A stretch of DNA of 62,887 nucleotides from Gemmatimonadota bacterium (GTDB lineage Bacteria; Gemmatimonadota; Gemmatimonadetes; Longimicrobiales; Gaopeijiaceae): contig JAJDXM010000011.1 of assembly GCA_022823225.1 (NCBI GenBank), positions 1 through 62,887 on the forward strand. The letters are read 5' to 3'. Positions 1-62,887 of this stretch are shown here, in pieces (within the stretch, counting starts at the first letter, position 1; each line of letters begins with the position of its first letter). The position numbers were made by a program, and so were the translations under genes. The notes beneath the pieces were generated by a model, which was not told the origin of the DNA, made no database searches, and was given only the letters and a program-made list of their open reading frames with translations.

Positions 1-137
1 TGGTGATGCCGGGGGACAACGTGCAGATGGAAGTGGAGCTGATTACGCCGATCGCGATGGACGAGGAGCTCCGCTTCGCGATCCGCGAGGGCGGCCGCAC
101 CGTGGGCGCCGGCGTCGTCACCGAAATCATCGAGTAG
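1..137 (+). CDS. tuf: Elongation factor Tu, C-terminal end (partial)
   Basis: The window opens inside this gene. Codons from position 3 to the TAG at 135-137 encode the last 44 residues of EF-Tu domain III, including the typical VMPGDNV and [15 protein letters not shown] stretches. EF-Tu delivers aminoacyl-tRNA to the ribosome as a GTP complex. The 5' part lies outside the window. A tuf copy directly in front of rpsJ is the classic str/S10 arrangement, so it is probably cotranscribed with what follows. Confidence 0.95.
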
Positions 138-192
138 GAGAACCATGGCCCAAGCGACCAGCCCGACTACCCCTGCCAGGAGACAAAAGGGG

Positions 193-501
193 ATGGCGAA
201 CAGGATCAGGATACGCCTGAAGGCCTTCGACCACTGGGTCGTGGACCAGACGGCGGCGGACATCGTGCGCACGGCGCAGAAGACCGGCGCCACGATCCGC
301 GGACCCATCCCGCTTCCGACCCGCCGTCAGCGCTGGACCGTCCTGCGCTCGCCGCACATCGACAAGAAGAGCCGGGAGCAGTTCGAACTCAGGACGCACA
401 AGCGCCTGATCGACATCGTCGACAGCCGCCCCCAGACCATTGACGCGCTGACCAAGCTGGATCTCCCCGCCGGGGTCGACGTCGAGATCAAGGTGGACTG
501 A
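193..501 (+). CDS. rpsJ: 30S ribosomal protein S10
   Basis: S10 is a component of the 30S head and, in many bacteria, of NusA/NusG antitermination complexes. The protein shows [23 protein letters not shown] and the C-terminal [12 protein letters not shown] of the family. From ATG 193 it is 102 aa, the usual S10 length, and an AGGAG lies 9 nt upstream. An in-frame ATG at 145, with GGAG only 4 nt upstream, would add 16 low-complexity residues. I prefer 193 on family length and ribosome-binding-site spacing, but 145 cannot be excluded. It is the first gene of the S10 operon. Confidence 0.95.
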
Positions 502-503
502 CG

Positions 504-1121
504 ATGCCGGGATTGATTGGCAGGAAGGTCGGAATGACCCGGGTCTTCACCGAAGAGGGCCGCTCGATCGCGTGCACCGTGCTTGAGGCGGGGCCGTGCC
601 CGGTGGTTCAGGTCAAGAGCGAGGACACGGACGGGTATGCCGCCGTTCAGGTCGGATTCGGCGCCAGGAAGCCGAAGCGCAGCAGCAAGGCGGAACTCGG
701 CCACGCGGCCAGGGCGGGGCTGGAAGCCGCGCCGCGCCTCATACGGGAATTCCGGGCCGCCGACGGCGATGCCTACGAGCCGGGCCAGGAGCTCACGGTC
801 GAGATGTTCGAGGCAGGGCAGCGGGTTCGCGTTACCGGGATGAGCAAGGGGCGCGGGTTCCAGGGTGTGGTCAAGCGCCACGGCTTCACCGGTCGTCCCG
901 CGTCGCACGGCCATCCGATGTCACGCAACCCGGGCTCGATGGGACCGGGTACCGACCCGTCCAGGGTCATCAAGGGGAAAAAGCTGCCCGGACGCATGGG
1001 AGGCAAGCGCAGGACGATCCGGAACCTCGAGGTCGTGCACGTCGATTCGCACCGGAACCTGCTCTTTGTCGGAGGCGGGGTTCCGGGGAGCAGGAACAGC
1101 TACGTTCTGATCCGGAAGTAG
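504..1121 (+). CDS. rplC: 50S ribosomal protein L3
   Basis: L3 is an early-assembly protein of the 50S subunit that reaches towards the peptidyl-transferase centre. The 205-aa product starts with [13 protein letters not shown] and carries [15 protein letters not shown] and [14 protein letters not shown], all L3 signatures, at close to the usual length of about 209 aa. It begins 2 nt after the rpsJ stop codon and ends 3 nt before rplD, so it is tightly coupled within the S10 operon. Confidence 0.97.
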
Positions 1122-1124
1122 AGC

Positions 1125-1820
1125 ATGTACCAGGCCCGCTACATCAATACGGACGGTTCCGCCGGCGCGGAAGTCACCCTTCCGACCGCCCTGTTCGACG
1201 GGGTGATCCACGAGGGTGCGCTCCACCAGTCGGTTACCACCTATCTGGCCAACCGGCGCCAGGGCACCGTTCAGAGAAAGAACCGGAGCGCGGCCGCCGG
1301 TGGCAGCCGCAAGCCGTGGCGCCAGAAGGGGACCGGCCGGGCCCGTCAGGGAACCATCCGCGCGGCCCAGTGGCGCGGCGGAGGGATGGCGTTTCCACCC
1401 CAGGCCCACTCCTGGAACAAGCGCCTGCCCAGGCGCATTCGCGCGCTTGCCCGCCGATCCGCATTCAACAGCCGCGCGGCCGACGGCCGTGTTGCTGTGA
1501 TCGAGGGGTTCGACTTCGAGGCCCCGAAGACCCGCCGGCTGACTCAGCTCCTGGACAGGATCGAGGCGGAGGGGAAGATCCTTTTTCTTACGCACGGCGT
1601 GAACCGTGAACTCTACCTGTCGGGCCGAAACCTCGCCGGGGTGCGGGTGCTGCCCTTCGGCCAGGAATCGTCCTTCGACATCGTGTGGGCCGGTACCGTC
1701 ATCATTGAAGAGGCGGCCCTCGCCGGAATGGGCGACGCACCGGCGCCGGAGGACCGCGCTCGTCGCCGGCCACTCGGAGGCGCGCCGGCTGCCGCCGAGG
1801 CAAACGGAGAGGGGGCCTGA
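1125..1820 (+). CDS. rplD: 50S ribosomal protein L4
   Basis: L4 binds 23S rRNA domain I and lines the exit tunnel. The 231-aa protein contains the loop motif KPWRQKGTGRARQG and GGGMAFPP around residues 65-90. It is about 25 residues longer than typical L4. The excess is an Ala/Pro/Glu-rich C-terminal tail after about residue 200, which looks like a lineage-specific disordered extension. Its TGA overlaps the rplW ATG by one base. Confidence 0.96.
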   Translation: MYQARYINTDGSAGAEVTLPTALFDGVIHEGALHQSVTTYLANRRQGTVQRKNRSAAAGGSRKPWRQKGTGRARQGTIRAAQWRGGGMAFPPQAHSWNKRLPRRIRALARRSAFNSRAADGRVAVIEGFDFEAPKTRRLTQLLDRIEAEGKILFLTHGVNRELYLSGRNLAGVRVLPFGQESSFDIVWAGTVIIEEAALAGMGDAPAPEDRARRRPLGGAPAAAEANGEGA

Positions 1821-2128
1821 TGCGCGAGTCCTGGGATGTCCTCGTTTCGCCGGTCATCACCGAGAAGACCACCGAGCAGATGGCTGCGAACCTGTACACC
1901 TTCATCGTCAACAAGAAGGCGAACAAGCATGACATAACCCGGGCGGTCGAGGCCCTCTGGGACGTCACTGTGCAGGATGTGCGCACGATGCGGTATCCCG
2001 GCAAGGCCAAGCGCGCGCTCCTCAGCCGCATGGCGAAGAACTGGAACCTCGGCCGCAGGCCGTCCTTCAAGAAGGCGGTCGTCCAGCTGGCCGAGGGTGA
2101 CGAGATCGAATTCTACGAGATGGGTTGA
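1820..2128 (+). CDS. rplW: 50S ribosomal protein L23
   Basis: L23 lies at the tunnel exit and is the docking point for trigger factor and SRP. The 102-aa protein has the VLVSPVITEKTTE start, FIVNKKANKHDI and the Lys/Arg-rich loop of the family, at normal length. The ATG overlaps the rplD stop codon (TGATG), which indicates translational coupling. Confidence 0.95.
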   Translation: MRESWDVLVSPVITEKTTEQMAANLYTFIVNKKANKHDITRAVEALWDVTVQDVRTMRYPGKAKRALLSRMAKNWNLGRRPSFKKAVVQLAEGDEIEFYEMG

Positions 2129-2131
2129 TCC

Positions 2132-2971
2132 ATGGCGCTGAAGAAATTCAAGCCCGTGACACCGGGCACGCGGTTCCGGTCGACCACGGCCAAGGACGTC
2201 GTCACGCGCAAGGGACCCGAAAAGGCCCTTACCGAGCCCCTCAAGCGCTCGGGCGGGCGTAACCACCACGGCCGCATCACGATGAGGCGGCGCGGCGGGG
2301 GCAACAAGCGGCGCTACCGCGTGATCGATTTCAAGCGTGACAAGATTGGCGTCAACGGAAGGATCGCGGAGATCGAGTACGATCCCAACCGGTCGGCCTT
2401 CATCTCGCTGGTACACTACGAGGACGGCGAAAAGCGGTACAACCTCTACGTGCGGGGAACGTCGGTCGGCGACGTGGTCTCTTCGGGTCCGGACGCGGAT
2501 GTCCGCCCCGGCAACGCCCTGCCGCTGGAACGCATCCCGCTCGGCACGCTGGTGCACAACGTCGAGTTGAAGCCGGAAAAGGGAGGCCAGCTGGCCCGTT
2601 CCGCGGGCGCGGGCGTGCAGGTCGTCGCCAAGGAGGGAGACTACGTTACCGTGCGGCTGCCCTCGACCGAGGTCCGGCGGATCCACAAGCGCTGCATGGC
2701 GACCGTCGGCCAGGTCGGGAACGCCGATCACAACCTGCAGTCGCTCGGCAAGGCGGGCGCCACGCGGTGGAGGGGGCGCCGACCCAAGGTGCGCGGCGTG
2801 GCCATGAACCCCGTCGATCACCCGCTGGGCGGCGGCGAGGGCAAGGCTTCCGGCGGACGTCCCCCCGTCACCCCGTGGGGCAAGCCGGAGGGGACCAAGA
2901 CCCGCAAGCGCAAGAAGGCATCGAACAAATACATCGTCCGCGGGCGCAAGCGCGGCAAGGCGACCCGCTGA
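2132..2971 (+). CDS. rplB: 50S ribosomal protein L2
   Basis: L2 is needed for subunit association and peptidyl-transferase assembly. The 279-aa protein shows KPVTPGTRF near the N-terminus, [22 protein letters not shown], and the C-terminal [14 protein letters not shown] segment that carries the conserved histidine (roughly residue 230). Length and order of elements are canonical. It follows rplW by 3 nt. Confidence 0.97.
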
Positions 2972-3004
2972 CCGGAGAGCCGGAGGAGACTGGGAGCAGA
3001 AGCA

Positions 3005-3289
3005 ATGGCGCGGAGTGTGAAGAAGGGCCCGTTCATCGACGAGAAGCTGCTGAGCAAGGTCGAGTCGATGAACGCCAGAAACGAAAGGACGGTGATCCGC
3101 ACCTGGTCACGAGCGTCCACGATATCGCCGGAGTTCGTCGGCCATACGGTCGCGGTGCACAACGGCAACAAGTTCATCCCCGTGTACATCACCGAGAACA
3201 TGGTCGGCCACAAGCTCGGCGAGTTCTCGCCCACGCGGCTCTTCCGGGGGCACGGGGGCAAGCTGGCCGACAAGCGGTCGAAGAGGTAG
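3005..3289 (+). CDS. rpsS: 30S ribosomal protein S19
   Basis: S19 is a 30S head protein that contacts the A-site region and S13. The 94-aa product starts [15 protein letters not shown] and contains RTWSRASTI and [16 protein letters not shown], all canonical. A GGAGGAGA stretch lies in the 33-nt gap after rplB, at a workable distance from the ATG. It is a member of the S10 operon. Confidence 0.97.
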
Positions 3290-3299
3290 GGAGCCGGTC

Positions 3300-3653
3300 A
3301 TGGAAGCGCGTGCCATCGCCAAGCACATAAGGATGAGCCCGAGAAAGGTTCGCCTGGTGGTCGACCTGATCCGCGGCCGGTCCGTGAACGAGGCCATCGC
3401 GGTATTGCGGTTCTCGAAGAAGGCCGCTGCCGTTCCGGTAACCAAGACGCTGCAGTCGGCCGTCGCGAACGTGCAGGACCTGGCGGACCGGGACGGCGAA
3501 TCGGTGGATGTGGACGAACTGGTGGTCAGCCGGGCCTTCGTGGATGAAGGCCCCACGCTCAAGCGGTGGAAGGCCCGTGCCATGGGGCGCGCCACGCCGC
3601 GTCGGCGCCGGACCAGCCACATAACGGTCGCAGTGAAAGCGAAGGAGAATTAG
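3300..3653 (+). CDS. rplV: 50S ribosomal protein L22
   Basis: L22 contributes the beta-hairpin that narrows the exit tunnel. The 117-aa protein has [22 protein letters not shown] near the start and the hairpin segment [18 protein letters not shown] near the C-terminus. Length is normal. It begins 10 nt after rpsS and ends 3 nt before rpsC. Confidence 0.96.
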
Positions 3654-3656
3654 CGG

Positions 3657-4337
<681 letters not shown>

Positions 4338-4338
4338 C

Positions 4339-4755
4339 ATGCTGGCACCGAAACGAATCAGGCGCAGAAAGACCCACAAGGGGAAGATGCGCGGGAAGGC
4401 CTACCGGGGCAGCAAGGTCTCCTTCGGCGAGTACGGCCTGCAGTCGCTCGAGGCCAGCTGGATCACGAATCGGCAGATCGAGTCGGCGCGTGTCGCGATC
4501 ACCCGTCATGTCAAAAGGGGCGGGAAGGTCTGGATCCGCATCTTCCCGGACAAGCCGATCACGAAGAAGCCGGCCGAGACGCGCATGGGCAAGGGCAAGG
4601 GCAATCCCGAGGAGTGGGTCGCCGTGGTCAAGCCGGGCCGCATCATGTTCGAACTCGAGGGCGTGCCGATCGAGATCGCGCGCAGGGCGATGGAGCTCGC
4701 TTCCTTCAAGCTGCCGGTCAAGACCCGCTTCGTGGTCCGGGAGGCCCAACTGTGA
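4339..4755 (+). CDS. rplP: 50S ribosomal protein L16
   Basis: L16 helps position the A-site tRNA. From ATG 4339 the product is 138 aa, the standard length, starting [15 protein letters not shown]. It carries [18 protein letters not shown], which contains the conserved arginine targeted by the YcfD-type hydroxylase in other bacteria. The frame stays open upstream, but that stretch overlaps rpsC and does not resemble L16, so 4339 is the start. Confidence 0.96.
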
Positions 4756-4783
4756 ACCATTCGACCAGCACTGGAGCGATATC

Positions 4784-4981
4784 GTGAAGGCGGAAGACGT
4801 TCGCGAACTGGACAGCGCCGAACTGGGGCATCGCCTCGGGGAGCTGAAGATGGAGCAGTTCCGTCTGCGGTTCCGGAGCGCCACGATGCAGCTGGAGAAC
4901 CCGAAGCTGCTGCGCGAAATCCGGCGGGACATCGCACGCATCAAGACCATCCTGCATGAGCGCCGGAGCGAAGAGCAATGA
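4784..4981 (+). CDS. rpmC: 50S ribosomal protein L29
   Basis: L29 is a small helical-hairpin protein next to L23 at the tunnel exit. The GTG at 4784, with GGAG 8 nt upstream, gives 65 aa ([20 protein letters not shown]...), the usual size. The conserved features are the [13 protein letters not shown] segment and the [19 protein letters not shown] helix. It overlaps rpsQ through ATGA at 4978-4981, pointing to coupled translation. Confidence 0.94.
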
Positions 4982-5244
4982 GCGGCAACAGCGTCAGAAA
5001 CCGGCGCAAGGTGCGCCTGGGCGTGGTGGTCGGGGACCGTGCCGACAAGACCGTTACGGTCCTCGTCGAGCGGCGGTTCGCCCATCCGCTCTACGGCAAG
5101 CAGATCACGCGCAGCAGGAGATACCAGGCACACGACGAGAAGAACGAGTGCCGGGTGGGCGACAAGGTCTCGATCATGGAAACCCGCCCCCTCTCGAAGA
5201 CCAAGAGGTGGCGGGTGGTTGAACTCATAGAGCGGCCAGCCTGA
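4978..5244 (+). CDS. rpsQ: 30S ribosomal protein S17
   Basis: S17 is a primary 16S rRNA-binding protein of the 30S body. The 88-aa OB-fold protein shows [20 protein letters not shown] and the [27 protein letters not shown] core. Length is normal. It overlaps rpmC by 4 nt. Confidence 0.96.
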
Positions 5245-5276
5245 CGGCCGGTGGCGAAGAACTGGATGAGGGTCAG

Positions 5277-5645
5277 ATGATCCAACAGGAGTCGATGCTC
5301 AAGATCGCCGACAATACCGGCGCGAAGCGGGCGTTGTGCATCCGGGTGCTGGGTGGTTCGGGGCGGCGCTATGCGCGGATCGGCGATCGGGTCATTGTCA
5401 CGATCAAGGACGCCGTCCCCAACGCGCCGGTCAAGAAGGGCGAGGTCATGGAGGCGGTGATCGTGCGCACGGCCAAGGAAACGCGCCGGCGCGACGGCAC
5501 GTACATCCGGTTCGACGACAACGCGGCCGTGCTGATCAACGCGCAGAAGGAGCCGAGAGGAACCCGGATCTTCGGCCCGGTGGGGCGCGAACTGCGGGAA
5601 AAGCGCTACATGAGGATCGTATCCCTCGCACCGGAGGTGCTCTAG
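5277..5645 (+). CDS. rplN: 50S ribosomal protein L14
   Basis: L14 sits on the subunit interface next to L19 and is the RsfS binding site. The 122-aa product is exactly family length and starts [20 protein letters not shown]. It contains [21 protein letters not shown] and the C-terminal [19 protein letters not shown]. It follows rpsQ after 32 nt. Confidence 0.97.
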
Positions 5646-5647
5646 CC

Positions 5648-5983
5648 ATGGCCAGAGGTGTTACGAAGATCGTCAAGGGAGATCGGGTGCGGGTCATTCG
5701 CGGCAACCACCGCGATGCGGAGGGTACCGTGCTGCGGGTCCTGCGCGGTTCGAACCGGGTCGTGGTCCAGGGCGTGAACATGCGGAAGCGGCACGTCCGT
5801 CCGACCCAGCAGAACCCGGAGGGAGGCATCATCACCTCCGAGGGGCCGATCCATCTCTCCAACGTCATGCTTGTCGAGCCGTCGAGCGGCGAGGCCAGCC
5901 GCATACGGATGCGGGTGGAGCCCGATGGCTTCAAGGAACGGATCGCCGTCAGGAGCGGCAACCCGGTGCCCAGGCCGGGTTGA
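5648..5983 (+). CDS. rplX: 50S ribosomal protein L24
   Basis: L24 initiates 50S assembly at the 5' end of 23S rRNA. From ATG 5648 it is 111 aa. It has a KOW-type motif (KGDRVRVIRGNHRDAEGTVLRV, residues about 9-30) and VVVQGVNMRKRHVRP. The open frame extends upstream through rplN, but only from 5648 does the sequence match L24. It starts 2 nt after the rplN stop codon. Confidence 0.96.
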   Translation: MARGVTKIVKGDRVRVIRGNHRDAEGTVLRVLRGSNRVVVQGVNMRKRHVRPTQQNPEGGIITSEGPIHLSNVMLVEPSSGEASRIRMRVEPDGFKERIAVRSGNPVPRPG

Positions 5984-5993
5984 CGAAAGACCA

Positions 5994-6566
5994 ATGGAAC
6001 CAAGACTACTGACTCACTACAGGGAAGTGGCGAGGCCGGCGCTCACGGAGCAGTTCGGCTTCACCAACCCGCATGAGATCCCGCGCGTCCTCAAGGTCAC
6101 GCTCAACGTGGGCGTCGGCGAAGGCAGCCGGGAACGCAAGCTGATCGACTCGGTCACCGAGGAACTGGCGGTGATCTCGGGCCAGAAGGCGGTCATCACG
6201 CGCGCGCGCAAGTCAATTTCCAACTTCCGCCTGCGGGAGGGCATGCCGGTCGGCGCTTCCGTGACCCTCAGGCGTAGCGGAATGTGGGAATTCCTGGACC
6301 GTTTCGTTTCGATCGCGATTCCGCGTATCCGGGACTTCCGCGGCCTCAAGACCCGCTCCTTCGACGGGCGTGGCAACTACACAATAGGCATCCGGGAACA
6401 GATCATCTTCCCGGAGGTCGACTACGACAAGGTCAATCGGATCCACGGCATGGACGTTTCCGTGGTGACGTCGACGAACAAGGACGACCAGGCGTACGCG
6501 CTGCTCAGGCAGCTGGGCTTCCCCTTCCGCGGCGAAATCCCCGTGATCATCGGGGCGGCGGCCTGA
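5994..6566 (+). CDS. rplE: 50S ribosomal protein L5
   Basis: L5 binds 5S rRNA and forms the B1b intersubunit bridge with S13. From ATG 5994 the product is 190 aa, somewhat longer than the usual 179. It has IPRVLKVTLNVGVGE, the ITRARKSISNFRLREGMPVG segment and NYTIGIREQIIFPE. Only 25 nt separate its stop codon from rpsH, so the rpsN gene that normally lies between them is absent. Confidence 0.96.
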   Translation: MEPRLLTHYREVARPALTEQFGFTNPHEIPRVLKVTLNVGVGEGSRERKLIDSVTEELAVISGQKAVITRARKSISNFRLREGMPVGASVTLRRSGMWEFLDRFVSIAIPRIRDFRGLKTRSFDGRGNYTIGIREQIIFPEVDYDKVNRIHGMDVSVVTSTNKDDQAYALLRQLGFPFRGEIPVIIGAAA

Positions 6567-6591
6567 CAAGGAGAGAACAGAGGAACGAATC

Positions 6592-6984
6592 ATGATGACC
6601 GATCCCATCGCCGACATGCTCACCCGCATCCGCAACGCGGGCAGCGCGGGGCACCGGTGGGCCGATGTGCCCCTTTCCAAGCTGAAGGTGCAGCTTGCCC
6701 GTCTGTTGAAGGAGCACGCCTTCGTTCACGACTACAAGATACTGAACGACGGGCGGCACGGGCTTGTCCGCATCTATCTCAAGTACCATGAGGGAGAGCC
6801 CGTGATTCGCCGGATCGCCCGGGTTTCCCGTCCCGGCCGGCGCAGATACGTGAAGGTCGATGAGATCCCCAGGGTGCGCAACGGACTGGGAATGGCCGTG
6901 CTGTCGACGTCGCGGGGGCTCCTTTCGGACCGCGCGGCACGCGCGGCGAACGTGGGTGGCGAAGTTCTGGCCGAGGTCTGGTAG
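6592..6984 (+). CDS. rpsH: 30S ribosomal protein S8
   Basis: S8 binds helix 21 of 16S rRNA and often represses the spc operon by binding its own mRNA. The 130-aa protein starts MMTDPIADMLTRIRNA, has the VKVDEIPRVRNGLGMAVLST segment, and ends in the canonical GGEVLAEVW. A GGAGAG lies about 20 nt upstream and a closer GAGGAA about 6 nt upstream of the ATG. Confidence 0.96.
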   Translation: MMTDPIADMLTRIRNAGSAGHRWADVPLSKLKVQLARLLKEHAFVHDYKILNDGRHGLVRIYLKYHEGEPVIRRIARVSRPGRRRYVKVDEIPRVRNGLGMAVLSTSRGLLSDRAARAANVGGEVLAEVW

Positions 6985-6993
6985 GGGGCGCTC

Positions 6994-7542
6994 ATGTCAC
7001 GTATCGGGAAGAAGCCGGTGCCGGTCCCGGCCGGAGTCACGGTCAGGCTGGACGGCCAGCACTTCGAGGCCAGGGGCCCCAAGGGGGAGTTGTCGATGGA
7101 GGTGAGCGCACCGATCACGGTGGGCTGGGAAGGCGAGGCCGGCGGCACGCTGATCGTCAGGCGGCCGACCGACCAGAAGCATCACCGGGCGCTGCACGGC
7201 CTCACTCGGGCGCTGATCGCCAACATCGTCCAGGGGGTCAGCGAGGGATTCAGCAAGACGCTCGAGATCGTCGGAGTCGGCTACCGGGCGGAGGCCAGGG
7301 GCAATGGACTTCACCTGCGGCTCGGTTTCTCGCACGCGATCGACTTCCCCGCGCCGGACGGGATCACATTGGAAACCCCGAACCTGACGACCATCGTCGT
7401 CACGGGGGCGGACAAGCAGCAGGTGGGGCACACGGCGGCCGTGATTCGATCATTCCGCCCCCCGGAGCCGTACAAGGGCAAGGGAATCAGGTACCTGGGC
7501 GAACACGTCCGGCGCAAGGCCGGCAAGACGGCCGGAAAGTGA
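6994..7542 (+). CDS. rplF: 50S ribosomal protein L6
   Basis: L6 lies near the GTPase-associated centre. The 182-aa protein has two repeated alpha/beta domains, begins SRIGKKPVPVPAGV, and carries the conserved C-terminal element PEPYKGKGIRYLGE followed by a Lys-rich tail. Length is close to the usual 177. It starts 9 nt after rpsH. Confidence 0.96.
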   Translation: MSRIGKKPVPVPAGVTVRLDGQHFEARGPKGELSMEVSAPITVGWEGEAGGTLIVRRPTDQKHHRALHGLTRALIANIVQGVSEGFSKTLEIVGVGYRAEARGNGLHLRLGFSHAIDFPAPDGITLETPNLTTIVVTGADKQQVGHTAAVIRSFRPPEPYKGKGIRYLGEHVRRKAGKTAGK

Positions 7543-7556
7543 CGGGCCGGTAGACG

Positions 7557-7943
7557 ATGATCAAGGCAAGCAGACTGAGGAAGAGCCGGCGGCTCCAGCG
7601 ACTGCGCCGCCACGGGCGCATCCGCAAGAGGGTGCACGGCACGGCCAGCCGGCCGAGACTGGCCGTATACCGCTCGTTGCGCAACATCGAGGGACAGGTG
7701 ATCGACGACGACCGCCAGCACACCCTGGCGGGACTCTCCACGCTGGCTCCGGAGTTGCGCAATGCGGCGCCCGCCGAGGCGGGCGGAAAGATTGCCGCGG
7801 CCCGGAGAGCCGGGAAGCTGTTGGCGGCGCGGGCCTCGGAGCGGGGCATCACCAAGGTGGTGTTCGACCGCGGAGGCTATCGCTATCACGGCCGTGTGAA
7901 GGCCTTTGCCGAAGGTGCTCGTGAAGGAGGATTGATCTTCTGA
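7557..7943 (+). CDS. rplR: 50S ribosomal protein L18
   Basis: L18 binds 5S rRNA. The 128-aa protein has a basic N-terminus ([20 protein letters not shown]), then [20 protein letters not shown] and the [25 protein letters not shown]-terminal motif. It is about 10 residues longer than typical. TGATG links its stop codon to the rpsE start. Confidence 0.95.
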
Positions 7944-8464
7944 TGGCTATGGACAAGAGGCCGCCGCGCGAAGGCGCCGAGCAGGTCGAGAACCTGATCC
8001 ACATCAACCGCGTCGCCAAGGTCGTCAAGGGTGGGCGCCGATTCTCGTTCACGGCGCTCGTGGCCGTCGGCACGCAGTCGGGCCGGGTCGGAATCGCCCA
8101 CGCCAAGGCCAATGAGGTCGCCGAGGCGATCCGCAAGGCATTCGAACAGGCGCGGCGCGAAATGGTCGACGTGCCCGTCGTGAACGGCACGATCCCGCAC
8201 GAGACCATCGGTCGCTGGGGCGCGGGCCGTGTGCTGCTGCGCCCGGCCGCGCCCGGAACCGGCGTGATTGCGGGCGGCCCCGTCCGTGCCGTTCTCGAGG
8301 CCGCGGGCTACACCGATGTCCTGACCAAGAGCCTTGGCACGAACAACCCCATCAACGTGGTGCGCGCGACGCTGACCGGCCTCGAAGGCCTGGACACCGC
8401 ATACGACGTGGCCGCCCGCAGGGGCGTGTCGCTTCACGAGCTGGGAGTGGCGGATCGTGGCTAG
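7943..8464 (+). CDS. rpsE: 30S ribosomal protein S5
   Basis: S5 is important for decoding accuracy together with S4 and S12. The 173-aa protein has the dsRBD-like N-terminal half ([20 protein letters not shown]), a GxG-rich beta segment and the C-terminal [21 protein letters not shown] element. Length is typical. It overlaps rplR by 1 nt and rpmD by 8 nt. Confidence 0.96.
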
Positions 8465-8642
8465 GCGGATCAGGATCACCCAGGTCCGGAGCGCCGTTGG
8501 ACGCCAGAAGATCCAGCGCCGCACCCTCGAGGCTCTCGGAATCCGGCGCCACCAGCAGTCCGTAGTGCATGACGACACGCCAGCGATCCGCGGGATGATC
8601 GCGAGGATCGACTACCTGTTAGAGGTGACGGAGGTGGATTGA
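8457..8642 (+). CDS. rpmD: 50S ribosomal protein L30
   Basis: L30 is a small 50S protein. The GTG start at 8457 gives 61 aa ([16 protein letters not shown]...), which matches the bacterial short form. Conserved positions include the [11 protein letters not shown] segment and the Asp/Thr of [13 protein letters not shown]. It lies between rpsE (8-nt overlap) and rplO (3-nt gap), its canonical place. Confidence 0.93.
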
Positions 8643-8645
8643 CCG

Positions 8646-9095
8646 ATGATTGAACTGCACAGTCTCCGTCCGCCGAAGGGGTCCCGCCGGGGGCGCAAGC
8701 GCGTCGGGCGGGGACCGGGGTCGGGCAAGGGGAAGACGGCGGGCAGGGGTGAAAAGGGGCAGAATTCCCGGTCGGGCGGAGGCGTTCCCGCGTGGTTCGA
8801 GGGCGGGCAGATGCCCCTCCAGCGCCGCATCCCGAAACGGGGTTTCAAGAACCGCAACCGCGTCGTGTACCAGGTGGTGAACGTCTGCGACCTACACGTG
8901 GCGGGCGACGAGGCCTCGCTGCAGTCGCTGCGTGACGCGGGGCTCGTCAGATCGCTGCGCCGGCCGGTGAAGATACTCGGCAACGGCGAAGTCAGGACCG
9001 CGGTCAACTGCTCCGTGCACGCCGTGAGCGCCACGGCCCGGGCCAAGATCGAGGCCGCCGGGGGTTCGGTCACCCTGCTGCCGCTGAACGAGTAG
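8646..9095 (+). CDS. rplO: 50S ribosomal protein L15
   Basis: L15 is a late-assembly protein with a long flexible N-terminal arm. The 149-aa protein shows the Gly/Arg/Lys-rich arm GRKRVGRGPGSGKGKTAGRG near residues 15-35, then GGQMPLQRRIPKRGF and the globular C-terminal domain. It stands directly before secY, as usual in the spc operon. Confidence 0.96.
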   Translation: MIELHSLRPPKGSRRGRKRVGRGPGSGKGKTAGRGEKGQNSRSGGGVPAWFEGGQMPLQRRIPKRGFKNRNRVVYQVVNVCDLHVAGDEASLQSLRDAGLVRSLRRPVKILGNGEVRTAVNCSVHAVSATARAKIEAAGGSVTLLPLNE

Positions 9096-9101
9096 CCCCA
9101 C

Positions 9102-10415
9102 ATGGCCAACCCGATCCCGAACCTCTTCCGGGCCCCGGAACTCAAGCAGAAGATCCTGTTCACCCTGCTCATCATGCTCGTGTACCGGATCGGATCGCAG
9201 ATCACGGTGCCGGGTGTCGACGTGGTTCAACTGCAGGCGGCCGCCGCCCAGTTCGATCAGACGTTCCTGGGCGTCTTCGACCTCTTTGTCGGCGGCGGCA
9301 TCAGCAGGGCGACGATCTTCGCGCTGGGCATTATGCCCTACATCTCCGCCAGCATCATGTTCCAGCTGCTCTCCGCCGTCTTCCCCACGGTCCAGAAGCT
9401 GCAGAAGGAAGGGGAGCAGGGGCGCAAGAAGCTGACCCAGTGGACCCGCTACACGACCGTGGTCCTCTGCATGGCCCAGGGATTCGGGTATGCGTCCTTC
9501 CTGCAGGGCATGCCGAATGTCGTCAATGCGCCCGGAATGGGGTTCACCGTCAACACGGTGCTCGTCCTGACGGTCGGCGGGGTCTTCGTGATGTGGATGG
9601 GTGAACAGATCACGGAACGCGGCGTGGGCAACGGCATGTCGCTGATGATCTTCTTCTCGATCATCCAGAGCTTCCCGGCTGCGGTGTACCAGACATGGGA
9701 GGCGCTGACCACGGACCAGATGGAGATCTTCGAGCTGATCGTGCTCCTTGCGGTCATGGTGGGCATCACGGCGGGTGTCGTGGCGATGACCATGGCCGCC
9801 CGCAAGATCCCCATCCAGATCCCGCGCAAGGTGGTCGGCCGCGGCCGCATCCGCGAAGGCCAGAAGAGCCATATCCCGCTGCGCATCAACTCCGCCGGCG
9901 TGATGCCCATCATCTTCGCGCTGTCCTTCATGGCGATGCCGGCCACGCTGGCGGCGTTCAGCTCCGTCGGCTTCCTCCAGGACCTCACGAACTTCTTCCA
10001 GCCGCAGAGCTGGCCGTACTACATCACCTACGCCCTCCTGATCATCTTCTTCACCTATTTCTACACGGCGATCATCTTCAATCCGGTCGACCTGGCCGAG
10101 AACCTGAAGAAGCAGGGCGCCTTCATCCCCGGGGTGAAGCCCGGCGCGCGCACCGCCCAGTACATCGAGCGCATTCTCACACGCGTCACCCTGCCGGGAT
10201 CGGTCTACCTGGCGTTGATCGCCCTGGTCCCGTCGTTCATGCTCGACGCCACCGGCATGCAGTACTTCGCCTTCGGCGGCACGAGCCTCCTGATCGTCGT
10301 CGGGGTGGGCCTCGATACGGTGCAGCAGGCCCAGCAACATCTCCTTCTGCGCCACTACGACGGGTTCATGAAGAAGGGCCGGGTGAAGATGCGCGGCCGG
10401 CAGCGGTACATGTAG
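9102..10415 (+). CDS. secY: Preprotein translocase subunit SecY
   Basis: SecY forms the protein-conducting channel in the inner membrane and works with the SecA encoded at 22231-25551. The 437-aa product has ten predicted transmembrane helices. It contains the family motifs GIMPYISASIMFQLL (TM2) and GERGVGNG-like ITERGVGNGMSLMIF. The Arg-rich cytoplasmic loop and the GRQRYM C-terminus are also normal. It follows rplO by 6 nt. Confidence 0.97.
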   Translation: MANPIPNLFRAPELKQKILFTLLIMLVYRIGSQITVPGVDVVQLQAAAAQFDQTFLGVFDLFVGGGISRATIFALGIMPYISASIMFQLLSAVFPTVQKLQKEGEQGRKKLTQWTRYTTVVLCMAQGFGYASFLQGMPNVVNAPGMGFTVNTVLVLTVGGVFVMWMGEQITERGVGNGMSLMIFFSIIQSFPAAVYQTWEALTTDQMEIFELIVLLAVMVGITAGVVAMTMAARKIPIQIPRKVVGRGRIREGQKSHIPLRINSAGVMPIIFALSFMAMPATLAAFSSVGFLQDLTNFFQPQSWPYYITYALLIIFFTYFYTAIIFNPVDLAENLKKQGAFIPGVKPGARTAQYIERILTRVTLPGSVYLALIALVPSFMLDATGMQYFAFGGTSLLIVVGVGLDTVQQAQQHLLLRHYDGFMKKGRVKMRGRQRYM

Positions 10416-10474
10416 GTGAGGTCCATGCGGCACCGGGACAACACCCGCCATTCCCGGCCGGCGATGCGCCCGTG

Positions 10475-11131
10475 GTGAACTCCGCGGGCACGGTCGTGGT
10501 CCTTCTGGGTTCGCCGGGGGTGGGCAAGGGGACGCAGGGAGTGCGGCTCGGTCGCGAACTCGGGTGGGCGCATGTCTCTACCGGGGACCTGCTGCGCGCC
10601 GCCCGCCGCGCGGGGACACCGCTGGGCCATGAGGCCCAAAGGTACATGGACGCGGGCGAACTCGTTCCCGACGACGTCATCATCGACCTCGTGCGCGAGC
10701 ATCTGGGCGGCATGGATCCGGGAAGGGGCGTGGTCTTCGACGGCTTTCCGCGGACCGTCGCGCAGGCCGAGGCGCTGGATGGCGTGCTCGCCGGCGAGGG
10801 ACGCGCCGTCAACGCCACCGCGCTCCTGGAGGCGCCCGAGCCGGTGCTCTTCCGGCGCATTTCGGGACGGCGGTCCTCTCCCGGCGGACGTGTCTACAAC
10901 GTCTACTTCGACCCCCCCGAGCGGGACGGATTCTGCGACGACACCGGCGAGCCGCTTATCCACCGGGCCGACGACCAGCCGGAAACGGTGCGCACGCGGC
11001 TCGCGGTATTCCGGGAGGCCACGGCCCCGCTCATCGGGTACTATGAGTCGAGGGGGCTGCTGGTGCGAGTCGCCGCGGAGGGGCACATCGACCAGGTATA
11101 TGCGGCGCTCCTGGCGGCGGTCGGCGAGTAG
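10475..11131 (+). CDS. adk: Adenylate kinase
   Basis: Adenylate kinase catalyses ATP + AMP to 2 ADP. The 218-aa product has the P-loop GSPGVGKGTQ at about residues 10-19, the AMP-binding FDGFPRTVAQA, and a long-form LID (RVYNVYFDPP) without zinc-binding cysteines. No ATG is available in frame. The two GTG codons at 10472 and 10475 directly precede the P-loop strand, and neither has a clear Shine-Dalgarno sequence. It lies between secY and map, as in many bacteria. Confidence 0.94.
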   Translation: MNSAGTVVVLLGSPGVGKGTQGVRLGRELGWAHVSTGDLLRAARRAGTPLGHEAQRYMDAGELVPDDVIIDLVREHLGGMDPGRGVVFDGFPRTVAQAEALDGVLAGEGRAVNATALLEAPEPVLFRRISGRRSSPGGRVYNVYFDPPERDGFCDDTGEPLIHRADDQPETVRTRLAVFREATAPLIGYYESRGLLVRVAAEGHIDQVYAALLAAVGE

Positions 11132-11138
11132 GCGGCCG

Positions 11139-12008
11139 ATGCCCCGGAAACGCGCAGGCGCGGTCCACCTGAAATCGAAGGCCGAGATCGAGGCCATCGG
11201 GCGCTGCGGCGCCATCATCGGCGCGCTCTTCGCCGAGATCGCGCCGCGCATCGTTCCGGGCGTCACAACCGCGGAGCTGGACCGCTTCGTCGACACCTTC
11301 ATCCGCTCCCACAAGGGCGCGGTGCCGGCTTTCAAGGGACTGTACGGCTTCCCCGGCAGCGCATGCATCAGCATCAACGAGGAGGTGGTGCACGGAATTC
11401 CGTCGCGTCGCGCCCTGCATGAGGGCGACATCGTCTCCGTCGACGTAGGCGTGAAGCGGCGGGGATGGTGCGCCGATTCAGCCTTCACCTTCCCGGTGGG
11501 CGAGATCCGCGACGAGGCCCGGCACATCCTGGCCGTGACGAGAGACGCGCTCGACATGGCGGTGGCGGCCGCGCGTCCGGGCAACCATGTGGGTGACATC
11601 GGGGCTGCCGTTGTGGAGACGGTGCGCGACACCGGCCTCGCGATCATCCGGGACCTGGTAGGACATGGGGTGGGGCGCGAGATTCATGAAGAGCCCCAGG
11701 TGTCCAACATCGGCGAACCGGGGTTCGGAGTGCCGCTGCGCGAGGGAATGGTGCTGGCGATCGAGCCGATGCTGGCCCGAGGCACCGAGCGGATCGCGAC
11801 CCTGGAGGACCGCTGGACCGTCATCAGTGCAGACCGGTCCCTGTCGGCGCACTTCGAGCATACGGTGGCGGTCACCGCCTCGGGACCCGCCGTCCTGACA
11901 GCTGGCGGTATCTGGGACGCAGCCGGGCCCGGGCCGGGCACCGGCGAAGACCCGGACCGTTCGGGCTTCCCGCTGGACAACGCTGGAGCTACCGCCCGAT
12001 ACCCATGA
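11139..12008 (+). CDS. map: Methionine aminopeptidase, type I
   Basis: This cobalt- or iron-dependent enzyme removes the initiator Met from nascent chains. The protein is 289 aa from ATG 11139. It shows NEEVVHGIP, the metal-binding aspartates in VDVGVKRRGWCADSAF, the histidine in GHGVGREIHEEP, and the glutamates in LAIEPM and FEHTVAV. About 35 C-terminal residues rich in Gly/Pro extend beyond the usual family end. infA is expected next but is not present. Confidence 0.94.
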   Translation: MPRKRAGAVHLKSKAEIEAIGRCGAIIGALFAEIAPRIVPGVTTAELDRFVDTFIRSHKGAVPAFKGLYGFPGSACISINEEVVHGIPSRRALHEGDIVSVDVGVKRRGWCADSAFTFPVGEIRDEARHILAVTRDALDMAVAAARPGNHVGDIGAAVVETVRDTGLAIIRDLVGHGVGREIHEEPQVSNIGEPGFGVPLREGMVLAIEPMLARGTERIATLEDRWTVISADRSLSAHFEHTVAVTASGPAVLTAGGIWDAAGPGPGTGEDPDRSGFPLDNAGATARYP

Positions 12009-12011
12009 TCG

Positions 12012-12024
12012 TTATCTTAATAAG
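12012..12024 (+). promoter_or_regulatory. AT-rich patch, possible promoter for the alpha operon
   Basis: The 65-nt gap between map and rpmJ contains TTATCTTAATAAG, a marked AT-rich island in GC-rich surroundings that resembles a -10 region. No convincing -35 hexamer is visible at 16-18 nt. It could drive rpmJ, rpsM, rpsK, rpsD, rpoA and rplQ, or it may simply mark where infA was lost. Confidence 0.25.
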
Positions 12025-12073
12025 CTGTGCCCCAAACGGGGATTGAAGCAGATCACGAACGAGGGAAGACCGC

Positions 12074-12190
12074 GTGAAAGTGCGTACCAGCGTCAAGCCG
12101 ATGTGTGAATACTGCCGCGTCATCCGCCGCAAGGGAGTCGTGCGGGTGATCTGCAGCAGAAACCCGAGACACAAGCAGCGTCAGGGCTAG
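12074..12190 (+). CDS. rpmJ: 50S ribosomal protein L36
   Basis: L36 is the smallest 50S protein. A GTG start gives 38 aa ([20 protein letters not shown]...). The zinc ribbon is complete: CEYC at residues 11-14, Cys27 and His33, so this is the zinc-binding type. It ends with the normal [10 protein letters not shown]-like tail. It stands 1 nt before rpsM. The gene is short and easily missed. Confidence 0.93.
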
Positions 12191-12191
12191 C

Positions 12192-12572
12192 ATGGCGCGT
12201 ATCGCGGGGATCGACCTGCCCAGGGGCAAGCGCATCGAAGTGGCACTCACGTACCTGTATGGAGTGGGTGCCACCCGCTCCAGGCAGATACTCGACGCGA
12301 CGGGCATCGACCCGGATCTCCGGACGCACCAGCTCAGCGACGAAGACGCGAGCCTGCTGCGCCGCGAGATCGAGGTCAACCACAAGGTCGAGGGTGCGCT
12401 CCGCACCGAAGTGTCCATGAACATCAAGCGGCTCATGGACATCGGCTGCTACCGGGGTCTTCGGCACCGCCGGGGCCTGCCGGTCCGGGGCCAGCGCACA
12501 CACACCAACGCCCGCACCAAGAAGGGACCGCGGCGCGCGATCGCGGGCAAGAAGAAGGCACCCAAGAAGTAG
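12192..12572 (+). CDS. rpsM: 30S ribosomal protein S13
   Basis: S13 contacts the P-site tRNA and the 50S through L5. The 126-aa protein starts [20 protein letters not shown] and has the helix-two-turn-helix core. The C-terminal [20 protein letters not shown] and Lys-rich tail reach into the P site. Length and motifs are canonical. Confidence 0.97.
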
Positions 12573-12640
12573 TGGGCAGCATCGGGAACTCGTAACGCAC
12601 GGATCCGCCCTGAGGGCAGTCCCACGGAGGCAGCTTTTCG

Positions 12641-13033
12641 TTGGCCAAACCCAGAACGACCAGAACCAGGAAGACCAGAAAGATCGTCGCGGCGGACGGC
12701 GTCGCCCACATCAAGGCGACGTTCAACAACACGCTGATCACGATCGCCGACAAGGGAGGCGACGTGCTCGTGTGGGCCTCGGCCGGGACCGCCGGGTTCA
12801 AGGGGTCCAAGAAGTCCACGCCCTTCGCGGCCACGCTGGCCGCCGAGCAGGCGGGCCGCGAAGCATACGCGCTGGGGGTACGCAACGTCGTGGTGCGGGT
12901 CCAGGGCCCGGGGTCGGGCAGGGAATCCGCCATCCAGGCGCTCGCCGCCGCGGGTCTGAACATCCAGTCGATTCACGATGTGACGCCACTGCCGCACAAC
13001 GGTTGCCGGCCACCCAAGAAACGCCGCGTCTGA
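12641..13033 (+). CDS. rpsK: 30S ribosomal protein S11
   Basis: S11 forms part of the mRNA exit/E-site platform. The 130-aa protein has the basic N-terminus [12 protein letters not shown], then [18 protein letters not shown] and the C-terminal [18 protein letters not shown], all standard. The start codon is TTG at 12641, supported by GGAGG 10 nt upstream. It follows rpsM after 68 nt. Confidence 0.95.
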
Positions 13034-13053
13034 CGGAAGAAGAAGCGTATTTC

Positions 13054-13689
13054 ATGGCACGATACACAGGTCCGGTCTGCAAGCAATGCCGCAGAGAGGG
13101 GCAGAAACTCTTCCTGAAGGGCACCAAGTGCTACACGGAAAAGTGTCCCGTCGACAGGCGCCAGTACCCTCCGGGACAGCACGGCCCCGCGTCGGTCCGG
13201 CGGCGCAAGCGGTCGGACTACGCGATCCAGCTGCGGGAAAAGCAGAAGGTGAAGCGGATCTACGGACTCCACGAGAAGCAGTTCCGCAATCTGTTCGAGT
13301 ACGCCGCGGGCCGTCCGGGAGTGACCGGCGAGAACTTGATCGTCGCGCTCGAGAGCCGTCTGGACAACGTCGTTTTCCGCATGGGACTGACGACCAGCCG
13401 GCGCCAGGCGAGGCAGCTGGTGCGCCACCGTCACGTCGAGGTAAACGGCAGGGTCGTAAACATCCCGAGCTTCCGGCTCTCGGCCGGCGACGAGGTGGCG
13501 CTTCGTTCCGGTTCCCGCGAGCTGGAACTCGTCGACGCCAGCCTCGGCGCCCGGTCCCGGCCGCAGTTGATGGACTGGCTCGCACTCGACGAAAAGAAGC
13601 GGGTCGGCCGGGTGGTCAGGGAGCCGACGCGGGGCGACATCCCGCTGGCGGCGCAGGAGCAGCTGATCGTCGAACTCTATTCGAAGTAG
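13054..13689 (+). CDS. rpsD: 30S ribosomal protein S4
   Basis: S4 nucleates 30S assembly and commonly represses the alpha operon. The 211-aa protein carries a zinc-binding N-terminus (Cys9, Cys12, Cys26, Cys31), RRYPPGQHG-like RQYPPGQHG, and the S4 RNA-binding domain (LESRLDNVVFRMGLTTSRRQ to VNGRVVNIPS, about residues 100-150). The frame is open further upstream, but only from ATG 13054 does it match S4. A hairpin follows in the gap to rpoA. Confidence 0.96.
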   Translation: MARYTGPVCKQCRREGQKLFLKGTKCYTEKCPVDRRQYPPGQHGPASVRRRKRSDYAIQLREKQKVKRIYGLHEKQFRNLFEYAAGRPGVTGENLIVALESRLDNVVFRMGLTTSRRQARQLVRHRHVEVNGRVVNIPSFRLSAGDEVALRSGSRELELVDASLGARSRPQLMDWLALDEKKRVGRVVREPTRGDIPLAAQEQLIVELYSK

Positions 13690-13705
13690 TCCCAGGACCG
13701 GGGCG

Positions 13706-13723
13706 CACGGCGGGGGCGCCGTG
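13706..13723 (+). promoter_or_regulatory. Hairpin between rpsD and rpoA
   Basis: CACGGCG and CGCCGTG form a perfect 7-bp inverted repeat with a GGGG loop. A second pairing, GTCCCA just after rpsD with TGGGAC just downstream, could extend or compete with it. No T run follows, so a classical terminator is unlikely. It may be a processing or attenuation element, or part of an S4 autoregulatory structure. Confidence 0.35.
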
Positions 13724-13764
13724 GGACCCGAACGGATTCAAATCAGGATGAGGGGGAAAAAGAG

Positions 13765-14808
13765 GTGAATCTGGACATCGATCTTGCCGGTCTCGTACTC
13801 CCGGAGCGCATCGAGATCACCGGTGTCTCCGAGGACGGCCGCTCCGCCGACTTCGTCCTGGAGCCGCTCGAGCGCGGATACGGGCATACGCTGGGCAATT
13901 CGGTTCGCCGGGTGCTGCTTTCCTCGCTGCGCGGGTCCGCAGTGTGGGCATTCCGGATCAGCAGCGTCGTGCACGAACACCAGACAATTCCTTCGGTGGT
14001 CGAAGACGTCCACCAGGTCATCCAGAACCTGAAATACCTGGTCCTGAGCCTGGACGACGATGTAAGCGAAGCTGTGCTCGAGATCCGCGCGGAAAAGGCC
14101 GGGCCGGTCACCGCCGCGGAGATCAGGGGGCCCGGTTCGGTGACGATCCACAATCCGGATCATCATATCCTCACGCTGGAAGATGATCTTGAGTTGAACA
14201 TCGAGCTCTATGTCAACAAGGGCCGCGGGTTCGTACTGGCCGACCAGCACCCCGTATCGAAGGAAGCGCCGGTGGACCAGGTGCGCATCGACGCGATCTA
14301 CAACCCGGTTCTGCGGTCCAACTTCACGGTGGAGGAGACCCGCGTCGGACAGCGTACGGACTTCGACCGGCTCACGATTCACGTCGAGACCGACGGGTCG
14401 GTGGACCCCGAGAGCGCGATCGAGTACGCTGCCGAGCTGGTGCGCAGGCATCTGGAATACATGCTCTACTTCGCCGAGGGAGGGCTGCCCGAGGTCGAGT
14501 CCACCGAGCCCGATCCGATGTCCGAAAAGATGGAGGTGCTCCTGGAGACCTCGATCGACGACCTGGTCGAACTCAGCTCCAGGTCCCGCAACTCCCTGCG
14601 AAAGGAAGCGATACACAACTTGCGCGACCTCATCGCTCGCACGGAGGCCGAGATGCTGAAGATCGACAACTTCGGCCAGAAGTCGCTGAGCGAGATGAAC
14701 GGATTCCTGTCCCCGCACGGCCTGAACTTCGGCACGGAGACCCGGCGCCGCAGAGACGGCCGCCTCTTCTTCGTCGAGGAGGAGGCTCCCGCCGGGGCGG
14801 GCGAGTAG
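13765..14808 (+). CDS. rpoA: DNA-directed RNA polymerase subunit alpha
   Basis: Alpha dimerises to scaffold RNA polymerase assembly. The 347-aa protein has the N-terminal domain ([23 protein letters not shown], residues about 30-52) and the C-terminal domain ([20 protein letters not shown], about 262-281), which binds UP elements and activators. The start is GTG 13765 after a GGGGGA-rich ribosome-binding site. About 20 extra residues follow the C-terminal domain. Confidence 0.97.
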
Positions 14809-14840
14809 CAGCCGGAACCGCCGGAAGGAACGATCGGAAG

Positions 14841-15191
14841 ATGCGTCACAGAAAGAAGGGAAGAAGCCTTTCCCGCTCGCCGAGCCACAGACGGGCCCTG
14901 CTCCGCAACATGGCCACCTCCCTGTTCCGTCACGAGCGGATCACCACGACCACGGCCAGGGCCAAGGAGCTGCGGCCCTACGCCGAACGGCTGGTCACCC
15001 TGGCCCGCCGGGGCGACCTTCACGCCCGCCGCCTTGCGGCGCGCCGAATCGCCGACCGGGAAATCCTCGGCAAGCTCTTCGACGAAATCGGTCCCCGCTA
15101 CGCCGAGCGGCCGGGCGGATACACCCGAATCCTGAAGCTCGGGACCCGCAAGGGCGACGCCGCGGATATGGCGCTCATCGAGTTGGTATGA
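14841..15191 (+). CDS. rplQ: 50S ribosomal protein L17
   Basis: L17 is a 50S protein near the tunnel exit and the last gene of the ribosomal block. The 116-aa product starts [20 protein letters not shown] and contains the [22 protein letters not shown] helix region, all typical. No hairpin with a T run is visible downstream, so readthrough into the next gene is possible. Confidence 0.96.
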
Positions 15192-15273
15192 TAGAATCGG
15201 GCCGCAGGGGTACGAACCCGGGGCCCAGTGTCCCGGTCCTCGACGCGATCAACCTCCAAACCGGCCAAAGGAA

Positions 15274-15867
15274 GTGCAGATGCAGATGTTCCTGAAGTCC
15301 CGCGCGGGCGCGGTCAGACTCGCCACACCGTTGATGATCCTCTGCTTTCTGGCGATGGGCGGCTTCCTCTACTGGCTGTCCACTTACGCCCCGCCGGAGC
15401 CGCAGGACATCCTGACAGGCGATGGCGAAGTCCTGAACGAGGTCGACTTCGCGGATTTCTCCGTGGCGACGCAGGTCTACATGGAGCAGGAGATCACCCT
15501 GCGCAACGTGGGGGTGACCGCGATGATCGGCGAGCGGCTCTTCTGGACGAACATCGTGAACGACGACCTGTATCTGCTGTTCATCTCGGAATCCGCGGCA
15601 GCCGATTCGGTCGACGTGGCGGGACTTCCGCGGGTGGACATCACCGGGTCGGTCATGCCCCTGACGGACTCGGTGATCGACGCCTGGTTCGAAGCCGGGG
15701 TCTTTGCGAACGAAGGCGACCGCTTCCAGGCGGAGTTCGCTCTGGACAAGGGAGACTACTTCGAGGTCTGGCGGTTCGAGATCGAGGACGGGGAAGAAGA
15801 CGAATCCGACGAGTCCGGTGAATCGGATGACGAAGATCCGGCGGAGTCCGGCGATCCCCCTGTCTGA
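15274..15867 (+). CDS. Membrane-anchored acidic protein of unknown function
   Basis: I do not recognise this family. The 197-aa product starts with a GTG (with further in-frame ATG codons at 15280 and 15286). It has one hydrophobic segment at about residues 15-36 (PLMILCFLAMGGFLYWLS), then a predicted extracytoplasmic domain of about 125 residues, and ends in a very acidic Asp/Glu/Ser tail from about residue 170. It follows rplQ by 82 nt and precedes nucleotide-sugar genes, so a role at the cell envelope is plausible but unproven. Confidence 0.7.
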   Translation: MQMQMFLKSRAGAVRLATPLMILCFLAMGGFLYWLSTYAPPEPQDILTGDGEVLNEVDFADFSVATQVYMEQEITLRNVGVTAMIGERLFWTNIVNDDLYLLFISESAAADSVDVAGLPRVDITGSVMPLTDSVIDAWFEAGVFANEGDRFQAEFALDKGDYFEVWRFEIEDGEEDESDESGESDDEDPAESGDPPV

Positions 15868-15899
15868 CCGCACGAAGGCGACGCTCGCCCGGCAGTCCA

Positions 15900-17270
15900 G
15901 TGATTGAGTCCCCGGCCGCTCCCGAGGGGGCCGCGCGCTCACTGCCGGATTCGGTGGCGTCCCGGCTTTCCTCGGGCAAGGCGGCCTTAGGGGTTGTGGG
16001 CCTGGGCTACGTGGGACTGCCGCTTGCAGTGCGGGCGGCGGGGCGCGGGGTCTCCGTCCTGGGCTTCGACATCGACCCGGGCGTCGTGGATGGCGTCAAC
16101 CGGGGGCGCAGCCATATTTCGGACCTGACGGACGAGGAGGTGGCGGACGCCCGGGGCAGCGGGGGGCTTGAGGCGACAGCGGAGATGGCGCGGCTGGGCG
16201 AGTGCGACGCCATCTCGATCTGTGTGCCAACCCCTCTGTCCCGCACCCGGGACCCCGATATCGCGCACATCCTGGCAGCGTCCGAGGCCGTTGCGGCCTC
16301 GCTCGGGACGGAGCAGCTGATCGTACTGGAGTCCACCACCTACCCGGGCACGACCCGCGAGGTGGTGCTGCCGATTCTGCGACGGGGAGGACTCGAGCCC
16401 GGCCGCGACTTCTTCCTCTGCTTCTCGCCCGAGCGCGTCGACCCGGGCAATCGAACCTGGAAGATCGGGAACACGCCGAAACTCATCGGTGGCGTGACGG
16501 AAGCCTGCACCGCCGTCGGCGCGGCGTTCTACTCCAGATTCGTCGACGAGATGGTGACCGTTTCATCGGCGGAGGCGGCCGAACTCGCCAAGATTCTGGA
16601 GAACGCCTTTCGGGCGGTGAACATCGGCCTCGTCAACGAGATGGCACTGATCGCCGACCGTCTGGGGCTGAACATCTGGGAGGTGATCGATGCCGCGGCT
16701 ACCAAGCCTTTCGGCTTCATGAAGTTCTCCCCCGGGCCCGGGTTGGGAGGGCACTGTCTGCCGGTCGATCCGCACTATCTCGCCTGGAAGATGCGGACGA
16801 TGGACTACCGCACCCGTTTCATCGACATGGCGTCGGAAATCAACGCGGAGATGCCCGCCTTCGTTGCAGGCAAGGTCAGGGAGGCGCTCAACGGGGCCGG
16901 CCGGCCGGTCAAGGGCTCACGCGTCCTGATCCTCGGCGTGGCCTACAAGAAGGACGTGGGCGACGTGAGGGAGTCGCCGGCCACGGCGATTCTGGAGCTG
17001 CTCGCGAAGGACGGGGCCGAGGTGCTGTACCATGACCCGTACGTCCCCGAGTGGGCGGCGCGGGACGATCTCACGCTGCGCTCCTCACCGCTCTCCGACG
17101 ACCTCTTCGCCACCACCGACGTGGCTGTGATCGTCACCGATCACACGAGCTTCGATTTCGAACGGATCTACCGTGAGTCGCGGGTGCTGGTGGACGCCCG
17201 CAACGCGACGGCCCGGGTCACGGCCGGCATGGCGGGCGAGCCACCCCGGCGATGGATCGTGAAGTCGTGA
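15900..17270 (+). CDS. UDP-N-acetylhexosamine dehydrogenase (WbpA/WecC family)
   Basis: This NAD-dependent enzyme oxidises the C6 hydroxyl of a UDP-HexNAc to a uronic acid for surface polysaccharide. The 456-aa protein has the Rossmann motif GLGYVGLP (about residues 38-45), LESTTYPGTT, CFSPERVDPGN, and the catalytic cysteine in GGHCLPVDPHYL (Cys285). The C-terminal domain shows VLILGVAYKKDVGDVRESPA. These motifs fit UDP-GlcNAc or UDP-ManNAc substrates rather than UDP-glucose. The start is GTG 15900. It is probably in an operon with the next two sugar genes. Confidence 0.9.
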   Translation: MIESPAAPEGAARSLPDSVASRLSSGKAALGVVGLGYVGLPLAVRAAGRGVSVLGFDIDPGVVDGVNRGRSHISDLTDEEVADARGSGGLEATAEMARLGECDAISICVPTPLSRTRDPDIAHILAASEAVAASLGTEQLIVLESTTYPGTTREVVLPILRRGGLEPGRDFFLCFSPERVDPGNRTWKIGNTPKLIGGVTEACTAVGAAFYSRFVDEMVTVSSAEAAELAKILENAFRAVNIGLVNEMALIADRLGLNIWEVIDAAATKPFGFMKFSPGPGLGGHCLPVDPHYLAWKMRTMDYRTRFIDMASEINAEMPAFVAGKVREALNGAGRPVKGSRVLILGVAYKKDVGDVRESPATAILELLAKDGAEVLYHDPYVPEWAARDDLTLRSSPLSDDLFATTDVAVIVTDHTSFDFERIYRESRVLVDARNATARVTAGMAGEPPRRWIVKS

Positions 17271-17343
17271 GGCGAACACGCGGGCACCGGGCAGCCCTTG
17301 CCGGCCCGGCGCCTCGGTGCTCGCGGCAGCAAGGGGAGGCGCG

Positions 17344-18669
17344 ATGAAGATTGCGGTCGTGGGAACGGGGTACGTCGGGCTGACCACGGGGGCCTGCCTC
17401 GCCGATACGGGCAACGACGTGATCTGCGCCGACATCGTGGAAGCGAAGATCGAGGCGCTGCAGCGCGGGGAGGTCCCCTTCTACGAGCCCGGACTCGAGT
17501 CGCTGATGAAACGGAACGTGGCCGAAGGGCGCCTTTCCTTCACGACCGACGTGGCCGGGGCAGTGCGCGCGTCGTACCTCATCTTCATCGCCGTGGGGAC
17601 TCCTCCCGACGAGGACGGGTCCGCCGACCTTACCGCCGTGGTGACGGCTGCCGCCGACATCGGGCGCGCGATGAACGAGGAGAAGATCGTCATCACCAAG
17701 AGCACGGTGCCGGTGGGGACCGCGCGGCTCGTCCGCGAGGCGATCGAGGCCGTCACGGACCACAGGGTTCGCGTTTGCGCCAACCCGGAGTTTCTCAAGG
17801 AGGGGGCCGCCCTGAGCGATTTCCGGAAGCCGGACCGGGTGGTTCTGGGCGTGGACGATCCGGTGGCCGGAGAGGTGCTCCGGGCGCTGCACGCCCCGTT
17901 CGTGCGCACCGGCAACGAGATCCTCACGATGGACACGGCGTCGGCGGAGATCACGAAATACGCAGCCAACGCTATGCTCGCCACGCGCATCAGTCTAATG
18001 AACACGATCGCACGGCTGTGCGAGCGAACCGGCGCCGACGTCGACATGGTCCGCCTCGGGGTGGGCACCGACCGGCGCATCGGCCCCACCTTCCTGTTTC
18101 CGGGCGCGGGGTACGGCGGTTCCTGCTTTCCCAAGGACGTGAAGGCGCTCGCGGGCACGATGAAGGAACTGGGAATGGACTCTTCCATTCTCGACGCGGT
18201 CGAGAGCGTGAACGACAACCAGAAGGGCCGGCTGCTCGAGTTGGCGACGGAGCGTTTCGGGGAAGAGCTGCAGGGCAGGACCTTTGCCATATGGGGGCTT
18301 GCATTCAAACCCAACACGGACGACATGCGCGAGGCACCCAGCCTGGTCACCATGCGGGGGCTCCTGGAGCGCGGGGCCAGGGTGGTGGCGCACGACCCCG
18401 TGGCCATGGGGGAGGCGCGGAGGATCTTCGGCGAGGCGATCGAGTACGGCGAGACGAACTACGACGTACTCGCGGGCGCCGACGCGCTGATCATCCACAC
18501 CGAGTGGCACCCCTACCGCCACCCGGATTTTGCGCGCATGCGGGAACTCCTCGGCGGGGCGGTGATCCTCGACGGCCGCAACCTGTACGCCCCGGAGATG
18601 ATGCGCGACCTCGGCTTCGAGTACCACTCGGTGGGACGCCGCCCGGTTCTGCCCGGAGGGGCCGGCTGA
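17344..18669 (+). CDS. ugd: UDP-glucose 6-dehydrogenase
   Basis: The enzyme converts UDP-glucose to UDP-glucuronate with 2 NAD. The 441-aa protein has GTGYVGLTTG (residues 7-16), VGTPPDEDG, ITKSTVPVGT, NPEFLKEG, the catalytic-cysteine motif GYGGSCFPKD (about residues 256-265) and LAFKPNTDDMREAPS. ATG 17344 follows a GGAGGCG ribosome-binding site. The product is the substrate of the decarboxylase encoded 3 nt downstream, so the two genes form a UDP-glucuronate/UDP-xylose route. Confidence 0.95.
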   Translation: MKIAVVGTGYVGLTTGACLADTGNDVICADIVEAKIEALQRGEVPFYEPGLESLMKRNVAEGRLSFTTDVAGAVRASYLIFIAVGTPPDEDGSADLTAVVTAAADIGRAMNEEKIVITKSTVPVGTARLVREAIEAVTDHRVRVCANPEFLKEGAALSDFRKPDRVVLGVDDPVAGEVLRALHAPFVRTGNEILTMDTASAEITKYAANAMLATRISLMNTIARLCERTGADVDMVRLGVGTDRRIGPTFLFPGAGYGGSCFPKDVKALAGTMKELGMDSSILDAVESVNDNQKGRLLELATERFGEELQGRTFAIWGLAFKPNTDDMREAPSLVTMRGLLERGARVVAHDPVAMGEARRIFGEAIEYGETNYDVLAGADALIIHTEWHPYRHPDFARMRELLGGAVILDGRNLYAPEMMRDLGFEYHSVGRRPVLPGGAG

Positions 18670-18672
18670 ACC

Positions 18673-19641
18673 GTGCGCCTGGTGATTACCGGAGCCGGGG
18701 GGTTTCTGGGCTCCCACCTCGTGGACCGGTTCCTGGCCGAGGGGTGCCAGGTCATCGGCGTGGACAACTTCATCACAGGGTCTCCCCGCAACCTGGCCCA
18801 TCTCGAGGGACACCCCCGCTTCCGACTGATCGAGCACGACGTGTCGAAGCCGCTCTACCTGGACTCGAGGCTGGACGGTGTGCTGCACTTCGCCTCTCCG
18901 GCGAGTCCGGTCGACTACCTGGAACTGCCGATCCAGACCCTCAAGGTCGGCAGCCTCGGGACGCACAACACGCTGGGACTGGCCCGGAGGCACGGCGCCC
19001 GCTACCTGCTGGCCTCGACGTCCGAGGTGTACGGGGACCCCCAGATCCATCCGCAGCCCGAAAGCTACTGGGGCTACGTGAACCCGGTCGGACCGCGCGG
19101 GGTATACGACGAGGCAAAGCGCTTCGCGGAGGCCATGACCATGGCGTACCACCGTTCACACGGGCTCGACACCAGGATCGTGAGAATCTTCAACACCTAC
19201 GGGACGCGGATGCGGCCGGGCGACGGCCGGGTCGTGTCGAATTTCATCGTTCAGGGGCTTCGCGGCGAGGCGATGACCGTGTATGGCGACGGCTCGCAAA
19301 CACGGTCGTTCTGCTTCGTGGACGACAGTGTCGAGGGGATCTTCCGACTCTTCCAGTCCGCCTGCTTCGACCCGATCAACGTCGGGAATCCGGACGAGTT
19401 CACGATTGCGGAACTGGCCGCGCTGGTCATGAAGGAGACGGGAAGCCCGGTCGCCCCGGTGTTCCGGCCACTGCCGGTGGACGATCCGGCGGTCCGGCGC
19501 CCCGACATCTCCCTTGCCAGCCGCGAATTGGGCTGGGCCCCGGCCGTGGGGCTCCGGGAGGGGCTCGGCAGGACCGTTCCGTACTTTCGCGACCTGGTGG
19601 AAACGGAAGACGTGAGATCGCGAAGCATGGGCGGGACTTGA
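18673..19641 (+). CDS. uxs: UDP-glucuronate decarboxylase (UDP-xylose synthase)
   Basis: This extended short-chain dehydrogenase makes UDP-xylose from UDP-glucuronate. The 322-aa product has [10 protein letters not shown] (residues 7-16), [11 protein letters not shown], the active-site STSEVYGDP, and the YDEAKRFAE Tyr-Lys pair. [15 protein letters not shown] and [13 protein letters not shown] are typical of the UXS subfamily. It starts with GTG, 3 nt after ugd, which strongly suggests cotranslation. Confidence 0.93.
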
Positions 19642-19643
19642 CT

Positions 19644-20687
19644 ATGGTCACCGCCTTTGTGGAACGTCAGGGGGTGGACGAAGTACGACGCAAACCAGCG
19701 CCGGTGACCGCCGGCGAAAGCTGCGGCAGTCGCCGATCGACGGTGTGCCGGGCCAATCGGCTCCGGCCGTTGCGCGCGGCGCTCCCGCTGCTGATGCTCG
19801 CTCTCCTCTCCGGTGGATGCTCGTCGGATCCTTCGGACGAGACCGCGAGACTCCGCGGCGACCGTGCGTTCGCGCGCAGCGACTTCGCGGAAGCGCTGGC
19901 CGAGTATCGGCTGTCGCTGCAGCAGGAGGACCCCGGCACCGAGGGCCTAGTGCGGGCCGCGCACGCGTATGTGACACTGGGACGGATCGACGAGGCGCGC
20001 GCCCTCTACGACCAGGCCGCGCGCGAGGACAGTATTCATGCCGACCAGGCCGTCTCCGACTTCGCGGCGCGGGCCAGGCAGGCGCTCGCCGATGGGGACA
20101 GCTACGGCGCGGCCTCGGCGATGGAGGCGGCGGCCCACTTCCGGCCCGGCGTGGTCGTCGAAGGGATTTCGCTGCTCCTGGCGCGCCACTACAGCAACAC
20201 CGGCGAGCATCTGCGGGCACAACCCTTCTTTCTCAGGGCACGTGAGGAGCACCCGGGAGATCCGGATGTCGTCTTCGAGACGGCCAGCGCCCACCTGGAG
20301 ATCGGAGACTGCGAACGCGCCCTCGGGTTTTTCGAGGAGTTCCGCGAACTCGCGCCGCGGCGCGGACAGGAGGCCAGCTGGCCCATCGGGACCTGCTCCT
20401 TCCGTCTGGCGGAGGAGATCGGCCGGTCGCTCACGGAGGAGGAGGCGGTCGAGAAAGCGCTCGATTACCTGAATGTGGTCATCGACCTCGGAGAGCCCAG
20501 GACGCTTCTCTCCCAGGCCTGGTTTCACAAGGCGGAGATTCTGGCGGGCATCGGCGAGTGCGCCGCGGCGATCGAGGCATACCGCATGGTGCCGACCTCC
20601 GACCCGGCCGGGTCGGGCCCGCTGGCGCGCACGGCCATGGACCGCGTGGACGAAATCCGGTTCGGCGAAGGTGAGGGACCGTGCTGA
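19644..20687 (+). CDS. TPR-repeat lipoprotein
   Basis: Tetratricopeptide-like helices fill most of the product (for example GDRAFARSDFAEALAEYRLS, HAYVTLGRIDEARALYDQA and HLEIGDCERALGFFEEFREL). A lipobox LLSGGC ends a hydrophobic segment, so the protein is probably a lipoprotein. From ATG 19644 the Cys is at residue 59, too far for a signal peptide. An in-frame GTG at 19743 would give a proper 26-residue signal sequence and is probably the true start. The last codons overlap the next gene (20681), another TPR lipoprotein. The precise function is unknown. Confidence 0.78.
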   Translation: MVTAFVERQGVDEVRRKPAPVTAGESCGSRRSTVCRANRLRPLRAALPLLMLALLSGGCSSDPSDETARLRGDRAFARSDFAEALAEYRLSLQQEDPGTEGLVRAAHAYVTLGRIDEARALYDQAAREDSIHADQAVSDFAARARQALADGDSYGAASAMEAAAHFRPGVVVEGISLLLARHYSNTGEHLRAQPFFLRAREEHPGDPDVVFETASAHLEIGDCERALGFFEEFRELAPRRGQEASWPIGTCSFRLAEEIGRSLTEEEAVEKALDYLNVVIDLGEPRTLLSQAWFHKAEILAGIGECAAAIEAYRMVPTSDPAGSGPLARTAMDRVDEIRFGEGEGPC

Positions 20688-21505
20688 CGCGCCCTCCCGC
20701 CCACGGCGGTCGCGCCGGCCGTGGCAGGCATCCGCGCGGAGTCGTCCACGGACTGCTCGTCGGCCTTCTCGGGGCCGCATGTTCATCCGCACCTCCCTAT
20801 TCGGGCTGGACGCCCGAGCAGCTCTACGAGCACGGCCAGCGGGCCTTCGACGAAGGGGACTGGGGCGAGGCCCGCCGCGCATTCGAACGGCTGGTGCTGA
20901 CCTTCCCCGGCTTCGATCAGGCCGTTGACGCGCGCTACATGATGGCGGAAGCCACCTATCGGGACAGCGACTACCTCGGTGCGATCAGCGAGTTCCGGCG
21001 CCTTGTGGACCTCTACCCCGACCACGCGCGGGCGGACCAGGCCTGGATGGGGCTGTGCCGCGCCAACGCATCCCTGTCTCCGCATTCGCAGCGCGACCAG
21101 ACGCCCACGATGCAGGCGCAGAGGATCTGCGCGAATGTCGGCGGCGACTTCGCCGGCACGGAAATCGGCGATTCGGCCGCCGTGATCGCCGGCCGCATGA
21201 CCGACCAGCTGGCCGAGCGCGCCTACGATGTCGCGCTCTTCTATTTCCGCAGGAAGCTGTTCGACTCGGCCGAAATCGCATTTCTCGATCTCCTGTGCCT
21301 CTATCCGGCCAGCACGTCGGCTCCCGAGGCGCTGGAACGATTGATCGACACGTACGAGGAATGGGACTACGACGAGCCGGTGGAGCAGATCCGCGCCCGG
21401 CTCCAGCGCACCTGTCCGAGCCCTCCGGAGGCCAGGGGACTTGTCCTTCCGGCCCCCGGGGACACGCTGTCGCTGGTCAGGAGCCGCGCTCCTCCCCTTC
21501 GCTAG
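20681..21505 (+). CDS. bamD: Outer-membrane assembly lipoprotein BamD
   Basis: BamD is the essential lipoprotein partner of BamA in outer-membrane protein insertion. The 274-aa protein has a signal sequence with lipobox LLGAAC (Cys34). TPR helices with typical BamD wording follow: EQLYEHGQRAFDEGDWGEA, FPGFDQAVDARYMMAEATY, and later ALFYFRRKLFDSAEIAFLDL. The start is GTG 20681, overlapping the preceding gene by 7 nt. Its presence indicates a diderm cell envelope. Confidence 0.85.
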   Translation: MLTRPPAHGGRAGRGRHPRGVVHGLLVGLLGAACSSAPPYSGWTPEQLYEHGQRAFDEGDWGEARRAFERLVLTFPGFDQAVDARYMMAEATYRDSDYLGAISEFRRLVDLYPDHARADQAWMGLCRANASLSPHSQRDQTPTMQAQRICANVGGDFAGTEIGDSAAVIAGRMTDQLAERAYDVALFYFRRKLFDSAEIAFLDLLCLYPASTSAPEALERLIDTYEEWDYDEPVEQIRARLQRTCPSPPEARGLVLPAPGDTLSLVRSRAPPLR

Positions 21506-21511
21506 CCCACC

Positions 21512-22183
21512 GTGGCGAGTTCGAGTGGTGAGTCGAAGACCGGCCTGGCCGGAGTCGGACCGCGTCCGGAGTCCGGTGCGGGTCCCCGCGTTGGCATCTT
21601 CGGCGGCACCTTCGATCCGCCGCATGTCGGTCACGCGATCGTGGCCCGTGAGGTTGTCGAGTTTCTTGGGCTGAACCGCCTGCTGTGGGTGCCCGCGGCG
21701 ACGCCACCGCACAAGACCGGCCGGGCCCTCACGCCGCCCGGCGTGAGGCGGCGGCTCGTCGAGGCCGCGATCGAAAGTGACCCGAGATTCGAGCTGTGTG
21801 ACCTGGAGCTGGAGCGCGGAGGCGTGTCGTACACCATTGATACCCTGCGGAGATTGCGGGCGGACCACCCCCGGTGGTCGCTTTACCTTGTCGTGGGGAT
21901 GGATCTGCTGGCCGGATTCGCCCGCTGGAAGGAGTCGGCGGCAATTCCGGAGCTGGCCGAGGTGGTGGTGATCGCCCGGGCGGGAGTGCCGGAGGAAGTG
22001 GCGCTTGCGGCCGTGCGGGACCCGGCGCTTCCGGATGGCCGCGTGCGCTTCGTCCAGGTGACACCGGTCGACATCTCTTCGGCGCGGGTTCGCGCCCGAT
22101 TGGCAGGGAATCTGGCCGTTCGCGGCATGGTGACGCCCGCGGTCCGGGCCGTTATTGAAAGGGAAGACCTCTACCGGGTCTGA
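21512..22183 (+). CDS. nadD: Nicotinate-nucleotide adenylyltransferase
   Basis: NadD transfers AMP from ATP to nicotinate mononucleotide in NAD synthesis. The 223-aa protein has a poorly conserved 25-residue N-terminus, then GIFGGTFDPPHVGHAI with the nucleotidyltransferase HxGH motif (HVGH). VPAATPPHK, SYTIDTLRRL and the C-terminal ISSARVRARL also match the family. It starts with GTG 6 nt after bamD. Confidence 0.93.
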   Translation: MASSSGESKTGLAGVGPRPESGAGPRVGIFGGTFDPPHVGHAIVAREVVEFLGLNRLLWVPAATPPHKTGRALTPPGVRRRLVEAAIESDPRFELCDLELERGGVSYTIDTLRRLRADHPRWSLYLVVGMDLLAGFARWKESAAIPELAEVVVIARAGVPEEVALAAVRDPALPDGRVRFVQVTPVDISSARVRARLAGNLAVRGMVTPAVRAVIEREDLYRV

Positions 22184-22230
22184 CCGCCCCCTCCGGAGCG
22201 GAGCGGCGCGGAGCAAGATGAGGAAATGGA

Positions 22231-25543
<3,313 letters not shown>

Positions 25544-25551
<8 letters not shown>

Positions 25552-26284
25552 GTACGCGTCCGGGACGTCCGTGGCACACCCCCCGGAGGCCCGGCCACGG
25601 GAGCGCCTGCAGCGGCATGGGCCCGGACCGCTCTCCGAGCACGAACTGCTGGCGCTGCTGATCGGCGCGGGAACCAGAACGACGCCCGCCCACCGCCTTG
25701 CCGAGCGCGTCCTGGATCTCTCGGGCGGGCGGCTGCGCGAGCTGGCCCGGGTCGACCCCGGCCGTCTCATGGCCATCCCGGGGATCGGTCCCGCGATGGC
25801 GGCCCGGATCGTCGCGGGAATCGAGCTGGGCCGGCGCGTGGGGTCGGCCCGGGCGGAGGCCGCGGAGCCGATCACGGGGCCGGGCGACGTCCACGACATC
25901 TTCGCGCCGACGCTGGGGCACCTCGCCCACGAGGAGTTCCACGTCCTTCTCCTCAACTCCCAGAACTGCCCGATCTGCCAGCGCCAGGTCACGCGGGGCA
26001 TCCTCGACGCGTCGCTCATCCATCCGCGTGAGGTCTTCCGCGACGCGATCGTGCTCCGGGCCGCGGCGCTCATCCTGGTCCACAACCACCCGTCCGGGAA
26101 CCCCGAGCCATCCCCGGAAGACCTCAAGGTGACGCGCCAGCTCAGCGCCGCGGGCGAACAGCTGGGCATCCCCGTGCTCGATCACATCATCGTGGCGGGC
26201 AGAACCTTCGCGTCGTTGGCCGGACGCGGGTGCCTGCGGGGCGGCGCGTCGCGGGCGGCCGAGGTGCTCGCGGGGCCGCACTGA
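25544..26284 (+). CDS. radC: RadC-family JAB/MPN protein
   Basis: RadC-like proteins combine a helix-hairpin-helix region with a JAMM metalloprotease fold; their biochemical role is unsettled. The 246-aa protein contains LSEHELLALLIGAGT, the HhH-like IPGIGPAMAARIVAG, and the JAMM motif HNHPSGNPEPSPED (histidines around residue 183). GTG 25544 overlaps the secA stop codon by 8 nt. A downstream GTG at 25571 is an alternative. Confidence 0.9.
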
Positions 26285-26471
26285 GGGGATTTCGGGCGCG
26301 ACCGGCCCGCCACATTGAAGGAATCGCAAGCCTCGGACGTATTCCGAATATGTACCTTGCCCATCTCCCATTTATCTTTAGGGACGACGGAGCACCTGCG
26401 GCCAGGCCGCATTTCGCGGTCTTCACAGGCAGTTTCAGCCAACCCGGCACCAACCTCAGGGAAGAAGGACG

Positions 26472-29306
26472 ATGAAGAGACACTTGACTCCCGCAGCCGC
26501 GTTCATCTGCGCCCTGGCGCTCGCCACGCCATGCGTCCGCCCGGCATCCGCCCAGCAGTACAACCCGGGCGACCCCATCCCCCCCGACCCCGAGGTGACC
26601 ACCGGCACCCTGGCGAACGGCCTCACCTACTTCATCCACGAGAACGACGAGCCCGAGAACCGCGCCGAACTGCGCCTGGTCGTCAACGCCGGCTCGATCC
26701 TGGAGGACGAGGACCAGCTCGGGCTGGCCCACTTCGTGGAGCACATGGCCTTCAACGGCACGGAGAACTTCGAGAAGCAGGCGCTGGTGGACTACCTCGA
26801 GTCGATCGGGATGCAGTTCGGCCCCGACGTGAACGCCTACACCAGCTTCGACGAGACGGTGTACATGCTGCAGGTCCCGATGGACGACCCCGAGGTGCTT
26901 GCGACCGCCTTCCAGATCCTCGTGGACTGGGCGGGCGGCGTCCTCTTCGACCCGGAGGAGGTCGACAAGGAGCGGGGCGTGGTGATCGAGGAGTGGCGGG
27001 GACGGCGGGGCGGGGCGGCGCGGATCCAGGATGAGCAGATCCCGTTCCTCTTCCACCGATCGCGCTATGCGGAGCGGCTTCCGATCGGGGACACCGACAT
27101 CCTCGCGAACGCGCCCGCCGATCGGCTGCGCAGCTACTACGAGGACTGGTACAGGCCGGACCTGATGGCGGTCATCGCGGTGGGCGACTTCGACGGTGAC
27201 GCCATCGAGACGATGATCCGGGAGAACTTCGGCGGCCTCAAGGGACCGGACAACCCGCGCCCCAGGGGCGAGACGGAGGTCCCGGTCGACCATCCGCCGC
27301 TGGTTTCGATCGCAACCGATCCCGAAATGCCGCAGACCCAGGTCAGCGTTCTGTACAAACAGTCCGCGAGTCCTCGTGGTACGGTGGCCGATTTCCGCCG
27401 TGACCGGGTGCGGTCGCTCTATTCGCGGATGCTCAACGAGCGGCTTGACGAACTCGGTGTCCAGGCCGACCCCCCCTTCATCTTCGCGTCCGTGGGCGGG
27501 GGCGGTTTCCTGCGTGGTGTGGACGCTTCCCAGTTCAATGCGGCTGTTGCCGAGGACGGGGTCGAACGGGGGCTGGACGCGCTTCTCACCGAAGCCGAGC
27601 GCGTGGCGCGCCACGGATTCACCGCGAGCGAGCTGGAGAGGGAGAAGATCGCTCTGCGCAGGCTCTACGAGAGCAGGCTGGCGGAGGCGGAGAACAGGAT
27701 TTCCGGCGGCCTCGCGAGCCGGTACATCAACGTGTTTCTGGAGGACACCCCGTATCCGAGCGTCCAGACCGAGATGGATCTGCTGGACGCGGTCCTGCCC
27801 GGCATCACGCTCGAGGAGACGAACGCCTTCGCCCGGGACTGGCTGACCGAGCAGGGGCGCGTGATCCTCGTTGCCGGCCCCGAAAAGGAAGGGCTCGAGA
27901 CTGCGACCGAGGAAGAGGTGACCGCCATCTTCGCGGCCGTCTCCGACAAGGAGATCGCGCCGTACGAGGACGCGGCGGTCGACGCCCCGCTCCTTGCCGA
28001 GATCCCGGAAGGCTCGCCGGTCGTCGCCGAGGAGACCGTGGACGACATCGGCGTCACGATATGGGAGCTTGCGAACGGGGTGCGAGTAGTCCTGAAGCCG
28101 ACGGATTTCCGCGACGACCAGGTGATCTTCTCGGCGACGAGCCCGGGTGGCTATTCCCTGGTGCCGGATGAGGAGGTGCACAACGCGGAACTCGCCAGCA
28201 TGCTGGTTTCCCAGGGCGGATTGGGGGAGTTCGACCAGATCGCGCTGGGCAGGAAGCTCACCGGGAAGAGGGCTTCCGCATCCACCAGCGTCTCGCAACT
28301 CACGGAGAATGTCAGCGGCTCGGCGTCCCCGCAGGACCTGGAGACGGCGTTCCAGCTGATCTACCTGCGTTTCGTGGCCCCGCGCAAGGATGAGACGGCC
28401 GTCGAGGCGATGAAGTCGCAGATGACCGGCATGATGGCCAACATGGGCGCGACCCCTCAGGGCGTGTTCCAGGATACGGTGTCGACCACCATGTCGCAGG
28501 GGCACCCGCGGGCGACGGCGACGCTCAGCGAAGCGCTTGCGACGCTGCAGGAAGCGGATCTGGACGAGGCGCTCGACTTCTACCGGGACCGCTTCGCGGA
28601 TGCGTCCGACTTCACATTCTACTTCGTGGGCACCTTCGATCTCGATGGGATCCGGCCGCTCGTGGAGACATACCTGGGCGGACTGCCGAACCTCGCGCGG
28701 GACGAGCACTGGATCGACCACGGGATGGATCCGCCGCCGGGCGTCATCGAGAAGGTCGTGCGAAAGGGCGTGGAGCCCCAGAGCAGGACGATGATCATCT
28801 TCGCCGGCGACGGCGAGTATTCGCGCGAAGAGTGGACGGTCATCAACGCAATGGGTGAGATCCTCCAGATTCGCCTGCGGGAGCTGCTCCGCGAGGACCT
28901 GGGAGGCACCTATGGCGTCGGCGTTTCGGGCTCAATCAGCTTCCGGCCGGACGAGGAGTACGCGGTCCAGATCCAGTTCGGGTCGGATCCGGAGCGTGCC
29001 GATGAGCTCGCCGCCGTCGTCTTCGAGGAGATCGAACGACTCAAGGCCGAGGGGCCCGACGCCGAAACGGTCTCCAAGGTGCGCGAGACGCAGCGGCGCT
29101 CCAAGGAGACCAGCCTGCAGCAGAACGGGTATTGGCTGAGCCAGCTCTCCGCCTTCGAGAGCCGGGGGCGTGACATTCGGGAGATCCCGTCGTACGACCT
29201 GATCGAGGGATGGACGGCCGAGCAGGTGCAACAGGCCGCGAACCGCTACTTGCGCACCGACAAGTACATAAAGTTCGTCCTGCTGCCCGAGAACAAGGTG
29301 GGGTAG
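26472..29306 (+). CDS. M16 family zinc metalloprotease, periplasmic
   Basis: This pitrilysin-type protease has a signal peptide (about 1-28, ending ASA-QQ), then an M16 catalytic domain with the inverted zinc motif HFVEH at residues 87-91 and the downstream glutamate in VDKERGVVIEEWR. The rest of the 944 aa holds the further M16 repeats, the second half being non-catalytic (KLTGKRASASTSVSQ, EDLGGTYGVGVSGS). AAGGA precedes the ATG. The preceding 187-nt gap probably carries its promoter. It is a relative of the PqqL/YmxG-like secreted peptidases. Confidence 0.93.
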   Translation: MKRHLTPAAAFICALALATPCVRPASAQQYNPGDPIPPDPEVTTGTLANGLTYFIHENDEPENRAELRLVVNAGSILEDEDQLGLAHFVEHMAFNGTENFEKQALVDYLESIGMQFGPDVNAYTSFDETVYMLQVPMDDPEVLATAFQILVDWAGGVLFDPEEVDKERGVVIEEWRGRRGGAARIQDEQIPFLFHRSRYAERLPIGDTDILANAPADRLRSYYEDWYRPDLMAVIAVGDFDGDAIETMIRENFGGLKGPDNPRPRGETEVPVDHPPLVSIATDPEMPQTQVSVLYKQSASPRGTVADFRRDRVRSLYSRMLNERLDELGVQADPPFIFASVGGGGFLRGVDASQFNAAVAEDGVERGLDALLTEAERVARHGFTASELEREKIALRRLYESRLAEAENRISGGLASRYINVFLEDTPYPSVQTEMDLLDAVLPGITLEETNAFARDWLTEQGRVILVAGPEKEGLETATEEEVTAIFAAVSDKEIAPYEDAAVDAPLLAEIPEGSPVVAEETVDDIGVTIWELANGVRVVLKPTDFRDDQVIFSATSPGGYSLVPDEEVHNAELASMLVSQGGLGEFDQIALGRKLTGKRASASTSVSQLTENVSGSASPQDLETAFQLIYLRFVAPRKDETAVEAMKSQMTGMMANMGATPQGVFQDTVSTTMSQGHPRATATLSEALATLQEADLDEALDFYRDRFADASDFTFYFVGTFDLDGIRPLVETYLGGLPNLARDEHWIDHGMDPPPGVIEKVVRKGVEPQSRTMIIFAGDGEYSREEWTVINAMGEILQIRLRELLREDLGGTYGVGVSGSISFRPDEEYAVQIQFGSDPERADELAAVVFEEIERLKAEGPDAETVSKVRETQRRSKETSLQQNGYWLSQLSAFESRGRDIREIPSYDLIEGWTAEQVQQAANRYLRTDKYIKFVLLPENKVG

Positions 29307-29324
29307 GACCCCGCCGGGCCGACC

Positions 29325-31235
29325 ATGTCCCAGTCCGACTACGCGCGCCGGGAGCGCATCCCGGTGCGCGTGATGGAGCATGACGAGATAGCCACCGAGG
29401 TGGCCGGCCGCATCGCGGCCCTCGTTCGCGCGCGCGCAAGCGAGGGACGCGATGCCGTGCTCGGTCTTGCCACCGGTTCCACTCCGCTCGGTGTCTATCG
29501 GGAGCTGATCCGCCTCCACCGCGAAGAGGGGCTCGACTTCGCGAACGTGATTACCTTCAACCTCGACGAGTACTTCCCCATGCGGCCCGGGAGCATTCAC
29601 AGCTACCGCCGCTACATGCACGAGAACCTGTTCGACCACGTCAACATCCGGCCCGGGCGGTGCCACATTCCGCGCGGAGATCTTGCGGAGGACGAGGTGG
29701 ACGCCCACTGCGCGGACTTCGAGCAGCGGATTCGCGACGCGGGCGGGATCGACTTGCAGCTCCTGGGGATCGGGCGCAGCGGCCACATCGGCTTCAACGA
29801 GCCGGGCTCGGGGCGGGACTCGCGCACCCGGCGGATCTACCTCGACACGGTGACCCGCGCCGACGCCGCCGCGGACTTCTTCGGCGAGGAGAACGTGCCG
29901 CCCCAGGCGATCACCATGGGGGTGGCGACGATCCTGGAGGCGCGCGAGGTGGTGCTGCTCGCGACCGGCGAACACAAGGCCGAGATCGTGCTGCGCGCGG
30001 TGGAAGGGGAGGTGAGCGCCGACGTGGCGGCGACATTCCTCCAGCAGCACCCCGCCGCGACCGTGTACCTGGACCCGGCCGCGGCCGCGGAACTCACGGG
30101 CGTCCGCACCCCCTGGCTGGTCGGCGACGTGGAATGGACGCCCCGGCTCGAGACCGACGCGGTCATCTGGCTCAGCCAGCGGACCGGCAAGCCCATTCTG
30201 CACCTCGCGAACGAGGACTACCGGGCACATCACCTGAGCTCGCTGGTCGCGCGGTACAGGTCGGCGGAGCCGCTGAACGGGAAGGTCTTCAACGCGCTCA
30301 TCGCGAAGATCCGGGGCAAGAGCCGGCTTCCGCGCGGCCACGAGGTCCTGATCTTCTCCCCGCACCCTGACGACGACGTGATCTCGATGGGAGGCCTGCT
30401 GCGCAAGCTGGTCGAAAACGGCAACCGGGTGACGGTCGCGTACCAGACCTCGGGGAACATCGCCGTCTTCGACCACGAAGTGCGCCGCCATCTGGATTTC
30501 GTGAAGCGGGCGGCCGGGGTGATGGCGCTGGGCGATCCCGAATCGGTGGAGGAGGCGGTTGCCGCGGTCGAGGCCGAACTGGCGCTCAAGGAACCGGGCG
30601 ATGTCGACGTTCCGGTGGTTCAGGACCTCAAGCGGATCATCCGCGAGAGCGAGGCGTCGGCCGGAATCGAGGTGCTGGGCCTGTCCGGCGGGCAGGCACG
30701 CTTCCTCGACCTGCCGTTCTACAGGACGGGCCAGGTCAGGAAGGACCCCATCTCGGAGCGCGACGTGGAGATCGTTGCCGATGTCCTGGAGGAGGTGCGG
30801 CCGACGATGGTGTTCGCAGTCGGCGACCTCTCCGACCCGCACGGCACCCACCGCATGTGCCTGGAGGCGGTCGAGCGCGCGCTGCCCCGCTACGGCGGCG
30901 ACGCGCCTCTCCTCTGGTACTACCGCGGCGCGTGGCAGGAGTGGGGCGTCAGCGAGGCCACGGTTCTCGTCCCGCTCTCGGAACACGAGCTGCGCGCGAA
31001 GGTTCAGGCGATCTTCCAGCACGAGTCGCAGAAGGATTCGGCGCCCTTCCCCGGGTCGGATCCGCGCGAATTCTGGCAGCGGGTGGTGGACCGCAACCGT
31101 GAAACCGCGGATCTGCTGGCATCGCTCGGGCTGCCCGCGTACCGGGCCATGGAGGCGTACGTGACGATTCGCAATGGCCGCCCGGTCGAGGCGGAGGAGA
31201 TCCCGACGTCGTCGCTTGCTGAAGGGCGCGGCTGA
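29325..31235 (+). CDS. nagB: Glucosamine-6-phosphate deaminase fused to PIG-L deacetylase
   Basis: The 636-aa product has two enzymes in one chain. Residues about 1-260 are a NagB isomerase/deaminase: ATGSTPLGVYRELIRLH, FNLDEYFP, GIGRSGHIGFNEPGS, which converts GlcN6P to Fru6P plus ammonia. Residues about 340-630 are a PIG-L/LmbE-type deacetylase with the zinc motif SPHPDDDVISMGG and DPHGTHRMC. The natural inference is deacetylation of a GlcNAc derivative followed by deamination. The same fusion is common in Bacteroidota. It follows the M16 gene by 18 nt. Confidence 0.9.
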   Translation: MSQSDYARRERIPVRVMEHDEIATEVAGRIAALVRARASEGRDAVLGLATGSTPLGVYRELIRLHREEGLDFANVITFNLDEYFPMRPGSIHSYRRYMHENLFDHVNIRPGRCHIPRGDLAEDEVDAHCADFEQRIRDAGGIDLQLLGIGRSGHIGFNEPGSGRDSRTRRIYLDTVTRADAAADFFGEENVPPQAITMGVATILEAREVVLLATGEHKAEIVLRAVEGEVSADVAATFLQQHPAATVYLDPAAAAELTGVRTPWLVGDVEWTPRLETDAVIWLSQRTGKPILHLANEDYRAHHLSSLVARYRSAEPLNGKVFNALIAKIRGKSRLPRGHEVLIFSPHPDDDVISMGGLLRKLVENGNRVTVAYQTSGNIAVFDHEVRRHLDFVKRAAGVMALGDPESVEEAVAAVEAELALKEPGDVDVPVVQDLKRIIRESEASAGIEVLGLSGGQARFLDLPFYRTGQVRKDPISERDVEIVADVLEEVRPTMVFAVGDLSDPHGTHRMCLEAVERALPRYGGDAPLLWYYRGAWQEWGVSEATVLVPLSEHELRAKVQAIFQHESQKDSAPFPGSDPREFWQRVVDRNRETADLLASLGLPAYRAMEAYVTIRNGRPVEAEEIPTSSLAEGRG

Positions 31236-31335
31236 GTGATCCCGGAGCGAGGTGCGGGTCCTGGAACGTCCCTGTCCGCGGCGGGTACTGGTTGAGCGAA
31301 AAGCTCGTCTTCCACCCGAAAGAGGCTGTTGGATC

Positions 31336-31500
31336 ATGCACGAATGTCCCGTTTGCGAAGCGGAAGTCACCATTTCCGCGGATCCCGTCGAGGGAGAACT
31401 GCTCGAATGCGAGGAGTGCGGCATCGAGCTGGAGATCCTGGCGCTCGACCCCATCACGCTCGGCGAGGCGCCGGACGCGGAGGAGGACTGGGGTGAGTGA
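31336..31500 (+). CDS. lysW: Amino-group carrier protein LysW
   Basis: LysW is a small acidic carrier whose C-terminal glutamate gamma-carboxyl is joined to the alpha-amino group of alpha-aminoadipate or glutamate, so that intermediates are protected and presented to enzymes. The 54-aa protein has the zinc ribbon Cys4-Cys7 and Cys25-Cys28 and the diagnostic C-terminus EDWGE ending at Glu54, the same length as the Thermus protein. The gene is directly followed by lysX. An upstream in-frame GTG exists, but the extra residues do not fit the family. Confidence 0.95.
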   Translation: MHECPVCEAEVTISADPVEGELLECEECGIELEILALDPITLGEAPDAEEDWGE

Positions 31501-31569
31501 CCGGTGGCGCTGCGCGCGGCCCGGGCCCGCTCCCGGCTCGCCGACCCCCGGCCCGGCCGGAGCCCGTGC

Positions 31570-32406
31570 ATGAGGGTCGGGTTCCTCCATTCCCTCATCC
31601 GCAGGGACGAGAAGCTGCTGATCGCCGAGCTGCGGAGGCGCCGCGACATGGAGATCGTCTTCCTGGACGACCGCCGCCTCGTCTTCGACCTGGAGACGCG
31701 GCCGCCTGTGGACCTTGTGCTGGAGCGCTCCATCAACCACTCCCGCGCGATGCACGCGCTGCGCCTCTTCGAGGGGGTCGGCACGGCGTGCGTCAACGCC
31801 TACGAGGTCGCGCGGCGCTGCGGCGACAAGATCCTTACGGCCGCCTCGCTCCGCGATCACGGGGTGCCGCAGCCGGAGGTGCGGATCGCCTTCACGCCCG
31901 AGTCGGCGCTGGCGGCGGTCGAGGAGCTGGGGTACCCCGCCGTGCTCAAGCCCGCGGTGGGCTCGTGGGGCCGGCTCCTGTCGAGAGTGAACGACCGCGA
32001 CGCGGCCGAGACGGTCCTGGAGCACAAGGCGATCCTGGGGAGCTACCATCACTCGATCTTCTTCGTGCAGCAGTACGTGGAGAAGCGCGGCCGCGACATC
32101 CGCGCCTTCGTGGTGGGCGACGAGTGCGTCGCGGCGATCTACCGCACGTCGGATCACTGGATCACCAACACCGCACGGGGTGGCCGGGCGAGCAATTGCC
32201 CCGTGACGCCTGATCTCGCCGGGATCTCCCTGCGGGCCGCCCAGGCGATGGGCGGGGGCGTGCTGGCGGTCGACCTTTTCGAGACCGGCGGCGGGTTCCT
32301 CGTCAACGAGGTCAACTACACGATGGAGTTCCGGAACAGCATCGACGTGACGGGGGTGAACATCCCCGAGCGCATCGTGTCGTATCTGCGGAGAGCGGTG
32401 CCGTGA
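31570..32406 (+). CDS. lysX: LysW-glutamate/alpha-aminoadipate ligase LysX
   Basis: This ATP-grasp ligase attaches the amino acid to LysW. From ATG 31570 it is 278 aa. It shows NAYEVARRCGDKILT, YPAVLKPAVGSWGRLLSRV, YVEKRGRDIRAFVVGDE, HWITNTARGG and the C-terminal VDLFETGGGFLVNEVNYTMEF, closely parallel to Thermus LysX. An in-frame GTG at 31504 would add 22 unsupported residues. The stop codon overlaps the lysY GTG (GTGA). Substrate choice between lysine and arginine precursors cannot be read with certainty. Confidence 0.93.
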   Translation: MRVGFLHSLIRRDEKLLIAELRRRRDMEIVFLDDRRLVFDLETRPPVDLVLERSINHSRAMHALRLFEGVGTACVNAYEVARRCGDKILTAASLRDHGVPQPEVRIAFTPESALAAVEELGYPAVLKPAVGSWGRLLSRVNDRDAAETVLEHKAILGSYHHSIFFVQQYVEKRGRDIRAFVVGDECVAAIYRTSDHWITNTARGGRASNCPVTPDLAGISLRAAQAMGGGVLAVDLFETGGGFLVNEVNYTMEFRNSIDVTGVNIPERIVSYLRRAVP

Positions 32407-33467
32407 TCCGGGTCGCGATCGCGGGCGGCTCCGGATACGCGGGCGGCGAACTCCTGCGACTGCTGCTGGCCCACCCGGACGCCGAGGTGGCGCAGGTGAC
32501 CTCGGAGCGCCTCGCGGGGAAGTTCGTGCACCGCACCCACCCCAACCTCCGCGGCCTCACGCGGCTTCGGTACGTGTCGCTCAGCGAGCTGTCATCCTGC
32601 GACGTTGTCTTCTCGTGCCTGCCGCACGGCGCGTCCGCACGCCACATCGACCCCTTCCTCGCCAATGCGGAGCGCGTGGTGGACCTCGGCGCGGATTTCC
32701 GCTTGGGCGATGCCGGCGAATACGAGCGCTTCTACGGGGAGCCGCACCCGCGCCCCGACCTCCTTGGCCGCTTCGTCTACGGGATACCGGAGGTGAACCG
32801 GGAGGCGCTGCGGACGAGCCTGGTGGCGTGCGCGGGCTGCAACGCCACGGCCTCCGTCCTGGCGCTGCGCCCACTCTTCCTGGAACAGGTGGAGAAGTCG
32901 GTGGTGATCGAAGTGAAGGTCGGGTCCAGCGAAGCGGGCAATCGGGCGAGCGAGGCCAGCCACCACCCCGAGCGCAGCGGCGCGACGCGTTCCTACAAGC
33001 CCACCGGGCACCGCCACCAGGCCGAGATCCGGGCCGTGCTGGGCGGAACGGGGGCCGGTACAACCGGCGCCGGGCCGGGCGCGCCGGTGTGCGCCATCCA
33101 CTTGTCGGCCACCGCCGTCGAGATGGTGCGGGGGATCCTGGCCACTTGCCACGTCTTCGTGAACCGGGACATCGACGAGAAAGAGCTCTGGAAGATCTAC
33201 CGGCGCGCGTACGCCGATGAGCCGTTCGTGCGGATCGTGAAGGAGCGCACGGGTATCCACCGCTACCCGGACCCCAAGCTGCTGGCCGGGTCCAACTACT
33301 GCGACATCGGCTTCGAGAAGGATCCGCACGCGGGGCGGGTGGTGGTGATGGCCGCGATCGACAACCTGATGAAGGGCGCCGCGGGGCAGGCCGTCCAGGC
33401 GTTCAACATCATGCACGGGCTGCCGGAAAGACGCGCCCTGGAGTTCCCGGGGCTCCACCCGGCCTGA
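32403..33467 (+). CDS. lysY: LysW-aminoadipate/glutamate semialdehyde reductase (ArgC family)
   Basis: This NADPH-dependent reductase converts the LysW-bound acyl phosphate to the semialdehyde. The 354-aa protein has the Rossmann motif AGGSGYAGGELLRLL (7-21), CLPHGAS, and the catalytic cysteine in CAGCNATA (Cys146). SNYCDIGFE and VVMAAIDNLMKGAAGQAVQ follow near the C-terminus. It overlaps lysX by 4 nt. Operon position makes a LysW-linked substrate much more likely than free N-acetylglutamyl phosphate. Confidence 0.93.
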   Translation: MIRVAIAGGSGYAGGELLRLLLAHPDAEVAQVTSERLAGKFVHRTHPNLRGLTRLRYVSLSELSSCDVVFSCLPHGASARHIDPFLANAERVVDLGADFRLGDAGEYERFYGEPHPRPDLLGRFVYGIPEVNREALRTSLVACAGCNATASVLALRPLFLEQVEKSVVIEVKVGSSEAGNRASEASHHPERSGATRSYKPTGHRHQAEIRAVLGGTGAGTTGAGPGAPVCAIHLSATAVEMVRGILATCHVFVNRDIDEKELWKIYRRAYADEPFVRIVKERTGIHRYPDPKLLAGSNYCDIGFEKDPHAGRVVVMAAIDNLMKGAAGQAVQAFNIMHGLPERRALEFPGLHPA

Positions 33468-33494
33468 GGACGGCCGGAAGGGAGACAAGGGGTC

Positions 33495-34226
33495 GTGTGC
33501 CGCCTGCTCTGCGTCCGCTCCGGTGGCGATGGCTTCGAGATGGAGGAGCACCTGGCCGCGCTGGCCCGGATCGCCCGTGACAGCAGCGAGTACCAGGGAC
33601 ACGGCTGGGGGTGTGCGTGGCTTCCGGCGGAGGAGTCGCGCCGCGGCGGACAGGACGCGGCACCCCGGGCGGACGGCGCCGGCGTCACGGCCTCCGGCGG
33701 CGGCCGGCGGGGCCCCTGGCGCCTCTACCACGACATCGCGCCGATCTGGGCGGACGGGGGGCGGCCATCGGGCCGGGCGACGCTCCTGGTCGCCCACGCC
33801 CGCAGCGCGTTTCGCGACGAGGGCATTCGCGTCGAGAACAACATGCCGTTCACCGACGGCGAGCGGGTCTTCGCCTTCAACGGGGAGCTGCATGGGGTGC
33901 GCATCCGGGAGCGCGGCCGGATCGGCGCCGAGAAGGTCTTCAACTTCGTGAAGCGCTTCGACCGGGGAGACTTCGCGGCCGCGCTCGTCCTGGGTTTCGA
34001 TGCCATCGAGCGCCGGACCCGCCGCATGCGCGCCATGAACGTCGTCGTCGCCGACACCGGGCACCGGGTCCACTTCGCATCTCGCTTCCGCGAGAATCCA
34101 GCGTATTTTCAAATGCACATGGCGGTGGCGGATGGGGCCCAAATCCTCTGCTCCGAGCCCTATCCGGCCGCGGTCGCGCGGATGCGCTGGACTCCGGTCG
34201 CGAACGGCTACACCGGAACCCTCTGA
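33495..34226 (+). CDS. Class II glutamine amidotransferase-fold protein inside the lys operon
   Basis: The 243-aa product begins (V/M)-CRLLC, so after Met removal the N-terminal Cys would be an Ntn-hydrolase nucleophile. It also shows LLVAHARSAFRDE, ENNMPF, and the oxyanion-hole FNGELHG, as in EgtC/YafJ-type class II amidotransferases. No synthase domain follows. It lies between lysY (27-nt gap) and lysZ (18-nt gap) on the same strand, so it is cotranscribed with the LysW pathway. Free-standing enzymes of this fold hydrolyse gamma-glutamyl amides; here it may release product from LysW (inference). It could instead supply ammonia or serve an unrelated role. Confidence 0.85.
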   Translation: MCRLLCVRSGGDGFEMEEHLAALARIARDSSEYQGHGWGCAWLPAEESRRGGQDAAPRADGAGVTASGGGRRGPWRLYHDIAPIWADGGRPSGRATLLVAHARSAFRDEGIRVENNMPFTDGERVFAFNGELHGVRIRERGRIGAEKVFNFVKRFDRGDFAAALVLGFDAIERRTRRMRAMNVVVADTGHRVHFASRFRENPAYFQMHMAVADGAQILCSEPYPAAVARMRWTPVANGYTGTL

Positions 34227-34244
34227 GAAGACTGGGAGCTGCCA

Positions 34245-35036
34245 ATGCTTCTGATCAAGGTCGGTGGGGGAGCTAACATCAACCTCGACGGGATCGCGCG
34301 CGATGTCGCCGAGTTGGACGATCGGATCATCCTCGTGCACGGGGCGAATGCCGCGCGCAATGAACTGGCCGAGCGCCTCGGCGTGGAGATACGGGTCCTG
34401 ACGTCTGTCTCCGGGCACACCAGCGTATACTCCGACCAGGAGCTGATCGACCTCATGCTCATGGCGTATTCGGGGCTTCGCAACAAGCGGCTCGTCGAGC
34501 TGCTCCACCAGCACGGCGTGAACGCGATCGGCCTGACCGGCCTGGACGGTGCGCTGGTGCGCGGGATGCGCAACAAGGGGATTCGCGTCCGCGAAGGAGA
34601 CAAGACGCTGATCAAGCGGGACCTGTCCGGCAAGCCGGTCGCCGTCAACCGGAAGCTGGTGGGGTGGCTGCTGGACAACGGCTACACGCCGGTCATCACC
34701 TTCCCGGTGATCGACGAGCGCAATGTGGCGATCAACTCGGACAACGACGACATCGTGACCCTCCTGGCACTGGCGATGCAACCGGACTGGGTGATCCAGC
34801 TGATCGAGGCGCCGGGTTTCCTGGAGGACCCGGACGACCCCGAGTCCGTCGTGCCCGTGATACCGCCGCAGCAGCTGCCCCGGTGGGAACGCCGGGTGAC
34901 GGGCCGCATGAAGCGCAAGATGCACGCCATCCGCCAACTGGTGCAGCCCGGGTGTTCGAAGGTGCTGATCGCCGACGGGCGCACCGAGTCGCCGATCACG
35001 GACGCGATGGCGGGGAAGGGGACCGTGATCGGGTGA
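34245..35036 (+). CDS. lysZ: LysW-aminoadipate/glutamate kinase LysZ
   Basis: This amino-acid-kinase-family enzyme phosphorylates the side-chain carboxyl of the LysW-bound substrate. The 263-aa protein has LLIKVGGGANIN (1-14), LVHGANAARNELAE, the NKRLVELLHQHGVNAIGLTG segment, and the C-terminal GRMKRKMHAI and ADGRTESPI motifs, all close to Thermus LysZ and distinct from free-standing ArgB. It follows the amidotransferase-fold gene by 18 nt. Confidence 0.93.
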   Translation: MLLIKVGGGANINLDGIARDVAELDDRIILVHGANAARNELAERLGVEIRVLTSVSGHTSVYSDQELIDLMLMAYSGLRNKRLVELLHQHGVNAIGLTGLDGALVRGMRNKGIRVREGDKTLIKRDLSGKPVAVNRKLVGWLLDNGYTPVITFPVIDERNVAINSDNDDIVTLLALAMQPDWVIQLIEAPGFLEDPDDPESVVPVIPPQQLPRWERRVTGRMKRKMHAIRQLVQPGCSKVLIADGRTESPITDAMAGKGTVIG

Positions 35037-35089
35037 GCGGCGTGGCGCCGTCCAGGTCCGCGCGCGGGCGCCACCTCGCCCGACATGTG

Positions 35090-35105
35090 CATATGAGCAT
35101 ATGAG
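35090..35105 (+). repeat. Tandem CATATGAG repeat at the lysJ start
   Basis: Two perfect copies of CATATGAG (35090-35097, 35098-35105) lie at the start of lysJ. The first copy creates a three-codon minicistron, ATG AGC ATA TGA, beginning at 35093, whose stop codon overlaps the lysJ ATG at 35101. No Shine-Dalgarno sequence is visible, so translational coupling through this mini-ORF is possible. Confidence 0.5.
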
Positions 35106-36288
35106 CATGTTTTCGCCCGGAGCCGCTCGCAGCGTCGAGCGCCGCTACGCGCTCGAGGTCTTTCCGAAGCGCGACATCACGCTGGTGGAGGGGCGGGGCG
35201 CGGAGGTGCACGACGACCGCGGGCGCCGCTACATCGATTGCGTCGCCGGAATCGGTGTGGCGAGCATCGGGCACGGCAACCGGGCGGTCGCGGAGGCACT
35301 GTCCTCCCAGGCGCGCCGGATCGTCACCTGCCCGGGGATCTTCTACAACGACACGCGGGCCAGGCTGCTCGAGAAGCTGGCGTCGATTGCGCCGCCCGGT
35401 CTGACCCGCGGCTTTCTCTGCAACTCGGGGGCGGAGAGCGTCGAGGCGGCGATCAAGTTCGCGCGCCTGGCCACGGGACGCCCCGGGGTCGTGTCGGCGA
35501 TGCGCGGGTTCCACGGGCGCACCCTCGGAGCGCTCAGCGCAACCCACAAGAAAGAGTACCGCCAGGCATTCGAACCCCTGGTGCCCGGCTTCTCGTTCGT
35601 GCCGTTCAACAGACCCGGGAAGCTCCTGGATGCCGTTGGGGAGGAGACGGCTGCGGTCGTGATCGAGCCGGTGCAGGGCGAAGGCGGGATCCGGCCGGCG
35701 AGCGCCGAGTTTCTGCAGGCGGCGCGAGAGGCGTGCGACGACGCAGGGGCGCTCCTGGTCTTCGACGAGATCCAGACGGGTTTTTGCCGGACCGGCAGGA
35801 TGTTCGCGTGCGAGCACCACGAAGTCACCCCCGACATGCTCTGCCTGGCCAAGGCGATCGCGGGTGGCGTGCCGCTGGGCGCCGTGCTGGCGAACGGCCG
35901 GATCCGGCCGCCGCCCGGAAAGCACGGCACGACCTTCGGCGGCAATCCGCTGGTGTGCGCCGCGGCCCTTGCGGCAATCGAGTTCATGCAGGAAGAGCGT
36001 CTGGACGAGCGCGCGGCGGCCCTGGGGGCACGGTTCCGGGAGCGGTTCGAACCGAGGCTGCCCAGACGGGTGCGGGCGCTGCGGCAGGTGGGGCTGATGA
36101 TCGGGGTCGAGCTGCGGGAGCGGTGCCGTCCCCACATCGATGCGCTGGCGAAAGCGGGCGTCTTGGCGCTGCCGGCGGGCACGACGGTGATCCGGCTTCT
36201 GCCGCCGCTGGTGATCAAGGAAGAGCAGATCGACGAGGTGGTGGAGGTGCTGGTGCGGGTGCTGGGTTTACCGGGGCGGACGAAGTAA
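35101..36288 (+). CDS. lysJ: LysW-lysine/ornithine aminotransferase LysJ (ArgD-like)
   Basis: This class III PLP-dependent aminotransferase converts the LysW-bound semialdehyde to the amine using glutamate. The 395-aa protein has CNSGAESVEAAIK, the aspartate in VFDEIQTGFCRTG, and the Schiff-base Lys251 in LAKAIAGGVPLG, followed by GTTFGGNPLVCAAA. ATG 35101 is used here; ATG 35107 is an alternative. It is the last gene of the lys cluster; a LysK-type M20 hydrolase does not follow. Confidence 0.93.
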   Translation: MSMFSPGAARSVERRYALEVFPKRDITLVEGRGAEVHDDRGRRYIDCVAGIGVASIGHGNRAVAEALSSQARRIVTCPGIFYNDTRARLLEKLASIAPPGLTRGFLCNSGAESVEAAIKFARLATGRPGVVSAMRGFHGRTLGALSATHKKEYRQAFEPLVPGFSFVPFNRPGKLLDAVGEETAAVVIEPVQGEGGIRPASAEFLQAAREACDDAGALLVFDEIQTGFCRTGRMFACEHHEVTPDMLCLAKAIAGGVPLGAVLANGRIRPPPGKHGTTFGGNPLVCAAALAAIEFMQEERLDERAAALGARFRERFEPRLPRRVRALRQVGLMIGVELRERCRPHIDALAKAGVLALPAGTTVIRLLPPLVIKEEQIDEVVEVLVRVLGLPGRTK

Positions 36289-36310
36289 TCCGGCGGCGGG
36301 CGAAGAGGCG

Positions 36311-36366
36311 GGTCGACGGGGGTTCGACGAGGGCTGGACGGGGGCTCGACGGGGGCTCGGGCTGGC
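36311..36366 (+). repeat. Imperfect GC-rich direct repeats after lysJ
   Basis: Four to five degenerate copies of a unit close to TCGACGGGGGCT occur in a row (for example TCGACGGGGGTTCGACG, then GGACGGGGGCTCGACGGGG). They lie between lysJ and the next lipoprotein gene. They may be slippage products or a weak structured terminator; I see no coding function. Confidence 0.5.
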
Positions 36367-36448
36367 TCGGAAGCCATTGGAGTCCGTACAATGTCCTAGT
36401 GCAGCGGCAGCGGAGCGGCACGGGAAACTCCGGATTGGAGGCAGGATC

Positions 36449-37051
36449 ATGAAGTTCTTGAACGGCGCGTCGGTGATGTCGGCGGCATTGGCGCTCGTCC
36501 TCTTCGTCCTGATCGGCTGTGAGGGCCGGTCGGGCTCCGAGGAGGCCGGGGGCGACGAGGCCGAGGTGCAGATGGAGGACGTCAACCCCGCCATGGCCGC
36601 GGAGGCCGAAGAGAGCGAGGGGGAAGGCGGGGAGGCCCGGGGTGAAGAGCACGGCGAAGGCGGCGAGCACGCGGAGGGCGGCGAGCACGGCGAGGGTGGC
36701 GAGCACGGGGAGGAGGGCGAGCACGGCGAGGAGGGCGAGCACGGCGAGGAGGGCGAAGAAGGCGGCGAGTACATCGGTCGCGACGAGAGCTGGGACGCCA
36801 CCCGCCGCGGGATTCGCCTGACCCTCTCCTACGACGCGGACCGTGATGCCTTCGTGGGGATGGTGGAGAACACCACCGACACCACCGTGTGCGCCGTTCG
36901 GGTCGAGGTCCACCTGGCGGGCGGCACGGAGCTCGGACCCACGGAACGCCGGGACATCGCGGCCGGGCAGTCCGGCGCCGTCGAGTTGCCCGCAGGGGGC
37001 GAGGACTTCGAGAGCTGGACCGCGCACCCCGAGATGTCGGCCTGCGGATAG
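36449..37051 (+). CDS. Lipoprotein with Glu/Gly/His repeats and an FxLYD-like domain
   Basis: The 200-aa product has a signal peptide with lipobox FVLIGC (Cys24). An acidic region follows, then an array of GEHGE(G/E) repeats at residues 65-107 that alternates Glu, Gly and His. The C-terminal domain (about 120-200) contains FVGMVENTTDTTVCAVRVEVHL, which resembles FxLYD domains. GGAGG sits 7 nt before ATG 36449. Histidine/glutamate repeats suggest divalent-metal binding in the periplasm or on the surface. This is inference; I know no exact homologue. Confidence 0.75.
   Translation: MKFLNGASVMSAALALVLFVLIGCEGRSGSEEAGGDEAEVQMEDVNPAMAAEAEESEGEGGEARGEEHGEGGEHAEGGEHGEGGEHGEEGEHGEEGEHGEEGEEGGEYIGRDESWDATRRGIRLTLSYDADRDAFVGMVENTTDTTVCAVRVEVHLAGGTELGPTERRDIAAGQSGAVELPAGGEDFESWTAHPEMSACG
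36641..36769 (+). repeat. In-gene repeat encoding GEHGE units
   Basis: Near-identical 15-18-bp units (GGCGAGCACGGCGAGGAG type) are repeated seven or so times within the lipoprotein gene. They encode the Glu/Gly/His tract. Such arrays change copy number by slippage, so length may vary between strains. Confidence 0.75.
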
Positions 37052-37092
37052 GCTGCACGCACGCAGGGCAACCGCGGCGTGCGAGCTTACGT

Positions 37093-39123
37093 TCATCCCG
37101 GGGGCTGGTCCCCCAACTCCTCCAGCGCTCCCAGCGCAAGCAGCGGCGTCCAGCTCTGGAAGCGCTGCCCGCACCCTTCGCCTGTGCGTGAATCGAAGTT
37201 CTCGCGGCACATGCCGGTGCGGGCGCGGTCCCGCAGGAACATCTTGGCGCCCTTCCACGCAAGTTCGGCCGCCAGCTCGTTGAAGCCGTAGCGGCGCAGG
37301 CCCTGCAGCACCAGGTAGTTCATGGGCGGCCAGATCGAGCCGCGCCAGTACTGCTGGTCGGCAAAGGCGGGGTCGTTGCGCGGGATGGTGGGGAGCACCC
37401 ACTCTCCCCGGAAGCGGGCGGGGTCGCGCAGCGTCTCGATCATGCGCCGTGCCCGTCGCCGTGAGGGGATCCCGGCAATCAGGGGGAGGAAGTTCGAGGC
37501 GGCGATGCGCGTGGAGTGGCCGCCGGGGAGTTCGTCGAGGTAGAGGCCGGCGCGCTCCGACCACAGGACGCGGTTCATGGTCGCGGCGAGGCGGCCGTAG
37601 TCCGCCTCAAGGCGATGCGCGGTTGGCTCGTCGCCGAGAATCCGCGCGATCCGCGCGAGGCACTCCAGATCCAGCGCACGGTAGCTGCACAGATCGACGG
37701 CCGACATGGCGAGGACTTCCCTCCCGGGGTCCCACTCGGCCTCCTCCCAGAGCGGCAGGTCGTCCTGCCCCGATTCCCAGGCCGCGCGCTGGTGGCCGCT
37801 CGCCCCCTCCTCCCAGGGGGGCACGCGTCCGGGACCGGGCACAAGGTCCGTGTCGGAGCCCCACGCCAGCAGCCCGGGGGTGAGGCCCGCGCGGCGCGGG
37901 CGCCCGCCCTTGTCCGCCACCCACCAGTCCGACCAGGCGAGGAGGCCCGCGTAGGCGGCGGAGAGGGACTCGAGGTCCGGGTGGATCCGGTACAGCCTGA
38001 GCGCGGCGAACGACCCGACGGGTGGCTGGGAGCGGTCGGGGGTGCCGCCACGCCGGCTTCGCCAGTTGGGCACGTTTCCGTTCGGGTAGCGCGACTCGGT
38101 GCCGGCCAGGAGCGTCGACCAGGCGAGTTCGCCCGACGCCTGTGCGAACAGGAGCGCGTTGAAGAAGGTGTCCCAGCCGAAGATGGTCCAGTCGTCCGGT
38201 TCGCGAGAGTCAGCCGCGCCCGGGGCAGGCGGCCGGGGGAAGATCCAGCGGCGCCCGGCCGGCGTATAGAGGCGTCCGGTCTCCGGCTGGAGCAGCACCA
38301 TCCACATCAGGTTGTCGGCGATGCTCTCCACGAGCCCGGGATGGGCGGCGGCGCGCGGACGGCGGCGGCGCCACTCGGCGCGGGCGTGGTCGACCCATCG
38401 ATCCACCTCGCCCACCAGCCCCGCGGCCCTCGTGGCCGGGTCCGCTCCCCCCCACACGGCGACCATGGCCACGCGCCCGGCCTCCCCGTCGGCGACTTCG
38501 AGTCCCCTCGCCACCTCGCCACGGCCCGGATCCGGCGCCCGGCACCACTCCGTCCCGTCCGCGAACACGGCGACGATCTCCGCGGCGTTCAGCCGGGCGC
38601 GCCAGACCGGTGGGTCTCCGGCGGCCGTTGCAGCCCCGTGCGCAGGTCCCGTTCCGGTGTGGCCCGCGGTCGCCCCCGTCCCTCCGCCCCCCTCCCCGGC
38701 GGCCCACCCACGGTCCTCCGCCGCGTCCGCCGCTCCCGCCGCCCCGCCCTCCGCCTCCCACCGCCCCTCCCACCCCCACGGCGCGTCCCCGATCACCTCC
38801 AGGCGGCCCGGCGCCTTCACCGTGACCCGCAGCGCCACCGCATCCTCCCGGCGCGACCACTCCAGGACCAGCGTGCTCGCGGCGGGCGGCGCTTCGCGGC
38901 ACTCGAACTCCATTCGCGCGTACGAGCCGTCAGCCGCGTGGGGACCGACCCGCGACACCATCCGGTACCAGTCATCCAGATCCCGGCGCGCGCCGTCCGG
39001 TGTCACGAAGGCGATCCTGAGACCGACTCCGTCGTCCGGCCCGGCGGCGAAGACCAGACCGGCCCAGCGACGGGCCTCGAGGGCGCCGACGTGCATCATG
39101 GAGACCGATTGTAAAGTTTGCAT
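37093..39123 (-). CDS. MGH1/GH63-type six-hairpin glycosidase
   Basis: The C-terminal two thirds form an (alpha/alpha)6 glycosidase: WTIFGWDTFFNALLFAQASG, GNVPNWRSRRGG, ASNFLPLIAGIPS, and YWRGSIWPPMNYLVLQGL match GH63/mannosylglycerate-hydrolase-like enzymes. The N-terminal 230 residues look like a beta-sandwich with a Gly/Ala-rich linker. No signal peptide is seen, so it is probably cytoplasmic. ATG 39123 gives 676 aa; ATG 39099 is the alternative. There is no Shine-Dalgarno sequence, and the start codon lies inside an AT-rich repeated motif. Confidence 0.82.
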   Translation of the reverse strand: MQTLQSVSMMHVGALEARRWAGLVFAAGPDDGVGLRIAFVTPDGARRDLDDWYRMVSRVGPHAADGSYARMEFECREAPPAASTLVLEWSRREDAVALRVTVKAPGRLEVIGDAPWGWEGRWEAEGGAAGAADAAEDRGWAAGEGGGGTGATAGHTGTGPAHGAATAAGDPPVWRARLNAAEIVAVFADGTEWCRAPDPGRGEVARGLEVADGEAGRVAMVAVWGGADPATRAAGLVGEVDRWVDHARAEWRRRRPRAAAHPGLVESIADNLMWMVLLQPETGRLYTPAGRRWIFPRPPAPGAADSREPDDWTIFGWDTFFNALLFAQASGELAWSTLLAGTESRYPNGNVPNWRSRRGGTPDRSQPPVGSFAALRLYRIHPDLESLSAAYAGLLAWSDWWVADKGGRPRRAGLTPGLLAWGSDTDLVPGPGRVPPWEEGASGHQRAAWESGQDDLPLWEEAEWDPGREVLAMSAVDLCSYRALDLECLARIARILGDEPTAHRLEADYGRLAATMNRVLWSERAGLYLDELPGGHSTRIAASNFLPLIAGIPSRRRARRMIETLRDPARFRGEWVLPTIPRNDPAFADQQYWRGSIWPPMNYLVLQGLRRYGFNELAAELAWKGAKMFLRDRARTGMCRENFDSRTGEGCGQRFQSWTPLLALGALEELGDQPPG

Positions 39124-39137
39124 GACATTATGTAAAG
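39110..39137. promoter_or_regulatory. AT-rich operator-like motif, copy A
   Basis: TGT at 39110 and ACA at 39125-39127 are separated by exactly 12 bases. A second TGTAAAG follows 21 bp after the first. The motif overlaps the GH63 start codon (39123) and lies in the divergent region before the pseudo-receiver gene. It shares spacing and sequence with copies B-D. Confidence 0.55.
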
Positions 39138-39402
39138 TGGAGATTACAGTATTGACGAGGGGTTCGTACGCTGCGGCATCGCCAGACCGAAACAAGTGTA
39201 CGCGGAACTTCCCGGCGGAGTCGACCCCCGACCGATCCTCGTTGCCGACCTCTTCGACCGGACCGTGCTTCCGACGGTGACCCGGGATTGAGGCGGCGTT
39301 TTGCACGTATTGGACGTGAGATGTGTCTGTTAAGTACAAGAGGCAGAGTGTTTCCATGTTGCCCGAACGGGACTCCGGGCCCCTGTCCGAAAGGGAAGAT
39401 CG

Positions 39403-41052
39403 ATGGACGCAGGAACCAAATTGGTGCTCGCGGGAACTCACCCCATGGCGCGTGAAGGAATGAAGCTGGTGCTGGAGGCGACTGGACGCATGACGGTCGT
39501 GGGCGAGACCGATTGTCCGGAGGAGGCCGTGCGGATCTCCGGCCGCGAGAATCCCGATATTCTGGTCGTCGACTTCGGGGGGCAGGGGACAAGGGCCCTG
39601 CGGGCGATCCGGAGGCTGAGAGCCGGAGAGCCGGAAACGAACGTGCTCGTGATCGCCGATCCTGAACAGGAGGAGTCAATTGACGCGATCGTCGAGGCGG
39701 GCGCCCTGGGATGCATCGGCAGGAACTGTACGGCCGAGGATCTGTTGATCGCGGTGGATCTGGTCTCCAACGGCCGGATGCGTCTCCCGCACCGGGCCTC
39801 GCAGCTCCGTAGCCCAAGCCCGTGGCCCCGTCTCCTGTTCGCCGGTTTGCTCGTCGCGGCGGCCTGCGAGTCTTCGGCTGACACGGAATTGCCCGGGGGG
39901 GTGCCCTTCCTGGAAGAGGATAGCGCCGGTGTGCGGGTGGCGAAGACCCTGGGCAGCCGTGCGAGATCACCGGTCGGATGGGTGGTGGATGCCGTCCCCG
40001 AGTATCAGGTGGGGGAGCTGGATGGGGAGGAGCCGTATCTCTTCACGACCATCGAAGGTGCGCGCCAACTGCCGGATGGCCGTGTCGTGGTGGTGGACCG
40101 GTCGAGTTGCGAGTTGCGCTTCTTCGGCACCGATGGAGTCTTCCTGGAGCGTACCGGAGGAAGGGGTGAAGGTCCCGGGGAGTTTCGCCAGTATTGCGCT
40201 CTGGCGCCATCGGCGGACGTCGACTCGCTGTTCGTATATGATATCGGCAGGCTCAGTGTGTTCGACGATCGGGGACGGTTCATCCGTCGCGTGAACCTGC
40301 TCTGGCCGGGCCATAGGCCGCGCGTGGTGGGCGTCGCTGACGGCGTGGCGGGATTGGAAGCGGGAGTCCGCAACATCCCGTCAGCTGGTCACCCGACCTT
40401 TCGTCAGATTGACGTCGATTACGCGATGTTGGAGTTGGAACCGGGACGGGTGGTGTGGGAGGAGCGTGGCTTCCAGTGGCACCGTACCTACCGCAACGTG
40501 ATGCCGGGTGGTACGACAAGCGTTGTGCCCATTGCTTTCGATATCACACCGGTCGCCGCCATGGGGAGGGACGGGTTCTACGTTGCGCTCGGTGAGAACC
40601 ACGGTCCCGAGATCCGGCAGTACGGCACGGCGGGGCTCAGCCGCTTGATCCGCCTCGCCGAGCCATCGGCAGGAGCGCCCTCGACGGCGGACATCCGCGC
40701 CTTGATCGAGTTTGACTATGCGCCCTCCGCCATGCCGGACAGTACCCGCGAAAGGATCTCTCAAGATCGCCTGCGCCGGTCCCTTGAACTGCCGCGGCCC
40801 GAGATCAAGCCCGTCTTTTCGCGGCTCCTGATCGACGACGCAGGCTGGTTGTGGGCGGAGCTCTACCGATTCGAGGTCGAGGCGCCGGTGCGGTGGCTGG
40901 TGTTCGATCCGCATGGCGAGGGTGTCGGAAGCGTGGACATGCCGCCGGACCTGCACTTGTGGCAGATCGGCCAGGACTTCGTGCTGGGCGTCTGGATGGA
41001 TGAGCACAGAGTGGAATATGTCCGGCGCCACGCGCTCATTGGACGGGAGTGA
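39403..41052 (+). CDS. Chimeric ORF: pseudo-receiver domain joined to beta-propeller lipoprotein
   Basis: Residues about 1-125 are a NarL-type response-regulator receiver domain (MAREGMKLVLEATGRM, ENPDILVVDF). Its acidic pocket is lost (LAGTHP where ADDHP is normal), and the conserved Thr and Lys are missing. At residue 126 the frame continues into PWPRLLFAGLLVAAAC, a lipoprotein signal, followed by a six-bladed propeller (GARQLPDGRVVVVDR, GEGPGEFRQY). An ATG at 39778 would produce the lipoprotein alone and may be the functional start. It is 549 aa from 39403, which has an AGGGAAG ribosome-binding site. Confidence 0.8.
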   Translation: MDAGTKLVLAGTHPMAREGMKLVLEATGRMTVVGETDCPEEAVRISGRENPDILVVDFGGQGTRALRAIRRLRAGEPETNVLVIADPEQEESIDAIVEAGALGCIGRNCTAEDLLIAVDLVSNGRMRLPHRASQLRSPSPWPRLLFAGLLVAAACESSADTELPGGVPFLEEDSAGVRVAKTLGSRARSPVGWVVDAVPEYQVGELDGEEPYLFTTIEGARQLPDGRVVVVDRSSCELRFFGTDGVFLERTGGRGEGPGEFRQYCALAPSADVDSLFVYDIGRLSVFDDRGRFIRRVNLLWPGHRPRVVGVADGVAGLEAGVRNIPSAGHPTFRQIDVDYAMLELEPGRVVWEERGFQWHRTYRNVMPGGTTSVVPIAFDITPVAAMGRDGFYVALGENHGPEIRQYGTAGLSRLIRLAEPSAGAPSTADIRALIEFDYAPSAMPDSTRERISQDRLRRSLELPRPEIKPVFSRLLIDDAGWLWAELYRFEVEAPVRWLVFDPHGEGVGSVDMPPDLHLWQIGQDFVLGVWMDEHRVEYVRRHALIGRE

Positions 41053-41057
41053 GGAGG

Positions 41058-41148
41058 ATGGATGAGATGAGCAGATCCCGAACGGTGCTGGAGACCGCAG
41101 CCACGGTCGTGCTCACGGTGGCTGCCGTGGCCGTCGCTTCATTTCTAT
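41058..41148 (+). other. Signal-anchor segment of the DsbA-like gene in another frame
   Basis: From ATG 41058 the frame encodes MDEMSRSRTVLETAATVVLT followed by VAAVAVASF, a typical N-terminal membrane anchor. It then runs off into nonsense and does not join the thioredoxin domain. Removing one T from the TTT at 41142-41144 would fuse it to the downstream frame (ASFYVYGQVARG). Confidence 0.6.
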
Positions 41149-41742
41149 GTGTACGGACAGGTTGCGCGCGGGCCGGGTTCTGGACCGCAAGCAGTGGATG
41201 GCAGCGAAATCGAGAACTGGCAGGATGATACCGCACTGGGCATCCGGGTCGGTCCGGCCGATGCGCGCATGGTGGTCACCGAGTTCATGGACTTCACCTG
41301 CCCCTTCTGCGCGATGGTGAGCCCCGCGGTCGACTCGCTTCTCTCCCGCTACCCCGCTGACGTCGCGCTGGTCTTTCAGCACTTCCCGCTGAATGGGCGT
41401 TCCCTGTCGCTGCCCAGCGCCGTGGCGGCCGAATGCGCCGAGCGGCAGGACAGGTTCAGGTCGATGTCCCGCCTGCTCTTCGCGCAACAGGACTCTCTCG
41501 GGACCAGGGACTGGGTGAGCTTTGCGCGGGACGCGGGGGTCCCGGATCTCGCGGCCTTCGAAGAGTGCGTGCAGCTGCCTGCCGACTCCTTTCCCAGAAT
41601 CGGCGCGGGACGCGAACTCGGGCTGCAGCGGAATGTCACCGGAACACCCACCCTCTTCGTCAACGGCCGCCGTTTCGGTGGGCGCAGCTTCGAGGAGTTC
41701 GCAGAGGTTGCGGATCAGCTGGGACTCGAGCCGCGGAATTGA
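41149..41742 (+). CDS. DsbA-family thioredoxin-fold protein, frameshifted from its anchor
   Basis: The 197-aa frame carries FMDFTCPFCAMVSPAVDSLL with a CPFC redox motif, FQHFPLNGRSLSLPSA, and the cis-Pro loop GTPTLFVNGRRFGG, as in DsbA/DSBA-like thioredoxins of the cell envelope. It has only a GTG start and no signal sequence of its own. The missing anchor is encoded in the frame just upstream. Either one base was inserted (decay or sequencing error) or the copy is non-functional. Confidence 0.75.
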   Translation: MYGQVARGPGSGPQAVDGSEIENWQDDTALGIRVGPADARMVVTEFMDFTCPFCAMVSPAVDSLLSRYPADVALVFQHFPLNGRSLSLPSAVAAECAERQDRFRSMSRLLFAQQDSLGTRDWVSFARDAGVPDLAAFEECVQLPADSFPRIGAGRELGLQRNVTGTPTLFVNGRRFGGRSFEEFAEVADQLGLEPRN

Positions 41743-41788
41743 CACGAGATTGATCCCGCGTCCGGCGGCATGGCGGTCAGCCGTCCGG

Positions 41789-41953
41789 TCAGTCGCGGGT
41801 CGCCTCTCCCGTGAGCCGATCGAGCTTGGCGTCGAGAGCACGCACCAGGGTTTCCAGATTCTCGATTCGCGCCTCGACGCTCTTGATCCTGTTTCTGATC
41901 GCCGCGATCACGTCGTCCTGCTGCATGTCGCGCAGTAGACCAAAGAGACCCAT
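41789..41953 (-). CDS. Small coiled-coil protein (54 aa)
   Basis: ATG 41953 is preceded by GGAG 7 nt upstream. The product MGLFGLLRDMQQDDVIAAI... continues with a heptad pattern (IKSVEARIENLETLVRALDA) typical of a coiled coil. No membrane segment or known domain is visible. It is divergent from the Rieske gene and shares an intergenic region containing motif copy B, so it may be co-regulated with it. Function unknown. Confidence 0.6.
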   Translation of the reverse strand: MGLFGLLRDMQQDDVIAAIRNRIKSVEARIENLETLVRALDAKLDRLTGEATRD

Positions 41954-41969
41954 CGTCTGCTCCTTCGGT

Positions 41970-41997
41970 TGTAATGTCCACGTGACATATTGTAAAC
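41970..41997. promoter_or_regulatory. AT-rich operator-like motif, copy B
   Basis: TGT at 41970-41972 and ACA at 41985-41987 have 12 bases between them. A second TGTAAAC lies exactly 21 bp after the first, the same geometry as copy A. It lies 17 nt before the small coiled-coil gene and about 63 nt before the Rieske gene, in a divergent promoter region. Confidence 0.55.
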
Positions 41998-42059
41998 TAA
42001 AGTATACGCGAATGCGCGCCGTTTGACACGATCCCCGTTGACTCAATCCTGCGTGCGGA

Positions 42060-43181
42060 GTGACATTGGACGCCATGAGCACACAGACCACGCCGCGGCC
42101 GACGACGCGCATCGACCGGTTGCCGCCGTTCCCCGATGGGTGGTATTTGGTCGGCACGCGCGAGGACATCGAGCGCAGGAAGCTGATCGAAAAGACGTGG
42201 ATGGGCGAGGAAATCGTCGCCTGGAGCGACACGGAGGGGCGCATCTGCGTCGCGGATGCATTCTGTCCCCACCTCGGCTCGCACATGGGCCCGACGGTCG
42301 GCGGACGCGTGCGCGACGGCTGCCTGGTCTGTCCCTTTCACGGTTTCACATTCGACACGACCGGCCAGTGCGTCGCCACGCCCAATGCCCCGGCGCCCAG
42401 GGCCGCGAAGCTCAAGGTCTACGAGACCAGGGAGATCCTCGGCCTGATCCTGGCCTGGTGGGGTGCCGGCGGACGGCAGCCACAGTGGGACCTCCCGGAG
42501 GAACCGCACGCCGGGCCGAAGTGGAGCAGGGTGCTTACCACCACGCTCCGGTTCCGGGGCCACCCGCAGGAGACGACGGAGAACTCCGTCGACGTGGAGC
42601 ATCTGGAGTACACCCACGGCTACAGCAACGTGCGGCCGACAGGAATGCTGATCGACGGCGCCTACCTCAGGAGCGCCTTCGACTTCACGAGCGTGCGACG
42701 TACGCTGGGTCTGTTCGATGTCGTGGCCGACGTGTCGGCGGTCGCCCACGTTCACGGCCTGGGCTATTCGTTCGTCGAGATCCACGAGAAGGGCATCGGC
42801 ATGCACTCGCGCATGTGGGTGCTCTCCACCCCGGTCGACGGCACGCATGTCGAGTTGACGCTGGCCACCCAGGTGCATGAGATCCGCAGGCCGGGGCAGT
42901 TCTTCAAGGGACTCGGGTTCCTCCCGGTGAGCCTCCGCCACAGGCTGATGGCCCGCCTCTTCATCAAGGAGGAGAGGCGGTATGTGGAGCAGGACGTGGT
43001 CATCTGGGACCGGAAGCGCTACCGGTCTCCCCCGCGCCTCTGCCGCGCTGACGGCCCGATCGGGAAGTACCGGCTCTATTGCCGTCAATTCTACCCGGAC
43101 TTGCAGTTGCGCGTCACGCCGGCGCGCCGAATCGGCTTGGCGGAAGCGAAGGAAGGGCCGGCCAGGGAGAGCCAGGCGTGA
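42060..43181 (+). CDS. Rieske [2Fe-2S] non-heme iron oxygenase, sterol-type
   Basis: The protein is 373 aa. The Rieske cluster ligands are in CPHLGSH (Cys69, His71) and CPFH (Cys91, His94). The mononuclear iron site is ENSVDVEHLEYTHG (Asp178, His181, His186). The C-terminal DGPIGKYRLYCRQFYPDL resembles cholesterol 7-desaturases (DAF-36/Neverland) and bacterial sterol oxygenases such as SdmA. It sits beside 5-alpha-reductase, 3-beta-HSD-like and P450 genes. GTG 42060 or ATG 42075 are both possible starts. A separate reductase must supply electrons; none is encoded nearby. Confidence 0.85.
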   Translation: MTLDAMSTQTTPRPTTRIDRLPPFPDGWYLVGTREDIERRKLIEKTWMGEEIVAWSDTEGRICVADAFCPHLGSHMGPTVGGRVRDGCLVCPFHGFTFDTTGQCVATPNAPAPRAAKLKVYETREILGLILAWWGAGGRQPQWDLPEEPHAGPKWSRVLTTTLRFRGHPQETTENSVDVEHLEYTHGYSNVRPTGMLIDGAYLRSAFDFTSVRRTLGLFDVVADVSAVAHVHGLGYSFVEIHEKGIGMHSRMWVLSTPVDGTHVELTLATQVHEIRRPGQFFKGLGFLPVSLRHRLMARLFIKEERRYVEQDVVIWDRKRYRSPPRLCRADGPIGKYRLYCRQFYPDLQLRVTPARRIGLAEAKEGPARESQA

Positions 43182-43212
43182 GATTCGGCGGCCAACCGGA
43201 AGGGGAGGACCG

Positions 43213-43341
43213 ATGACGGTTGCAAGGCATGGCACCGGCCTGTTCGCGCAGGCGGCCTTCGGGCCGGCATGTGCGCGCGATCACCCAGGCGTCAGTAGAT
43301 GCCCGGTATCAGGGCCCGGCGTCTTGCCGGATAATCGCTGA
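43213..43341 (+). CDS. Short ORF behind a strong ribosome-binding site (remnant?)
   Basis: AAGGGGAGG stands 5 nt before ATG 43213, one of the best Shine-Dalgarno sequences in the region. The 42-aa product (MTVARHGTGLFAQAAFGPAC...) resembles nothing I know, and it runs into the convergent 5-alpha-reductase gene. It may be the start of a deleted gene that once followed the Rieske gene. Confidence 0.3.
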   Translation: MTVARHGTGLFAQAAFGPACARDHPGVSRCPVSGPGVLPDNR

Positions 43342-44053
43342 ACGTTTCCCGATACCACCTGTGGTTGCTCCGCGCCCTCGGGGCCAGATTGGCGACGGTG
43401 AACAGCATGAATGCAAGGCCGCCCGACGACCAGGTGGCGACCGCCCAGCCGGTCCATTCGAGGATTTCCCCCAGGTAGTTCGGACACGAGACGAAGCGGA
43501 ATCCGCCGCCCTGCGGGATCGCATAGCCTGTCTCGCCGGGCCGACGCAGGCGCATGAGGATGTGGTCGGAGTGGAGATTGAGCGCGAGCCCGGCGAGGAA
43601 CATCCCGACGCCGATCAGGAAGCGGGGGTCGGCAAGCCATTCAGTGGCATAGTCGCCGAACTCCGACACGAAGCGGGCATTGATGTACGCGTTGATCACA
43701 TTGAAGAGAAAGCCGGATCCGACCACCGGAAGGGGCGTGTTTCGACCGCTTGACCGGACGCGAAACGGATGGATGAACGTCCGATTCAGATAGTGGCCCT
43801 GCCACATGACCAGGAACAGCAGCGGCACGATCTGGAAGGCGGCCCTGCCGTTGAGATAGACGGCCAGGAAGACCGCAGGCGCCGGCAGTTCCATGATGAT
43901 CCATCCGAGCCTGGCGGAAACGTGTGGCCCCCAGCCCGTACCCGCGTAGTGGCGCCCGTAGGGAGCGGCCCTGCGGAGCAGGAACAGGAACGTCACGGGA
44001 GCCATCGCGAGGACAGCCCATATCAGTATCCCGTGCAGACGTTCTTCGACCAT
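43292..44053 (-). CDS. Steroid 5-alpha-reductase family protein
   Basis: The 253-aa polytopic membrane protein matches SRD5A enzymes over its whole length. Key segments are YGRHYAGTGWG, QGHYLNRTFIHPFR, the NADPH-region LNLHSDHILMRLRRPGETGY, CPNYLGEILEWTGWA, and the C-terminal HRWYRETFSDYPARRRALIP. The family reduces the delta-4 double bond of 3-oxo steroids with NADPH. ATG 44053 has AGGGG 6 nt upstream and is preferred over GTG 44068. It is convergent with the Rieske gene and downstream of motif copy C. Confidence 0.9.
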   Translation of the reverse strand: MVEERLHGILIWAVLAMAPVTFLFLLRRAAPYGRHYAGTGWGPHVSARLGWIIMELPAPAVFLAVYLNGRAAFQIVPLLFLVMWQGHYLNRTFIHPFRVRSSGRNTPLPVVGSGFLFNVINAYINARFVSEFGDYATEWLADPRFLIGVGMFLAGLALNLHSDHILMRLRRPGETGYAIPQGGGFRFVSCPNYLGEILEWTGWAVATWSSGGLAFMLFTVANLAPRARSNHRWYRETFSDYPARRRALIPGIY

Positions 44054-44149
44054 TTCACGCCCCTTCACTCAGCAGCCCGCGGACAAAATCCCCCCGGCAT
44101 TCGAGCGGCGATGCATCCGGGCTGGGCGCGGCGCTCAGACTCTTCACAC

Positions 44150-44188
44150 TGTAAACTCTGCGTTACGACATGTCATGTAAACCATACA
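44150..44188. promoter_or_regulatory. AT-rich operator-like motif, copy C
   Basis: This block contains TGTAAACT at 44150, GACAT at 44167-44171, and TGTCATGTAAAC at 44171-44182, with TGT-N12-ACA spacing at 44171-44188. The outer TGTAAA units are 26 bp apart instead of 21. It lies about 97 nt upstream of the 5-alpha-reductase start. Confidence 0.5.
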
Positions 44189-44303
44189 TTCCATCCGTTC
44201 GTGGCTTCGCTCTTCGTTGCTCCTCGGGCGAATAGCCCTGCTATTCCCCTCTCGTCGCGCCTTGCCAGCCCGGCGCCTCGGCGCTCTCGGTGCTCGGGCG
44301 GCT

Positions 44304-45341
44304 TTATCCACGGACTGCCAGCATGCCGTGTTCGTCGAACCAGCGGTACGTGGCCCTGACCGATTCCGCGAGCGGGCGCGGGTGGAAACCGAGTTCCGCC
44401 TGCGCCTTGGCGCTGGATATCCGCCGATTGGCATGAGCCATGACGCGGACGGACGCAGGCGTGTAGAGCGGAGGGCGTCCGCGGAACCGATCCAGGACGA
44501 CCTGGCAGGGTGCCCACAACCGGGCGGCGAACATCGGGAACTGGAGGCGGGGTGCGGGTACTCCGGTGGCCTGCCGGCAAAGGTCAGCCAGTTCGCGCAC
44601 GGTGTGCCAGTGGCCGGAGACGAGGTAGTTCTCGCCACATCTCGCCCGTGTCTCCGCGGCCATCGTGGCAGCCACGACATCGCGCACATCGACCCAGTCG
44701 TAGCCACCGGCGATCAGCGCGGGAAGTCGTCTGCGGTGGAGGTCGAGCAATAGCTGCCCCATGGGCGACGGAGCGCCGTCACAGGGTCCGAGCACGCTCG
44801 TCGGATTGAGGATCACGGCGTCCAGGCCCCGGGTGATGCCACGGCGGACTTCCACTTCGCCGGCGGCTTTCGAACGGTCGTACGGCGCTTCGCGCGGGCT
44901 GTCCGCGGGACCGCGGCTCTCGTCCAGCACCTCGTTCAGCGGGTGCTGGTCGTACGCGTGGATCGAGGAAACATGAACCAGGCGTTTCACCCCACATTCG
45001 AGGGCCGCTTCCACGACATTGCGGGTGCCCAGGACATTCGTGCGATGGAATTCCCGGGCCCTGACGCTGCCGATCGAGACCAGCGCGGCCAGATGGAATA
45101 CGGTTTCCGCGCCCGCGAAGGCGGCGATCAGCGATTCCCTGTCGAGAATGTCGCCCTTGACCCATGCGATGTCGAGATCCGCGGCCGTTCCTCGACGCTT
45201 CCGAAAGACCGCACGAACCTGACGGGGCCCGTACTTGTCGGCCAGGGCCCGCGTCAACACCCCGCCGATCTGCCCGCTCGCCCCGGTGATCACCCGTACC
45301 GTGCGAGGTCGTCCGGCGTCAGCGTGCTTGTTCATGTGCAA
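44304..45341 (-). CDS. NAD(P)-dependent 3-beta-HSD/epimerase-type reductase
   Basis: This is an extended short-chain dehydrogenase of 345 aa. It has the Rossmann motif GASGQIGGVL near residue 20, VFHLAALVSI, and the catalytic YDRSKAAGE Tyr-Lys pair. The subfamily covers 3-beta-hydroxysteroid dehydrogenases, sterol C4-decarboxylating reductases (NSDHL, SdmB) and HpnA-like proteins. Next to a P450, 5-alpha-reductase and Rieske oxygenase, a 3-beta-hydroxy/3-keto steroid substrate is likely (inference). It follows the P450 gene by about 20 nt, so the two are in an operon. Confidence 0.82.
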   Translation of the reverse strand: MHMNKHADAGRPRTVRVITGASGQIGGVLTRALADKYGPRQVRAVFRKRRGTAADLDIAWVKGDILDRESLIAAFAGAETVFHLAALVSIGSVRAREFHRTNVLGTRNVVEAALECGVKRLVHVSSIHAYDQHPLNEVLDESRGPADSPREAPYDRSKAAGEVEVRRGITRGLDAVILNPTSVLGPCDGAPSPMGQLLLDLHRRRLPALIAGGYDWVDVRDVVAATMAAETRARCGENYLVSGHWHTVRELADLCRQATGVPAPRLQFPMFAARLWAPCQVVLDRFRGRPPLYTPASVRVMAHANRRISSAKAQAELGFHPRPLAESVRATYRWFDEHGMLAVRG

Positions 45342-45360
45342 AAGGAGCGTGCGCAGCGAC

Positions 45361-47400
45361 TCAGGCTCGGAGTTCGTGCCGCTGCTCGACGAGCCTGAAC
45401 TTGATCTTGTTGCTGGGCGACTGCGAGGGCATCGGATCCATTGGCATCCGCTTGAAGGGGCGGGCCAACTCGATCTTGAAGTGATGCGTGAGCATCAGCA
45501 GGTTGATCGCCATGTGCATGTGGGCCCAGCGGCGGCCGAGACATGAGTGCGTGCCCAGCCCGAAGGGCGCGTAGCCTCCGCCCAGATGCTCCTTTCGCGG
45601 GGGCGCGTAGCGGTCGATGTCGAACGTCCACGGATCGGGAAACGCCTCTTCCATGTAGTGCGTGGCCGACTGCGCAATCAAGAGCTGCGCCCCGACCGGC
45701 AATTCGTAACCCTCCACCACGCAGGTATTCATCACCGTGCGCATCGACATGACCGTGATCGGCGACATCCGCAGAGTCTCCATCAGCACTCGGCGGGTCA
45801 CGTCCATCCGGTCCGGACTCAAGTCGTCCTCGCCGGGATCGCCGTTGGCCCACAACGCATCCGCTTCGGCCGTGACCCGCTCGTACAACTCGGGATTCTT
45901 CACCAGCCAGTAAAGGGCAAAGCCGACCTGGTCGCCCATGTACATGGCGGTCATCAAGATCGCCCCCAGCGGCAGTGACAGGTCCGATTCGGGCAGGAAC
46001 TGGGGATCGGACGCGTGCAGGGCCAGGTACGCGTCCACCACGTCCTTATGCATACCAACCCGCTGCTTGGCCGTATGCGTACTCTGCATACGGTCCACGA
46101 TTCGTTGCGTGGCCTTCGCCCGGCGGCGCATCGAAGGGGTCTTCAGCATGAAACGCGGCATCGACTTGACGATGCCTACATTGAGCACCCGTACCTTGTA
46201 CTCGAGCGCGTCGACAATCTCGTCCTGGGTATCAATACTGGCCAGGAGCGGCGATGACTGTGCGTTCAGCAATGGCCGCAGCATCGTCTGCACCGGCATG
46301 GTGGCGCCGACATCCCAACTCGCCATGTGGGTGCGGGCCAGATCATAGACCTCGTCCAGACGTCTGGTCAAGGTACTTTGAGAGTAGACGGGCGCCAACG
46401 ACTTGCGAAAGCGAAAGTGATCGGCACCGTCAACCGAGTGCATCGAGCGCGACACACCATACGCCTTGTCGACGCCCTCGAAGTACTCCTTCGACCGCAA
46501 ATACACCCGTCCCATGCGATGGGCCCATTGATTCGCCTTCAACCCCGCCAGGACAATCAGGTTCTGGCGGAACGGGAGCCGGAGCTCGAACACCGGACCG
46601 TATTTTTCGGCCAGAATGGCGAACCCTGCCGGCAGCCTCCCCTCTCGCAGCTCGCGGTTGAACACCAGATCACGCAGGGACACGGATGGAATCGGCTTGG
46701 TCAGCGAGGGCCGGCGAAGCGAGGGCGCGACGACGCTCTCGGTTACCGCTCCCGCAATCGCTCGGCCGATCACGTCCATCCGGCTGACGAACTTGATCCG
46801 CTCTTCCGCCTCCTCGTCGATCTGAAACATCAGATGGAACACGTTACAGGCGTCGACGAGGCCAGTGATAATCACGTCGCGCGGACCCGGAATTTCATCC
46901 GCGAAGATGATCCTGGTCAGCCGGGCCTTTACGAACTCGCCCGCCAGGGGGTCTTCTTCCGGCGGTGTTTCGCCCCGCTGCTGCCGCTTGGTGAACGTAT
47001 AGAAATCACCCGAATGGCGGTCTAGAATCTTTCGCCGAACGAGCCGGTCCAACGCATGGGAAATCACCGACTCGGACAGCGGAGCGAGCCGCTCAACCCA
47101 ATAGCGGACATCGTGTTGCTCCGTTTCGGACGCGATCTCCCGCAAGAGCGGATCGAGCACCGGACGACCGGTTTCGGTCGAATCGAACAGAATAAGCGAC
47201 TTCAGATCGGAGTCGATGCGACCGAGCAGCGACAGTTCACCCAGCACTGCGCCGACCATGGCGCAGTTCAGGTTCCAGCCGGGTACCTGACGAAAATAGC
47301 CGCTCTCTTCGTCCAGCAGCGCCAGCAGCAACTCTTCCGGCAGACTCAGCGAAGACGCCCCCGGGTCGCTCCAATCGCTGTCTCGAGAGTCACCAGTCAA
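45361..47400 (-). CDS. GPP34 (GOLPH3-like) domain fused to cytochrome P450
   Basis: The protein is 679 aa. Residues about 16-220 are a GPP34 domain (LSLPEELLLALLDEESG, MVGAVLGELSLLGRI, DVIGRAIAGAVTES), a phosphoinositide/membrane-binding fold in eukaryotes. Residues about 245-679 are a P450: ExxR at 541-544 (ETLR) and heme motif FGLGTHSCLG with Cys620. The I-helix reads MYMGDQVGFAL (about 486-496), lacking the usual acid-alcohol pair. The start is TTG 47400 with AAGGAG 8 nt upstream. It is the first gene of an operon with the 3-beta-HSD-like gene. Confidence 0.88.
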   Translation of the reverse strand: MTGDSRDSDWSDPGASSLSLPEELLLALLDEESGYFRQVPGWNLNCAMVGAVLGELSLLGRIDSDLKSLILFDSTETGRPVLDPLLREIASETEQHDVRYWVERLAPLSESVISHALDRLVRRKILDRHSGDFYTFTKRQQRGETPPEEDPLAGEFVKARLTRIIFADEIPGPRDVIITGLVDACNVFHLMFQIDEEAEERIKFVSRMDVIGRAIAGAVTESVVAPSLRRPSLTKPIPSVSLRDLVFNRELREGRLPAGFAILAEKYGPVFELRLPFRQNLIVLAGLKANQWAHRMGRVYLRSKEYFEGVDKAYGVSRSMHSVDGADHFRFRKSLAPVYSQSTLTRRLDEVYDLARTHMASWDVGATMPVQTMLRPLLNAQSSPLLASIDTQDEIVDALEYKVRVLNVGIVKSMPRFMLKTPSMRRRAKATQRIVDRMQSTHTAKQRVGMHKDVVDAYLALHASDPQFLPESDLSLPLGAILMTAMYMGDQVGFALYWLVKNPELYERVTAEADALWANGDPGEDDLSPDRMDVTRRVLMETLRMSPITVMSMRTVMNTCVVEGYELPVGAQLLIAQSATHYMEEAFPDPWTFDIDRYAPPRKEHLGGGYAPFGLGTHSCLGRRWAHMHMAINLLMLTHHFKIELARPFKRMPMDPMPSQSPSNKIKFRLVEQRHELRA

Positions 47401-47591
47401 CCCGTTCTCTCCTTCGCAAAGGGTCGAGGATTCCGGCAGAACCCCAGAATAATATCAGGCCGAGGCCCACAACGTAACCGGAAATCGAGGATCCGGAGCC
47501 CACACCAGACTACGGACGATGGCCGAAACGCGCAAGGAACCCGATGGAGTGGAAATCCCGGGGCATGGAAGCCCCCGGCGCGTCGCGGGGA

Positions 47592-50500
47592 TCACCCACG
47601 GACCGCCTGCCCGGCGGGGGTTGCCACCGTGCGTCTGCGCCGCCTGGCAACCCACTGCAGGTGGATCGACGAGAGCGCCGGCACCAGGAACATCAGGATG
47701 ACGGTGGTGAAGAGGATGCCGCAGCCGATCGAAGCGGAGAAGGGTACGAAGAACTGCGCCTGGATGGCGTCCTCGAGAATGAGCGGCGTGAAGCCGAGGA
47801 AGGTGGTCAGCGAGGTCAGCATGATCGGTCGGAAGCGTCCCTTGGCGCCCTCGATGATTGCGTCCCGCACCGGAAGCCCCTCGTCGAGCTCCTGGTCGAT
47901 GAAGTCCATCATGACCAGTGAGTCGTTCACCACCACGCCGGCGAGGCCGAAGATCCCGATGAAGGACTCCGAACTCAGCGCGACACCCAGGATCCAGTGA
48001 CCCAGGATCACCCCGATGAACCCGAACGGGATGACCGCCATGATGATGAACGGCTTGGTGTAGGAGCGCAGCGGGATCGCGAGCAGCGCGAAGATCAGGA
48101 CCAGGGCGATCAGGAACATCGGGCCCAGCGCGTTCATGGATTCCAGCTGCTGCTGCTGCTCGCCCCCGAAGCTGTAGGTCAGGTCCGGGTCCTCGGCGAC
48201 CAGGGCGCCAAGGATGTCGTCTTCCAGAATGCGGTTGGCCTGGCCACCGGAGATCACCGCCGCGTCCACGTCCGCGGAGACTCTGACGACGCGCTGGCCG
48301 TCCTGGCGATGGATGGCGGTCGGCGACCTGCCCGGGCTCAGTGAAGCCACCCGGCTCACCGGGACCTCGGCGCCGGCGGGTGTCCGAACCAGGGAGCTCT
48401 CGATGTCGGTGATCGAGTTGCGTTGCTCCTCGGGCAGCCGCACGTACACACGAACTTCTTCGCGCCCCCGCTGCACCCGCAGGGCCTCGGCCCCGAAGAT
48501 CGCGGCGCGCGTCTGCATGGCGAGGTCGTTGAGGGTTAGACCCAGGGTTCGCGCCTCGGGCAGCAGGCCAAGCTGGATTTCCGGGATGCCGGGGGTGACG
48601 TCGGAGCGGATGTCGTGGATGCCCCCCACTCCCCGCAGGCCGCCCACGACCGCGGTCGCAATCCGGCCGAGGCGCTCAGGATCCGGGTGGGACAACACGG
48701 CCTCGACCGGGTTGCCCAGGTCGTAGATCTTGCCGCTGATGGTGATCGCCCGAGCATGGGGCAGGACCCCCAGTTCCTCGCGCCACAGCTGCACGATGTC
48801 TCCCGTCGTGATGCGCCGGTGCTGCGCGTCCAGGAGCTTGAACGTGATGGTGGCGACATTGGCCTCCGGGTTCAGGTTGGGGTTAGGACTGAGTCCTCCT
48901 CCTTCGATCCGCGGTCGCTGACCGACGGTGATCGTGACGCCGGAAAGGAGCGGAGGCGCATCGGCGGGCCGGTCCTCGGAGATTCGGTCGATGGCCCGGT
49001 GCCCGGCCGCCTCCAGTTCGCGGGCCACCTCGTAGGTGCGCCGAGCCGTCGTCCCGTCCGGCATCTCCAGTGTGGCGGTCGCGAAATCGCCTACGACCTC
49101 CGTGGCGAAGGTGAACGAAACGATGCCGGCCGGCAGCATGGCGCCGCAGAGGATGAGCAGTGCGACGGCCGACGAGAGCGTCAGGCCGGGCTTGTCGGTC
49201 GCGAACCGCACCCCCCGGTGCAGGGGTCCCTGCACGAATCCGTCCAGCAGGAGATCGACGCGGCCCTGGATCCGTGCGACGAGGGCGCCGGCGCGCGTGC
49301 GGGGTGCCCAGCCCTGCCCGTGAAGGTGGTGGGACAGGTGGTTGGGCAGCACCAGCAGCGATTCGACCAGCGAGATCACCAGCATCGCGATGACGATGGT
49401 CGGCAGCGCCTTCCAGGTCTGTCCGACACCTCCCGGAATAAAGAGGAGGGGAGCGAACGCGGCGACCGTGGTCAGCACCGCGAAGATCAGAGGCACCTTG
49501 ATTCGCCGGGCACCGCGGATCGCCGCGACGACGCCCGGCGTGCCCTTCATTCGCTCCAGATGGATGTGCTCCGCGACGACGATCGCGTCGTCCACGACGA
49601 TCCCGATGGCGAGGACGAACGAGAACAGGGAGACCGCGTGGATCGCCAGATCGAAGGCGAACATGACGGCCAAGGCGCCGATTCCCGAGATTCCGAGACC
49701 GACCGCGACCCAGAAGGCGAGCCGCAGCTCGAGGAACAGTCCGAGGGCGATCAGCACCAGCAGGAGCCCGAGAAGACCGTTCTTCAGGAGAATGGCGGCG
49801 CGTTCCTCGAAGGCGTCCGATTCGTCGTTCCAGATTGTGATGCCCACGCCGTCCGGGAGCGAGGGGGCGATCTCGTCGGCCACATGCGCCCGAACGGCAC
49901 GCGCAACACTCATCACCTTTTCGCCGTCGGCCCGCGAGACCTCGACGAAGACGGCCGGCAGACCATCATGGCGGACGATCAGATCGACATCCTGGAAGCC
50001 ATCGCGCACTTCGGCGATATCACCAATACGGACGACCGTGCCGTCACCGAGGCTGAGGAGGACGATTTCCTCGAAATCCTGCTGGTCGTAGCTCTGTCCC
50101 AGGGTGCGCACCCGCACCTGCGACTCCTCCGTGTCGATGCTGCCGGCGGACAGGTCCAGGGAGCTGCGCCGAATCGTGTTGGCGATATCGGTCAGCGTCA
50201 GCCCAAGGGCTCTCAGCCGCTGCAACGGCACCTCGATCGAGATCTCGTATGGTCGCACGCCGCTCGTCTCGACCTGGGAGACGGAGGGGAGCGCAGCGAG
50301 TTCGTCTTCGACGCGGTATGCGAGTTCCTTCAATGAACGCTCGCTCACATCGCCGTAGACGATCAATCGCATCACGCTCTGGGCGTTGGTCATCTCCCTG
50401 ATCTGGGGCCGCTCGGCTTCGCCCGGGAACGTCTGGATGCGGCCGACCGCCGCCTCGACGTCGGCCAGGGCATCGTTCATGTCCGTGCCCGAACGCATTT

Positions 50501-50813
50501 CCACGCGGACCGACGCCATCCCCGGGGCCGCCACGGACTTGACCCGCTTCGCGTCGCCCAGCCCTTCGACCTCGTCCTCGATCTTGGCGACGATGGCCTC
50601 CTCGACCTCCTCGGGGGTGGCGCCGGGATAGGCGACGGAGACCTCCACCTGGTTGAAGGGCACCGCGGGCCACGCTTCCAGCTCGAGCCCGAAGAGCGAA
50701 GCCACGCCCGCCACCAGAATGCCGATCATCAAGAGGTTGGCGGCGACACCGTTGCTTGCCATGTAGGCGATGGGGCCCGGCGGCTCGCCGTGGTTCGTCT
50801 GCGTGGGACTCAT
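47592..50813 (-). CDS. RND-family efflux permease (HAE-type)
   Basis: The 1073-aa inner-membrane protein has the RND layout: one N-terminal helix, two large periplasmic loops and two six-helix blocks. Typical segments are VEVSVAYPGATPEEVEEAI and the TM4 proton-relay region FVLAIGIVVDDAIVVAEHIHLERM, repeated later as GIFGLAGVVVNDSLVMMDFID. It lacks an adjacent membrane-fusion protein or outer-membrane channel gene. It stands upstream of the sterol-type operon on the same strand, but 190 nt separate them. Confidence 0.92.
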   Translation of the reverse strand: MSPTQTNHGEPPGPIAYMASNGVAANLLMIGILVAGVASLFGLELEAWPAVPFNQVEVSVAYPGATPEEVEEAIVAKIEDEVEGLGDAKRVKSVAAPGMASVRVEMRSGTDMNDALADVEAAVGRIQTFPGEAERPQIREMTNAQSVMRLIVYGDVSERSLKELAYRVEDELAALPSVSQVETSGVRPYEISIEVPLQRLRALGLTLTDIANTIRRSSLDLSAGSIDTEESQVRVRTLGQSYDQQDFEEIVLLSLGDGTVVRIGDIAEVRDGFQDVDLIVRHDGLPAVFVEVSRADGEKVMSVARAVRAHVADEIAPSLPDGVGITIWNDESDAFEERAAILLKNGLLGLLLVLIALGLFLELRLAFWVAVGLGISGIGALAVMFAFDLAIHAVSLFSFVLAIGIVVDDAIVVAEHIHLERMKGTPGVVAAIRGARRIKVPLIFAVLTTVAAFAPLLFIPGGVGQTWKALPTIVIAMLVISLVESLLVLPNHLSHHLHGQGWAPRTRAGALVARIQGRVDLLLDGFVQGPLHRGVRFATDKPGLTLSSAVALLILCGAMLPAGIVSFTFATEVVGDFATATLEMPDGTTARRTYEVARELEAAGHRAIDRISEDRPADAPPLLSGVTITVGQRPRIEGGGLSPNPNLNPEANVATITFKLLDAQHRRITTGDIVQLWREELGVLPHARAITISGKIYDLGNPVEAVLSHPDPERLGRIATAVVGGLRGVGGIHDIRSDVTPGIPEIQLGLLPEARTLGLTLNDLAMQTRAAIFGAEALRVQRGREEVRVYVRLPEEQRNSITDIESSLVRTPAGAEVPVSRVASLSPGRSPTAIHRQDGQRVVRVSADVDAAVISGGQANRILEDDILGALVAEDPDLTYSFGGEQQQQLESMNALGPMFLIALVLIFALLAIPLRSYTKPFIIMAVIPFGFIGVILGHWILGVALSSESFIGIFGLAGVVVNDSLVMMDFIDQELDEGLPVRDAIIEGAKGRFRPIMLTSLTTFLGFTPLILEDAIQAQFFVPFSASIGCGILFTTVILMFLVPALSSIHLQWVARRRRRTVATPAGQAVRG

Positions 50814-50934
50814 CGTGCCGCGTAAGCCTCCGACTGGCAGCCCGGGGAATGGGTGCCCGCTGTTTCCGGAGGCACCGCTCTCAGTTGCTGCTCGAAAATA
50901 TCCGGCGCCCGGCGCCCCGGAGCAACCGCGAAAG

Positions 50935-53631
50935 TCACGGCCCCGCCGCGCTCAGGCGAAGAGTGACCGTGCGGCGTTCCGGACCGGGGTCAAGGACCAC
51001 GATGAATCTGTTCAGGCCGGTGTCGGAGCCGCCGATGTTTCCGCCCTCCACCTCGGACGCGGCCGGCGCAGGCGCGACGCTGACGCCTTCGTCCACGGGT
51101 TCGGCCAGGACGGGCGTACCGTAGAGGTCGACCGTGTATTCGCGGCCGGCGGTTCCCTCGATCGTGAGGAGCCAGCCCTCGGCGTCGTGCTCGAAATCGA
51201 TGACGCGCAGACCGGTGCTGCGCTGCCCCGGTTCGAGATCGATCCGGGGCGGCGCCACCGCCAGTCCTCCCTCCCAGCGGACCGTGACCACGGCGGCCTG
51301 GCCCTCGGCCAGCCGGACCCTGGGAGGCGGCATCGCGGCTCCGGGTCCTCCGGGCTCTTGTGGCGCACCCATCCTTTCGGCGCCGGCAATCGAGATGTCC
51401 ATGAAGGCCGCTCCCAACGGCACGTCCGGCAGGTAGTCGACCGTGACCGGCGGTCCTCCGCTCTGGCTGATGCGGGCGTGCCGCTCGCCGCCGGCCGCGT
51501 TCCAACCGCCGGTGATCTCCACGTCCAGGGTCGTTTCGCCGACCTTGAGACCCCGCACCGACGCTTCCCGCCAGTCCGCCGGCAGCTGCGGGGCGAGCCG
51601 GGCCACGCCCTCCGGCGCGTTCGGCTCCCACCCGAAGACGCCGCGCAGCAGGGGGGTCGGCAGCATCGAGGTGGCGAAGAACTGGTGTGGGACGGTCGCG
51701 TCGAGCGGCTGATAGAAATCGCCCGAGAAGAGCTCGCCGTGGCGGCCGAGGCTCCAGTCGAAGGTCATCTGCTTGACGGCGTCCATCAGGTGGTATCCGG
51801 CCCACGGGCGCCGGTAGCGGTACTGCGCCCACGACGCGAAGCCGGTCACGAAGGGCCAGACGGTTCCCATGTTGTACTGGAGCGGATGATACAGTTCACT
51901 CTCCGTGGAGAGCATGTGGGTCCCCCAGTCTGACGAGATGCGGTCGCCAGCGATTCTGCGCAGCGTCCCGCGGGCACGGCCGCCATCGAAGAGGCCGAAC
52001 GCGGCGGCGGCGGCCGGCCAGACCGTCAGGTTGTCGTTGGTGGTGCCGTCGGAGAGGATGCCGAAGGCGTGGTGGCCCTCCGTCTCGCGCCAGTAGGCGT
52101 TGTTCAGGGTCTCGCGGGCGGTGGGAGCGATCCGGTTGGCCGCATCCAGGACCTCCGCGTCGTCCATCCGCTCGGCCATCGGGCGCGTGCCCTCCAGCGC
52201 CGCGACCCAGACGCCGGCCAGGTAGATGTCCTGGTGGAGCGCCGCGCCGAGTCCGCCGACCTCGACCGCGCCGAGCCCGCCCACCGTGTTCTCGATGATG
52301 CCGTCGCCGTCGGTTTCGGCGCTCAGGCACCATGCCCACGCGCGGCGGTAGGCGGGCCAGAGTTCGCGCAGCATATCGTCGTCGCCGCTCGCGCGCCAGT
52401 ACAGGTAGAGGGCGTACATCCAGTGGGGGGTCGTGTCGGCGTGGTAGTAGGCGTAGGGATAGGTGTCGAACCAGTCGATGTGCGCGGCGGCCTGCGAGAT
52501 CTCGTGGGTGATCTTGCCGTCGTCGCGCTGGTAGTTGGCCAGGAAGCGGAGTTCCTCGGCGACGAGCTCCCACTGGCCGAGCGCGTCCATGGCCCAGGTG
52601 TTGATCATCGCGTCGCCGCCGAAGAACCAGCCGAAGCCGGGGCGGCCGCCGCTGCGCGAAAGCCCCCATCCCGCGACGAAGCCGCACCCCAGGTCGGGGT
52701 TGCAGACGCGCTGCTCCTCCAGGTTGATCTTGGACCACTCGAGGGCGAGGTCGAGGGAAGGGTCGGGGGTGGTGACCGAAGCGGTGGAAGCGAGCGCTTG
52801 GTCGGCCCAGGCGCGGGTGTCCCGGTAGAGCATCTCGGCGCCCGCGATCAGGCGGGCGTAGCGGGCGAAGACGGTGTCGCGGGGGACGGTCCCGGCGGCC
52901 ACCGCGATCGGGATGAACTCGGCCCGGGCGCGCTCGGGGTCGACCGGGATGACCATCGTGCGCGGCGCGTCGCCGAGCTGGTGCGCCGGGTGCTCGACCG
53001 AGTTGGTCGCCCACGGCGAGCCCACCACCGCGTTGCGCCGCTGCAAGCTCTCCGAGAGCACGAAGGTGCGCCGCCCCCCGTCCCAATACGCGTACTGCCC
53101 GCCCAGCGACGCGGGCCACATGTAGTTCAGCACCGGGTGGAACTCGGCGATGATCTCCATCGGCTCCGGGCTGTCGACCTCCAGCAGCACGAGGATCCCC
53201 GAAGCGGCGGTGTCCCGGGGCGCGAGGATGTGCTGGCGCACCTGGAAGGCCGCGTGGCTGTAGGTGATGGTGGCCAGTTCGGGGCGGATCTGCACCGTGC
53301 GCGCGACCGCCTCGCCGGCGATCGGGGCACCGTAGCTGGGCGTCGAAAAGGAGAGGCGGAAGCCGTTGCCGACCTTGAGGGGGTGGACCCAGAGCTCCGC
53401 CTGGCCGGTCTCGACGCCGAGCCACGCGGCGCGCGGGCCGGTGACGCCGAGGTACTCGCCGGGACGCACGGGGCCGGTGAGTTCGATTGGGGAGGTGGCG
53501 ATGGGGAAGCGGGGGACCGACAGCGTGGCCAGGTCGCCGGTGGTGGGGTCGGGGAGCCGCTGTGCCCTCACCGGGCCCGCCACGGCGGCGAGCGCGAGGA
53601 TGGTTGCCGTGGAGGGGAGGGTAATACTCAT
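50935..53631 (-). CDS. Secreted six-hairpin glycosidase (debranching-enzyme-like)
   Basis: The 898-aa protein has a signal peptide (about 1-23, ending VRA-QR), an N-terminal beta-rich domain, then an (alpha/alpha)6 catalytic region: GFGWFFGGDAMINTWAMDALG, DGKITHEISQ, TPHWMYALYLYWRASGD, and YNMGTVWPFVTGFASWAQYR. The layout resembles amylo-alpha-1,6-glucosidase/GH15-like enzymes. The C-terminus adds a beta domain. Likely substrates are periplasmic or extracellular oligosaccharides; the exact linkage cannot be told. It is divergent from the propeller lipoprotein at 53975. Confidence 0.83.
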   Translation of the reverse strand: MSITLPSTATILALAAVAGPVRAQRLPDPTTGDLATLSVPRFPIATSPIELTGPVRPGEYLGVTGPRAAWLGVETGQAELWVHPLKVGNGFRLSFSTPSYGAPIAGEAVARTVQIRPELATITYSHAAFQVRQHILAPRDTAASGILVLLEVDSPEPMEIIAEFHPVLNYMWPASLGGQYAYWDGGRRTFVLSESLQRRNAVVGSPWATNSVEHPAHQLGDAPRTMVIPVDPERARAEFIPIAVAAGTVPRDTVFARYARLIAGAEMLYRDTRAWADQALASTASVTTPDPSLDLALEWSKINLEEQRVCNPDLGCGFVAGWGLSRSGGRPGFGWFFGGDAMINTWAMDALGQWELVAEELRFLANYQRDDGKITHEISQAAAHIDWFDTYPYAYYHADTTPHWMYALYLYWRASGDDDMLRELWPAYRRAWAWCLSAETDGDGIIENTVGGLGAVEVGGLGAALHQDIYLAGVWVAALEGTRPMAERMDDAEVLDAANRIAPTARETLNNAYWRETEGHHAFGILSDGTTNDNLTVWPAAAAAFGLFDGGRARGTLRRIAGDRISSDWGTHMLSTESELYHPLQYNMGTVWPFVTGFASWAQYRYRRPWAGYHLMDAVKQMTFDWSLGRHGELFSGDFYQPLDATVPHQFFATSMLPTPLLRGVFGWEPNAPEGVARLAPQLPADWREASVRGLKVGETTLDVEITGGWNAAGGERHARISQSGGPPVTVDYLPDVPLGAAFMDISIAGAERMGAPQEPGGPGAAMPPPRVRLAEGQAAVVTVRWEGGLAVAPPRIDLEPGQRSTGLRVIDFEHDAEGWLLTIEGTAGREYTVDLYGTPVLAEPVDEGVSVAPAPAASEVEGGNIGGSDTGLNRFIVVLDPGPERRTVTLRLSAAGP

Positions 53632-53974
53632 CTGCCGGATCTCTCCGCTGGGAGGCTGAAGTCCTTGACCGGACTCAACCTATTGGTACCACCGCGCTTT
53701 CCGCACCACGCGCGATTGGGTAGCATTGTGCGTCGGCGGACCCGCGGGAGGGCCGGAGACAACTCGATCCGGGGGATGCAGAGCCCACGGACAGGCCGTC
53801 GTCACCGGGTTCGCCGAGCAGATGCGGGAAGTTGCCCGCGCGACCGAAACCAGCATCCAGGCGCCATGGAACAGAGGCACGCGACAGCCGGAGCGAAGGA
53901 ACCTTGCCGCGGCGCATGGCCATTGTCGGCGGGGGAATATCGGGGCTGGCAGCCGCGTGGGCCCTGAGCCATCA
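53632..53974. other. Intergenic region with a gene remnant
   Basis: This 343-nt divergent region must hold the promoter of the secreted glycosidase. TTGACC at about 53667 is a possible -35 element on the plus strand, but no good -10 follows. Near its right end is the 20-codon remnant of an FAD-dependent oxidoreductase, described separately. I see no RNA gene or repeat. Confidence 0.6.
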
Positions 53975-53978
53975 ATGA
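53916..53978 (+). pseudogene. N-terminal stub of an FAD/NAD-binding oxidoreductase
   Basis: ATG 53916 begins a 20-aa frame MAIVGGGISGLAAAWALSHQ that ends at TGA 53976-53978. VGGGISGLAAAWAL is the dinucleotide-binding beta-alpha motif found at the N-terminus of amine oxidases and protoporphyrinogen-oxidase-like flavoproteins. The rest of the gene is absent. The stop codon overlaps the ATG of the propeller lipoprotein, so the junction cuts the old gene exactly here. Confidence 0.65.
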
Positions 53979-55177
53979 AACCTCCTGTCCGGCTCCCAAT
54001 CCTGGCCGCGCTCGTCGCCGCGTGCGCCCCCTCGGGCGACCTGCCGCCACGCACAGCCCAGCGCGACAGCGCCGGTATCGCGATCATCGAGTCCCGTGCG
54101 CCCGCCTGGGGCGATTCGGTGCCCTGGCGGGTCGGCGCGGAACCCCTGCTGGATCTGGCGGAATCCGGCTCGGGCGATGCGCACTACTTCAGCCTGGTGC
54201 GAGATGTGAGGCGGTTGTCCGATGGTGGCATCGTCGTGTCGAACCGTGGCTCGGACGAGATCCGGAAGTTCTCCCCCGACGGCGGCTTCGTCGCCGCGGC
54301 AGGCGGAAGTGGCGAGGGTCCGGGCGAGTTCACGAACCTTCAGGATATCGAGCCCGCCGGTGATTCCCTGCTCGCCCTGGATTGGGACGGCCGCATGGCC
54401 ATCTTCGGACCCGACCTTGAGCTGGTTCACACGATGTGGCCCGACCCCGGTGTCGGCGAGGTTCGGTATCTGAGCGACGGAGTCATGGTTGTCGAGATAC
54501 CGGTGCCCGACTACGAAGCCGTGGGCCTGGCGCGGTACCCCACTGTATTGGTGATCTTCGACCTGGAGGGCACGCGCGGCGACACCATCGGCTGGACACC
54601 CGGCTGGGAGGAGTACACCAACGACGTATTGAGCGCGCCGCCTCTCTTCGGGAAATCTTCCGTGTTCGACACCGATGGCGATAGAATCCTCGTCGGATCT
54701 TCGGACCACATGCAGATCGAGGAACTGAACACGAACGGCGACACCGTGCGCATCCTTCGGATCCCCAACTACCCCCTGGCCCTGACGGCAGAGCAGGTCC
54801 GGGCCGAGCGGGATGCCCGCCTCGACATTCCGCTGCCGCCCGGCGTAGCCGAGCTGCCTCCCTTTTTCGTCGCCGCCGTGGAGGACATGCCGTCGCCGGA
54901 AACCCGCCCGGCCTACGCCGGCATGCTGGCGGACCCGACCGGCGCGATCTGGCTGCGTCTCTTTAGCGGCATGAGCGAGGGCACCGGACCGGAGCCCTGG
55001 CTGGTGTTCGGCCCGGACGGAGACTGGCTCGGGAGCGTCGAGATTCCCGAGAACTTCCGGGTCATGGATATCGGCGTGGACGAGATCCTCGGCGTCTGGA
55101 CGGATGAGCTCGACACAGAGCACCCGCAGGTGCGACACCTGGACCGCCGCCGCCGGCCGGCACCGCCGGGCATTTGA
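53975..55177 (+). CDS. Six-bladed beta-propeller lipoprotein
   Basis: The 400-aa product has a short lipoprotein signal (LPILAALVAAC, Cys17). Propeller blades follow with the repeated pattern seen in this family: DVRRLSDGGIVVSNRGSDEI, FSPDGGFVAAAGGSGEGPGEF, DSLLALDWDGRMAIF. The C-terminal part (WLVFGPDGDWLGSVEIPENF, ILGVWTDELDTEHPQVR) parallels the end of the propeller at 39778-41052, so the two are paralogues. Surface-exposed; ligand unknown. Confidence 0.85.
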   Translation: MKPPVRLPILAALVAACAPSGDLPPRTAQRDSAGIAIIESRAPAWGDSVPWRVGAEPLLDLAESGSGDAHYFSLVRDVRRLSDGGIVVSNRGSDEIRKFSPDGGFVAAAGGSGEGPGEFTNLQDIEPAGDSLLALDWDGRMAIFGPDLELVHTMWPDPGVGEVRYLSDGVMVVEIPVPDYEAVGLARYPTVLVIFDLEGTRGDTIGWTPGWEEYTNDVLSAPPLFGKSSVFDTDGDRILVGSSDHMQIEELNTNGDTVRILRIPNYPLALTAEQVRAERDARLDIPLPPGVAELPPFFVAAVEDMPSPETRPAYAGMLADPTGAIWLRLFSGMSEGTGPEPWLVFGPDGDWLGSVEIPENFRVMDIGVDEILGVWTDELDTEHPQVRHLDRRRRPAPPGI

Positions 55178-55250
55178 CGGTCGGCAGGGGCCCGGAGTAG
55201 CGTTTACGCGCTTCAGGACAAACGGTCCCCGGCAGAAAGGTCGTCCCGAG

Positions 55251-56321
55251 ATGTGCTTGTCCTCCGCCCTTCCCGCCCCCCCTCTCCTCCTCGCGGGGAT
55301 TGCCCGGCGACTGCCAGCCTTCGTCCTATGTCTGGCTCTCCTCCTGCCGCCCGCCCGTGCCGCCTCCCAGCAGGAACCGCCCTCCGATCCGCCGCCGGGT
55401 TGGCCGCCCACCGCGATCGACTATTCCAACGTTCCGTATCCGCATCCGGTCAGCTACCTGGATGTGCGGCTGATGGGACAGGATCACCGCATGGCCTACA
55501 TGGACGTCGGGCCGGCAGGGGAGCCGAACGGCCGCACCGTGGTTCTTCTCCACGGAATGAACTTCTTCGCGGCGGCCTTCGCGCCGACGATCGAGGCGCT
55601 CACCGAGGCCGGATTCCGGGTGATTGCGGTGGACCGTCTCGGATACGGCCGCTCCTCCAAACCACTCATCCACTACAACCTGCACATTCCCGCGCGCAAC
55701 ACGAAGGCGCTCCTGGACGAACTCGGACTCGAGCGCGTGGCGGTCCTGGGGCACTCGATGGGCGGCATGGTGGCGACCCGCTTCACTTCGACCTACCCGG
55801 AGGTCGTCACGCATGTGGTGATGTCCAACCAGATCGGACTGACCGATACGCGTCCGGGACGGCCCTGGTCCGACCCCGAGGCTGCCTACCGGTCCGTCCT
55901 CGAGCGCACCAGCTACCGGTCCGTCCTCGCGGGTCATCGGCGGTATTATCCCAACGGGTGGCGGGACGAGTACATGCCCTGGGTCATGTACCAGTACGGG
56001 CTCACGCTGGGTGGCGACTGGCCGCGGATGGCGCGCGTCCGCGCTGCCCAGCAGAGGATCCTCTTCGAGGACCCGGTTGTGCACGAGTGGCAGAACATCG
56101 AGACGAAGGCCCTTGTGATCGGCGGTGCAGACGACCGGCTTTCGCGAGACTTTGCGGGACAGGCCCGCAATGTGGCCGAGCAGTTGCGCAACGCGGAGCT
56201 CGTGCTCTTTCCGGGGGTCGGGCACGTGCCGCACTTCGAGATACCGGAAGAGTATCACGCGGAGCTGGTGAGATTCCTCCTTTCGGATCCGGCAGAGCCG
56301 GCCGATCAGGGCTGGCGGTAG
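55251..56321 (+). CDS. Secreted alpha/beta hydrolase
   Basis: From ATG 55251 the 356-aa protein has a hydrophobic signal sequence ending near ARAASQQ (about residue 40). The alpha/beta-hydrolase core shows the oxyanion motif VVLLHGMNFFA, DRLGYGRSSKP, and the nucleophile elbow GHSMGGMVA. The acid is probably Asp in GGADDRLS, and the histidine is in FPGVGHVPHFE. The substrate is unknown. Upstream sequence in the same frame overlaps the propeller gene and is not family-like. Confidence 0.85.
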   Translation: MCLSSALPAPPLLLAGIARRLPAFVLCLALLLPPARAASQQEPPSDPPPGWPPTAIDYSNVPYPHPVSYLDVRLMGQDHRMAYMDVGPAGEPNGRTVVLLHGMNFFAAAFAPTIEALTEAGFRVIAVDRLGYGRSSKPLIHYNLHIPARNTKALLDELGLERVAVLGHSMGGMVATRFTSTYPEVVTHVVMSNQIGLTDTRPGRPWSDPEAAYRSVLERTSYRSVLAGHRRYYPNGWRDEYMPWVMYQYGLTLGGDWPRMARVRAAQQRILFEDPVVHEWQNIETKALVIGGADDRLSRDFAGQARNVAEQLRNAELVLFPGVGHVPHFEIPEEYHAELVRFLLSDPAEPADQGWR

Positions 56322-56379
56322 CGGTCCAGGGCGCCTGCCGGTCTGCCCCGCTGGACATGGCGCCGGCGCTCACTCGCCC

Positions 56380-56413
56380 GCCCCGGCCGATCCGACTCCC
56401 GGCCGGCCGGGGC
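56380..56413. terminator. Hairpin between converging genes
   Basis: GCCCCGGCCG (56380-56389) and CGGCCGGGGC (56404-56413) form a perfect 10-bp stem with a 14-nt loop. It lies between the ends of the alpha/beta hydrolase (plus) and the RNA ligase (minus). It lacks a T run, so its role as a bidirectional transcription barrier is only plausible. Confidence 0.4.
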
Positions 56414-56473
56414 CGGCTGCATTCTGCGAGCGGCTGAGGGCAGGTCCGCCACCCCCGCCCCGCAACCCTTCCG

Positions 56474-57397
56474 CTACCCCCCGTTCCCGAACGCGCTGCG
56501 CGACAGCCGCTCTTTGTACCACTCCGGGAAGCCCTTCGTGACCGCGGCGAGAAACCGCCTTTCGAAGTGTTCCCAGAGGCTGTCCTTGATATCGTCGAGG
56601 CACTCGTCGCGAACGTCGTCGCGAATGTGCCGGATGATCCTTCCGATCTCGACCGGGCTGTCGGCGGCGATCAGCCCTTCGGCCCGAAGTCCGCTCACAA
56701 CCTTCTCCCACCGCGCCGGGCCCGAAACGGAATCCGCCAACGCCCTCAGGAATTCGGTCTGGCTGGTGCGCTTCCAGTCCGGGTTGTTCGCGTGAGCCTC
56801 CTTGAACCGCGCCGACACGTACTCGGCCCGCACCGGGAGCCCGTCTTCGCCGAACAGCGGAAACCCGGCCACCCGCTTGATCACCACTCCTTCGATTGTC
56901 GGGCCGCCCAGGAACGATTCGGTCCGCAGCAGTTGTTCGAGCTGCTCCTTGCTCGACAGCCGCCCCTCGAAGAGTCTGGGGACGGCCTCGATGCCCAGTC
57001 GCGCCGCGATTCGCCGCTTCTCGTCGTATTCGACATAGTCCTGGATTCCGGTGTCGGCGTCGAAGAGCACGATGTTCCCCTCCGGAACCCGCGCGTAGGC
57101 CAGCGTGTTGTGGCGCGGCCGGCCGACCGCCTCGCCGCGATAGGCCGTCCCGGCTGGCAGGAGCCCGTCCCTGTGCATCCTCAGAATCGACCTGACAGAC
57201 GGCGCGAACAGGTCCGGCGGCTTCTCCGGATCGAGCTCGAGGCGCTTCGACCGGATGGAGAGGCGCGGCGGCTCGCCCACCAGCCCCCAGCTGATCTGCG
57301 AGCCGTCGACCTTCTCTTCCACGGTCACGTCGCGATCGAGCAGGCTCTCCGTGGCGCGGTGCCCGAGCGCGAAGATCTTGCCGTATCGACCCAGCAT
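56474..57397 (-). CDS. Rnl2-like RNA ligase family protein
   Basis: The 307-aa protein has the nucleotidyltransferase motif I KVDGS (Lys29), the expected AMP-accepting lysine. It also has motif III-like YRGEAVG, motif IV EGVVIKR and a motif V-like EYVSARFKE. These match ATP-dependent RNA ligases of the T4 Rnl2 type, which seal nicks in duplex RNA. A helical C-terminal domain of about 90 residues follows. GTG 57448 is an alternative start. No RNA phosphatase, kinase or methyltransferase gene is adjacent, so its repair context is unknown. Confidence 0.8.
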   Translation of the reverse strand: MLGRYGKIFALGHRATESLLDRDVTVEEKVDGSQISWGLVGEPPRLSIRSKRLELDPEKPPDLFAPSVRSILRMHRDGLLPAGTAYRGEAVGRPRHNTLAYARVPEGNIVLFDADTGIQDYVEYDEKRRIAARLGIEAVPRLFEGRLSSKEQLEQLLRTESFLGGPTIEGVVIKRVAGFPLFGEDGLPVRAEYVSARFKEAHANNPDWKRTSQTEFLRALADSVSGPARWEKVVSGLRAEGLIAADSPVEIGRIIRHIRDDVRDECLDDIKDSLWEHFERRFLAAVTKGFPEWYKERLSRSAFGNGG

Positions 57398-57466
57398 CCT
57401 TCCGTTGCCTCCCGTCCCGTTTGCCTGGTTTCGCGCGGGCAAGCACACCCCGGGCAGACCCCGCCG

Positions 57467-57847
57467 TCAATCCTGAAAGTTCAGTGCCCGGGCCACCCGC
57501 GCCTGGCTCTCGTCGAGCGTGATGAAAGAAATCGCCTCCGGTTCCGGCGCAGCGTACAACGCCGTCGCGACATGCCACAGGGCCGCTCCCCGCAGGTATC
57601 CCCGGTCCAGGGCGATCTTCATCTCCGCGGAGAGCGGCCTCTCAGTCAGAATCCAGCCGATTCGTGAAAGAAGGTCCTCGGGCACCGACCGTCCCTCGCG
57701 TGCGCAGGCGGCGCGCAGTTCGGCCTCGAGAAGGTTCGACGAGACCAGCCGCGAGTAGTCGTCCAGGCGGCGGGCGAGGTCCTCCGCCCCCTCCTCGCCG
57801 AACGCGATCGCCACGAGGGCGGAAGTATCGACATAGGCAACGCTCAT
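57467..57847 (-). CDS. PIN-domain toxin (VapC-like)
   Basis: The 126-aa PIN-domain protein has the first active-site aspartate in AYVDTSALVAIAF (Asp7), a central glutamate in LLEAELRAAC and the late aspartate in ITLDESQARVA. Such proteins are Mg-dependent RNases, usually kept in check by the cognate antitoxin. Its ATG overlaps the antitoxin stop codon (ATGA), the standard toxin-antitoxin arrangement. Confidence 0.88.
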   Translation of the reverse strand: MSVAYVDTSALVAIAFGEEGAEDLARRLDDYSRLVSSNLLEAELRAACAREGRSVPEDLLSRIGWILTERPLSAEMKIALDRGYLRGAALWHVATALYAAPEPEAISFITLDESQARVARALNFQD

Positions 57848-58119
57848 TCGCCACGCTCCGCAAGGAAACGGGCGAGAGCGCCCGGATTCGGCGGACCTGC
57901 GCGCAACGGGAAGCGTGGTTCCTTCTCGGGCACCAGAATCCCCCGTTTCTCGAGTTCGGCGAAGTGCTCCTCGGGACTCACGGCACCCCGTTCGATCGGT
58001 CGAATCTCGGCAACCGGGGCACCCCGGTAGGTAATCGTCACCGTCCCGCCCTGCCTCACCAGCCGCATGACTTCCGAGAACCTCGCTTTGGCATCGTAGG
58101 TGGAATACACAACATTCAT
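57844..58119 (-). CDS. Phd/YefM-type antitoxin
   Basis: The 91-aa protein starts MNVVYSTYDAKARFSEVM and contains GGTVTITYRGAPVAEIRPI, the Phd/YefM DNA-binding fold. The C-terminal half (residues about 50-91) is the likely toxin-neutralising tail. It is transcribed before the PIN toxin with a 4-nt overlap, so it probably represses the pair. Confidence 0.88.
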   Translation of the reverse strand: MNVVYSTYDAKARFSEVMRLVRQGGTVTITYRGAPVAEIRPIERGAVSPEEHFAELEKRGILVPEKEPRFPLRAGPPNPGALARFLAERGE

Positions 58120-58137
58120 GTTCGCTCCAATCTAACC

Positions 58138-58146
58138 AGTCAGACT
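58138..58146. promoter_or_regulatory. Palindrome upstream of the toxin-antitoxin pair
   Basis: AGTCAGACT is a perfect 9-bp palindrome located 19 nt before the antitoxin ATG. Phd-type antitoxins bind short palindromes at this place, so it is a candidate autoregulatory operator. This is inference from position only. Confidence 0.4.
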
Positions 58147-58259
58147 AGTGCGTCAAGGGCGAGAGCGCGTTGCGGCAGCCCGGCCGCTCCTGCGCGGACC
58201 AGGGTGGGGAAGCCGAGAGGATCGGGGCAACGAGCAGCCGGGCGGCAAGCCGGCGCAAC

Positions 58260-59921
58260 CTACCGCCGTCCCAGGCGGACGCGGCGGACGGTCGACGCGG
58301 TCGAGCCGTCGGGACCCCTGATGTCGATGTTCAGGTCGTAGTCGCCCTGCTCCAGCCGGTCCACATCCACCGTCATGGCCATGGCGTGGACCGGTCCGGA
58401 CACGGGCTCGGTCCACGACACGGTGGTCGCCGGCGGGGTGGTCTGACCGCCGAGCGTGCGCATGATCCGGGTCACCAGACCGGCGCCCCCGGATTGCAGG
58501 GCAACCGTGATTTCCACCGTCTCGTCGGTCCGGAGTCCGTAGATCTCCCAGTAGACGACCAGTTCGTTCGCGTTGCCGATCCATGTCTGAGGGTGCATGG
58601 ACCGGACCGCTTCCTCACGGCTTGCGGGGAGTTCGGCAAGCCGGGGATCGAGCACCAGCACATCGGAGACCGCGACGCCATTCGCCGCCAGCGGAAGCAC
58701 GCCCTCGCGCATCCGGGCGGCGTCGCCCCGTTCGCCGAACGCTTCGATCGCCACCAGCATGGCGGTCTGCGGGACCGCGAGGGTGAAGGTGGGACTCTGC
58801 GACCCCGGCGTCCCCCCCCGGCGGGCCCGGTAGCCGGTGGCGCCCTCGGTGGCGGCGAACCTGATGTCCCGCGGGTCGAACGGGGCGCCGTCCAGGTCGG
58901 CGGCGGCCGCAAGGAAGAGCGAATCCCCTTCCAGGAAGCGGGCGACCTGACCGCGGACCTCGAACACGGGGCCATACTCGAGGGGAGTGTACCCCTCGTC
59001 CCATCGGCCGGACTCGAGTTCGTAGCGCAGCGCCTGCACCCCGTCACCCGCGAGTGACGCCGGCGTAAAGCGGTATCTGGCCGCCGCCACGCTCTTCCAG
59101 AAGTCGATCTGCCGCATGCGCTGCATCCAGGAATCCGGGTGCCCCCGGCGCGTGACCGCGTCGACGGAGCGGCGGTCGTCCCCGCCGCGCGCCCCCAGTT
59201 GCCCATCCAGCACGAGTTCGATCCTCCTTGTGACGTGCTCGGTCCACCGATCGTTCCCGGGCCGCGTGAGGAAGGGGTCGGACAGCCACCAGAACCGCTC
59301 CTCGAACGCCGAGCGCGCCTGGCTCGGGCACGGCAGACGGCGGTAGGAGGCCGCGTCGCGGCCCTCCACAAGGTTCGTGATATCGGTCAGGAGGCAGGTC
59401 AGTTCGGGGTCTCCCCTGAGCAGCGCCGAGCGGTAGTGGCTGTCGGCCAGCGCGGAACCCCCGGAACGATGGTGGGCCATGCCAAGGACCAAATCGCACC
59501 ACCAGTCCGCCGCCCGGCACTGCTCCGCGATCATGACCGCGGGCCCCATCTGCCCGAGCCTGACCAGTCCGTACACCGAGTGCGCGACCGCCAGGGGGTC
59601 GCGGGGCGAGCGGGTTCCCAATCGCTGGAGTTCCGCGATGAACTGGCGCACGGCCGCCGGGGTGCGGCAGGCCACGACGCGCATGCATGCGCGGTCCCAG
59701 TGGTCGCCCCCGAAGCAGGTGTCGCCCCTCTGCGCGAGGCAGGCGACACTGCGCACATCGGAGGTCATCTGGCGGGTGTAATGATTGTTCAGGACGTTGC
59801 GCACCGCGCCGCGCGCGCCCCTCTCCCAGTCGACCTCCTGAGGGTGGACCGGAGGGGGCACGGCAAGCGCCACCAGGGACAGCGAGGCGAAGATCGCGGT
59901 TCGGGCGAAGCGGTTGGCCAT
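58260..59921 (-). CDS. Secreted protein of unknown function, paralogue 1
   Basis: The 553-aa product starts MANRFARTAIFASLSL with a signal peptide ending near residue 27. It shares order and wording with its upstream neighbour: ADWWCDLVLGMAHH, a helical TPR-like stretch, FEERFWWLSDPFLTRPGNDRW, TRRGHPDSW, and a C-terminal beta domain (LVVYWEIYGLRTDETVEITV). The FW..DP..PGNDRW..H and R-G-H-x-D elements recall GWxTD-domain proteins, but I cannot assign it. Eight or more cysteines suggest disulfides outside the cytoplasm. Confidence 0.75.
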   Translation of the reverse strand: MANRFARTAIFASLSLVALAVPPPVHPQEVDWERGARGAVRNVLNNHYTRQMTSDVRSVACLAQRGDTCFGGDHWDRACMRVVACRTPAAVRQFIAELQRLGTRSPRDPLAVAHSVYGLVRLGQMGPAVMIAEQCRAADWWCDLVLGMAHHRSGGSALADSHYRSALLRGDPELTCLLTDITNLVEGRDAASYRRLPCPSQARSAFEERFWWLSDPFLTRPGNDRWTEHVTRRIELVLDGQLGARGGDDRRSVDAVTRRGHPDSWMQRMRQIDFWKSVAAARYRFTPASLAGDGVQALRYELESGRWDEGYTPLEYGPVFEVRGQVARFLEGDSLFLAAAADLDGAPFDPRDIRFAATEGATGYRARRGGTPGSQSPTFTLAVPQTAMLVAIEAFGERGDAARMREGVLPLAANGVAVSDVLVLDPRLAELPASREEAVRSMHPQTWIGNANELVVYWEIYGLRTDETVEITVALQSGGAGLVTRIMRTLGGQTTPPATTVSWTEPVSGPVHAMAMTVDVDRLEQGDYDLNIDIRGPDGSTASTVRRVRLGRR

Positions 59922-59931
59922 GCAGAAAGGA

Positions 59932-61668
59932 CTACTGCGCCGCCCCGGGCGATGCAACGGCCAGCCGGACGCGGCGGACCCTCGTGGCGCTCGAGCCGTC
60001 GGGCCCCGTCACGCCGATCGTCAACTCGTAGTCGCCTTCTTCCTCGCCGGTCACGTCGATCGTCACGGCCATCGGGTGGGTCCCACCGATCACGGCCTCG
60101 GTCCAGGACACCTCCGTCGCCGGGGCGGCCGCCCGGACGCGCAGCGTGCGGAGCACCCGGGTGAGCAGCCCCTCGCCGTCCTTCCGGAGCTGCAAGGTGA
60201 TCTCCACGGGTTGTCCGAAGCTGAGTCCGTAGATCTCCCAGTAGACGGCCATCTCCTCTCCGGGCTCGATCGTGGTCCTGCCCAGCATCGACTCGACCGC
60301 CTCGTCCAGGTCGCCCGGGAGATCGTCCCCCGCGGGCGCCAGAAGGAGCGCGTCGGACAGGGCGAGGCCGTCGGCGGCAAGAGGCACGAGGCCGCTCCGG
60401 GCGCGGGCGGTGGCGCCGTCCCGGGCGACGGTCTCGATGCCGATGACGGCGGTCGCGGGATCCACCAGGGTGGAGAATGTCGGTCGGCCGGTCCTCTCCG
60501 ACCGGTCGAGGACTCTGGGGCTGCGCTCGGGCCCGGGACTCAGAACAAAGAGCGTGCTGGCGAAACGGAGCGGCAGGTCGTCGAGTTCGGCGGCGGCGGC
60601 CACGAAGAGCGAACCGCCCCTTCTGAAGCGGGCGAACTGGGCCGGCGCCTCGAAGACGGGACCGTAGCCGGCCGGGGTGTAGCCCTCGTCGTTCGGGCCC
60701 GCGTCGAGTTCGTAGCGCAGGTCCTCCACTGCGCCCCCGACCCCCGAAACCGGTGTGAACCGGTATCTGGCCGCCGCAAGGCTCGTCCATCGCCTCAGTC
60801 CCGAAGGCCCGGGCGGCGGCGCCACCGCGGGCTTGTTCCACGAGTCCTCATGACCCCGGCGCACGACCGCCTCTTCATGGCTGACCGGATGCGTGTTGCC
60901 GAGCGCCCACAGGAGCCGCTCGTGCAGAATGAGTTCGAAGCGCCGGTTGACGTGCTCGACCCAGCGGTCGTTGCCCGGCATCGACAGCATGGGGTCGGCC
61001 AGCCACCAGAAACGCCGCTCGAACTCGGCCCGGCCGGCGCAGGACATCCCCCGGTAGGCGCGCTGGTCGGCACCGGCGAGCAGCTCGTCGATTCCCGTCA
61101 GCTGGCACGCCAGCGCGGAGTCGGCCTCGGGCAGAGCGGAGCGGAAGTGCCTCTCGGCCCGCTCCGGCCGGCCCGCGCGCTGCTGGACCATTCCAAAAAC
61201 GAGCTCGCACCACCAGTCGACGGAGGTGCACTGCCCGGCCAGTGTGAGGGCCTCCTCCGTAGAACCCAGGCGCGCGACGGCATAGACGGCCTGCGCGAAC
61301 CCGAGCGCGTCGCCCGGCTCCTCGAGTGCCGCTTCGGTCATCCTCTCCACGAACCCTGCGATCTGTTCCGGTTCCCGCGGCGTGGAGCTGGTCCACCTCT
61401 GGTCCTCGTGGTCGCCGTTCATGCACACCTCGCCCCGGTCCGCCCGGCAGGCCGTCGTCAGGTCCCTGTGGATCAGGCCCGTGTAGTACCCCTTCAGGAT
61501 TCCCACGACGGCGGCACGGTGCGGCTCCCGCCACGCCACCTCCAGGACGGTGTCCGGTTCGGGGCTCTGCTCCGTTTCCGGCTCGCTCTCCTGCGCGGCG
61601 GCTCCGCGGGGGACGGCGAGCGCGAGTACGCAGAGTAAAGAGAACATGACTATATGTAATGTTTTCAT
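59932..61668 (-). CDS. Secreted protein of unknown function, paralogue 2
   Basis: The 578-aa product begins MKTLHIVMFSLLCVLALAVP, a signal peptide ending about AAA-QE. It shows the same modules as paralogue 1: CRADRGEVCMNGDHED, VDWWCELVFGMVQQ, FERRFWWLADPMLSMPGNDRW, VRRGHEDSW, then the beta domain MAVYWEIYGLSFGQPVEITL. It ends 11 nt before the next copy, so they form a tandem duplication in one operon. No Shine-Dalgarno sequence is visible; the start codon lies inside motif copy D. Confidence 0.75.
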   Translation of the reverse strand: MKTLHIVMFSLLCVLALAVPRGAAAQESEPETEQSPEPDTVLEVAWREPHRAAVVGILKGYYTGLIHRDLTTACRADRGEVCMNGDHEDQRWTSSTPREPEQIAGFVERMTEAALEEPGDALGFAQAVYAVARLGSTEEALTLAGQCTSVDWWCELVFGMVQQRAGRPERAERHFRSALPEADSALACQLTGIDELLAGADQRAYRGMSCAGRAEFERRFWWLADPMLSMPGNDRWVEHVNRRFELILHERLLWALGNTHPVSHEEAVVRRGHEDSWNKPAVAPPPGPSGLRRWTSLAAARYRFTPVSGVGGAVEDLRYELDAGPNDEGYTPAGYGPVFEAPAQFARFRRGGSLFVAAAAELDDLPLRFASTLFVLSPGPERSPRVLDRSERTGRPTFSTLVDPATAVIGIETVARDGATARARSGLVPLAADGLALSDALLLAPAGDDLPGDLDEAVESMLGRTTIEPGEEMAVYWEIYGLSFGQPVEITLQLRKDGEGLLTRVLRTLRVRAAAPATEVSWTEAVIGGTHPMAVTIDVTGEEEGDYELTIGVTGPDGSSATRVRRVRLAVASPGAAQ

Positions 61669-61672
61669 GACA
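61655..61672. promoter_or_regulatory. AT-rich operator-like motif, copy D
   Basis: TGTAATGTTTTCATGACA has TGT-N12-ACA spacing and matches the left part of copies A and B, with the second TGTAAA unit missing. It contains the start codon of paralogue 2 on the minus strand (61668), as copy A contains the GH63 start codon. Confidence 0.45.
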
Positions 61673-61833
61673 TTGTCTGTGCGGCAGCAGGCCGTGGACA
61701 AAGGCGCCCGGGCAACCGCGAGCGCGAAGCGCCGGGCCGACATGTGGTTGAAGTTTCGCATCTTGTTGCGGTGGTTGTGGTTGCATGTTCGACAGCCCGA
61801 TTTCCCGCTGAATGATTCCCGCCGGTCTCGACT

Positions 61834-62887
61834 TCAGCCGCGAGCCCGGCGCCGGTCTTCCAGAGCCTTCCGAAGCTGTCCCTCGTCGGCCCTCTGGTAG
61901 CAACGTAGCACCGTTTTGGCCGTCTTCCACCCGCCGAGTTGGCAGAGCACCTTCAGCGGCTGGTCCATCAGGTCGGAGGCGAACTTGCGCCGCAACGAAT
62001 GCCAGCCCCTGCCGGGCTTCGGCTCCAGCCCCGCGAGCCTCTCGGCCCTGTCCCACCACCCCTGCGCCAACGCGGCACCCATGCTAGCCGCCGGATTCCG
62101 GGGCGCGGGCATCACCGGGGCATCCGCGGCCGAGGGATTCCAACTCCGCGCCTCCGTCAAGGCATCCAAGGCCTCGGGTGTGACGGGCGTGACGTGCTCG
62201 TAGCCGGTCTTGTCGTGCTCGGCACGCCAGACGATGGTTCCGCCCCCGAAGTCGATGTCGCGCCATCGAAGCTGGCGGATGGCACCGATCCGGTGACCGG
62301 TTTCGTGCGCGAGCACAAGCGCGACGCGGAACCGCCAGTCCACCCGGCGCGACACCTCCAGAAGCGCCAAGTACTCCTCCTCGGCGAGCACCACCCGGTT
62401 CGGGTTCTTCTCGCTCGGCGTCCTGAGCCCCGCGAGCGGATTCCGGTCGAGCAGCAACCGGCCCTGCTCGTCGCGGGACTTCGCCGCCCAATTCAGCACG
62501 GCGATCAGGAACTTCAAGTCGTACTCGACCGTCCGGTCCGCCACGGGCTTGCCACTCGGTCCGATCCTGCCAGCGCGGCGCTCCCGAACGAATCGGTCCC
62601 AGTCCCTCTGAGACAGGGTCGCCGGGTCCCGGGACCGTCCGAAGTGGTCGAGGAACATCAGCATCGACGTGCGGTCGTGCTGCCGGGTGTGCGCGCCCTT
62701 CGCGGGCGTCACCTCCTCACCGTAGATGTCAAAGAGCCGCTCCAGTGTGAGTGGCTCGGGCTTGGCCTCCGCGTCGCCCCCGATCTCGGGGCCAGCGAAT
62801 CCGGCGGCGAATTCGTCCGCCTGCCGCTTCGCGCGCCGCCAGTCACGGTGCTTGAGGGACCGGGTGAGCCTTCGCCCGTTCTCTCGC
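61834..62887 (-). CDS. Tyrosine recombinase/phage-type integrase (5' end outside window)
   Basis: The frame stays open to the right edge of the window, so the N-terminus is missing. Visible parts are the SAM-like core-binding domain (LTLERLFDIYGEEV, then SMLMFLDHFGRSRDPATLS) and the catalytic domain. The catalytic residues are Arg in GHRIGAIRQLRW, HSLRR and the nucleophile Tyr in TVLRCYQRA; the second histidine position reads GGWKT. No tRNA gene or att repeat is visible beside it. It may mark the border of a mobile or integrated segment continuing to the right. Confidence 0.88.
   Translation of the reverse strand, partial: RENGRRLTRSLKHRDWRRAKRQADEFAAGFAGPEIGGDAEAKPEPLTLERLFDIYGEEVTPAKGAHTRQHDRTSMLMFLDHFGRSRDPATLSQRDWDRFVRERRAGRIGPSGKPVADRTVEYDLKFLIAVLNWAAKSRDEQGRLLLDRNPLAGLRTPSEKNPNRVVLAEEEYLALLEVSRRVDWRFRVALVLAHETGHRIGAIRQLRWRDIDFGGGTIVWRAEHDKTGYEHVTPVTPEALDALTEARSWNPSAADAPVMPAPRNPAASMGAALAQGWWDRAERLAGLEPKPGRGWHSLRRKFASDLMDQPLKVLCQLGGWKTAKTVLRCYQRADEGQLRKALEDRRRARG

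Follow-up and report, generated by a model that had tools for sequence, protein, structure and literature searches.

Amino acid synthesis on a carrier protein and its release enzymes

Lysine or arginine synthesis on the carrier protein LysW (or ArgW) has been described in Thermus, Sulfolobus and Natrinema, where LysW ends in Glu and the product is released by LysK/ArgE (PMC10433800). This hydrolase is an M20 metallopeptidase, represented by the family models TIGR01902 and NF003367. A gamma-glutamyl amide is also cut by EgtC of ergothioneine biosynthesis (PDB 4zfj, 4zfk, 4zfl), a stand-alone enzyme of the class II amidotransferase fold, to which the glutaminase domains of GlmS and PurF belong as well. 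In the Pup system, Dop deamidates the C-terminal Gln of Pup and cuts the gamma-glutamyl isopeptide on the same residue (PMC8599861).

Here, a LysW operon is described in which LysK is missing and a class II amidotransferase-fold protein of the Ntn type (N-terminal Cys), termed GAT, is encoded among the pathway genes. GAT is very probably a LysW-specific gamma-glutamyl amidohydrolase that replaces the metallo-hydrolase LysK (ArgE type) without being its orthologue. An earlier note on this DNA had suggested such a release enzyme, and the exclusion of LysK, the place of GAT in the operon, its fold and its residues give that suggestion strong support.

An operon without LysK

The window, the whole stretch of 62,887 nucleotides analysed, is contig 59 of a 4.19 Mb genome with a completeness of 96.4%. 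It holds an intact operon in the order lysW-lysX-argC/lysY-GAT-lysZ-lysJ and shares LysW-EDWGE, LysX, LysY, LysZ and LysJ with the Thermus, Sulfolobus and Natrinema systems. All genes lie on the forward strand. The carrier LysW/ArgW (31336..31500; 54 aa) has the zinc-ribbon Cys residues and the C-terminus EEDWGE, and matches TIGR01206 (55.8 bits, cut-off 53.2) and PF21344. It is followed by the ATP-grasp ligase LysX/ArgX with a GSWGR motif (31570..32406; TIGR02144, 328 bits, cut-off 275.6), whose frame is open from a GTG at 31504; the ATG at 31570 was chosen because the family match begins there. Next come the LysY/ArgC-type reductase (32403..33467; TIGR01850, 378 bits), GAT, the LysZ-type [LysW]-aminoadipate/glutamate kinase (34245..35036; NF010659, 249 bits, cut-off 223) and, as the final gene, the LysJ/ArgD-type aminotransferase (35101..36288; TIGR00707, 418 bits, over cut-off).

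The GAT reading frame (33495..34226, +) starts with GTG and encodes 243 aa. Its N-terminus is MCRLLCVRS, and it contains HARSA and FNGEL, in agreement with the Cys2, AHAR and FNG motifs reported earlier; the reported gaps of 27 nt on the lysY side and 18 nt on the lysZ side are likewise correct. Around the operon, no promoter or terminator signal rose above chance, and the window has no Rfam matches.

Two neighbouring genes were also recorded. Upstream of the operon, 29325-31235 (+) encodes a fusion of a glucosamine-6-phosphate deaminase-like domain with a PIG-L deacetylase domain (NF002557, 867 bits). Just downstream, the predicted product of the ORF at 36450-37051 (+) is lipoprotein-like and contains a long repeat rich in Glu, His and Gly (GEHGEGGEH...).

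The M20 release enzyme is absent from the operon, as the earlier note had claimed and a scan with curated models confirmed. The genome search for lysK that it had called for gave the same answer, with no LysK over the family cut-off in the whole 4.19 Mb (96.4% complete). Five M20 proteins are encoded in the genome, the best of which scores 98.6 bits against NF003367 '[LysW]-lysine hydrolase', for which the cut-off is 363. Their substrates are not assigned and they could in principle act as alternative releasers, which counts against the proposed role of GAT.

Mutual exclusion of GAT and LysK

Presence and absence across genomes were counted from family searches. Of 249 sampled genomes from the phylum, 34 encode true LysX, taken as a TIGR02144 score over 250 bits, and 32 of these have GAT and lack LysK. 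The remaining two (G013 and G198) have LysK over cut-off, placed after LysJ, and no GAT. LysX-free genomes of the phylum yielded one weak, unrelated match to GAT (E 8.8e-6). No LysK over cut-off was detected in the 31 other GAT genomes of this sample, nor in 46 further GAT genomes (0/46), the majority of which bear the label of another phylum.

A scan of 84,980 species returned 188 relatives, of which 80 were kept for reading of their loci. These carry the labels Gemmatimonadetes, Acidobacteria, Gammaproteobacteria, Spirochaetia, Binatia, Calditrichota, Phycisphaerae and others, covering at least six groups. GAT lies within the operon in nearly all of the approximately 80 loci, and the order LysW-LysX-LysY-GAT-LysZ-LysJ is kept, with few exceptions, wherever the contig allows, which excludes a chance arrangement. 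LysK is never present in these loci. G160 retains GAT on another contig although its operon has been split. Ergothioneine genes (egtA, B, D, E) do not characterise the neighbourhood of GAT; almost all loci with enough sequence around GAT show the LysW operon there instead.

The same division is seen in a second phylum, that of an Acidobacteria-labelled record (G274), represented by 396 genomes, 43 with LysX. Their LysX loci comprise 30 LysK operons, 11 GAT operons, none with both and two cut by contig ends. A genome-wide search of these 43 genomes and 17 more with a wider alignment found the GAT family at E < 1e-60 in the same 11 only. In three of the 11 operons (L245, L280, L282), GAT follows LysJ, the place occupied by LysK in other operons. 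The survey of lysW operons advocated by the earlier note thus found GAT beside lysK in no operon that was read.

GAT and LysK share the proposed reaction, the step in the pathway and a place in the operon; in three loci GAT also has LysK's position after lysJ. However, their folds and chemistries are unrelated (a cysteine Ntn-type enzyme versus a metal-dependent M20 enzyme), and they were not seen together in any locus read. A LysX+LysY tree with 100 rows needs about one change to account for GAT versus LysK, so that the exclusion counts reflect a deep lineage difference rather than many independent events. Operons with GAT and operons with LysK form two ancient lineages, both present in the same phyla, and do not stem from many recent replacements.

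Some GAT-type operons show other rearrangements. LysZ and LysJ are fused in one ORF of ~700 aa directly after GAT in L099:880-2979 (-) and L100:5768-7894 (-), from genomes G164 and G226, while one operon, L193:4260-5932 (+), has two tandem LysX genes.

LysW ending in glutamine

LysW ends in EDWGQ in 22 GAT loci and in Glu in 63 of the 85 GAT loci, including those of the window's relatives; the window's own LysW is encoded with a Glu end. In the 31 LysK loci in which LysW was read, the last residue is always Glu. The Gln-ended loci, all with GAT-type operons, are L101, L102, L104, L105, L154, L157, L160, L165, L173/L242, L174, L175, L177, L178, L181, L186, L189, L194, L195, L244, L254, L281 and L283, a few of which come from identical or almost identical genomes. 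The codon preceding the stop is an unambiguous CAG or CAA. By parsimony, Glu and Gln were exchanged about 11 times, each time within the GAT part of the tree; were changes proportional to branch length, of which the GAT part makes up 70%, the chance of this would be ~0.02, only a moderate test. The open-access literature searched yielded no report of an EDWGQ LysW or of a GAT enzyme.

LysX requires a carboxylate on its carrier, so a Gln-ended LysW must first be deamidated. GAT is the sole protein of the operon suited to this, and deamidation and product release cleave the same gamma-amide. We infer that in Gln-ended lineages GAT probably also deamidates LysW, as a second role. Dop offers a parallel to such an enzyme, with deamidation and release united at the C-terminus of a small protein. 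However, Dop has a glutamine-synthetase fold, needs ATP-derived phosphate and acts on protein conjugates, and it has no homology to GAT.

Could deamidation be the only function of GAT, maturing LysW from Gln to Glu while an M20 enzyme encoded elsewhere releases the product? The restriction of Gln ends to GAT loci and the presence of M20 proteins without an assigned substrate in the genome speak for this, but we regard it as very unlikely. GAT is kept where LysW already ends in Glu, in 63/85 GAT loci and in the window, and deamidation is thus not its only role; moreover, no searched GAT genome has a LysK over cut-off, and in three loci GAT occupies the final operon position otherwise held by LysK.

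Product of the pathway

Several genes bear on what is released. ArgJ was found in 0/32 GAT genomes of the phylum sample. Among the GAT genomes examined, argG is present, lysA of the diaminopimelate route occurs in nearly all, and homocitrate synthase was not found at cut-off. In the window's genome, argH adjoins argG, and the operon ArgC is the only ArgC found in nine genomes, including this one. From these observations taken together, the product here is probably ornithine (for arginine) rather than lysine. A LysW-glutamate route has been described in host-associated Gaopeijiales (PMC11651109), in agreement with an ornithine product. The Asn-Tyr-Thr signature of LysX (window 31504-32406) conflicts with the ornithine reading, as it resembles the aminoadipate type; in Natrinema, the LysX motif alone was not decisive for specificity (PMC10433800). 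The conserved flank clusters, inspected by eye, showed no recognisable arginine or lysine genes that could serve as a clue.

A second ArgC occurs beside a GAT-type LysW operon in genus g55 and some gammaproteobacteria (listed for G041, G109, G133 and gammaproteobacterial genomes). For this reason, the ornithine assignment is not carried over to them.

The lack of ArgJ also bears on the fate of LysW. ArgJ recycles acetyl groups, and on this model GAT would be a transamidase, its Cys2 moving LysW directly from ornithine to a fresh glutamate. The activated carrier would thereby stay in use, with LysX just replenishing the pool. An enzyme of this fold would be expected to pass through an acyl-enzyme at the LysW gamma-carboxyl, and none of the 32 GAT genomes in the phylum sample has ArgJ. 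Yet ArgJ is missing from many relatives without GAT too, LysX is always kept and strongly conserved, and EgtC, the nearest relative, acts as a hydrolase. Transamidation in place of hydrolysis is, in our judgement, also very unlikely.

Fold and active site

GAT has no Pfam match at E 0.001, and it scores 34.3 bits against the EgtC model TIGR03442, far below the cut-off of 218.65. Its AlphaFold model is good (mean pLDDT 87.5) and is closest to EgtC among solved structures (Z 24.5, rmsd 2.1, 199 residues aligned), with GlmS and PurF ranking behind. Model and fold search agree with the earlier note's statement that GAT consists of the class II amidotransferase fold without a synthase domain. EgtC and GAT are both stand-alone proteins of this fold, and GAT would share the cleavage of a gamma-glutamyl amide, but their identity is ~18%.

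The residues that define class II glutamine amidotransferases, namely an N-terminal Cys, an Arg and an Asn-Gly pair, are invariant in the GAT family (Cys2, Arg103, Asn129, Gly130) and conserved across the fold class. In the glutaminase domains of GlmS and PurF, the Arg serves the alpha-carboxylate and Asn-Gly the oxyanion hole. These domains differ from GAT, which lacks a synthase domain, has the LysW operon as its conserved partner and carries Gly where they have an Asp. This Gly144 is invariant in 104/104 GAT sequences, while GlmS, EgtC and 3mdn have Asp there, where the next helix begins; the mapping comes from MAFFT and HMMER sequence alignments, without superposition, with GlmS and with fragments of EgtC and 3mdn, all distant proteins. 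A profile alignment of the GAT family with GlmS (hhalign) was too weak to map residues. In GlmS, as in class II amidotransferases, this Asp binds free glutamine by its alpha-amino group. The Gly found at this position in the GAT family would fit the terminal Glu of LysW as a substrate, in which the alpha-carboxylate is free and the alpha-nitrogen acylated.

Very unlikely too is a role for GAT as an ordinary glutaminase, or as the subunit of an amidotransferase, supplying ammonia or glutamate to the pathway: the fold, with its catalytic Cys, Arg and Asn-Gly, would suit such a role, but the Asp for the alpha-amino group of glutamine has given way to an invariant Gly, we know of no step in the LysW pathway that consumes ammonia, the release step would be left without an enzyme, and the exclusion of LysK would go unexplained.

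Proposed mechanism and significance

In the proposed mechanism, LysZ, LysY and LysJ would build LysW-gamma-ornithine, the gamma-amide of which would be attacked at the LysW C-terminus by Cys2, made N-terminal by removal of Met1. Asn129 and Gly130 would form the oxyanion hole, and Arg103 would grip the terminal Glu by its free alpha-carboxylate. Gly144, in place of the glutaminase Asp, may leave space for the peptide chain entering via the acylated alpha-nitrogen. Ornithine would depart, and water would then free LysW. In relatives with a Gln-ended LysW, the same active site would first deamidate Gln to Glu. More tentatively, GAT may be a Pup/Dop-like system built on a cysteine Ntn-type enzyme, which deamidates Gln-ended LysW, later cuts the amino acid from the same residue and possibly transfers LysW to a new glutamate, recycling the carrier without ATP.

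GAT is thus a candidate enzyme for a missing step of the carrier pathway in Gemmatimonadota and in records labelled Acidobacteria, Gammaproteobacteria, Binatia, Calditrichota, Spirochaetia and Phycisphaerae. If the proposed role is correct, the class II amidotransferase fold would gain a protein C-terminus as a substrate, and calls of arginine auxotrophy would change for many uncultured bacteria.
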